Shown: positions 1 to 64,000 of the stretch, piece by piece
Position numbering within the stretch: position 1 is the first letter of the stretch
Layout of the letters: the number at the start of each line of letters is the position of its first letter
Source of the DNA: Pannonibacter sp. SL95
GTDB taxonomy: Bacteria > Pseudomonadota > Alphaproteobacteria > Rhizobiales > Stappiaceae
Reading direction: 5' to 3'
NCBI RefSeq assembly: GCF_026672425.1
Contig: NZ_JAPPRC010000003.1
Location: 1,098,501-1,162,500 of the forward strand
Length of the DNA stretch: 64,000 bases
Translations under genes and position numbers: made by a program
The notes under the pieces: generated by a model
What the model saw: only the letters and a program-made list of their open reading frames with translations
Told to the model about the DNA's origin: nothing
Databases searched by the model: none

Positions 1-176
1 GAAGCAGTGGCAAGGGCGGACATGGAAGGCCTCGGGGGTCAGAGCAAACACAGGCGCAGCAGGGAAACTGCTTACGCGCTTCTGCGTAAATGACGGCTGA
101 CGGCCGGGAGGTCACTGCGGCGCGATGCCCTGCGGCAGGGCGCCACAGGGCGGAAAGCGTCTTGCGGCTGGTGCGT

Positions 177-569
177 TCAGGGCCTGCGCGCGATCAGGTC
201 GATCTCGACCAGCGCGTTCACGGCCAGCCCCGTGACGCCGATGCAGGTCCGGGCCGGCAGCTGGCCAGGAGCAAAGAAACTGCGGTAGGTCTCGTTCATC
301 GCCGCGTAGTCGCGCTCGAACTCGGTCAGATAGACGCGCGCCATCGTGACGTGCTCAAGGCCGAGACCGATTCCGGCCAGAACCAGTTTGAGGTTCTCCA
401 TCACCCGCGCTGTCTGTGCGGCCACGCCTTCCGGCAATGGGGCGTCCGGCGCATTGGGGTCGGTCGGCATCTGGCCCGTGACAAACACCCAGCCATCGGC
501 CTCGACCGCATCGGAGAACGGGGCGACCGGACGCGGACCGCCCGGGATCATGTGGTGGATCGGAAGCAT
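177..569 (-). CDS. RidA family protein (enamine/imine deaminase-like)
   Basis: This 130-residue protein has the length and pattern of the RidA/YjgF/YER057c family, small trimeric cytoplasmic proteins that hydrolyse reactive enamines and imines formed by PLP enzymes. The start at 569 (MLPIHHMIPGG) follows an AAAGGA ribosome-binding site. An upstream extension in the same frame has no such site. Visible family features are the N-terminal block with FVTGQMPTDP, the central VMENLKLVLAGIGL, and the C-terminal PART then VEIDLIA; Arg107 matches the catalytic arginine of active RidA proteins. It lies 26 bp downstream of the MOSC gene on the same strand, so the two are probably cotranscribed. The exact substrate is not known; subgroup assignment is inference. 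Confidence 0.88.
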   Translation of the reverse strand: MLPIHHMIPGGPRPVAPFSDAVEADGWVFVTGQMPTDPNAPDAPLPEGVAAQTARVMENLKLVLAGIGLGLEHVTMARVYLTEFERDYAAMNETYRSFFAPGQLPARTCIGVTGLAVNALVEIDLIARRP

Positions 570-595
570 CTCGGTCCTTTCGCAGCTGTCCTGGC

Positions 596-1228
596 TTACG
601 CCTTCGGATACAGCCAGTGTTCGGGGATGTGGGCCGTAACAAGCTCGCCCGGACGGATGATGCCCGGCTTCTCGACAAAGGCAACCAGCCCGCGCCGGTT
701 GCGTGCCTTTTGCGGGAACAGGAGATCCAGGCCCTCCCGGTCCGGGTAGTGCTCGGCGATGCCCTTGCCGGCAATCCGGCACGGCACATTGTCGCCGTCC
801 ACGCGCAGCACTGCGCCACTCTCGAACACCAGCCGCGTGCGCGGCGGCACCAGCGAGAAATGCGGGATGCCGGAGACGAGGATGTTGCCGCCGATCCAGG
901 CAACGTCAACGCGCGGCAGCTCCATGCGGCTGGCGATGATTTCCAGCTCTTCGACCGAAAGCAGCGAGATCTGGCGCTCGTTCGCCATCTCCGTGTCGCG
1001 CGGATACCACGGCTCGCGACCGCCCGAGCGGCGGGTAAACCCGGCGTGACGGCCACCCGCGATGCCCTCGAACGCCAGCGGCAGTGTCTCCACATCCTGG
1101 GTCAGGAAATCGGTTGGCGTGATCGTTGCCAGCACGCGCTCGACCGTCCCCTTGATCCGGCGTCCAGGTGTACGAACGAGCCCTTCCGGGAATCCGTGTT
1201 CACGCTCGGTTTTTGCGTCATCTGCCAT
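596..1228 (-). CDS. MOSC domain-containing protein
   Basis: The 210-residue product has the MOSC fold signature (molybdenum cofactor sulfurase C-terminal domain): a central beta region with WIGGNILVSGIP, the LRVDGDNVPC segment whose Cys150 fits the conserved MOSC cysteine, and a C-terminal RPGELVTAHI. MOSC proteins bind molybdenum cofactor or handle sulfur for Moco enzymes. The start at 1228 is chosen because AGGAGA sits 8 bases upstream; an ATG 27 bases earlier in frame has no comparable site. It is followed by ridA at a 26-bp gap. There is no N-terminal MOSC_N or ferredoxin domain, so this is a stand-alone form. The molecular partner cannot be read from the sequence. Confidence 0.85.
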   Translation of the reverse strand: MADDAKTEREHGFPEGLVRTPGRRIKGTVERVLATITPTDFLTQDVETLPLAFEGIAGGRHAGFTRRSGGREPWYPRDTEMANERQISLLSVEELEIIASRMELPRVDVAWIGGNILVSGIPHFSLVPPRTRLVFESGAVLRVDGDNVPCRIAGKGIAEHYPDREGLDLLFPQKARNRRGLVAFVEKPGIIRPGELVTAHIPEHWLYPKA

Positions 1229-1358
1229 CCGGCTGCTCTCCTGTCTGTTCGCCAAGCTATAGCGCGGGTGTGGGGGAGCGGCCAGAGCAGCCCTCTCATC
1301 ACATCCGGTCAGCGCCGGCGTCCAACAGGCAGTGCCACCGCATCAGGAGACCGCCACC

Positions 1359-2813
1359 ATGGCCGCGCCGCTTGCCAGCATCACCTTGTCGCTCGTTGAT
1401 CTTCGCCCCGTCACCGACCGCAAGTCCGCCCTGTACGTGCTCCTGACCGCCGAGGATGTCACCGGCCTTGGCAACATCGCCGCGAACACGGTGACAGCCC
1501 TGACCGACATTCCCGGGGCAGAAATCAGCTTCACCACCATCACCAGCGGCCGGCTTTATGTCGGGCTGGAACCCTTTCCCAATCCGCCGGTGCCCTATGG
1601 CTCGTCTTGCTATGGCTGGATCGAGCTGACCCGCACGCCGGACGACGAAGGCGTCTGGCTCAACCTGTCCAACGTCGACCTGCTTGCGCTGCCCCTGAGT
1701 GTCGTCGGCACGCTGACGGGCGGGGCGCCCTTTTCCCTCGGCTTCAAGACGCCCGTCTCGACGCTGATGACGCAAGTCCAGACCTCCGCGCTGGTGCCTG
1801 GCCCTGCCGGACTGACGGCCGTTCTGAAGGCCTGGACAGGGCAGACCATGATCGCCGGTCCGACCATCGCGCCGCAGGCCTACCGCCCCTTCGATCCCTA
1901 TGTCGATGCCCTGACCAATGCGAGCGCGCCGCTTATGCTGACATCCGACACCCCGGCTGGTGGTGCGGCGCTCACCATGTCCGGGTCGTTCCTTGCCCCC
2001 GGCAACGCCTTCGACCCGGTGGTCAGCCTCACCAGTGCGGCGGGCGACACGTTGCAGATCACGGCTGCGAACCTCACCAGCGCCATCATCTACCGCTGCG
2101 ACGGCGGCACGCTCACCTTCAACGGCCAGATCTATCCACAGAACCGGACAGCCGCGAATGATCCGTTCGGCGATCCGGCGCAGCAGGTCATCACCAACTC
2201 GCTGTTCCGCAATCTGATGATCGGCCTCAACGAGGGCTATTTCACCACGGCAGGGCCCAACGACAGCACCCAGTTCGCAGGGCAGGTGCCCTTTGCGACC
2301 GGCTACGGCAATCCTTATGCAAACGTCATCCATGCGGGCAGCAACTCCTATGGCTACCCCTATGCCGACGATAACCTGAAGGTCCTCGTGACCGCGGATC
2401 CGTCAGAGCCGATCGTCGTCTCCGTCCTGTCCCAGTCGATGGCCGAGGGCTATTCCGCTGACCCGGCTGGCAGCGCCGCCAACCAGCCCGCGACGGGCAC
2501 CTATCAATTCGGCATCGGTGCCGGCAGTGGTGCGCTCGGGCCGATCCGCATCGGCAACTGGGTCTATCCTGCCAATGCCTCCGGTGCCTTCGGCGGCTTC
2601 CTGCCTGCCCTGCCGGACTGGACGAAGATGGTCTTTGCTGGCCTCGGGCCCGACCATTTCATCTGGGTCCGCGACGGTCAGGTCGATGCCGGGACCAGTC
2701 TCACAGCCCTTGGCGCCTGGGATCCGACCGGCACGGTCTATGCCTGGCCGGCCGATCTTGCCTGGGTCTCCGGCGCAACGCCGCCGGCTTATCCCGGCCC
2801 CGTGCCCCTCTGA
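1359..2813 (+). CDS. GH64-like beta-1,3-glucanase homologue
   Basis: The 484-residue protein resembles glycoside hydrolase family 64 (thaumatin-like beta-1,3-glucanases that release laminaripentaose). Supporting motifs are GRLYVGL near residue 64, YGWIELT with Glu89, VWLNLSNVDLLALP with Asp107, FDPYVDAL, the late YANVIHAGSNSYGYPYADD block, then a strand ending the barrel. Glu89 and Asp107 line up with the two catalytic carboxylates as I recall them for the Streptomyces enzyme. About 120 C-terminal residues (from YQFGIGAGSG onward) form an extra unassigned region. The start at 1359 has AGGAGA 8 bases upstream; an earlier GTG at 1332 lacks a site. No signal peptide or membrane segment is seen, which is odd for a glucanase. 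It is monocistronic. Catalytic activity is inferred, not shown. Confidence 0.6.
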   Translation: MAAPLASITLSLVDLRPVTDRKSALYVLLTAEDVTGLGNIAANTVTALTDIPGAEISFTTITSGRLYVGLEPFPNPPVPYGSSCYGWIELTRTPDDEGVWLNLSNVDLLALPLSVVGTLTGGAPFSLGFKTPVSTLMTQVQTSALVPGPAGLTAVLKAWTGQTMIAGPTIAPQAYRPFDPYVDALTNASAPLMLTSDTPAGGAALTMSGSFLAPGNAFDPVVSLTSAAGDTLQITAANLTSAIIYRCDGGTLTFNGQIYPQNRTAANDPFGDPAQQVITNSLFRNLMIGLNEGYFTTAGPNDSTQFAGQVPFATGYGNPYANVIHAGSNSYGYPYADDNLKVLVTADPSEPIVVSVLSQSMAEGYSADPAGSAANQPATGTYQFGIGAGSGALGPIRIGNWVYPANASGAFGGFLPALPDWTKMVFAGLGPDHFIWVRDGQVDAGTSLTALGAWDPTGTVYAWPADLAWVSGATPPAYPGPVPL

Positions 2814-2863
2814 GGCAGGGTGAGCCCAGCCTGATCCGCCGGATGAGGTGGCAGCTAAAAACC

Positions 2864-2881
2864 GAGTCTTAAGAATCACTT
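2864..2881. repeat. 18-bp repeat with paired GANTC sites, copy 1
   Basis: The sequence GAGTCTTAAGAATCACTT contains GAGTC and GAATC separated by TTAA, so its first 14 bases form a palindrome (GANTC-TTAA-GANTC) apart from the variable bases. GANTC is the methylation site of CcrM in alphaproteobacteria. A second copy with two substitutions is 236 bp downstream. Confidence 0.6.
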
Positions 2882-3099
2882 CGCGCCATCCGGTGATGCG
2901 GCCCCTCGGGGCCCTCGCCGGATGAGCTGCTTCATGCAGAGAATCATCGCTCTGTGCCCTCGCTATCCGGGCAGTGACCCGGAAGCCGGCGCTTTTCCTC
3001 AAGTGGCGAGGCAGCTGCGGGCTTCAAGTTCCCGGTCAGCTGCAACGCCGGCCCCTCTGGCTCGTCTCCATCCTCAACTTCAACAAGGTGGAAAAGAAC

Positions 3100-3117
3100 G
3101 AGTCATAAGAATCGCTT
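3100..3117. repeat. 18-bp repeat with paired GANTC sites, copy 2
   Basis: The sequence GAGTCATAAGAATCGCTT differs at two bases from copy 1 and keeps both GANTC sites. A further GATTC follows at 3122. Confidence 0.6.
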
Positions 3118-3263
3118 GAGGGATTCCGTTTAAGTTGCCTGTGATGCGCTGCAGCATCGGGGTGAGCCCGACCTGCCAGCTCGCATTAAGCTCTTCTCAA
3201 CCACTTGAACGTTGCGGCGTTGCCATCGACGCGCCTGCAAGACATGGTGGCTTGCGTCGAGCT

Positions 3264-3292
3264 TTGACCTCGTATAAAGATATCTTTATATC
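3264..3292 (+). promoter_or_regulatory. Promoter with 18-bp palindromic operator of the sahR-metF operon
   Basis: A perfect 18-bp palindrome, TATAAAGATATCTTTATA, occupies 3273-3290. It lies between a possible -35 (TTGACC, 3264-3269) and overlaps a possible -10 (TATATC, 3287-3292; spacer 17). This is the place expected for autorepression by the ArsR-type regulator whose start codon is at 3312. The palindrome fits the type of site I associate with SahR-like methionine-cycle regulators; that match is from memory. Confidence 0.7.
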
Positions 3293-3311
3293 AGCTAGTC
3301 ACGTGAGCGGC

Positions 3312-4322
3312 ATGAGCGAGCCCCAATACCTTGCAATCGACGATCTTCTCTCCGGCCTCAGGGCTGCGGGGGAGCCGAGCCGTCTGCGGCTGCTGGCCCT
3401 CCTTGCCCGCAGCGAACTGACGGTGAAAGACGCGACCGCCATTCTCGGCCAGAGCCAGCCGCGCATCTCGCGTCACCTGAAGCTTCTCGCCGAGGCCGGT
3501 CTCGTGCGCCGTTATCCGGAAGGGTCCTGGGTGTTCTACCGGCTTGCGGAAGACGCGGCCGGCGATCTTGCCCGCGACCTCGTTGCCCGTCTCCTGCCGG
3601 CCGATCCGGTCCTCACCGCCGATGCCAGCCGCTTCGATGCCCTGCGCCGTGCCAAGGCCGAGGAGGCTGCGGCCTACTTCGCCGCCAAGGCGCGCGACTG
3701 GGACAAGGAGCGCTCGCTGCACATTGCCGAGAGCGATGTGGAAGCGGCGATGCTGCGCGCCCTCGGCGACCGGCCGTTCCATTCCTTCCTCGATCTGGGC
3801 ACCGGCACCGGGCGGCTGCTGGAGCTGTTCGCGGACCGCTACACCTCTGCGCTGGGCGTTGATGCATCGCATGACATGCTGACCGTCGCCCGGGCCAAGC
3901 TCGCCGAGCTCGGCCTGTCGCGGGCGCAGGTCCGCCATGGCGATATCTACGCGCTGAATGTGCCGCCGGCCTCCTTCGATGTCGTCGCCGTGCACCAGGT
4001 GCTCCACTTCCTCGATGACCCGGCCCGCGCGCTGGCCGAGGCTGCGCGTGCCCTGCGTCCTGGCGGACGTCTGATCATTGTCGACTTCGCCCCGCATGAC
4101 CTCGAGTTCCTGCGCGAGGGCCACGCCCACCGCCGCCTCGGCTTCTCGCGCGAGCAGATGGCCCGCTGGCTCGAGGCGCTGGATCTTGATGTCGAACTCG
4201 TCACCGACCTGTCGCCAGCCGCCGCTGACGGGTCGCAACTTACCGTCACCCTGTGGCTGGCGCGCGATCCGCGCATCGTCACCGATCTTCCGCTCGTCGA
4301 TCTAACCCGTGAGGTCGCGTAA
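3312..4322 (+). CDS. ArsR-family regulator fused to SAM-dependent methyltransferase domain (SahR-like)
   Basis: The 336-residue protein starts with an ArsR-type winged helix (about residues 12-80; LTVKDATAILGQSQPRISRH then YPEGSWVFYRL). It continues into a class I methyltransferase fold with motif I DLGTGTGRLL at 161-170, a later GVDASHDML, and VVAVHQVLHFLDDP. It overlaps or abuts metF (1 bp gap) and sits behind a palindromic operator, so it probably senses a methionine-cycle metabolite; SahR regulators respond to S-adenosylhomocysteine, which the methyltransferase fold could bind. The start at 3312 (MSEPQ) is preferred because the family begins there; GTG at 3303 is possible. No metal-binding cysteines of arsenic-type ArsR are seen. 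Name and ligand are inference. Confidence 0.8.
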   Translation: MSEPQYLAIDDLLSGLRAAGEPSRLRLLALLARSELTVKDATAILGQSQPRISRHLKLLAEAGLVRRYPEGSWVFYRLAEDAAGDLARDLVARLLPADPVLTADASRFDALRRAKAEEAAAYFAAKARDWDKERSLHIAESDVEAAMLRALGDRPFHSFLDLGTGTGRLLELFADRYTSALGVDASHDMLTVARAKLAELGLSRAQVRHGDIYALNVPPASFDVVAVHQVLHFLDDPARALAEAARALRPGGRLIIVDFAPHDLEFLREGHAHRRLGFSREQMARWLEALDLDVELVTDLSPAAADGSQLTVTLWLARDPRIVTDLPLVDLTREVA

Positions 4323-4323
4323 C

Positions 4324-5238
4324 ATGACTGCCTCGACTTTCGCCCGTCGTTCGCGCCTTGCCGAGCGCGCCCCGATCACCGCCTCCTTCGAGTTCTTCCC
4401 GCCGAAGAGCGACAAGATGGAGGCTTCGCTCTGGTCCACCGTTGAACGGCTGGCTCCGCTCAACCCGTCCTTCGTCTCCGTCACCTATGGTGCCGGCGGG
4501 TCGACGCGGGAGCGTACCCACCGCACGGTGGAACGCCTGCTGAAGGAAACCCACCTGCTGCCGGCCGCCCATCTGACCTGCGTCGGTGCATCGCGCGCCG
4601 AAGTCGATGCGGTCATCCAGGATTACTGGGACATCGGCGTGCGCCACATCGTGGCCCTGCGCGGTGACCCGCAGGAGGGCCTGGGCGCACGCTACCAGCC
4701 GCGCGCCGACGGTTATGCCTACGCCAGCGATCTGATCGCCGGCATCCGGGCCGTCGGTGATTTCGAGATTTCCGTCTCCGGCTATCCGGAGCGCCATCCC
4801 GAAAGCGCCGACTGGAGCGTCGAGATCGACAATCTGAAGCGCAAGGTCGATGCTGGCGCGACGCGCATCATCACCCAGTACTTCTTCGACAACGACCTGT
4901 TCGAGAGCTACCTGGAGCGCATCGCCAAGGCCGGTCTCTCGATCCCGGTCGTGCCGGGCATCCTGCCGATCCACAATTTCGAACAGACCATGGTGTTCTC
5001 GGCCAAGTGCGGCACCTCGATCCCGCACTGGCTGGCCCGCCGCTTCTCCGGCCTCAACGAGGACGCCGAAACGCGCAAGCTCGTCGGCGCTGCGGTTGCC
5101 TATGAACAGGTGATGGATCTGGTCGACCGCGGCATCAACGACTTCCATTTTTACACCATGAACCGCGCTGACCTCACCTACGCCATCTGCCACATGCTGG
5201 GGATGGGCCAGGCCGAAGGCACCCGCCAGGCGGCCTGA
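4324..5238 (+). CDS. metF: 5,10-methylenetetrahydrofolate reductase
   Basis: The 304-residue protein reduces 5,10-methylene-THF to 5-methyl-THF with FAD, giving the methyl donor for MetH. Family landmarks are SFEFFPPKSDKMEASLW near residue 21, FVSVTYGAGGSTRERT, the HLTCVGASR block, IVALRGDPQEG, ITQYFFDND, and the IPVVPGILPI loop. Length is normal for the family. The ATG at 4324 begins one base after the stop of the upstream regulator, so translation is probably coupled. It shares the palindromic operator at 3273-3290. metH follows after a repeat-filled gap and a hairpin at 5548. Confidence 0.95.
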   Translation: MTASTFARRSRLAERAPITASFEFFPPKSDKMEASLWSTVERLAPLNPSFVSVTYGAGGSTRERTHRTVERLLKETHLLPAAHLTCVGASRAEVDAVIQDYWDIGVRHIVALRGDPQEGLGARYQPRADGYAYASDLIAGIRAVGDFEISVSGYPERHPESADWSVEIDNLKRKVDAGATRIITQYFFDNDLFESYLERIAKAGLSIPVVPGILPIHNFEQTMVFSAKCGTSIPHWLARRFSGLNEDAETRKLVGAAVAYEQVMDLVDRGINDFHFYTMNRADLTYAICHMLGMGQAEGTRQAA

Positions 5239-5287
5239 CGGCTGCGTCCGGATGAATGGGGCGGGCGTGTCCGGAGGAACGCCGCAG

Positions 5288-5453
5288 CCCCCCTCTCCCC
5301 CCTTGAGGGGGAGATGTCTGCGCCAGCAGACAGAGGGGGGTATCGGCGCTTCAACAGGCGACGACCTCCCAGGTAACGGGCCAGGTAACGGGAAAGGCAG
5401 CTACCCCCCTCTGCCCCCTGCCGGGGGCATCTCCCCCTCAACGGGGGAGAGGA
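5288..5453. repeat. Inverted pair of C/G-rich intergenic repeats
   Basis: Copy one (5288-5343) and the reverse complement of copy two (5402-5453) share the order CCCTCTCCCC, TTGAGGGGGAGATG, a variable loop and CAGAGGGGGG. The copies face each other about 58 bp apart and could pair into a long hairpin. Each copy also contains its own inner stem (GTCTGC...GCAGAC in the first). This looks like a member of the palindromic intergenic repeats common in alphaproteobacteria. Confidence 0.65.
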
Positions 5454-5547
5454 ACCGCTGCCTCGCTCCCGTCCCGCTCGGGACTGCAGCACCCATAAAA
5501 ACGTCAGGCGCGGATGCGACACTCCGCGACAGACGACACTGAATGTC

Positions 5548-5570
5548 AGGTCCGGCCAGCCGGACCTTTT
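5548..5570 (+). terminator. Hairpin with short T run, metF terminator or metH attenuator
   Basis: AGGTCCGG and CCGGACCT form an 8-bp stem with a 4-base loop, followed by TTTT. It ends about 25 bases before the metH start codon, so it either ends the sahR-metF transcript or acts on transcripts entering metH. Confidence 0.55.
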
Positions 5571-5595
5571 GCGTGACAGGAACCGGAACACACCC

Positions 5596-9328
<3,733 letters not shown>

Positions 9329-9337
9329 TCCTCGCGT

Positions 9338-9365
9338 CAGGCGGGCCCGACGACGGGTCCGCCTG
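9338..9365 (+). terminator. Possible metH terminator hairpin
   Basis: CAGGCGGGCCC and GGGTCCGCCTG can form an 11-bp stem with one mismatch and a short loop just after the metH stop. There is no T run, so its role as an intrinsic terminator is weak. Confidence 0.35.
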
Positions 9366-9502
9366 CGCCTGCCTCGTCTCCCGTGTTGCGGGGCAGCAAA
9401 CACACTGTTCACGATCCGTCGAATAGTCACCGGAAACAGGCGGTCTATATTGATCCCGACATGAACACCTGACGCGGTCAGGGTTCTTCAGGAGATCAAA
9501 TC

Positions 9503-10111
9503 ATGACTGCCACCCCGACCATTCTCAAGATCGACGCCTCGGCTCGCAAGGCCGGTTCCATGACCCGCGAGCTGACCGACACGCTGGTCACCCGCCTTCT
9601 GGACACCCATCCGTCGGCCCGCGTCCTGACCCGCGACGTCTCCGCCGGCCTGCCGGTCGTGGACGAAGCCTGGGTCGGAGCCAACTTCACCGATCCGGCT
9701 GAGCGCAGCTCCGAACAGAAGCTGAAGCTCGCCCTGTCCGACACGCTGGTGGCCGAACTCAAGGCTGCTGATGTGCTCGTCATTGCCGCGCCGGTCTACA
9801 ATTTCGGCATCCCGGCCAGCCTCAAGGCCTGGGTGGATCTCGTTGCTCGCGCCCGCGAAACCTTCCGCTACACGGAAAATGGCCCGGAAGGCCTGCTGAA
9901 GGGCAAGAAGGCCTATGTCGTCGTCGCCTCGGGCGGCGTGCCGGTCAATTCGCCCGTTGACTTCGCAACGCCCTACCTGAAGCAGGTCCTCGCCTTCATC
10001 GGCATCACCGACGTGACGGTGATTGCCGCTGACCAACTGATGATGGATGGCGACGCCAAGCGCGCCGCAGCCCGCGCTGCCATCGAAGCCGCTGTCACCC
10101 AGGCTGCCTGA
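9503..10111 (+). CDS. azoR: FMN-dependent NADH-azoreductase
   Basis: The 202-residue flavodoxin-fold protein fits AzoR, a homodimeric cytoplasmic FMN oxidoreductase that reduces quinones and azo compounds with NADH. Visible family blocks are ILKIDASARKAGSMTREL near the N terminus (FMN phosphate loop), VVDEAWVGANFTD, the VIAAPVYNFGIPASLKAWVD motif, and YVVVASGGV. The start ATG at 9503 has AGGAGA 8 bases before it. It is monocistronic and closed by a strong terminator at 10158. A divergent or adjacent regulator, common next to azoreductases, is not present. Physiological substrate is unknown; quinone detoxification is the usual assumption. Confidence 0.9.
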   Translation: MTATPTILKIDASARKAGSMTRELTDTLVTRLLDTHPSARVLTRDVSAGLPVVDEAWVGANFTDPAERSSEQKLKLALSDTLVAELKAADVLVIAAPVYNFGIPASLKAWVDLVARARETFRYTENGPEGLLKGKKAYVVVASGGVPVNSPVDFATPYLKQVLAFIGITDVTVIAADQLMMDGDAKRAAARAAIEAAVTQAA

Positions 10112-10414
10112 GGCAGTTTGGGCCGGCACAGGCCGGTCGGGCGACCATGCTTTGAAGCGGCCACCGCAGCCTCTGCGGTGGCCGTTTTTCGTGACGCCGG
10201 AATGGCCCCAAGTTCGAGGCTTCCGGGCAGCGCCATCCGCTGCGGATCCTGTCAGTTTAACTCTTGCTGCATGTGCCGCTGTGGCCCTGGCATTTGCCTT
10301 GGGCAGTCTCAATCAGGCTGGCGGTGCGGCCATGAGGCCGCCCGCATTCGTCGGACATTGCCCGCCGAACCTCTCCCGTGGTCCGGAGCCGGGCACGACG
10401 TCCACCCACGCATC
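10112..10414. other. Intergenic: azoR terminator, no supported gene
   Basis: Apart from the terminator at 10158-10189, nothing clear is seen. A GTG-started frame at 10191-10418 contains a short hydrophobic run (CAAVALAFALGSL) but begins directly on the terminator tail without a ribosome-binding site, so I do not call it. Confidence 0.45.
10158..10189 (+). terminator. Intrinsic terminator of azoR
   Basis: CGGCCACCGCAG pairs perfectly with CTGCGGTGGCCG across a 3-base loop, followed by TTTTT. This is a textbook intrinsic terminator. Confidence 0.92.
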
Positions 10415-10498
10415 CTAGACAAGGCCGATAATGATCGCCCCGAGGAATGCGAAAGCCGCGCAAACGGCGATGACGTCAAGATGACGGACGATCGACAT
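10415..10498 (-). CDS. 27-residue single-pass membrane peptide
   Basis: A short frame reads M-S-I-V-R-H-L-D, then V-I-A-V-C-A-A-F-A-F-L-G-A, then I-I-I-G-L-V, stop. A GGGAGG ribosome-binding site lies 7 bases before the ATG. The peptide is a short polar N terminus with one Arg and His followed by an 18-19 residue hydrophobic helix, as in small bacterial inner-membrane proteins. Its pattern (a charged start, then ...DVIAVCAAFAFLGAIIIG) recalls unnamed about 30-residue peptides of Hyphomicrobiales, but this is from memory. It is too short for standard gene callers. Function is unknown; no neighbour indicates a role. Confidence 0.6.
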   Translation of the reverse strand: MSIVRHLDVIAVCAAFAFLGAIIIGLV

Positions 10499-10905
10499 AG
10501 TCTGGCCTCCCGATGTCCATTTCCTGCACATGTGTTAATTTAATGAAGCTTCCTCGCTTGTCGACCGGAAAAGTTTCTGCACTGCACAACGGTTGTGGCC
10601 TTTCGCGTTCTGATTGGTGTTTGCTGGTGGTGCATTGCCTGCATTGCCGTTCGACCTGTGAGAAAATATCTAATTTGAACATAATCTTATCTGGATGGCG
10701 CGAAGTTGCGGCGCGAATATTGATAAGTGTGCTGACGAATGGCCCCTGTGAACAAAGTGCGGATATGTCGCATGCAATCTGTTCTGTGATGTACTGACTT
10801 TGTTAGGAGAAACTTCGAATGGCCAGGCAGGTGTTAAAGACGTCTTAACCAAATCGGCCCTAGGGTCAGATTGATAACAGGGAGACCCGGGATCCGGGAG
10901 GTGGA
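10499..10905. other. A+T-richer intergenic region upstream of the DUF2336 gene
   Basis: The 407 bp are clearly less G+C-rich than their surroundings and contain no supported gene of usual size. They carry the ribosome-binding site of the small membrane peptide on the minus strand, a CtrA-type box at 10834-10848, and a GGGAGG site before the DUF2336 start. A nine-codon frame at 10819-10848 with a good ribosome-binding site is present but is probably fortuitous. Confidence 0.5.
10834..10848 (+). promoter_or_regulatory. CtrA-type box upstream of DUF2336 gene
   Basis: TTAA-AGACGTC-TTAA is an exact TTAA-N7-TTAA match, the binding site of the cell-cycle regulator CtrA. It lies 57 bp before the DUF2336 start codon, a usual place for a box overlapping the -35 region. 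Confidence 0.6.
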
Positions 10906-11976
10906 ATGGTCAGTCTCAGCAAGCTCTCCGAGCTGGCTCATGATCGCACGTCATCCGGGCGCAAGTCGCTTGTCGAGGCCGTGACTGATCTTTTCGTCTC
11001 CGCCCAGCCGGAACAGGTTGATCACGTCAGCCTTTTGTTCGGTGACATCGTCCTCAAGGTCATCGGCCAGCTGGAAGAAGAAGCGCGCATGGCATTGGCC
11101 GTGCGCGTGTCCGAGAACCCCAATACCCCGCATGATCTCGCCTTCCGTCTCGCCGAGGACACGATCGCTGTTGCCCAGCCGATGCTGGAAAGCTCGCCCG
11201 TCCTGACCACGTCGGATCTTGTGTCTATCGCCACCACCGGCTCGATGGACCATCTCGGTGCCATCGCGGACCGCCGTCCGCTGGAAGCCGAGGTTACCAG
11301 CGTCATCGTCGATCGCGGGTCGTCCTCGGTCCTTGCCAAGGTTGCGGGCAACGACGCGGCAAAATTCACGGCGGACACGTTCGACCGGCTGGTCGAAAAG
11401 GCCCGTGCACATCCGCAGATCCAGGAAGCCCTGATCGGGCGCAGCGACATTCCCGAAGAGGGCGCGCGCCGGCTGGTTTCGTTCCTGTCCGACGAGCTGC
11501 GCGAGCGGCTGAAGGAAATGGGCGGCGACAACACCTTGGTCAACGTTCTGGCCGAACGCGCGGCGCAGGAGGTTCAGGCCCAGGTAAGGGATCTCGGCAG
11601 CGCCAAGAACAAGGCCGAAATGCTGATCCGCGACGTCAAGGCCCGCAAGCGCCCAGTCGATGATGCGGTCAACCAGTTCACCAAGGGTGACAGGCCTGTC
11701 GATCTTGCTCTGCTCTTTGCCGAACTCAGCGAGTTGCCGCATGATTCCGTGGCGCGCGTGGTGTTCAACCCGGAGGATACCGTCCTCAACATCCTGTGCC
11801 GCGCCAACGGTGTCAGTGATACGGCCTACAAGAACATCGTGATGATGCGCGCCAAGCGGCTGAAGCTGACCAGCAAGGACCTCAACGAGGCCTTCGTGCG
11901 CTATGCCAAAGTCCAGCGCGGCGACGCCGGCCGCGCGCTGACGACCATCAAGGAACGCCTGCGCAAGGCATCATGA
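10906..11976 (+). CDS. DUF2336 domain-containing protein
   Basis: The 356-residue protein is soluble and mostly helical, with repeated helix pairs typical of DUF2336 proteins of alphaproteobacteria. Recognisable stretches are LAHDRTSSGRKSLVEAVTDL at the N terminus, LFGDIVLKVIGQLEEEAR, LAEDTIAVAQPMLESSPVL, and ALIGRSDIPEEGARRLVSFL. There is no signal peptide or membrane helix. The GGGAGG site 5 bases upstream supports the ATG at 10906. A CtrA box precedes the gene, so expression may follow the cell cycle or motility programme. It stands alone and is closed by a bidirectional terminator. No biochemical function is established for the family to my knowledge. Confidence 0.85.
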   Translation: MVSLSKLSELAHDRTSSGRKSLVEAVTDLFVSAQPEQVDHVSLLFGDIVLKVIGQLEEEARMALAVRVSENPNTPHDLAFRLAEDTIAVAQPMLESSPVLTTSDLVSIATTGSMDHLGAIADRRPLEAEVTSVIVDRGSSSVLAKVAGNDAAKFTADTFDRLVEKARAHPQIQEALIGRSDIPEEGARRLVSFLSDELRERLKEMGGDNTLVNVLAERAAQEVQAQVRDLGSAKNKAEMLIRDVKARKRPVDDAVNQFTKGDRPVDLALLFAELSELPHDSVARVVFNPEDTVLNILCRANGVSDTAYKNIVMMRAKRLKLTSKDLNEAFVRYAKVQRGDAGRALTTIKERLRKAS

Positions 11977-12000
11977 ACCTCTTGTCCTGACTGCGTCAGC

Positions 12001-12029
12001 AAAAGGCCGCCAAAGTGGCGGCCTTTTTT
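12001..12029. terminator. Bidirectional intrinsic terminator
   Basis: AAAAGGCCGCC, a 5-base loop and GGCGGCCTTTTTT form a stem with A and T runs on both sides. It serves the DUF2336 gene on the plus strand and the MFS gene on the minus strand, which converge here. Confidence 0.92.
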
Positions 12030-12039
12030 GTTTCCAGTT

Positions 12040-13212
12040 TCAGGCCCTCTCGCGCCGTCTTTCCAACCGGTACAGCACCAGCGCGGTCGCCAGGCCTGCA
12101 AGGCCGAAGCCGATGACAGCCATCAGGAACCCCCAGGGCGTGACGGCGTCCATGGCAGCGCCCGCGACCGGAGGGGCGGCCAGCGTGCCAACCTGATAGA
12201 GCACCAGGAAGGCCGCGTTTGCCGGGGCAAGATCAGCCGGGCGCAGCCGTTCGCCAAGGATCGCAAGGCCCAGCGTGTAGAAGGCGCAGGCAAGGCCGCC
12301 GAGCAGGAAGGTGGCCGCCAGCGCCGCACCCGGCAGCGCCGTGGCAAGGCCCGAGACGAGCGCCACCAGCGGGAAGGCGACCAGCATCATCAGCATCAGC
12401 TTGGGCCGGTCCATCCGGTCGGCCAGCCAGCCAAAGCCGAAGCTCAAGGTCACGCCGCCCCACAGGAAGGCCGTGACAAGCCCGAGGCCCGTCGCTTCAT
12501 CAAGCCCCAGCCTGCTGGCAAAGCTCGGCAGCAGGGCGATATAGGCATATTCCAGCACACCGGCGATGAGCGCTGCCGACATGCCCAGCGGCACCAGCTT
12601 CGCGACAGCCGCAGGGTTGCCGCCCGCGTGCCCGTCGATCCGCGGCGCAAGGCTGGCCGCCGCCACAAGCGGCAACACGGCCAATGACAGGGCAAGCCCG
12701 GCGACGATGAAGGGTTGCAGCCCCTCCGTGCCGATCTGGCCCAGCAGCACCGGGCCTGCGCCATAGCCGCCGAACAGCGCCACCGTGTAAAGCGACAGCA
12801 CCCGGCCCCGGCTTGCCTCTTCGGCCGCGGCGTTGATCCAGGTCTCGCCGAGCAGCCAGGGGAACAGCAGCCCGACACCCATCATGAAGCGCAGCACCAG
12901 CCACGCCTCGACGCTCGGCATCAATGGCATCAGGATGAAACCGGTGAGGCCAATGGCACAGCCGCCAGCCATCGCCGGCACCAGCCCGATGCGGAAAGCG
13001 AGGCGCGGGGCAAAGGGCAACAGCACCAGCGCGGCCAGCGCCGGCATGCCTGCGGCGAGGCCCGTCAGCCAGCCCGGCGCGCCCCAGCGCTCGAAGCTGA
13101 CAGCGGTCAGCGGATAGCCGATGCCATGGGCAAGGCCGAGGAAGAAGGTCGAGCCGATCACGGCGGCAAGGCCGAGGGCTCTTGCATCGGGTCTGGCGGC
13201 GAGGCTGCGCAT
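12040..13212 (-). CDS. MFS transporter
   Basis: The 390-residue protein has about 12 hydrophobic segments in two halves, the build of a major facilitator superfamily permease. Between the second and third segments of each half are the usual charged loops (LLPFAPRLAFRIGLVPA; GFGWLADRMDRPKLML, an A-like motif). The motif WLLGETWINAAA and the loop with SRGRVLSLY recall the YcaD-like subgroup. It is divergent from a TetR regulator across a 124-bp region holding two operator-like palindromes, so it is probably the regulator's target and may export the TetR ligand. The substrate cannot be inferred. Its end is 11 bp from the shared terminator. Confidence 0.87.
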   Translation of the reverse strand: MRSLAARPDARALGLAAVIGSTFFLGLAHGIGYPLTAVSFERWGAPGWLTGLAAGMPALAALVLLPFAPRLAFRIGLVPAMAGGCAIGLTGFILMPLMPSVEAWLVLRFMMGVGLLFPWLLGETWINAAAEEASRGRVLSLYTVALFGGYGAGPVLLGQIGTEGLQPFIVAGLALSLAVLPLVAAASLAPRIDGHAGGNPAAVAKLVPLGMSAALIAGVLEYAYIALLPSFASRLGLDEATGLGLVTAFLWGGVTLSFGFGWLADRMDRPKLMLMMLVAFPLVALVSGLATALPGAALAATFLLGGLACAFYTLGLAILGERLRPADLAPANAAFLVLYQVGTLAAPPVAGAAMDAVTPWGFLMAVIGFGLAGLATALVLYRLERRRERA

Positions 13213-13277
13213 CGCAAGTCTCCTTTAGATGTGCAAGATCGTCCAGGGACGAGCGCCCTGGCCGAAGACAGCTTGAT

Positions 13278-13315
13278 TTCTACAGTGCAGAACATGTAAT
13301 TCTACAACGTAGGAA
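13278..13315. promoter_or_regulatory. Two tandem operator-like palindromes between MFS and TetR genes
   Basis: TTCTACAGTGCAGAA (13278-13292) and TTCTACAACGTAGGAA (13300-13315) are imperfect palindromes of the same type (TTCTAC...GTAGAA), 22 bp apart. They lie 21-59 bases before the TetR start, where the regulator would control itself and the divergent transporter. Confidence 0.6.
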
Positions 13316-13336
13316 TGGCAAGGGGAAATTTCTGCG

Positions 13337-14014
13337 GTGTCGAAAAAGCCCACTGAAGGTCGCGGCGAGGGGCGTGGTGAAGGTCGTCAGGGCCCGCGCG
13401 GAATTGACCCGCATGCGGTGCTGGAAGCAGCGATCGCCTTGCGTGAAAGCGAGGGCGCTGAAGGCTTCAGCCTGCGCCGGCTGGCCCAGTCCCTCGGGCT
13501 TGATCCGATGACCGTGCAATATCACTTCGGGTCGAAGGAAAAACTGGAGCGGGCCATGGGCGACCGGCTCAATGCGCAGCTCATTCCCGTTGATCCGGCC
13601 ACACCCTGGCGCAGCCGGCTGGAGAACCTTGCCTTCCAGTACCGCCGCCTCGCTCTGGCCTATCCGCAAACCTTCCCGCTGCTGCTGCGGTTCTGGGTGA
13701 CGGGACCTGCCGACGTGCGCCATGCCGAGATGGTCTATGTCGCGCTGGCCGATGCGGGCTTCAACGCGGAGGACCGGGTCGACTATTGCGTCGGCTGGTA
13801 TGCTGCGGTTCTGGGGCTAGCGGCCGCCGAGGCTGGCGGCCTGCTGCGCCCGGCCTCACAGGCCATGCTGGATGAAACCGACCAGCTCGACCCGAGAGAA
13901 TTTCCGCAGACCGTTCAGCTTGCCGCCGAGTTTCGCCGTCAGGCGGCCGGTCGGGCGTTCCAGAAGGCGCTCGACCGGATCATGGACGGGATGGAGCAGG
14001 CGGCCAGCCGCTGA
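13337..14014 (+). CDS. TetR family transcriptional regulator
   Basis: The 225-residue protein carries a TetR helix-turn-helix at about residues 26-72 (AVLEAAIALRESEG, FSLRRLAQSLGLDP, MTVQYHFGSKEKLERAM) followed by a long helical ligand-binding domain, a normal arrangement. The N terminus has a basic, glycine-rich tail (EGRGEGRGEGRQGPRG) ahead of the DNA-binding domain. The GTG at 13337 follows AAGGGGAAA. It is divergent from the MFS transporter and converges on the LysE gene with only 7 bp between stops. It most likely represses itself and the transporter from the paired palindromes; the inducer is unknown. Confidence 0.88.
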   Translation: MSKKPTEGRGEGRGEGRQGPRGIDPHAVLEAAIALRESEGAEGFSLRRLAQSLGLDPMTVQYHFGSKEKLERAMGDRLNAQLIPVDPATPWRSRLENLAFQYRRLALAYPQTFPLLLRFWVTGPADVRHAEMVYVALADAGFNAEDRVDYCVGWYAAVLGLAAAEAGGLLRPASQAMLDETDQLDPREFPQTVQLAAEFRRQAAGRAFQKALDRIMDGMEQAASR

Positions 14015-14021
14015 CAGCGCC

Positions 14022-14657
14022 TCAGGCGGCGCGGCGCAGCGCAGCCGTCATGGCCGCCGCGCTGATCAGCAGACTGCCTCCGACCCGGTTCAGCGTCTTC
14101 AGCGTCCCCGGCTTGCGGATGCGCGTCCGGATCGCAGAGGCCGTCAGGGCATAGACAGCCGCATTGAGCGTTCCCAGCACGACGAAGGTGATCCCGAGCA
14201 GCAGCAGCTGCGGGGCCACCGGGGCCTGCGGCGCGATGAAGTGCGGCAGGAAGGCAATGAAGAACGCAATGCCCTTCGGGTTGAGGCTGGTCACTACATA
14301 GGTGTGCCAGAACACCCGGCGCGGGTTCATTGCCAGCGCTGCCTCGCCCTCGCTGTCCAGTTCAAGCGGGGCAGGGGGCTGGCGCCACATCTTGATGCCG
14401 ATCCACAGCAGATAGGCCGCGCCCAGCCACTTGAGGATGGAAAAGGCCGTCGCCGAGGTCGCCAGGATCGCGCCAAGGCCCAGCAGCGAGGCGGTTGCCG
14501 ATGTGGCATCCCCCAGTGCGACACCCAGCACGCAGGCTGTCGATGCCTTGCGGCCATGGGCAAGTGCGTAGCTGATCACCAGCAGCACGGTCGGGCCGGG
14601 GATCGCCACCACGACGAGCGTTGCGATCACATAGGCGGTGTAGAGTTCGATGGTCAT
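14022..14657 (-). CDS. LysE family amino-acid or homoserine-lactone-type exporter
   Basis: The 211-residue protein has six hydrophobic segments and the LysE/RhtB hallmark IPGPTVLLVISYALAHGRK near residue 22, then GVALGDATSATASLLGLGA and NPKGIAFFIAFLPHFI. These inner-membrane carriers export amino acids or related small molecules. The start at 14657 (MTIELYTAYV) is chosen because the family begins there and GGAAAG precedes it; an upstream in-frame ATG at 14696 has no good site. No LysR or Lrp regulator sits next to it. It converges on the TetR gene. Substrate is not assignable. Confidence 0.88.
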   Translation of the reverse strand: MTIELYTAYVIATLVVVAIPGPTVLLVISYALAHGRKASTACVLGVALGDATSATASLLGLGAILATSATAFSILKWLGAAYLLWIGIKMWRQPPAPLELDSEGEAALAMNPRRVFWHTYVVTSLNPKGIAFFIAFLPHFIAPQAPVAPQLLLLGITFVVLGTLNAAVYALTASAIRTRIRKPGTLKTLNRVGGSLLISAAAMTAALRRAA

Positions 14658-14862
14658 GGAGGCTTTCCGGCAGGTCACGTTGGATAACTGAGCCATGGAA
14701 CCGCAGGTGTCGCAAGTCCGTTATGATTCCACCCTCAGGTTCGACAAGCCAGTGATGCCGTTGCGACGGCGGTGACTTGATATCAATCGGGAATCGGGCT
14801 GCTCTGGAGGACGCGACGCCTGTCGCGGGACCAGGCCTGCCTCTCAATCAAGGATTATGCGG

Positions 14863-16083
14863 ATGGATCGATTCCGGACTGCCGTTGACGCCGCCCTGGC
14901 CTTGCGCCCCGATCAGCCGGTCTATTGTTTCCGGCCCACCGTTCTGGCCGAAGATGCGCGCAACTTCATGGCGGCCTTTCCGGGCAAGACCGCCTATGCG
15001 GTGAAGACCAACGGCGAGCCCTTTGTCCTCAAGGCTCTGGCCGAGGCCGGGATTGACTGTTTCGACGTCGCCTCACCGGCCGAATTCGCCGCTGTCCGCG
15101 ACGTCGCCCCCACTGCGGAAATGCTCTACATGCACCCGGTCAAGGCCCAGTCCGACATCCGGCTGGCGCTCGAGACCTATCGCATCCGCACCTTGTCGCT
15201 CGATCACGAGGACGAGGTCGCCAAGATCCTGCGCATCGTGCGTGCGCTCGACATCAACCCGGGTGACATCACCCTGTTTGTCCGCCTGGCCACCAAGGGC
15301 CATGCCGCCTACGAGCTGTCGAAAAAATTCGGCGCAGCGCCCGCCCATGCCGTGGAACTGTTGCAACGCATCGACCGGATCGGTTTCCGCTGTGGCCTTT
15401 GCTTCCATGTCGGCAGCCAGATCGAGGATGCGGAAACCTACGAACGGGCGCTTGCCTCGGCCGACTGGGTGCGCTCCCGGTCTGGGGTCGAGATCTGCGA
15501 ACTCGACGTCGGCGGTGGCTTTCCGGCCGTCTATGGGCATGACCCGCGCCGCAAGACCCCGCAAATGCCGGCCTTGTCCGATCTGATGAGCGAGTTGCGC
15601 AAGGACATTGCCGAGTGGGGCTTTGACAAGCAGCCACTGGTGGCCGAGCCCGGCCGCGTCATCGTCGCAAGGTCCATCTCGCTCATCGTGCGGGTGCTCT
15701 TGAAGAAAGGCCGGCGGCTTTACATCAACGACGGCATCTGGGCGTCCCTGTCCGACAGCTGGACCGGCAAGATCACGCTCCCGGCGCGCTTCATTCCGGA
15801 TCCTGCCCGCCGCCGCCGTGTCGGCAACGCCGGCGAGATCGTGCCGTTCAAGGTGTGCGGCGCCACCTGCGACAGCGTCGATATCCTGTCGCGGCCCTTC
15901 TGGCTCCCCGAGACCGTCGATACGGGGGACTGGATCGAGATCGGCCATATCGGTGCCTACAGCCTGTCGCTGCGCACCCATTTCAACGGCTTCTATCCCG
16001 ATACGGTCGTGGAAGTGGACGAGCCCTTCTTCGCCGGCGCCGCTCCTGAAGGCTTTGCCTCCATCGAGACCATGGCCGACTAA
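14863..16083 (+). CDS. Fold-type III PLP-dependent decarboxylase (ornithine/lysine decarboxylase-like)
   Basis: The 406-residue enzyme has the alanine-racemase-like barrel with the PLP lysine at Lys48 (TAYAVKTNGEP), HVGSQ at 182-186, the glycine-rich phosphate loop DVGGGFP at 215-221, EPGR at 262-265, and the C-terminal CGATCDSVD with Cys336 and Asp337, the substrate-binding pair of eukaryotic-type ornithine decarboxylases. It should decarboxylate ornithine, lysine or a related amino acid to a diamine in polyamine synthesis. AAGGA with 8-base spacing favours ATG 14863 over ATG 14857. A TTGATATCAA palindrome lies upstream at 14777. The change YAVKT (usually YAVKA or YAVKC) is noted. Which amino acid is used is not decidable here. 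Confidence 0.85.
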   Translation: MDRFRTAVDAALALRPDQPVYCFRPTVLAEDARNFMAAFPGKTAYAVKTNGEPFVLKALAEAGIDCFDVASPAEFAAVRDVAPTAEMLYMHPVKAQSDIRLALETYRIRTLSLDHEDEVAKILRIVRALDINPGDITLFVRLATKGHAAYELSKKFGAAPAHAVELLQRIDRIGFRCGLCFHVGSQIEDAETYERALASADWVRSRSGVEICELDVGGGFPAVYGHDPRRKTPQMPALSDLMSELRKDIAEWGFDKQPLVAEPGRVIVARSISLIVRVLLKKGRRLYINDGIWASLSDSWTGKITLPARFIPDPARRRRVGNAGEIVPFKVCGATCDSVDILSRPFWLPETVDTGDWIEIGHIGAYSLSLRTHFNGFYPDTVVEVDEPFFAGAAPEGFASIETMAD

Positions 16084-16112
16084 CCATCGGGACTTGAGAA
16101 TGAACGCGGAAA

Positions 16113-16133
16113 GGCCGCTCTTTCGGAGCGGCC
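16113..16133 (+). terminator. Hairpin after the decarboxylase gene
   Basis: GGCCGCTC and GAGCGGCC pair across TTTCG. No T run follows; probably ends or protects the decarboxylase transcript. Confidence 0.5.
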
Positions 16134-16158
16134 CAACCTGCTGAACAAGCCTGTCCGT

Positions 16159-16288
16159 CGTCATCCCGGGCGCAGCGAAGCGAAGACCCGGGACCGGAGA
16201 GCCAAGATCTTTTCTGTTTCAAAACACTGAAACATCCATACCTCGGCTCACCGGTCTCGGCTCGGCGCTGCGCTTGGCCGGGATGACG
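16159..16288. repeat. Inverted-repeat element beginning and ending in CGTCATCCCGG
   Basis: The left end starts CGTCATCCCGGGCGCAGCG and the right end, read in reverse complement, starts CGTCATCCCGGCCAAGCGCA. The arms stay alignable for about 36 bp with gaps. Such ends resemble the short palindromic intergenic elements of many alphaproteobacteria. Confidence 0.6.
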
Positions 16289-16318
16289 TGAATAGGATCG
16301 AGGTTCGTTATCAGGCTT

Positions 16319-16342
16319 GGGCCGCCCTTTTTGGGGCGGCCC
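16319..16342 (-). terminator. Hairpin after the BA14K gene
   Basis: GGGCCGCC and GGCGGCCC pair across a short loop containing TTTTT. It lies about 90 bp beyond the BA14K stop on the minus strand. Confidence 0.45.
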
Positions 16343-16429
16343 AGCGCATGTCCGCACCCGGTCTTGCGGGGCAGGGCAGGGGATGACCGGCTGCGGAAAG
16401 GCGAAATCTGGGCTCTGAAACCGCGTTGC

Positions 16430-17035
16430 TTACTGGCAGAACCGGGTCTGGCCGCTGTGGGTCCGGAAGGTTCCGGTCTGCGGGTTGAAGCTGCGGTAGC
16501 GGCTGCTGCAATACTGGTACCAGGCCGGCGTCCAGGGCTGGTAGCCGCCAACCTGACCGCCATGGGCGATGATCGGACGGTCATCCACCGGCACGCCGGG
16601 TTCCGGGATCGGCTGGACGTGACCGTAATTCGGGCCGGCGTAGACGGGTCCGCCATAGGCCGGACCGCCGTAGACCGGTGCGCTGCCATAAACCTGGCTG
16701 CCACCATACACCGGGCCGCCGTAGGCCGGAGCCGGCGGGTAATAGGCCGGCGGGGGAGGCGCGGAGTTGCTGCTGTCGCCGAGGGCGCCGAGCAGGATCG
16801 CACCTGCCGCAAGGCCGATCACGCCAGCGGCGATGGCCGCATCCGTGTTGTCGTTCTTGCGCTTGCGATCCGGGTTGTACGGACGGTGACGGCGATCGCC
16901 GCCCCAGTCGTCGTTCCAGCCCTGGCGGCCGCCGCGTTCACCCCAGCCGTCTCCGGCAAGGGCCGTTCCTGCAGCCGGTACGAGCAAAGCTCCAGCGAGA
17001 GCGAAGGCAGCCACGCGGTGCGTCAGGCGGGTCAT
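16430..17035 (-). CDS. BA14K family secreted or envelope protein
   Basis: The 201-residue protein begins with a signal peptide (MTRLTHRVAAFALAGALLVP, cleavage probably after ALA at 27). A tryptophan- and glycine-rich charged stretch follows, then a hydrophobic segment at 67-86, a proline/tyrosine/glycine repeat region (PVYGG, PAYGG, PVYAG; 95-140), and the C-terminal BA14K signature WYQYCSSRYRSFNPQTGT ending in FCQ. BA14K proteins, first described as a Brucella immunoreactive antigen, are common in Hyphomicrobiales, and some bind carbohydrate. A GGAG site precedes the ATG. It is divergent from the hugZ-like gene. The role here is unknown, and the repeats suggest an exposed flexible linker. 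Confidence 0.88.
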   Translation of the reverse strand: MTRLTHRVAAFALAGALLVPAAGTALAGDGWGERGGRQGWNDDWGGDRRHRPYNPDRKRKNDNTDAAIAAGVIGLAAGAILLGALGDSSNSAPPPPAYYPPAPAYGGPVYGGSQVYGSAPVYGGPAYGGPVYAGPNYGHVQPIPEPGVPVDDRPIIAHGGQVGGYQPWTPAWYQYCSSRYRSFNPQTGTFRTHSGQTRFCQ

Positions 17036-17251
17036 GGATCAAACTCCGGTTTGGAAGGGCCGCAAGGGCGTCCCGTTCGATGGTGCCAATCTCGCATGGG
17101 GGCACTGAACGCACCCTGAGACCGGTGTTCATCTGCCGTTCATGTTTATCCCGCGTCCAATGACCTCACAATGTCGCGGATGGCTGATTTTTTCGGGCCG
17201 TGCCGCTAAACTCAGACGCGAGGGAGACGTGCATTTTGACAGGAACACCAA

Positions 17252-18034
17252 ATGGCCGAAACGCCAAAGAAGAAGGATGTCCTCCAGGACGTCGATGATG
17301 CCGTCCGCCGTCAGGCGAAAGGCCTGATGCGCCTTGCCCGCTTCGGCGCCCTTGCCGTGCTCGAACCGGAAACCGGTCACCCGCTCTGCAGCCGCGTTGC
17401 GCTGGTCTGCGACCTTGACGGTACGCCTGTGATTCTCGCCTCGAACCTCTCCGGCCACAGCGCCGGTCTTGCCGCCGACAGCCGTTGCTCGCTGCTGGTG
17501 GGCGAGCCGGGCAAGGGCGACCCGCTCGCCCATCCGCGCATGACGCTGTTCAGCGTTGCCCGCAAGCTGGCGCGTGACAGCGATGAACACGCCCGCCTGC
17601 GCCGCCGCTACTTGGCCCGCCACCCGAAGGCTGAACTCTACGTCGATTTCCCCGATTTCGCCTTCTACCGGCTGGAAGTCGAACGGGCGAGCCTCAACGG
17701 CGGTTTCGGCAAGGCCTATGCCCTGACGCAGGCAGACCTGATCCTTGACCCGGAGAGCTGGTCCGCGCTGGTCGCCTTCGAGCCCGGCGCCGTCAGCCAC
17801 ATGAACGAGGATCACGCCGAGGCGATAAAGCTTTATGCCGAAGTGCTCTGCAAGGCGCCGCAGGGTTCCTGGCGTCTGGCCGGTCTTGATCCGGAAGGGC
17901 TTGATCTTCAGGCCGGCGATCTCAGCGCCCGTCTCTGGTTCGATGCACCGCTGACCGCCCCGGGCGACCTGCGCGCAGCCCTGGTCGACCTCGCCGGCAA
18001 GGCGAGGGCAACCCTCGCGCAAACAGACGGCTGA
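17252..18034 (+). CDS. HugZ family pyridoxamine 5'-phosphate oxidase-fold protein
   Basis: The 260-residue protein combines an N-terminal split-barrel flavin/heme domain (RRQAKGLMRLARFGALAVLE, PLCSRVALVCDLDGTPVI, NLSGHSAGLAAD) with a C-terminal DUF2470 domain carrying HMNEDHAEAIKLYAE. This is the arrangement of HugZ proteins, some of which bind or degrade heme. The ATG at 17252 is preceded by GGA at a normal distance. It stands alone, with no heme-uptake genes nearby, so a heme role is only a family expectation. A repeat element follows its stop codon at 18048. Confidence 0.87.
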   Translation: MAETPKKKDVLQDVDDAVRRQAKGLMRLARFGALAVLEPETGHPLCSRVALVCDLDGTPVILASNLSGHSAGLAADSRCSLLVGEPGKGDPLAHPRMTLFSVARKLARDSDEHARLRRRYLARHPKAELYVDFPDFAFYRLEVERASLNGGFGKAYALTQADLILDPESWSALVAFEPGAVSHMNEDHAEAIKLYAEVLCKAPQGSWRLAGLDPEGLDLQAGDLSARLWFDAPLTAPGDLRAALVDLAGKARATLAQTDG

Positions 18035-18047
18035 TATCTCAATCCGC

Positions 18048-18150
18048 GCTGTCCCGGCCTTGTGCCGGGACCTGTCATGGTGCGCGCTGACGCCGGATGG
18101 ATTTTAACCGAGGTCATAACGAACGGGTCCCGGCTCAAGGCCGGGACAGC
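18048..18150. repeat. 103-bp element with 25-bp inverted ends
   Basis: GCTGTCCCGGCCTTGTGCCG... at 18048-18072 and its inverted copy at 18126-18150 differ at one base. Each arm is itself a smaller palindrome (GTCCCGGC/GCCGGGAC). Size and plan match the element at 55843-55944. Confidence 0.7.
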
Positions 18151-18207
18151 GTGGCGTCAGACAGTCTCGGCGCATTGCTTCGAAAGGTAACCGCCGGCGA
18201 GGTTGAC

Positions 18208-18237
18208 GATCCAGAAAGGCGGAAGCCCTTCTGGATC
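18208..18237. terminator. Hairpin between hugZ-like and chemoreceptor genes
   Basis: GATCCAGAAAGG and CCCTTCTGGATC form a 12-bp stem with one mismatch. The genes converge here, so it may serve both strands; no long T run. Confidence 0.5.
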
Positions 18238-18251
18238 TACCCGCGCCTCAC

Positions 18252-20009
18252 TCACGCCGCGCGGACACTGGCAAGGAAGCCATCCAGTTCGCGGCGCAGC
18301 GTATCGGACTGCTGTGTCAGGTCTTCCACCGTCGACAGGACCTGACGGGCACCGGCGCTGGAATCGACGGCACTTTCGCGCACCCGCACGATGGTCCGGG
18401 TGATCTCCTGGCTCCCCTGCGCCACTTCGGCAACATTCCGGGCGATCTCGGAAGTGACGGCGTTCTGTTCCTCGATGGCCGAGGCAATCGCCGTGATCTG
18501 CTCGTTGATGCTGCCGATGGAGCGAACCACGTCCTCGATCGACTTCGCGGTGTTGGACGAGCCGTTCTGCATTTCGCCGATCTGCTTGCCGATGTCCTCG
18601 GTCGCCTTGCCGGTCTGGTTGGCGAGCGCCTTCACTTCGGAAGCAACGACGGCAAATCCCTTGCCAGCCTCGCCGGCGCGGGCGGCTTCAATCGTGGCAT
18701 TGAGCGCCAGAAGATTGGTCTGGTCGGCAATGTCGTTGATGAGGCGCACCACTTCGTCGATCCGCTGCGCGGAGTCGGCCAAGCCGGATACAGTCGCGCT
18801 GGAGCGATCGGCACTGGAGCGGGTCGCGTTCGTTGCCGTCATGGCGTTGCTGATCTGGCGACTGATCTCGCGGATCGAGGCGGAAAGCTCTTCCGATGCA
18901 CCTGCCACGGACTGCACGCCTGCGGTCGACTGTTCCGCAGCTGCGGCCACGGTGCCTGCCTGGTCCGATGTGCTTTCGGCGTTGCGCGCCATCTGGTTGG
19001 CGGTCCGCTCCAGCTCCAGAATGGCGTCAGCAATACGATCAGCGACCTGTTTGACGGTCGCCTCGAGGCTATCAGCCAGGCGGAGCGTTGCAGCGCGCTT
19101 CTCGTGTTCGATCCGCTTCTCTTCCTCGCGCATCTGCGCCTGCAGATGTTTCATCTCGATCAGCTTTTCACGGAAGGCGGTAAAGGCGATGGCAAGTTGG
19201 CCGATTTCATCGCGATTTGCGACCTTCACCTCGACTGAAGTGTCGTCGACGGCAAGCCGGTTCAAGGCATTTGTCACCATCCGTAGAGGACGGCTGATCC
19301 CGAAGATGGCGAGATAGCAGGAAATCCCGAGGCCAAGACCAATTGCCACAACAGAAACGGTGACCAACTGGAGAAGTCCCTGTTCCTCATGTTCATGCGC
19401 CATTTTCGCGGATAGCTCGGTTGCTCTGGTCAAGTCCTGCGTCAGTGCGGTCAATTCATGGTCCAGCCGATCCTGTTCGGCCTCGATTTTTTGGGCGAGA
19501 GCGGTCGCCTCGGCGACCGCGCCGGACCGGATCAGTGCTTTTACCTGACCTGCATGTTCGACATAGAGCTTGTGCTCCTTCTCAATCGCCTGGAGGTTGG
19601 TAAGTGTGTTTCGGAAGCGCTTGGCGTGCGTCTCGTCGGGAGCGCTGCGCAGCCCAGCTTCTGCTATTGCCTCTGCGCCGAGAATCTCTTTCTCGACCTT
19701 TACGCTGAGTGCATCAAACTCGGCAACGATTGTCTCGAGTGCGCTTGCATCGCCCGGGATCTGCGCAATGCGCAGGATCTTTTCCATCAGAACCGCCTGC
19801 TCGAGCTGGTGCTCTGTAACGTCAGTTACTGTGGCGGTCAGAGGAATGTTCTGATCCGCAATTTCCGTCAGTTCGTCACCGATCGAGGCCATCTGCACCA
19901 GCGCGACTGCGGCAATGCTGACCATCGCCAGCGCCAGAAACACGACGATGCCAAGGATCTTGGCTGATACGGAACGCAGCGCCGAAGGCTGCCGCCGGAC
20001 GTCGTTCAT
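18252..20009 (-). CDS. Methyl-accepting chemotaxis protein
   Basis: The 585-residue protein has transmembrane segments near residues 17-40 and 213-236, with a roughly 170-residue periplasmic helical sensor between them. A HAMP domain ([19 protein letters not shown]) follows, then a long coiled coil with the conserved hairpin tip ([20 protein letters not shown] then [20 protein letters not shown]). It would sit in the inner membrane and signal through CheW/CheA. The sensor domain looks like a four-helix bundle; its ligand is not inferable. No C-terminal CheR-tether pentapeptide is present (it ends VRAA). There are no che genes in the window, so this is an orphan receptor gene. Confidence 0.93.
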
Positions 20010-20229
20010 GGGATATGAGCCTCCGCTCTACTTCCAGTGGTTGCATGGCTTGGGGATTGCTCTGTATTAGAACGGAAAAATTCGTTCTGCATCCCCCTGT
20101 GCTCCAATTGATAATCCGTCCTGCGCAAATGCTCCCGTAAACTAATTAATAAAATTGTATGCAACTCTTTACTTCCGTCTGGCTTGCTTTGCTTCCTTAA
20201 CGGAATATTTCGTGACAAGAACAGAAAAC

Positions 20230-20258
20230 AAAAAAGCCGGCGCATCAAATGCGCCGGC
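20230..20258 (-). terminator. Intrinsic terminator of the small secreted-protein gene
   Basis: Read on the minus strand, GCCGGCGCAT and ATGCGCCGGC form a perfect 10-bp stem followed by TTTTTT. It lies 26 bp after the stop of the gene at 20285. Confidence 0.9.
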
Positions 20259-20284
20259 TCGTAAAAAATAACGATATTAATACA

Positions 20285-20617
20285 TTACTTCCAGACGACG
20301 TCCTTGTTGCGGACCGTGATTACGGTGATGTCGCAATAGTTGATGTCGGCGTCGATGTAGGTGCCATCGGTGAAGTCGATGCGGGTGCGAACGGTGCATT
20401 CGCCTTCGTCGCTGCCGAAGTCCATGTCGAAGGTTTCGCCCGGTGCCACGTTTTCCGGAAGCCAGTTCTGGCTCCAGTTGCCGTCTTCCTGGGTGCGGAA
20501 TGACGTAACCTGGGACTCGGACTTGTTCTCCAGGTTGAACACCCAGCTGCCGGCAGAGGCGAGGCTGGCACTTGCCATCAGAAGGGCCACAGCGGTCCCA
20601 ACGGTGACGAACTTCAT
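20285..20617 (-). CDS. Small secreted protein of unknown function
   Basis: The 110-residue product has a clear signal peptide (MKFVTVGTAVALLMASASLA, cleavage near residue 22). The mature domain of about 88 residues has two cysteines, Cys74 and Cys95, likely a disulfide, and blocks WLPENVAPGETFDMDFGSD, RIDFTDGTYIDADINYCD and TVITVRNKDVVWK. The pattern of a proline-glycine turn, an acidic loop with Cys, then a strand ending in Cys recalls a family of small exported alphaproteobacterial beta-sandwich proteins, but I cannot name it. GGGAGA precedes the ATG, a GCGAATATTCGC palindrome is at 20633, and a strong terminator follows, so it is a self-contained, probably well-expressed gene. Confidence 0.75.
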   Translation of the reverse strand: MKFVTVGTAVALLMASASLASAGSWVFNLENKSESQVTSFRTQEDGNWSQNWLPENVAPGETFDMDFGSDEGECTVRTRIDFTDGTYIDADINYCDITVITVRNKDVVWK

Positions 20618-20704
20618 TCTATTCTCCCGAATGCGAATATTCGCTTCGTCCGCGTCATGCGGACGCCGCCATATATAGGGAAAAACCGGTATTGAAACTA
20701 GGAT

Positions 20705-21277
20705 TTACATGGCTGCTGCCGCACGCGCAGCCTGTTCATAGTTACCCGATATCGTCCGCAGTGCCGCCGCCAGACGGGAAAGTTCCGCTTCGTCCAGTCC
20801 GATGGATTTCACAGGTTGCACGAGCAGGGCTTCGCGCAATCTGCGATACTCCAGGCAGGCCCGTTCACCCTCCCTTGTGATGGAAACCGTCTTTTCCTTG
20901 CCACGTTTGCCCGAGACGATCAGGCCGCCCTGTTCCAGCTTCTTCAGGGCATATGTCACCGTGTGTGTATCTTCGATGTTCAGCACCAGGCACACATCGG
21001 CCAGCGTCTTCTCGCGGCCGCGGTGATTGACCTGATGCAGCACCTGCACTTCCAGCGGGCTCATCGCCGGAACACCGGCCGCCGCCATGCAGCGCACCAT
21101 CCAGCGCTGGTAGGCATTCACCATCATGGTGACGGCAAATTCGATCTCGGACAGGGCGGGCATGGCACCAGAGGCGAGATGCGAAGCCGATACGATCGGG
21201 CCGATCGGCGGCAGGTCGGGCTTGTCATCGTGCTCTGTCATCGCGGTCTGGTCCGTGTCGCTGTCTGATTTGCGCAT
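20705..21277 (-). CDS. MarR-like winged-helix transcriptional regulator
   Basis: The 190-residue protein has an N-terminal polar extension of about 45 residues, then a MarR-type winged helix: [60 protein letters not shown], with flanking dimerisation helices. It is divergent from the oxoprolinase gene, with a 122-bp shared region containing TTATCG repeats, so the oxoprolinase gene is its likely target. The ATG at 21277 is used; ATG at 21241 ([10 protein letters not shown]) is a possible alternative because neither has a strong ribosome-binding site. The inducer might be the hydantoin- or oxoproline-type substrate; this is inference. Confidence 0.82.
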
Positions 21278-21307
21278 TATCGCATCTTATCGATATTTTA
21301 TCGACAA
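21277..21307. promoter_or_regulatory. TTATCG repeats and palindrome, likely operator
   Basis: TTATCG occurs at 21277, 21287 and 21298, spaced 10 and 11 bp. The last two are part of a 21-bp imperfect palindrome, TTATCGATA-TTT-TATCGACAA (21287-21307). It overlaps the start of the MarR-like gene and lies 93 bp before the divergent oxoprolinase gene. Confidence 0.55.
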
Positions 21308-21399
21308 ATTCTTTTTGTCGCGCTACGCTCCGCTCACAATCCCGGCTGCGGGCGACGGAAGCCGCGCCGGGAAGCCGGTTTTGCATTTGGGAGGATGGC

Positions 21400-25011
<3,612 letters not shown>

Positions 25012-25043
25012 TCCGCCGCCAGCTCGACATCAGGTCAGGCGGG

Positions 25044-26216
25044 TTACAGCGCGATCAGGTAGCCCGCCTGATCCATCTGCAAAGCGGCTGTCATCGCCGT
25101 GGTGCGGGTTGCGATCAGCGCACCCTTGCCGCGCGAGGGCGCGCCATCCTTGCCGGCGATGCGGCTTCGCAGGTTGGCTGCGATCACGTAGCCCTGGCCC
25201 AGCAGCGAGCGCGGAAGCTCCAGATGCGCTGCCGGAACCCTCAAGGCGCCGAATTTCTCCTTGTAGGCCTGATCGCCCGCCCCGAAATTCAGATAGGCGA
25301 AGCCTTTTTCCCGGGCCCAGTCCTGGATCTTCAGGATCAGAACCATGCCCGGCGAGAACCGCTTCCATTCCGGCCCTGAGATCCCGATCAGGCTGCCATT
25401 GACGTTGTTGCCACCACCGAGCAGAGCGGCGCCGCTGACAATGTCGCCCGCGTCATTGCTGATCACCACCACGTGCAAGCGGTTATGCGGGTCGTCCTGC
25501 AGGATGAGATGGCGATACAGCGTCTCGGCCTGTGCGGTGTTGGGGCTCGGCATGCCGCGCTGCTGGAAGCTCTCCTCGCGCAGGCGCAACAACTCGCCGA
25601 TGACACGCAGCCGGGAGGCGGTGTCGAGGACTTCGCGGAAGCGGTATCCCTTCTCGGTCAGCTTGCGATACTTGACGTCGCATTCCTTGTAGGCCGAGCG
25701 GCTCGGGCGCCGGTCCGGATCGGTACTGGCCAGCGGCATGGTGAGCTGGCATGTCTGGTCCGTCTTGCTTGCGGTCAGGGCGAACAGGGGGTTGTCCTCA
25801 CCGTTCGCAAACTGGGGAATGTTGCGCAGCCGGACAAGGTCACAGCCGCGGATACTGTTGATCAGGCAGAGCAAAGCCGCCTCCCGCCGTGCCGCGGTCT
25901 GCTGGCGAAAGTGGTCGGTGAGGATCGGGGCGCTGATGTCGCAATAGTCGCGCCCGGCAATCTCTGCCCGCCGCACGCCAAGGCGGCGGGAGTGGACGAT
26001 CGGAAGGGCGAGCAGTGGAGCGCCTCCACCAGCCGGCTCCACTGTGTGGATCGTCAGGCTGTCGCCGGTCTCCCGACAGCAGGCCGCGAAAAACGCAGAC
26101 AAGAACCAGCTCGACTGGAAGGGCGAAAAGCCGTCCGTGTGTCCGATGCGCTGAAACAGCTCCTGGATTTCATTAGTCGTTGAAATCGCAAGGCAGCGCG
26201 CCTCGAACTGGCTCAT
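25044..26216 (-). CDS. CelD/BioF2-like GNAT acetyltransferase-domain protein
   Basis: The 390-residue soluble protein has the layout of the CelD-like GNAT_6 family: an N-terminal half with SPFQSSWFLSAFFAACC and LLALPIVHSRRLGVRRAEI, and a C-terminal acyltransferase core with LLRLREESFQQRG, HVVVISNDAGDIVSGAALLG, MVLILKIQDWAREKGFAYLN and FGAGDQAYKEKFGA. Relatives are found in polysaccharide and cellulose synthesis loci. ATG 26216 is preferred (GGGGTG upstream) over the in-frame GTG at 26222. It has its own promoter with a CtrA box and no polysaccharide genes beside it, so its acceptor is unknown. Confidence 0.8.
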   Translation of the reverse strand: MSQFEARCLAISTTNEIQELFQRIGHTDGFSPFQSSWFLSAFFAACCRETGDSLTIHTVEPAGGGAPLLALPIVHSRRLGVRRAEIAGRDYCDISAPILTDHFRQQTAARREAALLCLINSIRGCDLVRLRNIPQFANGEDNPLFALTASKTDQTCQLTMPLASTDPDRRPSRSAYKECDVKYRKLTEKGYRFREVLDTASRLRVIGELLRLREESFQQRGMPSPNTAQAETLYRHLILQDDPHNRLHVVVISNDAGDIVSGAALLGGGNNVNGSLIGISGPEWKRFSPGMVLILKIQDWAREKGFAYLNFGAGDQAYKEKFGALRVPAAHLELPRSLLGQGYVIAANLRSRIAGKDGAPSRGKGALIATRTTAMTAALQMDQAGYLIAL

Positions 26217-26243
26217 GTTCACACCCCACTCGGAACATCAGGA

Positions 26244-26280
26244 TTAATAACAGGTTAATAATCCCATCTGTAACTGTCAA
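26244..26280 (-). promoter_or_regulatory. Promoter with CtrA-type box for the CelD-like gene
   Basis: On the minus strand a TTGACA -35 (26275-26280) and TAACCT -10 (26252-26257) are 17 bp apart. The box TTAA-N7-TTAA at 26244-26258 covers the -10 element, a position from which CtrA would repress rather than activate. Confidence 0.6.
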
Positions 26281-26350
26281 TCAGCGGTTGTTTTTCCTCA
26301 TTTTAACGTAAACGAACGTTTCGCTTCTTTTCTGATGGAATGCTTGCATT

Positions 26351-26368
26351 CTACAAATATCCTTGTAG
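26351..26368 (+). promoter_or_regulatory. Palindromic operator before arsR
   Basis: CTACAA and TTGTAG are separated by 6 bp, ending 9 bp before the arsR start codon. Its place fits autorepression of the ars operon. Confidence 0.6.
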
Positions 26369-26377
26369 GGTGACTGC

Positions 26378-26716
26378 ATGTTGTCCGCGCGCGCCATTGA
26401 TGCCTTTGCAGCTCTCGCCCATGCAGATCGGCTTGCCGCCTTTCGGCTGCTGATCGTTGCTGGTCCCGAGGGGCTGGCATCCGGCGAGATCGCCGAGCGG
26501 CTGGCTGTGCCTCCAACCCGGATGTCCTTTCATCTGGCGACGCTGGAGCGGGCAGGGCTGGTCATCGCGCGCCGGCAGGGGCGCAACATCCTCTATGCCG
26601 CCTCGGTTCCGCAGATTGCCGAACTTGTCGAGTTTCTCACCCGTGATTGCTGCGGCGGGCGGCCGGACCTGTGCCGGACGCAAGGCGCGGATATGAGCCA
26701 GGAGTGCAAATCGTGA
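26378..26716 (+). CDS. arsR: ArsR family arsenic-responsive repressor
   Basis: The 112-residue protein is a winged-helix ArsR repressor: LAHADRLAAFRLLIVAG, EGLASGEIAERLAVPPTRMS, FHLATLERAGLVIARRQGRN. It lacks the ELCVCDL arsenite site of plasmid-type ArsR. Instead cysteines lie at the C terminus (Cys91, Cys92, Cys99, Cys110), like the Acidithiobacillus type, in which a C-terminal Cys pair plus a third Cys binds As(III). It overlaps arsC by 4 bp and is preceded by a palindromic operator. The gene order arsR-arsC-arsH supports an arsenic role. Confidence 0.9.
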   Translation: MLSARAIDAFAALAHADRLAAFRLLIVAGPEGLASGEIAERLAVPPTRMSFHLATLERAGLVIARRQGRNILYAASVPQIAELVEFLTRDCCGGRPDLCRTQGADMSQECKS

Positions 26717-27129
26717 GCATTACAATCTATCACAACCCGTCCTGCGGCACGTCGCGCAACACGCTGGAAATGATCAGGGTTTCCGGCGAGGAGCCGGTCG
26801 TGATCGAATACCTCAAGACGCCACCCGCGCGTGAGGTTCTGGCTGATCTGATCGCCCGCGCCGGTCTCACCGTCCGCGCCGCCATTCGGGAAAAGGGCAC
26901 GCCCTACGCAGAGCTGGGTCTCGACAATCCTGCGCTGAGCGATGACGAGCTGCTGGATGCGATGATGGCGCATCCCATCCTGATCAACCGTCCCTTGGTG
27001 GTGACGCCAAAGGGCGTGCGCCTGTGCCGTCCGTCCGAAGTTGTGCTCGAGATCCTGCCCAATCCGGCCATCGGCACCTTCGTGAAAGAAGACGGCGAAG
27101 TCGTCGAGGCTCCGAAGGCCGGCGTATGA
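26713..27129 (+). CDS. arsC: Arsenate reductase (glutaredoxin-coupled)
   Basis: The 138-residue protein reduces arsenate to arsenite using glutathione and glutaredoxin. The catalytic Cys11 is in [19 protein letters not shown], and the downstream IEYLKTPP and [19 protein letters not shown] blocks with Arg residues are typical of the ArsC/Spx fold. The GTG at 26713 overlaps the arsR stop (GTGA) and has GGAG 8 bases upstream; a longer in-frame reading lacks family similarity. It overlaps arsH by 4 bp (ATGA), so all three genes are probably translated together. No arsenite pump is found next to it. Confidence 0.93.
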
Positions 27130-27860
27130 GCTCGTCTGACGGCGAAAACGAAGCGCGCTTGCCCGCGCTGGCGCAAGAGCATTTCCGTGAGATTGACCGG
27201 GACCGCCTGTTTCCGGCCACTCTGTCCACGCATCCTCCGCGCATTCTTCTGCTCTATGGCTCGCTGCGGGACCGCTCCTACAGCCGCCTGCTGACCCGGG
27301 AGGCTGCACGGCTGCTGGAGGCGCTGGGGGCCGAAACGCGGATCTTCGATCCGGCCGGCCTGCCCCTGCCGGATGCTGCGCCTGACGACCATCCCAAGGT
27401 GGCCGAACTGCGCCAGCTGTCCACCTGGTCCGAGGGGCAGGTCTGGTGTTCGCCGGAGCGTCACGGTGCCATGGCCGGCATCATGAAAGCCCAGATCGAC
27501 TGGCTGCCTCTGTCACTGGGCGCCATCCGTCCCACGCAGGGCAAGACGCTGGCCCTGATGCAGGTCAGCGGTGGCTCGCAATCCTTCAACGCGGTCAACC
27601 AGATGCGGATCCTCGGGCGCTGGATGCGGATGGTCACCATCCCGAACCAGTCCTCGGTGCCCAAGGCCTTCCTCGAGTTCGAGCCGGACGGGCGGATGAA
27701 GCCATCCTCCCTCTACGACCGGGTCGTCGACGTGATGGAAGAGCTGGTGAAATTCACCCTGCTTGTGCGCGACCGCAGTGACTACCTCACCGACCGGTAT
27801 TCCGAGCGCAAGGAAAGCGCGGCCGAACTCAGCCGCCGCGTCAACCAGAAGTCAATCTAG
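27126..27860 (+). CDS. arsH: ArsH NADPH-dependent FMN oxidoreductase
   Basis: The 244-residue protein has the ArsH signature [13 protein letters not shown] (44-56), [12 protein letters not shown], the [20 protein letters not shown] block and [20 protein letters not shown]. ArsH proteins are tetrameric flavoproteins; some oxidise trivalent methylarsenicals, others reduce quinones or dyes. It is the last gene of the overlapping arsR-arsC-arsH operon and is followed by a hairpin (27882-27903). An upstream in-frame extension is ignored because ATG 27126 overlaps the arsC stop and begins the family sequence. Confidence 0.93.
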
Positions 27861-27881
27861 GCAGTCTTGCTTTAGGACCGC

Positions 27882-27903
27882 CGGGGCCTTCGCCGCCCCG
27901 GCT
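27882..27903 (+). terminator. Hairpin after arsH
   Basis: GCCGGGGC and GCCCCGGC pair across a 6-base loop between the converging arsH and GGDEF-EAL genes. No T run. Confidence 0.45.
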
Positions 27904-27917
27904 GTCAGCCCCTGATA

Positions 27918-30143
27918 TCAGGCCCGGGCCTGCACCCGGGCTGGATCGTTGTCTGCGACGGGCTTGCCGTCGAGCTCCAGCGGCATTTCGAGCGCCCATT
28001 CCAGCACGTCATCCGCGTGCAGCTCGCCATCCTCCAGCTCGTCCTCGTCCGTCTCGACCGCACCGTGCTGGGTACGGACCTGCGAGTGGGGGACCTGCGC
28101 ATCGGTCATGCTCTCCATGTCACCGCGCACTGCGCCGGGACGGCCGAACAGGAAGCCTTGCACCAGATCGCAGCCGGCCGCGCGCAGCAGCGTGACCTGA
28201 TCCTGGTTCTCTACCCCCTCGGCCGTAATTTCCACGCTCAGCGAACGTCCAAGGCCAATGATCGAGGTGACGATCGCATCCGTGCCGATATCGCGTCCCA
28301 GATTGCGGATGAAGCTGCGGTCGATCTTGATCTTGTCGAAGGGGAACCGGCTCAGGTAGCTGAGCGACGAATAGCCGGTGCCGAAATCGTCCATCGCGAT
28401 GGTAACGCCAAGCGCATGGATTGCCTCCAGCGTTTCGACGACCGCTTCGGTTTCGGCGATCAGCAGGCTTTCGGTGATCTCGATTTCCAGCCGGCGCGGG
28501 TCGATGCCGGATTCGGCGATCGCCTTGGCCACCTTCTTCTGCGTTTCGCCGGCCCGGAACTGTGCGGCGGAGAAATTCACCGCCACGCGCAGGCTCTTGT
28601 CTTCCCAGGCCGCGGCTTCCTTGCAGGCGCGGCGCAGCACCCAGTCGCCAATGTCCTCGATAAGGCCGGTGTCCTCGGCAACGGAAATGAACACATCCGG
28701 CGAGATCGTGCCCTTGGTCGGATGCTCCCAGCGGATCAGCGCCTCATAGGCCTTCAGGCGGTTGTCATGCAGGGAGAACTGCGGCTGGTAGACCAGCTCG
28801 AACTGGTCGAACTTCAGGGCCTTGACGAGACCGGCCTCGATTTCCTTGCGGCGCTGGGCTTCCGCGTCCATCTCCGGATTGTACCAGACGAAGGTCGAGC
28901 GTCCGGAATGCTTCGCCCGGTACAGCGCCAGGTCAGCGCAATGCAGGAGGCGCGAGGCCCGCCAGCTGCCATCATTGGCGCGCGCCAGACCCATCGACAG
29001 CGAAATCTGGATCTCGATGCCGTCAATGACGCAAGGCGCCTTGGTGGCTGCGATCATGTCGCTTGCCATCTTGGTCATCCGCGCCACGTCAGAGTGGTTG
29101 GTGACCATCACCGCAAACTCGTCTCCCGACAGACGGGCCACGAGATGCTGGCCGAAGACCGAGCGCAACCGGTCCGCAATGACCTGCAGGAACACATCGC
29201 CGGTACCATGGCCATAGGTGTCGTTGATCAGCTTGAACTTGTCGACGTCGATGAGCACCACGGCAATGTTGCTGGCCTTGGCATGGGCGAGGCGCAGCGC
29301 CTCGTTCAGCTTGGCGCTGAAGACGGCGCGGTTCGGCAGACCCGTCAGCGGATCATGGTGGGCCAGGAATTCGATGTTCTGGTTGGTGCGCACCACATCG
29401 CGGAAGCGGACCCAGAGAATGAACACGGCCGAGCAGAACGACAGGGCGCACAGCGATGCCATGATCGCGCTGACAAGCAGCACAAGCCTGTTGGCCGAGG
29501 CGATCACCGGCGCAATATCCAGCATCAAGAGGCCGCTGCCATAGAGATGACCGGCACGGCGCAAGGGTGTTGCAATGATCGCCAGCGGCTCGACCCCGCC
29601 CCACCAGGTGCGGAACACGGTCACCTGCGGGCTCTGCGCCGTGTGCAGACCGACCAACGTCTGGACCAGCTGGTCAGGTGTGACAGGGGCCGCGCGGAAT
29701 GCCTCCGGCAGACCGGCAGCCATCGCTTCTGCGGTCTCGTCCTGCCACGTCGTCATGTCCGGCAAGGTGACCTTGGCATTGGCAATCAGGCTGTCCGAGC
29801 CAAGATCGGCGGTTGCGGCATTGGCAATCCGGTCGAGGTAGCTCACTCCGTCGTCAAGGAGGGGAGCTGCAACCTGTTCGTCGACGGTGTGGCTGTAGGT
29901 GTCGCTCAACGTGATGAGCCTGAGGCCGTGACTTGCGCCCTCGGTTCCAGTCGCTTCGCTCGCCGTGTCGTTCAGGTCGGACGATGCACGGCTCCAGCTC
30001 GTCAGGGCATTGTCCAGATTGTGGACAACAAGCCAGCGCGCCAGCAGCCGGTTGCTGGCGAAGACCCCGGCCGCAAGCAAAGCGGTCAGGACCAGCAGGG
30101 CTAGCACCGTTGCGAGGTTTCGCTGGCGGGAGAGCTGGGTCAT
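27918..30143 (-). CDS. Membrane GGDEF-EAL cyclic-di-GMP signalling protein
   Basis: The 741-residue protein has transmembrane segments at about 12-34 and 219-245 bounding a periplasmic sensor of roughly 180 residues. A GGDEF domain follows (HHDPLTGLPNRAVF, IDVDKFKLINDTYGHGTGD), with SGDEF at 339-343 in place of GGDEF, then an EAL domain with YEALIRWEHP (EAL 467-469), EITESLL, DDFGTGYSSLSYL and ITAEGVE. The EAL motifs look complete, so phosphodiesterase activity is likely. The SGDEF change leaves diguanylate cyclase activity uncertain. The C terminus has an acidic tail (about 60 residues). It is a single gene converging on arsH. Sensor ligand unknown. Confidence 0.93.
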   Translation of the reverse strand: MTQLSRQRNLATVLALLVLTALLAAGVFASNRLLARWLVVHNLDNALTSWSRASSDLNDTASEATGTEGASHGLRLITLSDTYSHTVDEQVAAPLLDDGVSYLDRIANAATADLGSDSLIANAKVTLPDMTTWQDETAEAMAAGLPEAFRAAPVTPDQLVQTLVGLHTAQSPQVTVFRTWWGGVEPLAIIATPLRRAGHLYGSGLLMLDIAPVIASANRLVLLVSAIMASLCALSFCSAVFILWVRFRDVVRTNQNIEFLAHHDPLTGLPNRAVFSAKLNEALRLAHAKASNIAVVLIDVDKFKLINDTYGHGTGDVFLQVIADRLRSVFGQHLVARLSGDEFAVMVTNHSDVARMTKMASDMIAATKAPCVIDGIEIQISLSMGLARANDGSWRASRLLHCADLALYRAKHSGRSTFVWYNPEMDAEAQRRKEIEAGLVKALKFDQFELVYQPQFSLHDNRLKAYEALIRWEHPTKGTISPDVFISVAEDTGLIEDIGDWVLRRACKEAAAWEDKSLRVAVNFSAAQFRAGETQKKVAKAIAESGIDPRRLEIEITESLLIAETEAVVETLEAIHALGVTIAMDDFGTGYSSLSYLSRFPFDKIKIDRSFIRNLGRDIGTDAIVTSIIGLGRSLSVEITAEGVENQDQVTLLRAAGCDLVQGFLFGRPGAVRGDMESMTDAQVPHSQVRTQHGAVETDEDELEDGELHADDVLEWALEMPLELDGKPVADNDPARVQARA

Positions 30144-30331
30144 TGTCTGGAAAAAGCCTTTTTCTCAGGTCTGAGTGCCGGCACATTAGTGCACAGAGGT
30201 TTCAGTGAGGTTTATGGGGCCGGCAGATGACCTCCGCGAGGGGTTGCGGTCCTGACGCAAGTCCCTGTACTTCATGAGTGTTTGGAACTGTTGGCTGCGG
30301 CATGGCTGCTGCCATGGCGTGGAGCGGGCAG

Positions 30332-31024
30332 GTGAGCATCTGGAGCAGCATCGGCGCCATCGTCTCCGCCATCGGGGCGGGCGGGGCGCAGATCATCGAC
30401 CGCCTCGTGCAGCTCGTGCTGGCCCGGCCGGAAGGGACCAGCTCCGTCGGCTTCACCGTTGCAATGATTGCCCTGTCGGCAAAGATGGCCAAGGCCGATG
30501 GTGTCGTGACAACCGACGAAGTGCTGGCGTTCCGCGATCTGTTCGAGATCCCGCCCGGCGAAGAGGCCAATGTCGCGCGCCTGTTCAACCTCGCCAAGCA
30601 GGACATTGCCGGTTTCGAGACTTACGCCAAGAAGCTGGCTGACCTCTTCCCCTATGACCGCAAGACCCTCCTCGACATCCTGGATGGGCTGTTCTACATC
30701 GCCAAGGCAGATGGCGCCGTGCATGAGGATGAGCTGAGCTTTCTGGAACGGGTCAGCCAGATCTTCGGCCTCGATGCCCGGGAATTTTCCAGACTGCTGG
30801 CGCGCCATGTGCGGGCGCGTGGCAATCCCTATGCGGTTCTTGGCATCGCACCTGACGCCAGTGCTGAGGACATCAAGGCGCATTACCGCCGTGAAGTGCG
30901 CGAAACGCACCCTGATGTGATGATCGCGCGGGGCGTCCCGGAAGAATTTGTTCGTATTGCCAATGACAGGCTGGCCGCCCTCAATGCGGCCTATGCCCAG
31001 ATCAGTGCGGAGCGCGGCCTTTGA
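30332..31024 (+). CDS. TerB-like and DnaJ-domain protein
   Basis: The protein (230 residues from GTG 30332) has a TerB/DjlA-type helical domain (FTVAMIALSAKMAKADGVVT then ADGAVHEDELSFLERVSQIF, each with the paired acidic helix motif) and a C-terminal J domain (NPYAVLGIAPDASAEDIKAH with the HPD tripeptide in ETHPDVM). This is the layout of DjlA-like co-chaperones that engage DnaK at the membrane; here the N terminus is a short hydrophobic stretch (IGAIVSAIGAGGAQIIDRLV). GTG 30332 has GGAG 7 bases upstream; ATG 30314 and GTG 30278 in frame are alternatives. Its stop overlaps the TTG start of the amidase gene, so the two are translationally coupled. Confidence 0.85.
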   Translation: MSIWSSIGAIVSAIGAGGAQIIDRLVQLVLARPEGTSSVGFTVAMIALSAKMAKADGVVTTDEVLAFRDLFEIPPGEEANVARLFNLAKQDIAGFETYAKKLADLFPYDRKTLLDILDGLFYIAKADGAVHEDELSFLERVSQIFGLDAREFSRLLARHVRARGNPYAVLGIAPDASAEDIKAHYRREVRETHPDVMIARGVPEEFVRIANDRLAALNAAYAQISAERGL

Positions 31025-31782
31025 GTGTCAGGACGGATTGCGGCATCCCCGCCAAGGTTCACCCGTCGGCGAACCACAACGAGCGGCGTGGCGATGGTGT
31101 CGTCGACATGCTGGTGTTGCATTACACCGGCATGCAGGACAGCGAGAGCGCCCTGCGGCGGTTGTGCGATCCGCGTGCCGAGGTCTCGGCGCATTATTTT
31201 GTCGAGGAGGATGGCAGCATCCTGCAGTGCGTGCCGGAATCGCGGCGCGCCTGGCATGCGGGCAAATCCTTCTGGAAAGGCGAGACCGATCTCAATTCGC
31301 GCTCCATCGGCATCGAGATCGTCAACCCGGGACACAACTGGGGCTATCGGCCCTTTCCTGAAGCGCAGATCGCAGCCGTGATCGCGCTGTGCGCTGACAT
31401 TTGCGCCCGTCACCGCATCGCGCCCTGGCGGGTTCTGGCCCACTCCGACATCGCCCCCGAGCGCAAGGAAGATCCGGGCGAGCTGTTCCCATGGGACCGG
31501 CTCGCTGGCGAAGGGATCGGCCATTTCGTGCCGCCTGTGCCGGTCACAGGTGGGCGCTTCTTCCAGCAAGGGGAAAGCGGACAGCCGGTCGAGGCCCTGC
31601 AGTCGATGCTGGCGATCTACGGCTATAATGTTCCGGTCAACGGCGTCTTTGACGAACAGACTGCTGCGGTCATCACCGCGTTCCAGCGTCACTTCCGGCC
31701 CGAGCGCGTCGATGGCATTGCCGACGCCTCGACGATTGCGACCCTGCACGGTCTTCTCACCAGTCTTCCGGATCTCGCCTGA
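31021..31782 (+). CDS. N-acetylmuramoyl-L-alanine amidase with peptidoglycan-binding domain
   Basis: The 253-residue protein has an amidase_2 domain (DMLVLHYTGMQDSESAL with zinc ligand His34, FVEEDGSILQCV, RSIGIEIVNPGH, then VLAHSDIAPERKEDPGELFP) and a C-terminal PG_binding_1 domain (FQQGESGQPVEALQSML, YGYNVPVNGVFDEQTAAVI). It cleaves the muramyl-peptide bond, like AmiD or AmpD in murein recycling. No signal peptide is visible, so a cytoplasmic AmpD-like role is possible. The start is a TTG at 31021 with GGAG 8 bases upstream, overlapping the stop of the J-domain gene. Confidence 0.9.
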   Translation: MSVRTDCGIPAKVHPSANHNERRGDGVVDMLVLHYTGMQDSESALRRLCDPRAEVSAHYFVEEDGSILQCVPESRRAWHAGKSFWKGETDLNSRSIGIEIVNPGHNWGYRPFPEAQIAAVIALCADICARHRIAPWRVLAHSDIAPERKEDPGELFPWDRLAGEGIGHFVPPVPVTGGRFFQQGESGQPVEALQSMLAIYGYNVPVNGVFDEQTAAVITAFQRHFRPERVDGIADASTIATLHGLLTSLPDLA

Positions 31783-32070
31783 GCGCGGCGGAGGTCAGCT
31801 GCACACCTGCAACTGCGATACCATCAAGGATGGAAAGGCGACGTGCCGCACGGTTCGCAGCCTTGCCACAAGTGGTCGCAGTATTGCCCGATTTTCGTCA
31901 AGATCTGCAGGTTTTGCCGAGAAATGATCTCCTGTCTCGCCACAATAGAGTTAATGTCTGTAACATTTCGTGATTGATTCGGGCCCATTCTGGCCCCAGG
32001 TCGCCGTCATTTCTCTGCGCCTCGATTTCAACGTCGAGCGCCAAAGAACAACAAGACGGAGTTTGACTGG

Positions 32071-32757
32071 ATGTCTCAGTCGCGCACAACCTTGCGCCGG
32101 GCCGCTTTTGCCCTCCTCGCCCTACTGATTTCTATCGCCACGACTGCCACGCCGGTTCTCGCCAGCGGCGGCCGCGCGCTGCTGCCCAAACCGGGCGCCG
32201 AGGCCAGCAAGAGCAAGGTCAAGCCGCAGATGCGCGAAGTCCTCGTCGAGGACGACTCCGGCCTCCTGCGTCCTGCGCTGCGTCCGGTGGACGAAGCCGT
32301 TCCGGCTGCACTTCTCCTGCCGCGCAAGGGCAAGGGAAGCTCCGCCTCTGGCAGCGAAACCGGCAGCCCGTCGCGCTCGTCGCGCGTCCGCTTCGAGGAC
32401 CTGATCGAGGATGCCGCCGCAAAGCACGGCGTGCCGCTCGCGCTCGCCCATGCCGTCATTCGCGTGGAGAGCAACTACAACCCGGGCGCCCGTGGCAGCG
32501 CTGGCGAAGTCGGTCTGATGCAGATCAAGCCGGCCACCGCGCGCGGTCTTGGCTATCGCGGTTCGGTCCGTGCCCTCTATGACCCGGCAACTAACCTCGA
32601 ATGGGGCATGCGCTACCTCGCTGCCGCGCACAAGCTCGCTTCGGGCGACACCTGCGGCACCATCCTGCGCTACAACGCTGGCCACTTTGCCAAGCGCATG
32701 AACCCGACCAGCAAGCGCTACTGCGGCAAGGTCAAGGTCATCCTCGCCTCGGCCTGA
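32071..32757 (+). CDS. Lytic murein transglycosylase (SLT domain)
   Basis: The 228-residue protein begins with a signal peptide (about residues 1-31; LALLISIATTATPVLAS). A basic and proline-rich linker follows (32-105), then a Slt-type domain (FEDLIEDAAAKHGVPLALAH, VIRVESNYNPGA with catalytic Glu133, GEVGLMQIKPATA, NLEWGMRYLAAAHK, LRYNAGH). It would cut glycan strands in the periplasm with 1,6-anhydromuramoyl products. It is monocistronic after a 288-bp non-coding stretch, in which I see no terminator or operator. It stands next to the amidase, another murein enzyme, but they are not an operon. Confidence 0.92.
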   Translation: MSQSRTTLRRAAFALLALLISIATTATPVLASGGRALLPKPGAEASKSKVKPQMREVLVEDDSGLLRPALRPVDEAVPAALLLPRKGKGSSASGSETGSPSRSSRVRFEDLIEDAAAKHGVPLALAHAVIRVESNYNPGARGSAGEVGLMQIKPATARGLGYRGSVRALYDPATNLEWGMRYLAAAHKLASGDTCGTILRYNAGHFAKRMNPTSKRYCGKVKVILASA

Positions 32758-32796
32758 TCGACGGGAAGGGGACGGTCACCGGTCCGCCCCGTGTCC

Positions 32797-33468
32797 TCAC
32801 AGGAACTTGCGCCGGCTTGCTGTCAGCGATGCCGGCACGCGAACCTCCGGGCGGGTGGTGCTGTCGGCAAGGGGCACGCCAACGGCGGTCATGACCGGGA
32901 CCACGCCGGCCCAGATCGGCAGGTCGAGATCGTCCTTGTCGTCAACCGGCGGGCCAGCCCGGCGCTTGGCTGCGGCATGTTCCACCTCGATGGCGACAAT
33001 GCCTGTGGCCCTCAGTTCCTTTTCGGTCATCTTGCGGCTTTCGGCCCAGCGGCCGGGCAGCAGATGATCGGTGATGACCGCGAGCGCGGTTTCGGCTTCG
33101 CGCAACTCCGTCACCGGCCGGGCACGGCCGTGCACCACCACCGAACGGTAGTTGACCGAGTTGTGGAACGCCGAACGGGCGACGACGAGGCCGTCGATGA
33201 TGGTCACCGTCATCGTCACCGGCGCGCCCTCCGGCAGCGCCTTGACGATCCGCGCGGCGCTTGCCCCATGGATGTAGATGGTCTCGCCATCGCGGCCATA
33301 GGCCATCGGGATCACCATGGGCCGGTCCTCGCTGATGAAGCCGACATGGCCGACCATGCCGGCATCCAGCACCGCATGGACGGCATCCCGGTCGTAGTCG
33401 GCGCGCAGGCCGTTGCGGATCCTGGCGTGGCGGGGCAGGGACTTCGGGTCGAAAACAGCGTCGTTCAT
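32797..33468 (-). CDS. Pyridoxamine 5'-phosphate oxidase-like flavoprotein
   Basis: The 223-residue protein has the split-barrel PNPOx-like fold of the Pyridox_ox_2 group: LDAGMVGHVGFISEDRPMVI, MAYGRDGETIYIHGASAARI, SVNYRSVVVHGRARPV, and VEHAAAKRRAGPPVDDKDDL near the end. These proteins bind FMN or F420; the natural substrate is often unknown. It is divergent from a MocR-type PLP-sensing regulator, a frequent pairing, so it may act in vitamin B6 metabolism or be controlled by B6 status. The ATG at 33468 is used. The 113-bp shared region must hold both promoters. Confidence 0.88.
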   Translation of the reverse strand: MNDAVFDPKSLPRHARIRNGLRADYDRDAVHAVLDAGMVGHVGFISEDRPMVIPMAYGRDGETIYIHGASAARIVKALPEGAPVTMTVTIIDGLVVARSAFHNSVNYRSVVVHGRARPVTELREAETALAVITDHLLPGRWAESRKMTEKELRATGIVAIEVEHAAAKRRAGPPVDDKDDLDLPIWAGVVPVMTAVGVPLADSTTRPEVRVPASLTASRRKFL

Positions 33469-33581
33469 GGCAGGTGTCTGTCCGGTTGGGCGTCAGCGAT
33501 GCGGCCTTTTCGCGTGTGATCAGGATGTGCTATCGACTGGAGCCTTGCCAGAGCCACTCCTGCGCAAAATGAGAGGTCCAG

Positions 33582-35027
33582 TTGCTCGACGCCCTGATCA
33601 CCCTCGACCGCACATCGCCGCGCAGCCTGCCGCAGCAGATTTATGCTGCCCTGCGCGTCGCCGTGCTCGATGGCACGCTGAAGGCGGGTCTGCGCCTGCC
33701 GTCCTCGCGGCAGCTGTCTGATGCGCTCGATGTGTCGCGCAACACCGTCAATCTCGCCTATGAGCTGCTCGCGGCCGAAGGCGTCATCGAGGTCCGCCCC
33801 GGCGCCGCGCCCCGGATCAGCGGTCCCGTGCGGCCTGAGGGTTCGGACACAGTTGCCACGCCCGCGGCCCGTCCTGTCGCCCTCTCGGCGCGCGGCGTGC
33901 GCCTGACCACCGATCCGCGTGGCCCGGACTGGATCACCCGCCGCGGCGCGCTGCAGGCGGGCTTGCCGGATCCGGCCCTGTTTCCGACCGAACTCTGGGG
34001 CCGGGCCCTGCGCCGGGCCGCAAGGTCGCTCCGCACCGGCATCCTCTACGACGAGGCTGCCGGTCTTCCCGTGCTGCGCGAAGCGCTTGCCGATTATCTC
34101 TCCGCCGAGCGCGGCGTCCGGGCGTCGCCGTCACAGATCGTGATCGTCTCCTCGATGCAGGCAGCCCTTTCCGCCCTTGCCCAGGCCTTCGCCGATCCGG
34201 ACGATGCCGCGCTGATCGAGAACCCGGGCTACATCGGTGCCCGTACGGCGTTTCTCGGCGCCGGTCTTACCGTGCATCCCTTGCCGGTGGACGAGCGCGG
34301 CGCCGACATCTCGCGCCTTGCGCCCGGCACGCCCGCGCCGCGCCTCATCTATGTCACCCCGTCGCAGCATTACCCGCTCGGCGGCCGCATGACCCTCGAC
34401 CGGCGCCTGGCCCTGATCGAGGCGGCGCGGCAGGCGGGGGCGCTGATCCTGGAAGATGACTACGACAGCGAATTCCTGTTCGAGGGCCGCCCCATCGCCG
34501 CCTTGCAGGGGCTGGCTGACCAGGGCGAGGTGATCTATCTCGGCACCTTCTCCAAGAGCCTTCTGCCCGGTCTGCGGATCGCCTATTGCGTCGTCCCGGA
34601 AGCGATGGCGCGGCCGCTGACGCTGCTGCTGCGCAACACCGGCCGCCAGGCCAATGCGCATGTCCAGGCGGCGCTGGCCGATTTCTTGAGCGAAGGGCAT
34701 CACCGTGCCCATCTCAAGCGCGTGCGCGAGGTCTATGCCGGGCGCGGCCATCTGCTCCATGCGGCGCTGACGGCGCGGCTGGGCAACCGCATCCGCGTCG
34801 CCCCGCCCACCGGCAACATCCAGCTTGCCCTGCGCTTCAACGAGCCGGTGAACGATCAGTGGCTGGCCGGCGCGCTTCACAAGCGTGGCTTTGCGCCGTC
34901 TGCGCTCAGCTCCAGCTATCTCGGGCCGGAGCGCGAAAGCGGGCTGATCCTCGGCTACGCCAGCGCCACGCAGGCGGACATCGACCGCTGCGTCGCCGCC
35001 ATCGATGACCTCCTGCGCAGTCTCTGA
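33582..35027 (+). CDS. MocR/PdxR-type GntR-aminotransferase regulator
   Basis: The 481-residue protein joins a GntR winged helix (about 8-75; RSLPQQIYAALRVAVLDGTL, LPSSRQLSDALDVSRNTVNL) to a fold-type I aminotransferase domain (PDPALFPTELWGRALR, SSMQAALSALAQAFADPDD, EDDYDSEFLFEGRP, YLGTFSKSLLPGLRIAY with the PLP lysine). MocR regulators use PLP as effector and control neighbouring genes, here probably the divergent PNPOx-like gene. The start is a TTG at 33582 with GAGAGG 5 bases before it; an earlier ATG is out of frame. It ends 14 bp before the converging CoA-transferase gene. Confidence 0.92.
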   Translation: MLDALITLDRTSPRSLPQQIYAALRVAVLDGTLKAGLRLPSSRQLSDALDVSRNTVNLAYELLAAEGVIEVRPGAAPRISGPVRPEGSDTVATPAARPVALSARGVRLTTDPRGPDWITRRGALQAGLPDPALFPTELWGRALRRAARSLRTGILYDEAAGLPVLREALADYLSAERGVRASPSQIVIVSSMQAALSALAQAFADPDDAALIENPGYIGARTAFLGAGLTVHPLPVDERGADISRLAPGTPAPRLIYVTPSQHYPLGGRMTLDRRLALIEAARQAGALILEDDYDSEFLFEGRPIAALQGLADQGEVIYLGTFSKSLLPGLRIAYCVVPEAMARPLTLLLRNTGRQANAHVQAALADFLSEGHHRAHLKRVREVYAGRGHLLHAALTARLGNRIRVAPPTGNIQLALRFNEPVNDQWLAGALHKRGFAPSALSSSYLGPERESGLILGYASATQADIDRCVAAIDDLLRSL

Positions 35028-35041
35028 CGACCCGATCCTGA

Positions 35042-35707
35042 TCAGGCCAGCCGCATTTCCGGCACGGTCCCGGCCGATCCGCCGGGGATGATCAGCGGCG
35101 CGCCGGTTGCCGCCAGGATCGTGTCGACATCGACGCCCGGTGCCCGTTCGCGCAGTTCGAGGCCCGCGTCGGTCGGTGCGATGACAGCAAGGTCGGTGAC
35201 GACCAGATCCACCCGGCGCATCGCGGTCAGCGGCAGGTTGCATTCGGTCACCAGCTTCGGCTCGCCCTTGGCGCTGTGGATCATCGCCACCACGACGCGC
35301 CGCGCCCCGGCGACGAGATCCATCGCCCCGCCCATGCCCGGCACCATCTTGCCCGGCACCATCCAGTTGGCGAGATAGCCGCGCGCATCCACCTGCAGGC
35401 CGCCCAGCACGGTCATGTCGAGATGCCCGCCGCGGATCAGGCCGAAGCTCATGGCGCTGTCGATGGAGGCGGCCCCCGGAACGGCGGTCACAAAGCTGCC
35501 GCCGGCATCCGTCAGGTCCGGATCCTCCATACCTTCCTCCGGCCGTGAGCCGAGGCCGATGACGCCGTTTTCCGCCTGGAAGAACACATGCACGTCCTTC
35601 GGCAGGAAATTGGCAACAAGGCTGGGCAGGCCGATGCCGAGATTGACCAGCGTGTTCGGCTTGACCTCCAGCGCCACGCGCCGGGCGATGAGTTCCTTGG
35701 CGTCCAT
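35042..35707 (-). CDS. 3-oxoacid CoA-transferase subunit B
   Basis: The 221-residue beta subunit has the family I CoA-transferase signature FQAENGVIGLG with catalytic Glu46, NLGIGLPSLVANFL, FVTAVPGAASIDSAMSFGLI and DLVVTDLAVI. It forms a heterodimer or heterotetramer with the upstream A subunit and moves CoA between acyl donors, for example succinyl-CoA or acetyl-CoA to acetoacetate. It lies 3 bp after the A-subunit gene. The ScoB/AtoA/PcaJ choice cannot be made by eye; no beta-ketoadipate or hydroxybutyrate genes are adjacent. Confidence 0.92.
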   Translation of the reverse strand: MDAKELIARRVALEVKPNTLVNLGIGLPSLVANFLPKDVHVFFQAENGVIGLGSRPEEGMEDPDLTDAGGSFVTAVPGAASIDSAMSFGLIRGGHLDMTVLGGLQVDARGYLANWMVPGKMVPGMGGAMDLVAGARRVVVAMIHSAKGEPKLVTECNLPLTAMRRVDLVVTDLAVIAPTDAGLELRERAPGVDVDTILAATGAPLIIPGGSAGTVPEMRLA

Positions 35708-35710
35708 GGC

Positions 35711-36364
35711 TCAGACCTCCCGTGCCAGAATGTGATCAACCAGAATGCCCGGGGTCTTCACCGCATCCGGCGGAATGACGCCAACGGGCACGATCACCTG
35801 CGGTTCGGCGATCACCAGCGTGGCGGCCAGCGCCATGATCGGGTTGAAGTTATGGGCGGTCAGCGAATAGTCGAGATTGCCGACGTAATCGGCCTGACGC
35901 GAGGCTATCAGCGCCACATCGGCATGGATCGGGCGCTCCAGCAGGAAGGGGCGGCCATCCACCTCGATGACCTCCTTGCCCTCGGCCACCAGCGTGCCGA
36001 TGCCGGTCGGCGTCAGCACGCCGCCGAGCCCGGTGCCGCCGGCCCGGATCCGCTCCACCAGCGTGCCCTGCGGCACCAGCTCCACCTCCAGCGTCCCGGC
36101 GATCATCTGTGCCTGGGTCTCCGGGTTGAGGCCGATATGCGAGGCGATCACCTTGCGCGCCGCGCCGGCACTGATCAGCTTGCCGATGCCCTTGCCCGGC
36201 ATGGCAGTGTCATTGGCGATGATGGTGAGATCCCGCGCGCCGCGCGCCACCAGTGCGTCGATGAGGCGATGCGGCGAGCCGACGGCCATGAAACCGCCGA
36301 TCAGCACGCTTGCGCCATCGGGAACCATTGCGGCCGCTTCCTCGGCCTTGATCGCATGTTTCAT
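35711..36364 (-). CDS. 3-oxoacid CoA-transferase subunit A
   Basis: The 217-residue alpha subunit shows VLIGGFMAVGSPHRLIDALV, IANDTAMPGKGIGKLI, VIASHIGLNPETQAQM, ELVPQGTLVERIRAGG and RADVALI-type GRPFLLERPIHADVALI, all typical of AtoD/ScoA/PcaI. It pairs with the B subunit just downstream (3-bp gap) to form the active enzyme. Its start is 209 bp from the divergent acyl-CoA synthetase gene; both could serve short-chain acid or ketone-body use. The exact substrate is open. Confidence 0.92.
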   Translation of the reverse strand: MKHAIKAEEAAAMVPDGASVLIGGFMAVGSPHRLIDALVARGARDLTIIANDTAMPGKGIGKLISAGAARKVIASHIGLNPETQAQMIAGTLEVELVPQGTLVERIRAGGTGLGGVLTPTGIGTLVAEGKEVIEVDGRPFLLERPIHADVALIASRQADYVGNLDYSLTAHNFNPIMALAATLVIAEPQVIVPVGVIPPDAVKTPGILVDHILAREV

Positions 36365-36573
36365 GGGTTGCGCCAGCTCCCTGCTGCCCGCTGCCCCTTC
36401 GGCAGCCAGTGGACGCTACCGCTTTGCAAACCGCTGAACCAATGAAGTTTTTGCGACGCAGCATCTCCGTTTGCCCCCCTGGTCTCATCCTTCGAGTGAC
36501 TTGCCAGCGGCGGCAATCCCGGCTTGTCTTGGTCAAAACGATCAGGGCGCCAAGAGCGCCGGGGGGAGGAGAC

Positions 36574-38097
36574 ATGAACGTTGCCGAATGGCTGGCCCGT
36601 GCGGGCCGGGTGATGCCGGAGCGGCCAGCGCTCTATCAGGGAACCCGCCTTGTCGCCGACTACGCCACCTTTGCCGCAAGGGTGCGCCGCCGCGCCTCTC
36701 ACCTGCGGTCCGTTGAAGGGCTCAAGCCCGGCGCGCGCGTGGCGATCTTTACTGAGAACTGTCCGGCCTACCTCGAGCTTCTCTACGCCGGCTGGCACGC
36801 GGGCCTTGCCATGGTGCCGGTCAATTACAAGCTGCATGTCCGCGAGGCGGCCTTCATTGCCCGCGACAGCGGTGCCGACCTGATGCTTGTCGCAGATCCG
36901 GGCGATAGGGACCTTGCCGCCGCGCTCCTGGAGGCCGGATCCGCCACCCGGCTTGCCGGCCTTGATCTCGGTCTGACCGCCGATGACGACCATGCCGGGC
37001 CTGCGCCACGCGGGCGCGATGATCTCGCCTGGCTGTTCTACACCTCCGGCACCACCGGCAAGCCGAAGGGGGTGATGATCACCCACGGCAACCTGATGGC
37101 CATGACGCTCAGCTACTTCTGCGATGTCGATGAGGTCCGGCCCGAGGACGCCGCCCTTTATGCCGCGCCGATGTCCCATGGCGCCGGCATCTACAACTTC
37201 ATGCATGTCATTCGCGGTGCCGGCCATGCCGTGCCGGACAGCGGCGGCTTCGAGCCTGCGGAGATCCTGGCGCTGGGCCGGGCCTTCGGCAGTCTGCACC
37301 TTTTCGCCGCCCCCACCATGGTGCGCCGGCTCGTGGAGCGCGCCAAGGCCGACGGCGTCACCGGCGAGGGCCTTCGTACCATCGTCTATGGCGGCGGGCC
37401 CATGTATGTCGCCGACATCGAGGAAGCCGTCGCGGTCATGGGGCCGCGCTTCGTCCAGATCTACGGCCAGGGCGAGTGCCCGATGACCATCACAGCCTTG
37501 CCGCGCCATCTGGTGGCCGACCGCAGCCATCCTTCCTGGCGCGAAAGGCTTGGCTCTGTCGGCACGCCGCATTCCTGCGTCGAGGTGCGCATCGCCGGTC
37601 CTGACGGGACACCGCTCGGACCGGGTGAAGATGGCGAGATCCTAGTGCGCGGCACGCCCGTCATGGCCGGCTACTGGAACAATCCGGAGGCAACGGCCAA
37701 AACCCTCGCCGGCGGCTGGCTGCACACCGGCGACGTCGGCCGCCTGTCCCCCGACGGCTTCCTGACCCTCACCGACCGCTCCAAGGACGTGATCATCTCC
37801 GGCGGCAGCAACATCTATCCGCGCGAGGTCGAGGAGGTGCTGCTCACCCATCCGGCTGTGCGGGAAGTCTCGGTCATCGGCGCTCCCGACCCGGACTGGG
37901 GCGAGGTGGTGGTGGCTTTCGTGGTGGCTGATCCAGGCGTCGCTGTTTCCGATCTCGACGCCCACTGCCTTGCCGCGCTTGCCCGTTTCAAGCGGCCAAA
38001 GGCCTGGCACTTCGTCGCCGAATTGCCCAAGAACGCCTATGGCAAGGTCCTCAAGACAGACCTCCGCCAGCGTCATGCGGCAACCGGGCCAGACTGA
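36574..38097 (+). CDS. Class I adenylate-forming acyl-CoA synthetase
   Basis: The 507-residue protein has the AMP-forming ligase landmarks in order: LFYTSGTTGKPKGVMITHGN (phosphate loop), the AAPMSHGAGIYNFM segment, YGGGPMYVADIEEAV, QIYGQGECPMTIT (A5), WLHTGDVGRLSPDGFLTLTD (A7-A8), SKDVIISGGSNIYPREVEEV, and LPKNAYGKVLKTDLR with the A10 lysine. It activates a carboxylic acid to the acyl-CoA. A strong GGGGGGAGGA site before ATG 36574 fixes the start; an in-frame extension to 36409 has no similarity. It may work with the divergent CoA-transferase. Chain length is not predictable here. Confidence 0.92.
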   Translation: MNVAEWLARAGRVMPERPALYQGTRLVADYATFAARVRRRASHLRSVEGLKPGARVAIFTENCPAYLELLYAGWHAGLAMVPVNYKLHVREAAFIARDSGADLMLVADPGDRDLAAALLEAGSATRLAGLDLGLTADDDHAGPAPRGRDDLAWLFYTSGTTGKPKGVMITHGNLMAMTLSYFCDVDEVRPEDAALYAAPMSHGAGIYNFMHVIRGAGHAVPDSGGFEPAEILALGRAFGSLHLFAAPTMVRRLVERAKADGVTGEGLRTIVYGGGPMYVADIEEAVAVMGPRFVQIYGQGECPMTITALPRHLVADRSHPSWRERLGSVGTPHSCVEVRIAGPDGTPLGPGEDGEILVRGTPVMAGYWNNPEATAKTLAGGWLHTGDVGRLSPDGFLTLTDRSKDVIISGGSNIYPREVEEVLLTHPAVREVSVIGAPDPDWGEVVVAFVVADPGVAVSDLDAHCLAALARFKRPKAWHFVAELPKNAYGKVLKTDLRQRHAATGPD

Positions 38098-38140
38098 CAA
38101 CCCGCCCCCCCGCCGTCATTCAGGCCCCATACCCCCTGCC

Positions 38141-38289
38141 GTCATGCCATGACTTGATCATGGCATCCATGCCGCTCCCTCTCGGTCCGCACGGACCAGC
38201 AGCAGGGCACCCGACCCGCAGTCCATACGGATGCCAGTGCCGGGACGCCAGGTCGCGGCATGGATGCCATGGTCGAGCCATGCCATGAC
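38141..38289. repeat. Palindrome-ended intergenic element, copy A
   Basis: The 34-bp ends, starting GTCATGCCATGACTTGATCA at 38141 and mirrored at 38256-38289, differ at three bases. The ends match those of the elements at 62477 and 62712 although the centre is different. Confidence 0.75.
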
Positions 38290-38393
38290 GAATAAAAGTG
38301 TCCCTCTCGTCGTCCATGGCATCGCGCTGCTGCATCCTGTAGGACTCTGGACGTGAGAGTGCCTCGCACCGCAGACACGCCAAAGGGGACGAC

Positions 38394-41175
38394 ATGGACG
38401 AGCTGGCGATGCTGACGATTGTCGGCCTGATCCTGGGCTTCATTGCCTTTGTCCTTCCCGTAGTGCTCTATCTGCGTGTCACCGAACTGAAGCACCGCGT
38501 TGCGCGCCTTGAACTGGCGCTGTCCCGAGGTGTAGCGCCTGCGGTTCCGGCGCAAACGGCTCCCACGGACACCGCACCTGCCGAGGCTGATCCCGTACCG
38601 GCAGACATGCCCTCCGGTGCAGGCGTTACCGCCAATCCGGATGAAGACCGCCAGCCCGGCGAAGCGGCATCCGTGTCCGGTCCCTTTGCCCATCTGGCTC
38701 GCCGCGACGAGGCCCCGCAGGCAAAGCCGGTGGAACCATCGACCAAACCCGCCATCGACCGGGAACGCGAGATTGGTGGCAAGTGGACTGTCTGGGCCGG
38801 GGGCATCGCTCTGGCCATCGGCGGCGTGTTCCTCGTCAAATATGCGATCGACAACAATCTCTTCGGTCCTGAGGTGCGGATCCTTCTCGGGGCAATCCTC
38901 GGGCTTGGCCTGATGGCAGCGGGCGAGTTCACCCGGCGCTGGCCGAGTGTCTTCTCCGTTCCAGGCTTTGAGACCGCCAACATTCCTGCGACGCTGACGG
39001 CCGCCGGCAGCCTGACGCTGTTTGCCGATCTTTATGCCGCCCACGCGCTCTACGGCTTGCTTGGTCCGGCATCGGCCTTTGTCGCGCTCGGGGCCGTTGC
39101 GGTGCTCACCATGCTCGCGGCGCTGCTGCACGGGCCGGCACTGGCCGGGCTGGGCGTCGCCGCCAGCTACGCCGTGCCGCTGCTGGTCACCTCGCGCGAA
39201 CCGGCGCTTGTGCCGGCCATGACCTATGTCCTGTTCGTCTCCGCAGCGGCCATCGGCATCGGCCGTGCGCGGTTCTGGCTCTGGCTCGCCGGCCTCGCCG
39301 TTGCAGGTCTGACCGCCTATGGCGTCCTGTTCGGCTTTGCGGCCGGGCAGGGGGACCGGCTGGCGCTGGTGCTCTATCTGCTGTCCGCAACGCTCCTTGT
39401 CCTCGCCGGTTTCGTCTATCGCCTGCACCGCAATGCTCCGGCCGTCCCGGTTTCCGTGGACTGGGTTGCCACTGCTGCGCTCTCCACCGTCCTGCTGCCG
39501 CTCGTCCTCACCCTGCAGTTCCCGTCAAGCCTGGGGTTCAGTCTGGTCGAGGTTGGCCTGTTGCTTGTCCCGTTTGTACTCGCCTGTCAGGCACCGGCGC
39601 TGCGCTATGCCGTCATTGCGCCGCTCCTGGTGCTGCTGCTGCTCGCCTTCGGCTTTGGCGATGGCCTGAGGCTGGATGACCTCACCCGCCTGACGCTGAC
39701 GGGCGATGCGGCGGCGGTGATCACACCAGTGCCGGCGGAGGCGGCCGCGCGGGTCGCCACATTCCGCCTGCTGATCGGCATCGAGGGGCTGCTGCTGTTT
39801 GCGTTGGCCTTTTACGCCTCGCTCCGGTCGGCCGCGCGTGGCCCAGTCACCGGCGCGGCGCTCGCCGGCGTCGTCGGCCTCGTCGGCATTGCCTGGATCC
39901 GTCTTGAAGACTGGCAAGTCTCGGTGCGCTTCGGCCTGCTCGCCCTGTCCCTTGCCTTGCTCTGCCTTGCCATGGCCGAGCATTTCACCGCGCGGTTTGG
40001 CCGCCGCCAGTCGTCTCAAGCCGCGCCCTTCGTTCCGGGCGGCGAAGCGGCCCTGGCCAGCTGGGTCATTTCCGGCCTCACCCTCGCCGTGCTTGCCGCC
40101 TGTTTCAGCCTTGGCTCGGCCGCGCTCACGGTCGCGCTGGGCCTCTTGCCCCTGATTGTTGCTGCAACCGGACTGCGGCACCGGCTTGTGGCGCTGCGCT
40201 GGCTGGTGCCGCTCAGCGTCCTTCCCTATGCCGCCCGGCTGATGTGGGATCCTTTCATCGTCGGGCATGAGTTGGGCACGACGGCGCTGCTCAATGCCCT
40301 GCTGCCGGGCTATGGTCTGCCAGCCCTCGGTTTGGCCGGCGCGGCGGCGATCCTCAGTCGCCAGATGAAGGACTTGCCCGCGCTGGGTACCCAGGCCCTG
40401 GCGATCGTCTTCGGCGTCCTCGCCCTTGCCATGCTCGCCCTGCATGCGGTTGATCCGGCGTTCCGCTTCACCGGTGAGGGCATGGGCCTGCAGGCCGGCG
40501 CCGTGCTGGTCCTCATCGGCGGGGCAGTGGCCCTGGGGCTCACCCGGCTGGGGCGTGGCAACCTGTCACCCGTGCTGTCGGTCGGTGCCATGGCGGTCAG
40601 CCTCGCCGGCATGGCCCTCGGCGCGGTGACGCTCTGCGGCCTCGCCAATCCCTGGCTCACGGGCGAACCGGTCGGAACGGGTGTGGTGCTGAACTGGGTC
40701 ACCTACGCCTACGGATTGCCGGCGCTGCTCTACATGGGCCTTGCGCGCGCCGCAGCGCCCGTGCGGCCCCGGCTCTATGTCCGGGTGACGGCGCTCTTTG
40801 CGGCGCTGATGGGGGTTCCTGTTCGTCAACCTCACCATCCGCAATGCCTTCAGCCCGGTCATCCTCGATGCCGCCCCTGTCGGCGAGCTGGAGACCTACG
40901 TCTATTCCATCGTCTGGCTGCTGATCGGCGTTGCATTGCTCGGGCTCGGGTTCCTGCGGGCGTCACTGCTCCTGCGCCAGATTTCCGGCGTGGTCATTGC
41001 CGCCGTGGTGCTGAAAGTGTTCCTGATCGACATGGCCTCGCTCGAAGGTGTCATGCGGGCGCTGTCCTTTGTCGGTCTTGGCCTGACGCTGATGGGGATC
41101 GGCGTTGTCTATCAGCGCCTTGTCCTGCGGCAGCCAAAGCCTTTCGCACCGGCGCCCGGCCGCGGTCGTCCTTGA
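38394..41175 (+). pseudogene. DUF2339 polytopic membrane protein, interrupted by a one-base frameshift
   Basis: The protein begins with a membrane segment and coiled stretch (LGFIAFVLPVVLYLRVTELK), a proline/alanine-rich linker, then EREIGGKWTVWAGGIALAIG and some 20-25 hydrophobic segments, the build of DUF2339 proteins (about 900 residues). The frame breaks at the G5 run 40811-40815. The family C terminus (FVNLTIRNAFSPVILDAAPV, then VLKVFLIDMASLEGVMRALS) continues in the next frame to 41175. Removing one G gives an exact 926-residue frame. Without it translation would run 119 bases further into rnpB with unrelated sequence. A homopolymer error is the simplest explanation; real disruption or phase variation is possible. 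Function of the family is unknown. Confidence 0.82.
40811..40815 (+). other. Frameshift site (G5 run) in the DUF2339 gene
   Basis: Five Gs where four would keep the frame ...AALMG then FLFVNLT.... Homopolymers of this kind are common error sites in some sequencing methods. Confidence 0.8.
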
Positions 41176-41203
41176 CCCGGCTCCGTTTCGTCCGTAAGGG
41201 GGG

Positions 41204-41634
41204 CAGGTCAGTCGGCCGGACGGCTGCTGCCGCGAGACCCGAAAGGGTGCGGGAGAGGAAAGTCCGGGCTCCATGGAGACACGGTGCCGGGTAACACCCG
41301 GCGGGGGCGACCCCAGGGAAAGTGCCACAGAAAGCAAACCGCCTTCGTCCCCCGCGTCCCCGGATGCGGATCAGGCCTGAGGTAAGGGTGAAAGGGTGGG
41401 GTAAGAGCCCACCGCGCGACCGGTAACGGAAGCGGCAAGGTAAACCCCACCGGGAGCAAAACCGAATAGGGATGGCGCAGGTTCCCGCAAGGGCGCCGGG
41501 TTGGTTTCCAGGCCGGCCATCCGGGTAGGTTGCGCGAGGCGTCTGGCAACAGGCGTCCCAGATGAATAGCCGTCACGTGGGCCGGTTCGCCGGCCTGCCT
41601 TACAAAACCCGGCTTACAGGCCGACTGACACTTT
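41204..41634 (+). ncRNA. rnpB: RNase P RNA, class A
   Basis: The catalytic RNA that matures tRNA 5' ends is recognised from GAGGAAAGTCCGGGCTCC (41253 onward), the ACAGAAA segment at 41328, AGGTAAACCCC near 41449, and the conserved end GATGAATAGCCGTC (41561). The closing P1 helix is GTCAGTCGGCC (41207-41217) with GGCCGACTGAC (41619-41629), followed by TTTTT. Length (about 430) suits an alphaproteobacterial type A RNA. It is just upstream of the dcw cluster. Open frames drawn across it are not genes. Confidence 0.95.
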
Positions 41635-41713
41635 TTCCCTTTTTGCCCCCACGCTCATGTCCTGCCCCGTTTCAAGGGGCGGGGGCATTTGCGCCTGCCC
41701 AAATCTTCGCCTG

Positions 41714-41728
41714 GTAACCCCCGGTTAA
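41714..41728 (+). promoter_or_regulatory. CtrA-like box upstream of the dcw cluster
   Basis: GTAA-CCCCCGG-TTAA matches TTAA-N7-TTAA with one mismatch and is followed by CC. It lies 66 bp upstream of the mraZ-box array. Confidence 0.4.
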
Positions 41729-41793
41729 CCCTGAAGATGTTTCTGGGGACAGGCCGCATTGCCAGCGCGCGTTGTGTCGCGGTGGCGGGTGAT

Positions 41794-41828
41794 TCCATTG
41801 ACGCCCATGCCATCCCATGGTATCCCAT
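41794..41828 (+). promoter_or_regulatory. MraZ-box array overlapping a probable dcw promoter
   Basis: Four pentamers spaced exactly 10 bp, TCCAT at 41794 and CCCAT at 41804, 41814 and 41824, are the repeated sites bound by the MraZ ring (TGGG-type on the other strand). A TTGACG -35 (41798-41803) and a TATCCC -10 (41821-41826; spacer 17) lie within the array, so MraZ would repress its own operon. Confidence 0.8.
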
Positions 41829-41973
41829 AATGACCCGGAAATGATGGATGGGCTGCGGCTTTCCGCGCCACGTGAATGTCCCCGGCATGGGACGGCACGC
41901 AGTGTCTTTTGAGTTCATCCAGTGATTTCCGAGGGTTCGGGGCTCACGCCAGAAGGCGTGTTGAAAGGGAATT

Positions 41974-42420
41974 ATGGCCGGCTTCGTCTCGCATTTTGTC
42001 AACCGGCTGGATTCGAAGGGGCGCGTGTCCATTCCCGCGCCGTTTCGGGCTGTGTTGGCGCGGGATGGTTTCGAGGGGCTGTACTGCATCGCCTCTCCCC
42101 ACGCTCCGGCAGTTGATGCGGGTGGCAATGCGCTGGTGGGCGAGATCGAGACCCGCCTTGCCGGCTTTGCCAAGCTGTCTGCCGACCATGATGCGCTGGC
42201 CTTTGCCCTGTTCGGCGCCAGCGAGACGCCGAAGGTCGACGCGGAGGGCCGCATGATGTTGAGCGACATGATCCGCGAACAGACCGGCATCACGGACGAA
42301 GTCGCCTTCGTTGGTCTTGGCTACAAGTTCCAGCTCTGGCAGCCGCAGGCGTTCCGCGCCCATCGCGCCGAGGCGCAGAAGTGTGCGCTGGCCATGCTGA
42401 CGGCAGGAGGTCCGGCATGA
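41974..42420 (+). CDS. mraZ: Transcriptional regulator MraZ
   Basis: The 148-residue AbrB-fold protein has the two MraZ repeats: FVNRLDSKGRVSIPAPFRAV (residues 8-27) and ETPKVDAEGRMMLSDMIREQ (about 88-107), each with the DxKGR/DxEGR turn that contacts DNA. It forms a ring and represses the dcw operon from the CCCAT repeats upstream. AAGGGA precedes the ATG. Its stop overlaps the rsmH start (ATGA). It is the first gene of the cluster, as in most bacteria. Confidence 0.95.
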   Translation: MAGFVSHFVNRLDSKGRVSIPAPFRAVLARDGFEGLYCIASPHAPAVDAGGNALVGEIETRLAGFAKLSADHDALAFALFGASETPKVDAEGRMMLSDMIREQTGITDEVAFVGLGYKFQLWQPQAFRAHRAEAQKCALAMLTAGGPA

Positions 42421-43457
42421 CGGATGATCTGCCAGTCGTGATGGACGAAGCCTCCGGCGCCCCCGTGCGCCATGTTCCCGTTCTTCTGGATGCTGTGCTA
42501 GCCGCCATGGCGGCGCAGCCCGGCGAGCTGATCGTTGATGGCACTTTTGGTGCCGGCGGCTATTCGCGGGCGCTGCTGGCGGCCGGGGCGCAAGTCATCG
42601 GCATCGACCGCGATCCGGATGCGATCGCCGGTGGTCGGGCGCTGGTCGCCTCCGCCAAGGGCGCGCTGCGCCTTGTTCCGGGCCGCTTTGCCGATCTTGC
42701 CACCCATCTCGAGGCTCTTGGCGTCGAGGCGGTCGATGGCGTCGTGCTGGATCTCGGTGTCTCCTCGATGCAGCTGGACGAAGCCGATCGCGGCTTCTCC
42801 TTCATGCGCGACGGGCCGCTGGACATGCGCATGGAACAGGCAGGTCCCTCCGCCGCCGATGTGGTCAACACGCTGCCCGCGCGCGATCTGACCCGCATCA
42901 TCGGCCTCCTTGGCGAGGAAAAGCGCGCCGGTCAGGTCTCCCGCGCCATCGAGGCCCGGCGCAAGCTGGAGCCTTTTACCCGCACGTCTGATCTGGCGGC
43001 GCTGATCGAGAAGGTCGTCGGCCGTTCGCCGAAGAAGATGCACATCCACCCGGCCACGCGCACCTTCCAGGCGCTGCGGATCTATGTGAACAGCGAGCTG
43101 CATCAGGCTGCCGAGGTGCTTGCGGCGGCTGAGGCGGCCCTGCGTCCTGGTGGCCGGCTGGTTGTCGTCAGCTTCCACAGCCTCGAGGACCGCATCGTCA
43201 AGAAATTCTTCGCCGACCGCTGCCGCGTCACGGCAGGCGGTTCGCGCCACATGCCGGAGCAGGACGTGCCGCCGGCGACATTCGATCTGCTGGTCAAGGG
43301 TGGTCAGGAGCCGGACGAGGCCGAGACGGCCGTCAACCCGCGCGCGCGCTCGGCGCGCCTGCGCGCTGGCCGCCGCACCACGGCTCCGGCCCGCAGCCTC
43401 GACATTCACGCGATCGGCGTGCCGCATCTGGCGGCGTTCCAGGGACTTGGAGGATAG
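42417..43457 (+). CDS. rsmH: 16S rRNA m4C1402 methyltransferase RsmH
   Basis: The 346-residue protein N4-methylates C1402 in the ribosomal P site. Landmarks are HVPVLLDAVLAAMAAQPGEL, the SAM motif DGTFGAGGYSRALL, IDRDPDAIAGG, LDLGVSSMQLDEADRGFSFM, DGPLDMRM and VVVSFHSLEDRIVK. Length is slightly above the usual 310-320 because of an N-terminal extension and an arginine-rich C terminus. ATG 42417 overlaps the mraZ stop. Three bases separate it from ftsL. Also known as mraW. Confidence 0.95.
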   Translation: MTDDLPVVMDEASGAPVRHVPVLLDAVLAAMAAQPGELIVDGTFGAGGYSRALLAAGAQVIGIDRDPDAIAGGRALVASAKGALRLVPGRFADLATHLEALGVEAVDGVVLDLGVSSMQLDEADRGFSFMRDGPLDMRMEQAGPSAADVVNTLPARDLTRIIGLLGEEKRAGQVSRAIEARRKLEPFTRTSDLAALIEKVVGRSPKKMHIHPATRTFQALRIYVNSELHQAAEVLAAAEAALRPGGRLVVVSFHSLEDRIVKKFFADRCRVTAGGSRHMPEQDVPPATFDLLVKGGQEPDEAETAVNPRARSARLRAGRRTTAPARSLDIHAIGVPHLAAFQGLGG

Positions 43458-43460
43458 GCG

Positions 43461-43850
43461 ATGCTTGTGCGCTATCTCAATCTCGTCTTCGTGCTGGCGG
43501 TCATCATCGGCGCCGCGTTCGTCTTCGACATGAAGATGGCCGCCGAGCGCTCGTCCGAACGGGTGTCTGAACTCAAGCGCCAGATCGACGAGGAGCGCGA
43601 GGCGATCCGGCTGCTGAAGGCGGAGTGGAGCCTGCTCAACCAGCCGCATCGGCTGCAGGGTCTTGCCGAGCGCTACAGCGAGTATCTGCAGCTTCAGCCG
43701 CTCGAGCCCAAGCAGATCGTCCAGCTGAACGATCTGCCGGTGAAGCCGGTGATGCTGGAGCCGGTTGGCATCGATGCCCTCATCGACGGCTTTGCCACCG
43801 CCCCCGCCTCCGCCACCACCACCGCTGCTGCAACCGCGACCATCCAGTAA
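43461..43850 (+). CDS. ftsL: Cell division protein FtsL
   Basis: The 129-residue bitopic protein has a short cytoplasmic start, one membrane helix (LNLVFVLAVIIGAAFVFDM, residues 6-24), then a periplasmic coiled coil (SSERVSELKRQIDEEREAIR, LLKAEWSLLNQPHRLQGLAE), the typical FtsL layout. It links FtsQ/FtsB to FtsW and FtsI in the divisome. The last 20 residues are an alanine/threonine-rich tail. The position between rsmH and ftsI supports the assignment, since FtsL sequence is poorly conserved. Confidence 0.88.
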   Translation: MLVRYLNLVFVLAVIIGAAFVFDMKMAAERSSERVSELKRQIDEEREAIRLLKAEWSLLNQPHRLQGLAERYSEYLQLQPLEPKQIVQLNDLPVKPVMLEPVGIDALIDGFATAPASATTTAAATATIQ

Positions 43851-43860
43851 GGGCGAAGCC

Positions 43861-45576
43861 ATGAGCCAGGCAAGCGAGCCTCAGTCCTTCCTGCAGTTCA
43901 AGCGGGCCCAGCCGAAGCCGACTTACGGTTCGGTCTCGACCGGTACCGTCCGGTCGCGCGTCTACGTGACCATGACCGCCTTTGCGCTGATCTTTGCGGT
44001 CATCGGCGGCCGTCTCGCCCAGCTGGCGCAGATGGAAGATGTGCCGACGCAGGAGTTCATGTCGGCGCAGGATGCGGTCGCGGCCTCCCGTCCGGATCTC
44101 ACCGATCGCAACGGCGAGATCCTGGCCACCGACATCAAGACCGCATCGGTCTACGCCGAACCGCGCAAGATCCTCGATGTCGAGGAAACGCTCGAAGGCA
44201 TCGGCAGCGTCTTCCCGGATCTCAACAATGACGCCATGCGCAAGCGGCTCGCCAGCCGCGCCGGCTTCATCTGGCTGAAGCGCGAGATCACGCCGGCGCA
44301 GCAGCAGGCGATCCACCGCCTCGGCCTGCCCGGCATCGGCTTCCTCTGGGAGAAGCAGCGCTTCTATCCGGGCGGCCCGGTTGCCTCGCACATCGTCGGT
44401 TCGGTCAACATCGACAACCAGGGCATCGCTGGCATCGAGAAATACGTCGATGACGCGTGGCTCGCCGACCTGCAGAAGCTCGGCTTTGCCTCGGACCGCT
44501 CGATGGAACCGGTCCAGCTCGCCGTCGACCTGCGCGTCCAGCACATCGTGCGCGACGAGGTCCAGAAGGGCATCGAGCGCTACCACGCGATTGCCGGCGT
44601 CGGCATCATCCTGGATGTGAACACGGGCGAAGTCGTCGCCATGTCGTCCCTGCCGGACTACGACCCGAACAACCGCGGCGAGGCGCTGCAGGCCGACCGC
44701 ATGAACCGGGCCACCGGCGGCACGTTCGAAATGGGCTCCGTGTTCAAGGGGTTCACCACCGCCAATGCCCTGGCCTCGGGCAAAGTCTCGATGAACGACA
44801 GCTTCGATGCCACCCGGCCGATCCGGGCTGGCGGGCGCAGCATCTCCGACTTCCACGGCAAGAACCGGATCCTGACCGTTCCGGAAGTCTTCATCTACTC
44901 GTCCAACATCGGCACGGCCAAGATGATGCTGGCCACCGGCATTGACGAGCAGAAGCGCTTCTTCACCGATCTGGGCTTCACCAGCCGCATGGTCACCGAG
45001 CTGCCGGAAAACGCCGCGCCGCAGGTGCCCAAACGCTGGGGCGAGCTCGCCGCGATCACCATGTCCTTCGGCCATGGCATCTCGGTCACGCCGATGCAGA
45101 CTGCCGTTGCCGCTGCGGCGCTCGTGAACGGCGGTCGCTACATCCCGCCGACCTTCCTGCCGCGTGACGAAGCTGCCGCAAACAGCCTGGCGCGCCAGGT
45201 GATCCCGGAAAAGGTCAGCCAGGCGATCCGCTATCTCTACCGGCTCAACGTGATTGCCGGCTCGGGCAAGCGGGCGGACGTGCCCGGTTATCTCGTCGGC
45301 GGCAAGACCGGCACGGCGGAAAAGGTGGAAAACGGCCGCTACAATCCCAACAAGCGCCGCAATTCCTTCCTCTCTGCATTCCCGATGGACAATCCGCGCT
45401 ATGTCGTGCTTGTCGTCCTCGACGAGCCGAAGCCGGAGAAGGAAGGCATGGCGGCCACGGCGGGTCTCAACACAGCGCCCATGGTCGGCAACATCATTCG
45501 CCGGGTGGCGCCCATGCTGGGTGTCATGCCGCGTCAGATTATTGAAGGTAAGCAGACGATAGAAATCGCCTACTAG
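43861..45576 (+). CDS. ftsI: Peptidoglycan D,D-transpeptidase FtsI (PBP3)
   Basis: The 571-residue class B penicillin-binding protein crosslinks septal murein. It has a membrane anchor near residues 36-55, the N-terminal dimerisation part (ASRPDLTDRNGEILATDIKT), and the transpeptidase motifs SVFK at 293-296, SSN at 347-349 and KTGT at 482-485. The start ATG 43861 is preferred; an in-frame reading begins 96 bases earlier inside ftsL but adds a proline-rich run without family similarity. It follows ftsL by 10 bp. A small inverted repeat (AGCATC/GATGCT) lies just after the stop. Confidence 0.96.
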   Translation: MSQASEPQSFLQFKRAQPKPTYGSVSTGTVRSRVYVTMTAFALIFAVIGGRLAQLAQMEDVPTQEFMSAQDAVAASRPDLTDRNGEILATDIKTASVYAEPRKILDVEETLEGIGSVFPDLNNDAMRKRLASRAGFIWLKREITPAQQQAIHRLGLPGIGFLWEKQRFYPGGPVASHIVGSVNIDNQGIAGIEKYVDDAWLADLQKLGFASDRSMEPVQLAVDLRVQHIVRDEVQKGIERYHAIAGVGIILDVNTGEVVAMSSLPDYDPNNRGEALQADRMNRATGGTFEMGSVFKGFTTANALASGKVSMNDSFDATRPIRAGGRSISDFHGKNRILTVPEVFIYSSNIGTAKMMLATGIDEQKRFFTDLGFTSRMVTELPENAAPQVPKRWGELAAITMSFGHGISVTPMQTAVAAAALVNGGRYIPPTFLPRDEAAANSLARQVIPEKVSQAIRYLYRLNVIAGSGKRADVPGYLVGGKTGTAEKVENGRYNPNKRRNSFLSAFPMDNPRYVVLVVLDEPKPEKEGMAATAGLNTAPMVGNIIRRVAPMLGVMPRQIIEGKQTIEIAY

Positions 45577-45655
45577 AGCATCTTTCGATGCTATCAGGCA
45601 TCACGGGCGGGATGAGGGGCAGGGGTCGCAGCCGGCGTCCTTCCTCCCGCTGGAC

Positions 45656-47179
45656 ATGACGGCGCACAAGCGGACCCTGGATGACATGCATCTGAGCAGC
45701 CTGATGGCGGACCTCGCCGGTCCCGCCTCCTATCCTGACCTGACGATCTCCGGTCTTACCTCGGACAGCCGCGCGGCTCGTCCGGGTTTTCTGTTTTTTG
45801 CGCTGGGTGGCGTGAAGGTACATGGCGCAAGCTTCGCCGCCCGGGCCGTCGAGGGCGGGGCGGTTGCTGTCGTGACTGATGCCGATGGTGCATCCAGTCT
45901 GGCAGGGCAGGGCATTTCGGTCCCGGTCATCACCGTCGGCAATCCGCGCCGGGCGCTGGCATTGATGGCCGCGCGCTTCCATGCGCCGCAGCCCGCCACC
46001 ATGGTCGCGGTCACCGGCACGGCCGGCAAGACCTCCGTTGCCCATTTTGTCCGCCAGATCTTTGAACGGTGCGGCCACGCCGCTGCCAGCCTTGGAACCA
46101 TCGGCACGATCACCTCGAACGGCAAGAGCTATGGCGGCCTGACGACGCCCGATCCGGTGACACTGCACCAGGACCTTGCCCGCCTTGCCGCAGATGGCAT
46201 CACCCATGCCGCGATGGAGGCCTCAAGCCATGGGCTGGACCAGTTCCGGCTGGACGGGGTGCAACTGGCCGCCGCCGGGTTCACCAACCTTGGCCGCGAT
46301 CACATGGACTACCATCCGACGGTCGAGGACTATCTCGCGGCCAAGCTGCGCCTCTTCACCGAGGTGCTTCCCGCTGGCGGCATCGCCGTCGTTGATCCGC
46401 TGGAGCCTTACGCCGACCGCGTTGTTGCAGCCTGCCAGGCGCGGGGCCTCAAGCTGCTGACGGTCGGCGAACGGGGTGCTGACCTCACCCTCACCGGTCT
46501 CAAGCACAGCGGCTTCAGCCAGGTCCTGACCATTGCCACGCCGCGCGGCGACTACAAGGTCTCGCTGCCGCTGGCTGGACGCTTCCAGGTCTCCAACGCC
46601 CTGATCGCCGCCGGCCTTGCCATCGCGGCGGGCGAGCAGCCGGGGGCTGTCCTGCGTGCACTCGAGGACCTCGAAGGCGCACCGGGCCGGCTGGATCTCA
46701 TTGGCCGCAAGGCCAATGGCGCGCTGGCCTTTGTCGACTATGCCCACAAGCCGGACGCGCTCGACAATGCGCTGGCGGCGCTGCGTCCCTTCACCAAGGG
46801 CCGGCTCGTCTGCGTCGTCGGCGCCGGTGGTGACCGGGACCCGGGCAAGCGTCCGATCATGGGCGAGGTCGCCACACGCCGCGCCGATGTCGTCATCATC
46901 ACGGACGACAATCCGCGGACCGAAGATCCTGCCCTGATCCGCAAGGCGATGCTCGTCGGGGCACCCGGAGCGCTGGAAATTGGTGATCGTCACGAAGCCA
47001 TCGAACGGGCTGTGGCGATGCTGGAAGACGGGGATGTGCTTTGCGTGGCGGGCAAAGGCCACGAAACGGGCCAAATCGTCGGTGACACGGTGCTGCCCTT
47101 TTCAGATCACGAAGCAGTTCGCGCTGCGCTCGGCCTTGCGGTGGCTGATGCCGCGCGCGACATGGGAGACCCGGCATGA
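45656..47179 (+). CDS. murE: UDP-MurNAc-tripeptide synthetase MurE (meso-DAP adding)
   Basis: The 507-residue Mur ligase adds the third residue to UDP-MurNAc-L-Ala-D-Glu. The ATP loop is AVTGTAGKTSVAHF, the central domain has GGLTTPDPVTLH and EASSHGLDQFRLDG, and the DDNPRTEDP motif (DNPR) marks meso-diaminopimelate as substrate. The ATG at 45656 is used; ATG 45686 is a weaker alternative. It lies 79 bp after ftsI and overlaps murF by 4 bp. Confidence 0.95.
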   Translation: MTAHKRTLDDMHLSSLMADLAGPASYPDLTISGLTSDSRAARPGFLFFALGGVKVHGASFAARAVEGGAVAVVTDADGASSLAGQGISVPVITVGNPRRALALMAARFHAPQPATMVAVTGTAGKTSVAHFVRQIFERCGHAAASLGTIGTITSNGKSYGGLTTPDPVTLHQDLARLAADGITHAAMEASSHGLDQFRLDGVQLAAAGFTNLGRDHMDYHPTVEDYLAAKLRLFTEVLPAGGIAVVDPLEPYADRVVAACQARGLKLLTVGERGADLTLTGLKHSGFSQVLTIATPRGDYKVSLPLAGRFQVSNALIAAGLAIAAGEQPGAVLRALEDLEGAPGRLDLIGRKANGALAFVDYAHKPDALDNALAALRPFTKGRLVCVVGAGGDRDPGKRPIMGEVATRRADVVIITDDNPRTEDPALIRKAMLVGAPGALEIGDRHEAIERAVAMLEDGDVLCVAGKGHETGQIVGDTVLPFSDHEAVRAALGLAVADAARDMGDPA

Positions 47180-48606
47180 GCCTGCCGCTCTGGACACTTG
47201 AGGAATTCGCCGCTGCCGTCAGCGGCTCTGTCGTCGGCACACCCGCCGAGGCGATCACTGGCGTTTCCATCGACAGCCGCACGCTTGAACCCGGCGAAGC
47301 CTTCATCGCCATTGCCGGCGACCGGTTCGATGGCCATGACTTTGTCGAGGCCGCCCTCAAGGCCGGCGCATCGCTGGCCCTCGTCGCGCGTGATCGCCTG
47401 GCCAGCCTGCCGGCCGATGGCCGTTACGTGGTCGTGGACGATGTTCTGGAAGGCCTGCGCTGCCTTGGCCGCGCCGCTCGTGCCCGTGTCAGCGCGCGCA
47501 TCGTCGCGGTCACCGGTTCGGTCGGCAAGACCGGCACCAAGGAAGCCCTGCGCCTTGCCCTGTCGCGTTGCGGCAAGACCCATGCGTCGGTGGCGTCCTT
47601 CAACAATCACTGGGGCGTGCCGCTCACGCTGGCGCGCATGCCCCGCGACGTTGATTTCGGTGTGTTCGAGATTGGCATGAACCACGCTGGCGAGATCACG
47701 CCGCTGGTGCAGATGGTCCGTCCGCATGTCGCGATCATCACCACGGTGCAGCCCGTGCACCTGGAGTTCTTCGATTCGGTCGAGAGCATCGCCAAGGCCA
47801 AGGCAGAAATCTTCTCAGGTCTCGAGCCGGGCGGTGTGGCCATTCTGAACCGCGACAACGACCAGTTCGACCTGTTGACCTTCCTTGCCAAGACGGGTGG
47901 CGTCACCACCATCCGGACCTTCGGCGAGGGCGCCGGGTCCGATGGCAAGCTGCTGAAGCATCTCAGCCAGGGCGGCACCTCCGTGGTGCAGACCCGCATC
48001 CTGGGCGAGGAGATCACCTACAAGATCGGCGCGCCGGGACGGCATTTCGTCATGAACAGCCTCGCTGTCCTGCTCGCGATCGTGGAGATGGGGGCAGATC
48101 TCGCTCTCGCCGGTCTGGCCCTTGCGGAACTGTCCGCCCCGAAGGGTCGCGGTGCCCAGACCCGGCTTTCGCTGCCCGGCGGCCCGGCCATCCTCATCGA
48201 CGAAAGCTACAATGCCAATCCGGCCTCCATGCGCGCCGCACTCAGCCTGCTGGCGGACGTCAAGCCGGAAGCCGGCGGCCGGCGCATTGCCGTGCTCGGC
48301 GACATGCTGGAACTCGGCGAGACCTCGCGGGCGCTTCATGCCGAGCTGGCCGCGCCCATCGCAAGCGCCGCCGTCAATGTCGTCTATTGCTGCGGCCCGA
48401 TGATGCATGCGCTCTGGGAAACCCTCCCGGCAGCGCAACGCGGGCTCTATGCCGAAGCATCATCCGGCCTTGCGGACCGTCTGCGCGAAGATTTGCGGGC
48501 TGGCGACGTCATCATGATCAAGGGATCTCTGGGCAGCCGGATGGGCCCCCTTGTGGAAGCGCTCAAGCAGGACTATGCGGCAGCGGATGAAACCGTAGCG
48601 GTTTAA
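47176..48606 (+). CDS. murF: UDP-MurNAc-tripeptide-D-Ala-D-Ala ligase MurF
   Basis: The 476-residue ligase adds D-Ala-D-Ala to finish the cytoplasmic muropeptide. It shows GVSIDSRTLEPGEAFIAI (N-terminal UDP-binding domain), the ATP loop VTGSVGKTGTKEAL, SFNNHWGVPLTLAR, EIGMNHAGEI and the late IDESYNANPASMRAAL and LGDMLELG blocks. ATG 47176 overlaps the murE stop; mraY begins 9 bp after its end. Confidence 0.96.
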   Translation: MSLPLWTLEEFAAAVSGSVVGTPAEAITGVSIDSRTLEPGEAFIAIAGDRFDGHDFVEAALKAGASLALVARDRLASLPADGRYVVVDDVLEGLRCLGRAARARVSARIVAVTGSVGKTGTKEALRLALSRCGKTHASVASFNNHWGVPLTLARMPRDVDFGVFEIGMNHAGEITPLVQMVRPHVAIITTVQPVHLEFFDSVESIAKAKAEIFSGLEPGGVAILNRDNDQFDLLTFLAKTGGVTTIRTFGEGAGSDGKLLKHLSQGGTSVVQTRILGEEITYKIGAPGRHFVMNSLAVLLAIVEMGADLALAGLALAELSAPKGRGAQTRLSLPGGPAILIDESYNANPASMRAALSLLADVKPEAGGRRIAVLGDMLELGETSRALHAELAAPIASAAVNVVYCCGPMMHALWETLPAAQRGLYAEASSGLADRLREDLRAGDVIMIKGSLGSRMGPLVEALKQDYAAADETVAV

Positions 48607-48615
48607 GGATTCCCC

Positions 48616-49701
48616 ATGTTCTATCTTCTCGGCGAACTCTCCGGCCAGTTGTCTGCGCTCAACGTGTTCCGCTACATCACCTTCCGCACGGGCGCGGCCA
48701 TCATGACCGCGCTGATCTTCGTGTTCCTGTTCGGGCCGAAGATCATTTCCAGCCTGCGCCTGCGTCAGGGCAAGGGCCAGCCGATCCGCGAGGACGGTCC
48801 GCAGAGCCATCTGCTGACCAAGAAGGGCACTCCGACCATGGGCGGCCTGATGATCCTGTCGGGCATGATCGTGTCGACTCTGCTCTGGGCGGACCTGCGC
48901 AATCCTTATGTCTGGATCGTGCTCTGGGTCACCGTCGGTTTCGGCCTGATCGGCTTCTATGACGACTATCTCAAGGTCACCAAGGCGACCCACAAGGGCT
49001 TCTCGGGCCGCGCCCGGCTCGGCATCGAGTTCCTGATCGCCGGCTCTGCCGCCTTTGCCGTGACGCTGCTCGACAACAGCCCGTTCTCGACCTCGATCTC
49101 GTTCCCGTTCCTCAAGGACCTCCTGCTGAACCTCGGCATCGTGTTCATTCCCTTTGCCGCTTTCGTCATGGTCGGGGCCGGCAATGCAGTGAACCTCACG
49201 GATGGCCTTGATGGTCTCGCCATCGTGCCGGTGATGATCGCGGCCGGGTCCTTCGCCATCATCGCCTATCTGTCGGGTAATGCCGTCTTTGCCGACTATC
49301 TGCAGATCCACCACGTCTCCGGTACCGGCGAACTGGCCGTGCTCTGCGGCGCGGTCATCGGGGCAGGGCTTGGCTTCCTGTGGTTCAACGCGCCTCCGGC
49401 CGCCATCTTCATGGGCGACACCGGCTCCCTGTCGCTGGGCGGCATGATCGGTGCCATCGCGGTTGCCACCAAGCACGAGATCGTCCTTGCCATCATCGGC
49501 GGTCTGTTCGTGCTGGAGGCCGTCTCGGTGATCGTGCAGGTCGCGTCCTTCAAGCTGACCGGCAAGCGCGTGTTCCGCATGGCGCCGATCCATCACCATT
49601 TCGAGCATCTCGGCTGGACCGAGTCCCAGGTCGTGATCCGCTTCTGGATCATCGCCGTGGTTCTCGCCCTCATCGGCCTTGCCACCTTGAAGCTGCGGTG
49701 A
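48616..49701 (+). CDS. mraY: Phospho-MurNAc-pentapeptide transferase MraY
   Basis: The 361-residue inner-membrane enzyme with about 10 helices makes lipid I from UDP-MurNAc-pentapeptide and undecaprenyl phosphate. Hallmarks are [10 protein letters not shown], the aspartate pair in [36 protein letters not shown] and [15 protein letters not shown]. It starts 9 bp after murF and ends 7 bp before murD. Confidence 0.97.
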
Positions 49702-49708
49702 GGCCCAG

Positions 49709-51109
49709 ATGATCCCGATCACCAGTTTTGCCGGACAGAAAGTCGCCCTCTTCGGGCTCGGCGGCTCCGGCATGTCCAGCGCGCTGGCGCTGAAGGCCGG
49801 TGGCGCCGAGGTCCTCGCCTTCGACGATTCCGCGGCTCGCAACGACGCCGCCCGGGCCCAAGGCCTGACGGAGGTGGACCTCAGCCAGATCGACTGGAGC
49901 AGCGTCTCCGCCCTTGTCCTGTCGCCGGGCGTGCCGCTCACCCATCCCGAGCCGCACTGGACCGTTCAGCTTGCCCGCAAGGCCGGTGTCGAGGTGATCG
50001 GCGACATCGAACTCTTCGCCCGTGAACGCCGCCGCCTCTGCCCGGACGCTCCGCTGATCTGCATCACCGGTACCAACGGCAAGTCGACGACGACTGCTCT
50101 CGTCACCCATCTCCTGGCCAGCCTTGGCCTTGATGTGCAGATGGGCGGCAACATCGGCACGCCGGTGTTCGACCTGGCCCCGCTCAGCCCGGCCCGGCAC
50201 TACGTCATCGAATGCTCGTCCTACCAGATCGATCTGGCCCCGAGCCTTGACCCCACTGTCGGCATTCACATGAACCTGTCGCCGGATCATCTCGACCGGC
50301 ACGGCACCATGGAAAACTACGCCGCCATCAAGCAGCGCCTCGTGGCGGGCAGCCGGTCCGCCGTCATCGGTGTCGATGACCCGATGAGCGAGGCCATGGC
50401 CGATCATCTGGCCGCTGCGGGCAAGCGCGTGCGCCGCATTTCCGGCTATCTGCCGCAGACCGATGGCGTCTACGGCGATGGCACCGGCCTGATGATGGCT
50501 GACCGTGGCCGTCAGGAGCGGCTTGCCGATCTCACCGGCATCGATTCCCTGCGCGGACGTCACAACGCCCAGAATGCCGCTGCCGCCTGCGCCGCGCTGC
50601 TGGAGCTCGGCCATGCACCGGAGCGGATCGCCGCAGCGCTGAAGACCTTCCCAGGTCTCAGGCACCGCATGCAGGTGATCGCGCGCCGCAATGGCGTGCT
50701 CTTCGTCAACGACAGCAAGGCCACCAACGCCGATGCGGCCGCCTGGGCGCTGGCCAGCTACCCGCGCCTCTACTGGATCGCCGGTGGCAAGCCGAAGACT
50801 GGCGGCATCGAGCCGCTCGCCGAGTTCTTCCCGAAGATCGCCCGCGCCTATCTGATTGGCGAGGCGGCGGAAGCCTTCGCGGAAACCCTCGCCGGCAAGG
50901 CGCAGGTGGAGATCTGCGGCACCATGGATGTGGCCGTTGCCCGCGCTGCCGAGGATGCCGCCCGTGATCCGTCGGCGGACAAGGTCGTCATGCTGTCGCC
51001 GGCCTGCGCGTCCTTTGACCAGTATCCGAACTTTGAAGTGCGTGGCGATGCGTTTGTCGCAGCTGTCGAGGCGCTTGATCGTGCCTCGGGGACAGAAGGG
51101 GATGCCTGA
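49709..51109 (+). CDS. murD: UDP-MurNAc-L-Ala-D-glutamate ligase MurD
   Basis: The 466-residue ligase adds D-Glu. It shows GLGGSGMSSALALKAGG (N-terminal UDP site), VLSPGVPLTHPEP, the ATP loop ITGTNGKSTTTALVTH, ECSSYQIDLAPSL, NLSPDHLDRHGTMENYA, GLRHRMQVIA and FVNDSKATNADAA. Its last base is the first base of ftsW, so the genes are coupled. Confidence 0.96.
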   Translation: MIPITSFAGQKVALFGLGGSGMSSALALKAGGAEVLAFDDSAARNDAARAQGLTEVDLSQIDWSSVSALVLSPGVPLTHPEPHWTVQLARKAGVEVIGDIELFARERRRLCPDAPLICITGTNGKSTTTALVTHLLASLGLDVQMGGNIGTPVFDLAPLSPARHYVIECSSYQIDLAPSLDPTVGIHMNLSPDHLDRHGTMENYAAIKQRLVAGSRSAVIGVDDPMSEAMADHLAAAGKRVRRISGYLPQTDGVYGDGTGLMMADRGRQERLADLTGIDSLRGRHNAQNAAAACAALLELGHAPERIAAALKTFPGLRHRMQVIARRNGVLFVNDSKATNADAAAWALASYPRLYWIAGGKPKTGGIEPLAEFFPKIARAYLIGEAAEAFAETLAGKAQVEICGTMDVAVARAAEDAARDPSADKVVMLSPACASFDQYPNFEVRGDAFVAAVEALDRASGTEGDA

Positions 51110-52281
51110 TGGTTTCACGCGCCGATCGTGGTCCGCTGGCGGAATGGCTGTGGACGGTTGATCACTATCTCCTGGCGGCCTTCGTCCTGCTGGCGATCGG
51201 CGGCGTGGTCCTGTCCTTTGCGGCCAGCCCGCCTGTGGCCGAACGGCTCGGCGTCGAGAGCTTCTACTTCGTCAAGCGGCAGGCGGTGTTCCTGATCCCC
51301 GCGCTCGGAATGATGATCGGTCTGTCGCTGATGTCGCCACGCATGATCCGCCGTGCGGCCTTGCTGGTCCTCATCGGGTCCCTGGTCCTGATGGTGGCGA
51401 CGCTGTTTATGGGCGTCGAGGTCAAGGGCGGGCGGCGCTGGATCAACCTCGGTTTCACGACGCTGCAGCCCTCGGAATTCCTCAAACCCGCCTTCGTCGT
51501 CATCGTCGCTTTCCTCCTGTCGGAAAGCGGCCGCCGCCGCGAAGTTCCAGGCGCGCTGTTCTCGGCGCTGATCTTTGCTGTCGCCGCCATGCTCCTGATC
51601 GCCCAGCCTGACTTCGGCCAGACCATGCTGCTGGCGCTGGCCTGGGGCGCGTTGTTCTTCATCAACGGCCTGCCGTGGATCGCGATCATTGCCCTGGCGC
51701 TGGTCGGCCTCGTCGGCATGAGCTCGGCCTACTTCCTGCTGCCGCACGTGACATCGCGCGTGAATCGCTTTCTGGATCCCGATTCCGGTGACACGTTCCA
51801 GGTCGACACGGCGCGCGAGGCTTTCCTGTCCGGCGGCTGGCTCGGCAAGGGGCCTGGCGAGGGCATCGTCAAGCGCATCCTGCCGGACAGCCATACCGAC
51901 TTCGTGTTCTCCGTCGTCGCCGAGGAATTCGGCATCATCGTCTGCATGCTGATGGTGCTGCTGTTCAGCTTCATCGTGCTGCGCGGCCTGCGCAATGCCG
52001 CGCGCGACCAGGATGCCTTCTCGCGCCTTGCCACCTCCGGCCTGCTGATCACCTTCGGCCTCCAGGCCACCATCAACCTGATGGTGAACCTCAACCTGAT
52101 CCCGGCCAAGGGCATGACGCTGCCGTTCATTTCCTATGGCGGCTCGTCGCTGTTCTCGACCGCGCTCACCGCCGGCTTCATCCTGGCGCTGTCCCGCCGC
52201 AAGCCGCGTCCGGTGCACAGCGAAAGCGTGATCGTCTCGCGGGTGTCGCCATCCAGCCTGATGCAACCGGGTATCCGATGA
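51109..52281 (+). CDS. ftsW: Septal peptidoglycan polymerase FtsW
   Basis: The 390-residue SEDS protein has about 10 membrane helices and polymerises glycan strands from lipid II together with FtsI. Recognisable are GGRRWINLGFTTLQPSEFLK, AQPDFGQTMLL, the extracellular loop with GEGIVKRILPDSHTDFVFSV and AEEFGI, and GMTLPFISYGGSS. It overlaps murD by one base and murG by four. Confidence 0.96.
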   Translation: MVSRADRGPLAEWLWTVDHYLLAAFVLLAIGGVVLSFAASPPVAERLGVESFYFVKRQAVFLIPALGMMIGLSLMSPRMIRRAALLVLIGSLVLMVATLFMGVEVKGGRRWINLGFTTLQPSEFLKPAFVVIVAFLLSESGRRREVPGALFSALIFAVAAMLLIAQPDFGQTMLLALAWGALFFINGLPWIAIIALALVGLVGMSSAYFLLPHVTSRVNRFLDPDSGDTFQVDTAREAFLSGGWLGKGPGEGIVKRILPDSHTDFVFSVVAEEFGIIVCMLMVLLFSFIVLRGLRNAARDQDAFSRLATSGLLITFGLQATINLMVNLNLIPAKGMTLPFISYGGSSLFSTALTAGFILALSRRKPRPVHSESVIVSRVSPSSLMQPGIR

Positions 52282-53378
52282 CCAAGACCATCCTTCTCAC
52301 CGCCGGCGGCACCGGCGGCCATCTGTTTCCCGCCGAGGCGCTGGCAAGCGAACTCGTGCGCCGCGGCTGGACCGTGGATCTGGCCACCGACGAACGCGCC
52401 GACAAATACGGCAGCCGCTTTCCTGCGCGCGAAGTCCACATCATCGCCTCGGAGACCCTGCGCTCCAGGTCGCCGGTCGCCATCCTGAAGACGATCTTCA
52501 GTCTGGCCCGCGGCACGTTGCAGGCCCTCGGCGTGGTGCGGCGGGTCAAGCCGTCCGTGGTCGTCGGCTTCGGCGGCTATCCGACCTTTCCCCCCATGCT
52601 CGCCGCGCGCCTCGCCCGTGTGCCTTCCATCCTGCACGAAGCCAATGCGGTGATGGGCCGGGCCAACCGGATGCTCGCACGCGGCGTTGACGCGGTCGCC
52701 ACCAGCGTTCCCATCGCCGGCCTTGATCCGGCCATTGCCGCCAAGGCCCGGGAAACTGGCAATCCCGTGCGCCCGATGGTCATCGACGCGGCCCGCGTTG
52801 CCTATCCGCCGCTGCAGGAAAATGGCCCGTTCCAGTTTCTCGTCTTCGGCGGTTCGCAGGGCGCGCGCTTCTTCTCCGACCTGATGCCGGAGGCACTCGC
52901 CCTGCTGCCAGCCGGCAAGCGCGCCCGTCTGCGTCTTGTCCAGCAGTGCCGGCCGGAGGATCTGGACCGGGTCAAGACCCGCTACGAGGAGCTTGGCGTT
53001 TCGGCGGAACTTGCCGCCTTCTTCACCGATCTGCCGATGCGCCTCGCCAGCGCCCATCTCATCCTGTGCCGCTCCGGCGCTTCGTCTGTCAGCGAGCTGG
53101 CCGTCATCGGCCGCCCGTCGATCCTCGTGCCGCTGCCCCATGCGCTCGACCAGGACCAGAGCGCCAACGCCCGTGTGCTGGAAGCAGTGGGCGGTGCCTG
53201 GCCGATTGAGCAGAAAAACCTGACACCTCAGGCCCTGGCCGGCCGGCTCGGCAGCCTGATGGATGAACCCGAAACCCTTGCCGCTGCCGCCCGTGCTGCC
53301 GCCGGACAGGGCAAGGCCGACGCGGTTGCGCGCCTTGCCGATCTGGTCGAGCAGGTGGCCGCGCAGTCGAAGACGTGA
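52278..53378 (+). CDS. murG: Lipid II synthase MurG (GlcNAc transferase)
   Basis: The 366-residue GT28 glycosyltransferase adds GlcNAc to lipid I on the inner membrane face. It has the glycine loop [17 protein letters not shown] at the N terminus, [32 protein letters not shown], the second-domain loop [10 protein letters not shown], and the UDP-binding [23 protein letters not shown] 52278 overlaps the ftsW stop; 13 bp separate it from murC. Confidence 0.96.
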
Positions 53379-53391
53379 AAGGAGACCGGCG

Positions 53392-54810
53392 ATGAAGATG
53401 CCGCGTGAACTGGGTCCGGTGCATTTTGTTGGCATTGGCGGGATTGGCATGAGCGGCATCGCCGAGGTGTTGCACATGCTCGGCTACACCGTCCAGGGCT
53501 CGGACATGTCCGAGAGCGCCAACGTTCAGCGCCTGCGCGAAAAGGGCATTCCGGTCTTCATCGGCCATGCCGCCGAAAACCTCGGCGCGGCCGAGGTTCT
53601 GGTCGTGTCCTCGGCCATCAAGCGCGACAATCCGGAGCTGATCGCTGCCCGCGAAAAGCTGATCCCGGTCGTGCGCCGCGCGGAAATGCTCGCCGAGCTG
53701 ATGCGCTTCAAGCAGGCCGTCGCCATCGGCGGCACCCATGGTAAGACCACGACTACCTCGCTGATCGCCGCACTGCTGGAAGCTGGCGGACTTGACCCCA
53801 CCGTCATCAACGGCGGCATCATCAACGCCTATGGCACCAATGCCCGCATGGGCGCCGGCGACTGGATGGTCGTGGAAGCGGATGAAAGCGATGGCACTTT
53901 CGTCAAGCTGCCCGCCGATGTCGCGGTCGTCACCAACATCGATCCCGAGCATCTCGACCACTATGGCGACTTCGCCGGCGTGCGCGCCGCGTTCCGCAAC
54001 TTCGTCGAGAACGTTCCCTTCTACGGCTTTGCCGTGATGTGCCTGGATCACCCGGAAGTCCAGTCTCTGGTCGGCCAGATCGAGGACAAGCGCATCGTCA
54101 CCTATGGCAATAACCCGCAGGCCGATGTCCGCTTCGTCGATGTGCGGATGGAAGGCGGCAAGGCACATTTCAGCGTCCGCTTCCAGAACCGCCGCTCGGG
54201 CACCAGCGAGGCCCTGGACGATCTCGTCCTGCCGATGCCGGGCCTGCACAACGTTTCCAACGCCACGGCTGCCATTGCGGTCGCCAACCGGCTCGGCATC
54301 GCCGGGGCTGCCATCCGCAAGGGCCTTGCCGGCTTCGGCGGCGTGAAGCGCCGCTTCACCCACACCGGCACCTGGAACGGCGTCGATGTCTTCGATGATT
54401 ACGGCCATCACCCGGTGGAAATTCGCGCCGTGCTGAAGGCTGCCCGCGACACCGCCAAGGGCAAGGTCATCGCCATCGTGCAGCCGCACCGCTATTCGCG
54501 CCTTGCCAGCCTGTTTGACGACTTCTCCACCTGCTTCAACGACGCGGACACCGTCATCGTCGCCCCGGTCTATGCGGCCGGTGAGCAGCCGATCGAGGGC
54601 GTCAACCGCGACACGCTGGTCAGCGGCCTCAAGATCCACGGCCATCGCTCGGTTCTGGCAATGGAGGGCCCGGAAGCCCTCGCCGGTCTCGTTGGCGGCA
54701 TCGCCCAGCCGGGCGACTATGTCGTCTGCCTCGGTGCCGGCAACATCACCCAGTGGGCCCATGCGCTGCCGGGACAGCTCGAGGCGCTGGGGCAGGGGGC
54801 CAAGGCGTGA
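53392..54810 (+). CDS. murC: UDP-MurNAc-L-alanine ligase MurC
   Basis: The 472-residue ligase starts the peptide stem by adding L-Ala. It shows [19 protein letters not shown] at the N terminus, the ATP loop [50 protein letters not shown] and [10 protein letters not shown]. An AAAGGAGA site precedes ATG 53392; the longer in-frame reading upstream lies inside murG and is not used. Its stop overlaps the GTG start of murB. Confidence 0.96.
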
Positions 54811-55760
54811 GTTCGGATAATCTCCTGATCCGCCTTGGCGCTTCGATCCACGGCATTCGTGGCCGGGTTTCAGGCGATGCACCTCTCTCTGCCGTCACCT
54901 GGCTGCGCGCGGGCGGTCCGGCCAGCGTGCTGTTCCAGCCGGCCGATGAGGCCGACCTTGCCAGCTTCCTGAAGCAGCTGCCGGCGGATGTGCCGGTGCT
55001 CGTCATTGGCCTTGGCTCCAATCTCCTCATCCGCGACGGCGGCTTTGACGGCGTTGTCATTCGCCTCACGGGTAAGGGCTTCGGCGCCATCGACCGTGTT
55101 GGCGAGACGGGTATTCGTGCCGGTGCGGCCGTTCCTGACAAGCGCCTGGCCGAATTTGCAGCGGAAGCCGGTCTCGGCGGCTTTGCCTTCTACGCCGGCA
55201 TTCCCGGTGCCATCGGCGGTGCCCTGCGCATGAACGCTGGCGCCCATGGCACCGAGACCCGTGACCGCGTCGTCGAGGTCACGGCGCTTGACCGCAAGGG
55301 CGAACGCCATGTGCTCAGCAATGCTGATCTCGGCTATGCCTATCGCCACTGCAGTGCCCCGAAGGACCTGATCTTCACCTCCGCCCTGTTCGAGGGCATC
55401 CCGGCTCCGGTGGAGCAGATCCGCGCCGAGATGGCGGACGTCACGGCCCACCGCGAGAAGGCGCAGCCGATCCGCGAGAAGACCGGTGGCTCCACCTTCA
55501 AGAACCCGGACGGCACCTCCGCCTGGAAAGTGATTGATGCGGCAGGATGTCGCGGCCTCACCATCGGCGGCGCGCAGATGTCCGAGATGCACTGCAACTT
55601 CATGATCAACACGGGCACCGCCACCGCTCACGATCTGGAGCTCCTCGGCGAAACCGTCCGCCGCCGCGTCCGCGAAACCTCCGGCATCCTCCTCGAATGG
55701 GAAATCAAACGCCTCGGCGATTTCACCCCCGGCCAGCACATCACGCCGTTCCTGGATTGA
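54807..55760 (+). CDS. murB: UDP-MurNAc dehydrogenase (enolpyruvyl reductase) MurB
   Basis: The 317-residue flavoprotein reduces UDP-GlcNAc-enolpyruvate to UDP-MurNAc. It has the type II-like FAD-binding blocks [73 protein letters not shown], and the substrate-site motif [13 protein letters not shown]. The GTG at 54807 overlaps the murC stop (GTGA) and is preferred over an upstream in-frame ATG inside murC. A 449-bp gap follows, so the first dcw transcript may end here. Confidence 0.95.
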
Positions 55761-55842
55761 AGGACCCCATGTTGCTCCAATGAGATAACGTGGCTTGGCT
55801 GTCTTGAACGCGCTGCTTTAATCGCCGTCCATCGTCTCAGTG

Positions 55843-55944
55843 GTCATCCCCGCCTTGTGCGGGGATCCAAACGGCATTTAAGGGCGCAAGGTCCCTATCC
55901 CTTTGGCGCTCATCGGCAGGATCCCCGCACAAGGCGGGGATGAC
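55843..55944. repeat. 102-bp element with perfect 26-bp inverted ends
   Basis: The left end GTCATCCCCGCCTTGTGCGG... (55843-55868) is exactly mirrored at 55919-55944. Each arm contains an inner palindrome (ATCCCCGC/GCGGGGAT). Its plan and size match the element at 18048-18150. Confidence 0.8.
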
Positions 55945-56130
55945 GACTTTGCCACTTTGCCATCCCGGACCCTTGTTCGCTTCACTGGCCGCAAACCCGA
56001 CAATCTGGGCAGCGAGATCAAGCTCCAACCAGCAACCCACACGGACTGAGCGAAATCGGTTCCATACCGCAGGTTTCAAAAATGTTGCGCCGCGGCAACA
56101 CTGCGAACTGTCCAATCGTAAACACAATCC

Positions 56131-56157
56131 TTAACGCCTTGGTTAACGATTCTTTAC
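56131..56157 (+). promoter_or_regulatory. CtrA-like half-sites with embedded GANTC upstream of ddl
   Basis: TTAA at 56131, TTAA at 56143 and TTAC at 56154. The last two are 7 bp apart (TTAA-N7-TTAC, one mismatch from the CtrA consensus) and the spacer holds GATTC (56148-56152), a CcrM site. It lies 53 bp before the ddl start. Confidence 0.45.
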
Positions 56158-56209
56158 CAATTTGCTGCGCATTGTCGGCGTGAGACACGTGTTCGGGTGA
56201 GTCGCGGCA

Positions 56210-57136
56210 ATGACGGGTAAACATGTAGCGGTGCTGATGGGTGGTTGGGCGCATGAGCGGCCCGTGAGCCTCTCATCGGGCAACGCCTGCGCAGATGCGC
56301 TGGAATCGCGGGGCTTTCGCGTCACCCGCGTGGATGTCGACCGCACCATTGCTGAGCGCCTGGCTGATCTTCGTCCCGACGTTGCCTTCAATGCGCTGCA
56401 TGGCCCGTTTGGTGAAGATGGCTGCATCCAGGGCGTTCTGGAAATCCTCGGCATTCCCTACACCCATTCCGGCGTGATGGCGTCGGCGCTGGCCATGAAC
56501 AAGGTCAAGGCCAAGGCGGTCATGGCTGCCGCCGGCGTGCCGGTGACGCGCCATGTCGTGGTCAACCGCCACGAGATCGGCCGCGATCATCCCCTGCCGC
56601 CTCCCTACGTGCTGAAGCCGATCAACGAAGGTTCGAGCTTTGGCGTCCTGATCGTGAAGGAAGATGCCGCCCATCCGCCGCAGGAGCTTTACCGGGCGGA
56701 CTGGCCTTATTCCGACGTGCTGATGTGCGAAACCTATATTCCGGGCCGCGAGCTGACCTGTGCGGTCATGGGCGACCGGGCGCTTGGCGTTATTGACATC
56801 GTGCCAAAAGGACACGGTTTCTACGATTATGACGCCAAGTATGCGAAAGGTGGGTCTGACCACATCCTTCCTGCAAAACTTTCACCCTTTGTTTACCAAG
56901 AAGTACAGAAACTTACCCTGACGGCGCATCAGGCTCTCGGTTGCCGGGGTGTCTCGCGGGCGGATTTCCGTTTCGACGAGAAGCCCGACGGCACGGGAAC
57001 CCTGATCTGCCTCGAAGTGAATACACAACCCGGAATGACCCCGACCTCTCTGGTCCCGGAACTCGCTGCCCATGAGGGCAAGGATTTCGGAGATCTCGTC
57101 ACCTGGATGGTGGAGGACGCAAGTTGCTCTCGCTGA
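56210..57136 (+). CDS. ddl: D-alanine-D-alanine ligase
   Basis: The 308-residue ATP-grasp enzyme joins two D-alanines for MurF. It shows [20 protein letters not shown], the [20 protein letters not shown] strand-loop, [38 protein letters not shown] and [18 protein letters not shown]. The N-terminal motif reads [11 protein letters not shown] where relatives usually have Ser-Ser before Glu-Arg; the catalytic Glu remains. A B-type Ddl by position in the cluster. The TTG start of ftsQ lies 13 bases before its end. Confidence 0.95.
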
Positions 57137-58038
57137 GACGCAAGGCCAAGGAAGAGACCGCATTTCCGCTTGAGGCGGAGCTCGCGCCGCGCGGGCGTGG
57201 TGTCGCACGCCTGCATCAGCGTCCGCTCTGGCGTCAGGCCGGGCGCCTGGCCGAGCTGCCGCGCGGGACGGGATCGGTCGCAGCTGTCGGCTTTCTGGCG
57301 GCAACGATCACCTATGGCGTCATTCTTGGCGGCTACGGCCGCATGGTCTCCGAAGCGCTGATCAGCGCTGCCGGCTTCGGCATCGAGACCGTCAAGATTT
57401 CCGGCCAGCGCGAGACATCCGACTATCAGATCCTCTCCGCGCTTGGCATTGATGATGCGACCTCGCTGGCGCTGTTCGATGTCGATGGCGCGCGTGAACG
57501 CCTGACCTCGATCGCCTGGATCAAGAGCGCATCCGTGATGAAGCTCTATCCGAACACCCTCAAGGTGACCGTCGAGGAGCGTATTCCCTTCGCCCTGTGG
57601 CAGGACGGCGATGTCGTGTCGATCATCAACGAGCAGGGTGACATCATCACCAGCGAAGTCGATGGCCGCTACGCAAATCTCCTGCTCGTGGTCAATGACG
57701 GTGCGCAGAAGCGGGCCGGCGAGATCATCTCGGCCTTGGAAGAGGTGCCGTCGCTGCGTCCGCGCGTGCGCGCCGCGTTTCTCGTCGGCCATCGCCGCTG
57801 GGACCTGATGCTGGAGAATGGCATCACCGTTCGCCTGCCGGAAAACGGCATGGCACCGGCCCTGGCCGAGCTGCTGAAGATGGATGCTGAAGGCGCGCTT
57901 CTGACCCGCGACATTGCGGCCGTCGACATGCGCCTGCCGGACCGGGTGGTGGTGCGTCTCACCGATGAAGCGGTGCAGCGCCGTGAGGAAAGCCTCAAGG
58001 GCGGCGACAAGGTCGCCAAGCGGGGGGCAAACACATGA
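57124..58038 (+). CDS. ftsQ: Cell division protein FtsQ
   Basis: The 304-residue bitopic protein has a basic cytoplasmic part (1-49), one membrane helix (about 50-71, [18 protein letters not shown]), a POTRA domain ([40 protein letters not shown]) and the FtsQ domain ([20 protein letters not shown]). It recruits FtsL and FtsB. The start is TTG 57124 with GGAGG upstream, overlapping ddl. Its stop overlaps the ftsA ATG. Confidence 0.94.
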
Positions 58039-59357
58039 GCCGAAACGGGACAGCCCTTTACCTGCCGCGCATGCGCCCCCTGCCGGGGCGCCGGGCCGTC
58101 GTCATGTCGGTGCTCGATGTTGGCTCGACCAAGATCTGCTGCCTGATCGCCAAGCTGACCCCACGCGAAGGCTCCGACGTTCTCGCCGGCCGCTCGCATG
58201 CGGTGGAAGTGCTGGGCTATGGCTACCAGCGCTCGCGCGGCATCAAGTCCGGCGTCATTGTCGACATGGATGCTGCCGAGCAGGCAATCCGCCTTGCCGT
58301 GGATGCGGCCGAGCGGATGGCTGGCGTCACGGTTGAATCGGTGATCGCCAACGTTTCCTGCGGCCGTCTGCAGAGCGAAATCTTCAGCGCCACCGTGCCT
58401 TTAGCCGGCGAATCTGTCACAGAGGCAGATATCCAGCGCGTGCTGGTGGCCGGGTCGTCCCATTCCGCTACGGATGGCCGGGCCGTGACGCATGCGCTGC
58501 CGATTTCCTATTCGCTGGACGGCAACCGCGGCATCCGCGATCCACGCGGCATGATGGGCCTCAAGCTCGGGGTCGACATGCAGGTGGTGACGACGGAGGT
58601 CCCTCCTGTCCGCAATCTGGAGCTCTGCATCAATCGCGGGCATCTCCAGGTGGAAACGCTGGTGGCGACGCCCTTCGCCAGCGGCCTGTCGACCATTGTG
58701 GACGACGAGGCGGAACTGGGCGTGGCCTGCATCGACATGGGCGGTGGCACAACCACGCTGTCCGTGTTCGTTGAAGGCCAGATGGTCCATCTGGATGCCA
58801 TCGCCGTGGGCGGGCAGCATGTCACCACCGACATCGCCCGTGCCTTTGCCACCCGGCTCACCGATGCCGAGCGGCTGAAGACCCTGCACGGGTCGGCGCT
58901 GTCGTCCAGTGTTGATGACCGAGACATGCTGACCATTCCGCCTGTCGAGGGCGAGGGCGATCTGCCGAACCAGATCCCCCGGTCAGCGCTGACCCGTGTC
59001 ATCCGTCCCCGCGTCGAGGAGATCCTCGAGCTGGTGCGGGACCGGCTGACGGCGTCCGGATTTGCCGGGCGCGTCGGCAAGCAGATCGTATTGACCGGCG
59101 GAGCGAGCCAGCTCACCGGCCTCAGCGAAGTGGCGCGCCGGATTATTGGCCGGAACGTCAGACTGGGCAGGCCACTCGGCGTGGCTGGCTTGCCCGAGGC
59201 GGCCAAGGGACCGGCGTTTGCCGCGTCCGTGGGTCTTCTCATCTACCCGCAGGTGTCCCAGATCGAACAGTTCCAGCCGAAGTACAAGCGGTCGGGCTGG
59301 AGCGGAAATCAGGGATATCTGGCCCGGGTAGGCCAGTGGATCAGGGAAAGCTTCTGA
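58035..59357 (+). CDS. ftsA: Cell division protein FtsA
   Basis: The 440-residue actin-fold protein tethers FtsZ to the membrane. It shows [15 protein letters not shown] (phosphate 1), [38 protein letters not shown] (phosphate 2), [20 protein letters not shown] (adenosine motif) and the amphipathic C-terminal end GQWIRESF used for membrane attachment. ATG 58035 overlaps the ftsQ stop. It is 103 bp from ftsZ, a gap that may hold an extra ftsZ promoter; one GAATC (GANTC) lies there at 59427. Confidence 0.96.
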
Positions 59358-59460
59358 CGCGGGACGCCGCGTCGGACTGGAAATGCCGGAAACGGCGCAC
59401 ACACAAGGGAAGAACTGGGCCCCCGAGAATCGGGTGCCCTTAGAGGGTCGCGAGGAACTT

Positions 59461-61224
59461 ATGACCATCAACCTGAAGATGCCTGACATTCAGGAGCTGA
59501 AGCCGAGGATCACCGTCTTCGGCGTTGGCGGGGCTGGCGGCAACGCCGTCAACAACATGATCTCCGCAGGCCTGCAGGGCTGCGATTTCGTGGTGGCCAA
59601 CACCGACGCGCAAGCGCTTGCCATGAACCACGCCGAACGCCTCATCCAGATGGGCGTCGCCGTGACCGAAGGCCTCGGCGCTGGATCCCAGCCGGAAGTC
59701 GGCTCTGCCGCTGCCGAGGAAGTGATCGACGAGATCAATGATCACCTGTCCGGCTCGCACATGGTGTTCATCACCGCCGGCATGGGCGGTGGCACCGGCA
59801 CGGGCGCTGCCCCCGTTATTGCACGGGCGGCCCGCCAGCAGGGTATACTGACGGTAGGTGTGGTCACCAAGCCGTTCCAGTTCGAAGGCTCGCGCCGTAT
59901 GCGGATCGCTGAAGCCGGTATCCAGGAACTGCAGCGGAACGTCGATACGCTCATCGTCATTCCGAACCAGAACCTGTTCCGCATCGCCAATGCCCAGACC
60001 ACCTTCGCCGACGCTTTCGCGATGGCTGACCAGGTGCTGTACTCTGGCGTGGCCTGCATCACCGACCTGATGGTCAAGGAAGGCCTCATCAACCTCGACT
60101 TTGCCGACGTGCGCTCGATCATGCGCGGCATGGGCAAGGCCATGATGGGCACCGGCGAAGCCTCCGGCGACAAGCGCGCCCAGCAGGCTGCTGAAGCCGC
60201 CATCGCCAATCCGCTGCTCGACGAGACCTCGATGAAGGGCGCCAAGGGCCTCCTGATCTCGATCACCGGCGGCACGGACCTGACCCTGTTCGAAGTCGAT
60301 GAAGCCGCCACCCGCATCCGCGAGGAAGTGGATTCCGACGCCAACATCATCCTCGGCGCGACGTTCGATGAAAGCCTCAACGGCATCATCCGCGTGTCGG
60401 TCGTTGCCACCGGCATCGACAAGGAGCAGACCCTGGGAAACGCTGACATGAACGTCATGCTGGCTCCGCGCGTGGAAAGCGTGCAGAAGCCGGTCGTGAC
60501 GCAGTCGGCCCGTCCGGTTGAGGCGCGCCCTGCAGCGCCGGTGAGTTCCTTCCAGCAGGATGCAGCCTCCCGCGCTCTGGCGAGCCTGGAACGCGAGCTG
60601 TCGATCCCCGAGCCGGTCGCCGTTGCCTCGGCCATGGACCCGGAAGTCGAGATCAAGGCCTTTCGCCCCGCGCCCGACATGATGACCACCAAGGTTCCGG
60701 CAGCCGACCTCGGCGAACCGGTCCAGGTTCCGCTGGCGGCCGAAGCTCCGGTCAGCCGTCCGTACATCCCGCCGGTCGCCGAACAGCCGGTTGCCAACCC
60801 GCGCATGCCGCGCATGGAAGACTTCCCGCCGATCGCCCAGCGTGAAATGCGCGCCCAGGCGACCCGCACCCAGGAAGTTGCCGCACAGGCCGAGCCGGCT
60901 CAGACCCACGTCGAGGACGATCACGGTGACGACCGCCGTCCGATGGGCCTGCTGCGCCGTCTGGCTTCCGGCCTGTCGCGTCATGTCGAGCATGAGGATG
61001 TGGCTCCCGAGGCTCCGGTGCAGCCGCGCATGGCCGCTCCTGCCGCTCCCCAGCCGCAGATGCGTCCGGCCCCGCGCATGCCGCAGATGGCTCCGGCCCC
61101 GCGTCCGCAGATGGGCGCATCCGGCCAGCTGGATGCCACCGGCCGCGCTCCGGCCCGTCCGCAGGCCCACAGCGAGGAAGACCAGCTCGAGATCCCGGCG
61201 TTCCTGCGCCGTCAGTCGAACTGA
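59461..61224 (+). CDS. ftsZ: Cell division protein FtsZ
   Basis: The 587-residue tubulin homologue builds the division ring. The GTPase core has [34 protein letters not shown] (GGGTGTG at 108-114), and the T7 loop [11 protein letters not shown]. The long C-terminal linker (about 320-570) is rich in Pro, Ala, Met and Gln, as in many alphaproteobacteria, and the conserved tail ends EIPAFLRRQ, the FtsA-binding peptide. GAGGAA precedes ATG 59461; a longer in-frame reading from 59383 lacks family sequence. A hairpin follows at 61257. Confidence 0.97.
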
Positions 61225-61256
61225 GTCGTCCACTTAAGGACTGACCTTCTTCCCTT

Positions 61257-61294
61257 CGGAACGGCCCGGTGACACCACCGGGTCGTTTCCGTTT
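61257..61294 (+). terminator. Terminator hairpin after ftsZ
   Basis: CGGAACGGCCCGGTG and CACCGGGTCGTTTCCG form a long stem with one bulge and a 4-base loop, followed by TTTG. Likely ends the dcw transcript ahead of lpxC. Confidence 0.65.
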
Positions 61295-61502
61295 GTAACA
61301 AGGCGAAAATGGGGGAGGGGCTCGCGCAACGAAATCAAGGACTTGCGGCGACCCAAAGCGTTACAAAACGTAATAAAGCTTTATTTCGGTGCCCGAACGC
61401 ACGGGGCTATTGTTCGGCCAGATCACAGAGCGTTAACAGAGCGTATCAAGCTTGCCTAAAGCTTGTGCCTCTCAAGCCGCCGACCAAAGCAAGGCATCGT
61501 CC

Positions 61503-62453
61503 ATGACCAATCGCTCCGACTTCCAGACCACCCTGGCCGATCAGGTCACCCTTACCGGGATTGGTGTTCACTCTGGCAAGCCGGCAAGCGTTACTCTCCT
61601 CCCGGCTGACGCCGGCACGGGGATCATGTTCACCCGTTGCGACGCCCAGGAAGACGGCCGCATGATCCCGGCGCGCTGGGATCAGGTCACCGCCACCGCG
61701 CTGTGCACCGTGATCGCCGATCCGGCCCGCAACGGCGTTTCCACCGTCGAACATCTGATGGCCGCGCTGGTCGCGCTCGGTGTCGACAACGTGGTCGTCG
61801 AGATGGACGGCCCGGAAATGCCGATCATGGACGGCAGCAGCGCTCCCTTTGTCGAGGCAATTGATCAGGTCGGCCTGAAGCGTCTTGATCGTGGCCGCCG
61901 CTATCTGCGCATCAAGAAGCCGATCCGCATCGATGCCGGCTCTGCCTGGTGCGAGCTGCTGCCTTACGACGGCACCCGCTTTGACGTCACCATCGAGTTC
62001 GACAGCGCCCTGATTGGCCGCCAGACCTTTGCCCGCGACCTGACGCCAGACGTGTTCCGCAAGGAACTGGCCCGCGCCCGCACCTTCGGCCAGGTCAAGG
62101 ACGTCGAGAAGCTCTGGGCCATGGGCTTTGCCCTCGGCTCGTCGCTGGAGAATTCGGTCGCCATCGCCGAAGATCGCGTGCTCAACCCGGAAGGCACCCG
62201 CTGGCCGGACGAATTCGTCCGCCACAAGGCGCTGGATGCCGTGGGTGACCTCGCCCTTGCCGGCCTGCCGATTCTTGGCATCTACCGCTCCTTCAAGGGC
62301 GGCCACAAGATGAACCACGCCATTCTCGAAGCCCTGTTCACCCGCGGCGGTGACGGCTACGAGATCGTGGAAGCACCGGTCTGGCGCGACAACAGCCAGT
62401 CCGCCGGCCGCCCGGCCCTCGCCGCCGCCGCCTTCGGCCCCGACGTTTCCTGA
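61503..62453 (+). CDS. lpxC: UDP-3-O-acyl-N-acetylglucosamine deacetylase
   Basis: The 316-residue zinc enzyme carries out the committed step of lipid A synthesis. It shows TLTGIGVHSGKPASVTLLPA, NGVSTVEHLMAALVALGVDN with zinc-ligand His, MDGSSAPFV, EFVRHKALDAVGDLALAG with the His and Asp ligands, and the catalytic-His loop GGHKMNHAIL. The ATG at 61503 has AAGG upstream; a TTG 51 bases earlier in frame is less likely. The 278-bp upstream gap contains the ftsZ terminator and an AATAAAGCTTTATT palindrome (61372-61385), so lpxC probably has its own promoter. Confidence 0.95.
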   Translation: MTNRSDFQTTLADQVTLTGIGVHSGKPASVTLLPADAGTGIMFTRCDAQEDGRMIPARWDQVTATALCTVIADPARNGVSTVEHLMAALVALGVDNVVVEMDGPEMPIMDGSSAPFVEAIDQVGLKRLDRGRRYLRIKKPIRIDAGSAWCELLPYDGTRFDVTIEFDSALIGRQTFARDLTPDVFRKELARARTFGQVKDVEKLWAMGFALGSSLENSVAIAEDRVLNPEGTRWPDEFVRHKALDAVGDLALAGLPILGIYRSFKGGHKMNHAILEALFTRGGDGYEIVEAPVWRDNSQSAGRPALAAAAFGPDVS

Positions 62454-62476
62454 TCATCAGACCAGCCCCATCCTTC

Positions 62477-62620
62477 GTCATGCCATGGCTCGACCATGGC
62501 ATCCATGCCGTGACCTCTCCGTGCGATCAGCGGAACACGGCTGGGCACGTCTCCAGGTTCGCTACATTCCCCGCGCGTTAAGGCAACGGCATGGATGCCA
62601 TGATCAAGTCATGGCATGAC
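62477..62620. repeat. Palindrome-ended intergenic element, copy B
   Basis: The 34-bp ends start GTCATGCCATGGCTCGACCA at 62477 and are mirrored at 62587-62620, giving a 144-bp element. It is nearly identical to copy C, 235 bp downstream. Confidence 0.8.
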
Positions 62621-62711
62621 GACCGGGGGACCCGGGATCGCATCCGCCCCCCGCACTCCGATCTGATCCGCGAGACTCCACAAGCCGATATCTGGCCACA
62701 CCCCATCCTTC

Positions 62712-62855
62712 GTCATGCCATGGCTCGACCATGGCATCCATGCCGTGCCCTCTCCGCACGGTGAGCGGAACACGGCTGGGCACGTCTCCAGGTTCGCTAC
62801 GTTCCCCGCGGGTTAAGGCAACGGCATGGATGCCATGATCAAGTCATGGCATGAC
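62712..62855. repeat. Palindrome-ended intergenic element, copy C
   Basis: Same 144-bp size and same ends as copy B, in the same orientation. Copies B and C also share about 15 bp of flanking sequence (CCCCATCCTTC). Confidence 0.8.
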
Positions 62856-62969
62856 GACCGGGAGAACACGGTCCCCGTTCCCGCCGCACGCTGCCCCGTG
62901 CGCCGTCCTAACTCGCACGCCAACCCGCAAGGCTCCGCAAGCCGATCCCCCGGCCACACCCCATCCTTC

Positions 62970-63021
62970 GTCATGCCATGGCTCGACCATGGCATCCATG
63001 CCGTGACCTCTCCGTGCGATC
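62970..63021. repeat. Palindrome-ended intergenic element, truncated copy D
   Basis: The left end and about 18 further bases match copy B, then similarity stops. The flank before it (GGCCACACCCCATCC) matches the flank before copy C. Confidence 0.75.
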
Positions 63022-63381
63022 AGCCCTGCATGACGCCAAAGAGGGGGGCATCAACCTCCCACGTCCCCCCAGGCCGCGCCGGGCAATCCTGTCAAATCGG
63101 CCCGTGCTATCCCTCCGCCACAAAAAAGCTTAAAAAACTCGACACATGGCGTGGCAGGTCCTGCCATGATCCGGTAAAAGCCTTGCCTTGGAAAATGGTT
63201 GGCATTTTCCACGCGGCAGCTTAAGCCTTGGCCACGGTCTGGGTTTGGCCTGCCTGATCGATTTCCGCTCCGGTGCAGTCACCGCGTCGGCAATCGATCA
63301 CGCATCAATACGATGGATCCGTTTCAGTCCGGTCAGTGTGGCCGGTTCGCGGGCGGTGTCCTGGGCAAGGAGTTGGAAGGC

Positions 63382-64000
63382 GTGCTGGACAACATGGCGA
63401 CCGGGACAGGCAAGCGTCCGCGCAGGAAGACGATCCTCATCCACTCCCTGCTGATAGCCACCGCATTGGTGCTGACGGCGTGCTCGTCCAAGGACGATGA
63501 TGATCTGGCCCTGGACGATACGCCCGCAGAGGTGCTGTTCAACGAGGGTCTGGCGCTGCGCAATGCCGGGCGTCTGTCCGATGCCGGCAAGAAGTTCACC
63601 GAGCTCGACAAGCTGTATCCCTATTCGGAATACGCCAAGAAGTCGCTGATGAATCTTGCCTACATCAACTTCTCGCTCGGCCGTTATCCCGAGACGGTCA
63701 CGGCTGCCGAGCGGTTCACCACGCTCTATCCGGGCAGCGAGGATATGCCCTATGCGCTCTATCTGATCGGCCAGGCCTATTACCGGCAGATCCCGGATGT
63801 CTCGCGCGACCAGAAGATCACCGAACAGGCCGCCTCGGCCCTGAACGAACTGATCACCCGCTATCCGGACAGCGAGTATACCGCTGACGCCAAGACGAAG
63901 CTGCTCGTTGCCTATGACCAGCTCGCCGGCAAGGAAATGCAGGTTGGCCGCTACTATCTGGAAAAGCGCAACTACATCGCCGCGATCAACCGCTTCAAGT
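63382..64000 (+). CDS. bamD: Outer-membrane assembly lipoprotein BamD, 3' end outside window
   Basis: The visible 206 residues start with a lipoprotein signal (MATGTGKRPRRKTILIHSLL from the internal ATG, lipobox LTAC before SSKDDDD). Then come TPR-type repeats of BamD/ComL: VLFNEGLALRNAGRLSDAGK, FTELDKLYPYSEYAKKSLMN, YALYLIGQAYYRQIPDVSRD, and LNELITRYPDSEYTADAKTK. BamD is the essential partner of BamA in outer-membrane protein insertion. GTG 63382 has AAGGAG with 9-base spacing; ATG 63394, 12 bases later in frame, is the alternative. The gene runs off the window. It follows lpxC as in other Hyphomicrobiales. Confidence 0.93.
   Translation, partial: MLDNMATGTGKRPRRKTILIHSLLIATALVLTACSSKDDDDLALDDTPAEVLFNEGLALRNAGRLSDAGKKFTELDKLYPYSEYAKKSLMNLAYINFSLGRYPETVTAAERFTTLYPGSEDMPYALYLIGQAYYRQIPDVSRDQKITEQAASALNELITRYPDSEYTADAKTKLLVAYDQLAGKEMQVGRYYLEKRNYIAAINRFK

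Follow-up and report, generated by a model that had tools for sequence, protein, structure and literature searches.

A CtrA-type box over the predicted -10 element of a celD-like acyltransferase gene in Pannonibacter: a candidate CtrA-repressed promoter

Is the gene encoding a CelD-like acyltransferase in Pannonibacter sp. SL95 repressed by CtrA? The question is raised by a 64-kb window of the genome (64,000 nucleotides, G000:C3:1098501-1162500, within a 5.04 Mb genome of 6 contigs referred to below as G000), in which an exact TTAA-N7-TTAA sequence covers the predicted -10 element upstream of this gene. Studies in Caulobacter demonstrate that CtrA motifs located near the -35 element activate transcription while those lying over the -10 element repress it (PMC4287350); because the celD box lies over the -10 element, it should, by this rule of position, repress. 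Having considered the box itself, its conservation in a second species of the genus, the set of like boxes in the genome and the presence of CtrA, we regard repression of the celD-like gene through this box as a moderately probable reading of the sequence, and the competing readings as improbable to varying degrees.

The celD promoter and its conservation in a second species

The motif, the predicted promoter and the overlap between them can be read directly in the sequence (Table 1). As the first-pass annotation had reported, an exact TTAA-N7-TTAA box is present at 26244-26258, and a -10 hexamer, TAACCT (26257-26252), located 17 nt from TTGACA, lies wholly within it. The same annotation had described the promoter as strong and near-ideal, a description that suits the -35 element, which matches the consensus at 6/6 positions, but is overstated for the -10 element, which matches at only 3/6. 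Since a promoter scan requiring at least 4/6 matches per hexamer does not call TTGACA-17-TAACCT, and since the -10 element is the poorer of the two, the celD promoter is best considered plausible rather than near-ideal; the same scan does call the version found in the congener (G001), TTGACT-17-TAACAT. Transcription is predicted to start near 26245, such that the box would span approximately -13 to +2 and the leader would comprise ~29 nt. This leader is counted to the ATG at 26216, which is a likelier start codon than the upstream in-frame GTG and is aligned with the ATG of the congener.

Table 1. Features of the celD locus, with positions counted from the first base of the window
Feature	Position	Strand	Remarks
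CelD-like GNAT acyltransferase gene (PF13480)	25044..26216	minus	ATG 26216 preferred; in-frame GTG 26222
Near-palindrome GGATTAATAAC-AG-GTTAATAATCC	26241..26264	unstranded	contains the CtrA-type box
CtrA-type box TTAA-N7-TTAA	26244..26258	minus TTAACCTGTTATTAA, plus TTAATAACAGGTTAA	exact; counterpart at G001:C1:366369-366383
Predicted -10 hexamer TAACCT	26252..26257	minus	inside the box; TAACAT in G001
Predicted -35 hexamer TTGACA	26275..26280	minus	TTGACT in G001
A-rich conserved stretch GAAAAACAACCGCTnA	26281..26298	minus	directly upstream of -35
arsR-family gene	26378..26716	plus	divergent from celD
arsC	about 26713-27129	plus	after arsR
arsH	27126-27860	plus	after arsC

The spacer separating celD from the divergent arsR-family gene (26223-26377) is 155 bp in length with a GC content of 40%, and it is against this composition that the box has to be judged. 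Specifically, the window contains 2 exact boxes where 100 whole-window shuffles yield an expectation of 0.00, but a shuffle of this kind is too lenient a control for an AT-rich spacer, and local dinucleotide shuffles were used as well. When the 155-bp spacer was shuffled 20,000 times with its dinucleotides preserved, an exact box arose in 195 shuffles (1%), and a box preceded at 16 to 18 nt by TTGAC arose in 2. The second exact box of the window, TTAAAGACGTCTTAA at 10834-10848, is located ~57 bp before a gene encoding a DUF2336 protein, and the G001 orthologue of that gene also has an exact box.

Phylogenetic conservation, which comes from one other species, appears to provide the best evidence that the site is functional. 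A clear celD orthologue was found in only two of 87 family genomes, G000 and G001 (800 and 792 bits, the next match scoring 175), and the two proteins are only 46% identical. When the two loci are compared, positions 26242-26265 and 26275-26298 are identical at 22/24 and 21/24 positions, respectively, while outside these blocks identity falls to 8/25 in the leader, 2/9 in the rest of the spacer between the two hexamers and 20/42 further upstream. The promoter is also better conserved than the coding DNA, which is identical at 677 of 1173 positions. Thus the -35 element, the spacing, the -10 element and both TTAA halves are kept in G001 while flanking DNA has diverged, and this includes the downstream TTAA half, which is not needed by the promoter and is nonetheless intact.

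Searches across the family show how restricted these elements are. The extended repeat TTAATAA-N4-TTAATAAT occurs exactly in only 2/87 genomes, G000 and G001, once in each, and it is only these two exact copies that count, since sites with 1 mismatch are as numerous in the reversed control (41) as in the genomes themselves (41 places in 37/87 genomes). A look-alike, TTAATAA-N4-TTAATAA, present in 10 genomes of genus g4, was set aside: at the two places viewed (G017:C8:1134577, L116; G007:C1:1187774, L117) it lies, by our reading, just past a glutaredoxin-like gene and ahead of a terminator-like stem. Among 16 distant CelD homologues examined, an exact box was found upstream of only one (L070), with no TTGAC 14-21 nt before it even when 1 mismatch was allowed. 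The A-rich stretch GAAAAACAACCGCTnA is conserved about as well as the box itself; together with the -35 element it was found among the 87 family genomes only at the two celD promoters, plus one match with 1 mismatch in genome G019, and it is perhaps an UP-like element or the site of a second factor.

CtrA and the genome-wide set of boxes

The G000 genome holds 30 exact TTAA-N7-TTAA places. That the spacing of seven is over-represented is seen by comparison with other spacings: 30 of the 91 TTAA-N3..12-TTAA places have it, an excess with binomial probabilities of 2e-9 against an expected share of one tenth and 6e-7 against the share in a reversed control (21/163). Among the first 50 of the 91 places listed, counted by eye, 17 have a spacing of 7 and 12 a spacing of 6, with each other spacing represented at most 6 times. 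Exact boxes likewise exceed the control in G001 (29 vs 10) and in a third species, G003 (30 vs 14). According to a custom gene-calling script, 29 of the 30 G000 boxes are wholly intergenic while the other (L018) shares 4 bases with the end of a gene. Moreover, when compared by hand with the 28 G001 loci carrying the 29 boxes of that genome, 23/30 G000 boxes lie beside a gene with a G001 orthologue that likewise has an exact box beside it, the seven without such a counterpart being L014, L015, L016, L051, L055, L058 and L059.

The neighbors of these boxes include genes of the type associated with CtrA. A Pfam run covering 30 of the 60 proteins encoded beside the boxes identified a flagellin, two flagellar rod proteins, two MCPs and a HAMP protein; hemE, Wzz, WecG, a polysaccharide export protein (Poly_export) and a family-2 glycosyltransferase; a penicillin-binding protein and sigma-70; and, among others, a peroxiredoxin, ribosomal S21, a class II ribonucleotide reductase and a patatin. 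An ABC protein beside one box is, by our own reading, presumably FtsE, and 6/30 of the proteins run had no Pfam match. CtrA itself is encoded at G000:C3:393324-394013 by an orthologue with 83% identity to the Caulobacter sequence used as query, and the best PDB match of this protein is CtrA (4qpj, 5.6e-69). Its gene is divergent from an apparent fliI and, by eye, has TTAAC half-sites upstream. A paralogue at G000:C6:985003-985668 (L064) is 40% identical to the query and has one TGA within the matched stretch. Taken together, the 30 boxes, the excess of the N7 spacing, the CtrA orthologue, the CtrA-type neighbors and the sharing of 23/30 boxes with G001 make TTAA-N7-TTAA look like a functional motif in this genome, as judged from sequence.

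How typical the celD box is of this set is a separate matter. A C following the second TTAA, as in the consensus TTAA-N7-TTAAC derived from ChIP-seq in Hyphomonas (PMC7200025), is carried in one orientation by 25/30 G000 boxes; the celD box has a T there in both orientations, and the C is a preference, not a strict requirement. In a matrix from which the orthologous pair was excluded, the celD box and its G001 counterpart rank 37/59 and 39/59, respectively, below the median, and random flanks placed around two TTAA halves reach the celD score in 662/5000 trials at 60% GC and in 1235/5000 at 40% GC. Because random flanks so often score equally, spacer and flanks lend little support to the identification of this box as a CtrA site. 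With respect to the promoter it overlies, the celD box stands apart: an exact TTGAC located 15-21 nt before the box is found only at celD among the 30 G000 boxes and only at the celD orthologue among the 29 G001 boxes, at a distance of 17 in both, though finding one TTGAC so placed in a set of 30 boxes is unremarkable alone (~0.4 expected).

Proposed repression by CtrA and competing readings of the site

From these features we infer a simple course of regulation. The celD gene would be transcribed from the housekeeping-type promoter TTGACA-17-TAACCT, starting near 26245; a phosphorylated CtrA dimer would bind the box covering the -10 element and the start; and CtrA so bound would keep RNA polymerase off the promoter. 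Synthesis of the acyltransferase would then fall in periods of low active CtrA, out of phase with the flagellar and chemotaxis genes next to which boxes of this type occur in G000. Such repression had been proposed in the first-pass annotation, and the CtrA orthologue, the box set, conservation in the congener and the Caulobacter rule of position all agree with it. The annotation had further characterized it as the reverse of the usual activation, which is an accurate description but not a new finding, such repression being established in Caulobacter. There, the repressor class consists mostly of half-sites (n = 24) while full boxes are mostly located near -35 and activating, such that a full box over the -10 element, as at ctrA P3, is the rarer case (PMC4287350).

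The most substantial alternative concerns the symmetry of the site. The block conserved in G001 (26242-26265) nearly equals the near-palindrome GGATTAATAAC-AG-GTTAATAATCC, the arms of which are complementary at 10/11 positions and the center of which is 1.5 bp off that of the box. Since the block is a 10/11 inverted repeat, it could be the operator of a different dimeric repressor, with the match to CtrA arising as a by-product of TTA-rich arms; the second half of the box, which lacks TTAAC, and a spacer and flanks that do not mark it out as a member of the CtrA set would fit this reading. However, when up to 3 mismatches are allowed, GATTANTAA-N4-TTANTAATC occurs in G000 only here and in G001 only at the orthologue and at two places with 3 mismatches, and the two celD loci have no regulator gene in common, arsR not having been found at the G001 locus. 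We hold a separate repressor to be unlikely.

A second alternative is that the AT-rich spacer is silenced by MucR, an H-NS-like zinc-finger protein, with or without the participation of CtrA. MucR binds AT-rich DNA (PMC11662661), a CtrA motif is present in 76% of the Caulobacter cell-cycle promoters located under MucR peaks (PMC4287350), and the G000 genome encodes one ROS_MUCR protein. What silencing of this kind leaves unexplained is the TTAATAA repeat, exact and with an 11-bp period, which has persisted in both species as the rest of the AT-rich spacer diverged. As the explanation of the site it is quite improbable, though MucR could act jointly with CtrA on the celD spacer.

Slightly less probable still is activation by CtrA, directed either at celD from a more downstream start or at the divergent arsR operon. 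Activation from -35 is the most common role of full CtrA boxes (PMC4287350), and a weak plus-strand TGTAAC (4/6) is located at about activator distance. In the direction of celD, however, there is no -10 element at activator distance (the best matching at 2/6), and the start would fall at the start codon; in the direction of arsR, the TGTAAC is not conserved in G001, and no arsR was found at the locus there. Least probable of all, and very improbable, is that the box is a chance product of AT-rich promoter DNA read by no regulator: -10 regions are AT-rich and local shuffles do produce an exact box on occasion (195/20,000), but the downstream half is intact in G001 where the leader is identical at only 8/25 positions.

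The CelD-like gene, its neighborhood and precedents in Caulobacter

Repression by CtrA, the reading preferred here, would bring under cell-cycle control a gene with a label that is itself approximate. The CelD-like protein matches PF13480 (Acetyltransf_6) at 6e-15, with 56.1 bits against a gathering score of 22; no NCBIfam match was found, and a PDB search with the CelD alignment returned no meaningful match. The name CelD was supplied by the first-pass annotation and is not drawn from a database match; CelD-like is a fair name, and PF13480 is only a family-level label. An acyltransferase related to polysaccharide synthesis, as the gene had been described, is accordingly a family-level inference, polysaccharide being the presumed substrate, whereas its direct neighbors encode a hydantoinase/oxoprolinase, the ars operon and a GGDEF-EAL protein, with no polysaccharide or cellulose genes directly beside it.

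In two species celD, together with its promoter, is flanked by hyu and arsC; in a third the hyu-arsC junction lacks it. At the G001 celD locus, arsC and the GGDEF-EAL gene follow, and arsR and arsH were not found there. In G003 the hyu-arsC junction (L112 5884-6018) is 134 bp with no celD between, and a junction without the celD cassette represents gain or loss of gene and promoter within the genus. In two further genomes, G002 and G004, the 6.7-6.9 kb inspected beyond hyu showed neither arsC nor celD. In the stretches compared, the G000 hydantoinase/oxoprolinase (window 21400-25011; L112, L113) shares 99% protein identity with its counterparts in G001 and in G003, and the adjoining celD, arsC and GGDEF-EAL proteins are only 47-84% identical; this disparity suggests recent exchange or unusual constraint. 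On the other side of the spacer, an imperfect inverted repeat at 26340-26379 (17-nt arms, 71% complementary) extends as far as the start codon of arsR and is possibly the ArsR operator.

Several repressed promoters of Caulobacter resemble the celD promoter in part. At ctrA P3 a full TTAA-N7-TTAA lies over the -10 element with its 5' base at -14, as compared to approximately -13 for the celD box; at ctrA P1 and mipZ P2 the CtrA motif likewise lies over the -10 element but consists of a half-site (PMC4287350), while hemE Ps has one box over -10, like celD, plus a second box at -35 (PMC11264516). Unlike these, the celD promoter has a start that is predicted only, and its target is a CelD-like acyltransferase. 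With respect to the protein, a likeness is found in HfsK, a holdfast N-acetyltransferase of Caulobacter that is also of the GNAT type and is thought to modify a surface polysaccharide; its transcript is cell-cycle-specific, appearing in late predivisional cells, though the HfsK protein level barely changes (PMC5362036). The phase of hfsK is probably opposite to that predicted for the celD-like gene.

CtrA repression from a -10 site is already known, and the celD-like gene as its proposed target would be a further case; in a limited search of the open-licence literature, none of the papers listed dealt with control of a CelD-like gene by CtrA. Beyond repression itself, a broader proposal can be put forward tentatively, and with distinctly less confidence: that a lineage-specific and rapidly diverging surface acyltransferase is controlled by a full box placed to repress, with polysaccharide modification thereby set opposite to motility in the CtrA cycle. 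If true, the locus would provide a clean full-box CtrA-repressor promoter outside of Caulobacter and would place a surface acyltransferase within the CtrA cycle, in a phase opposite to that of motility. In addition, the conserved box set (23/30) can serve directly as a list of CtrA target candidates for the genus.
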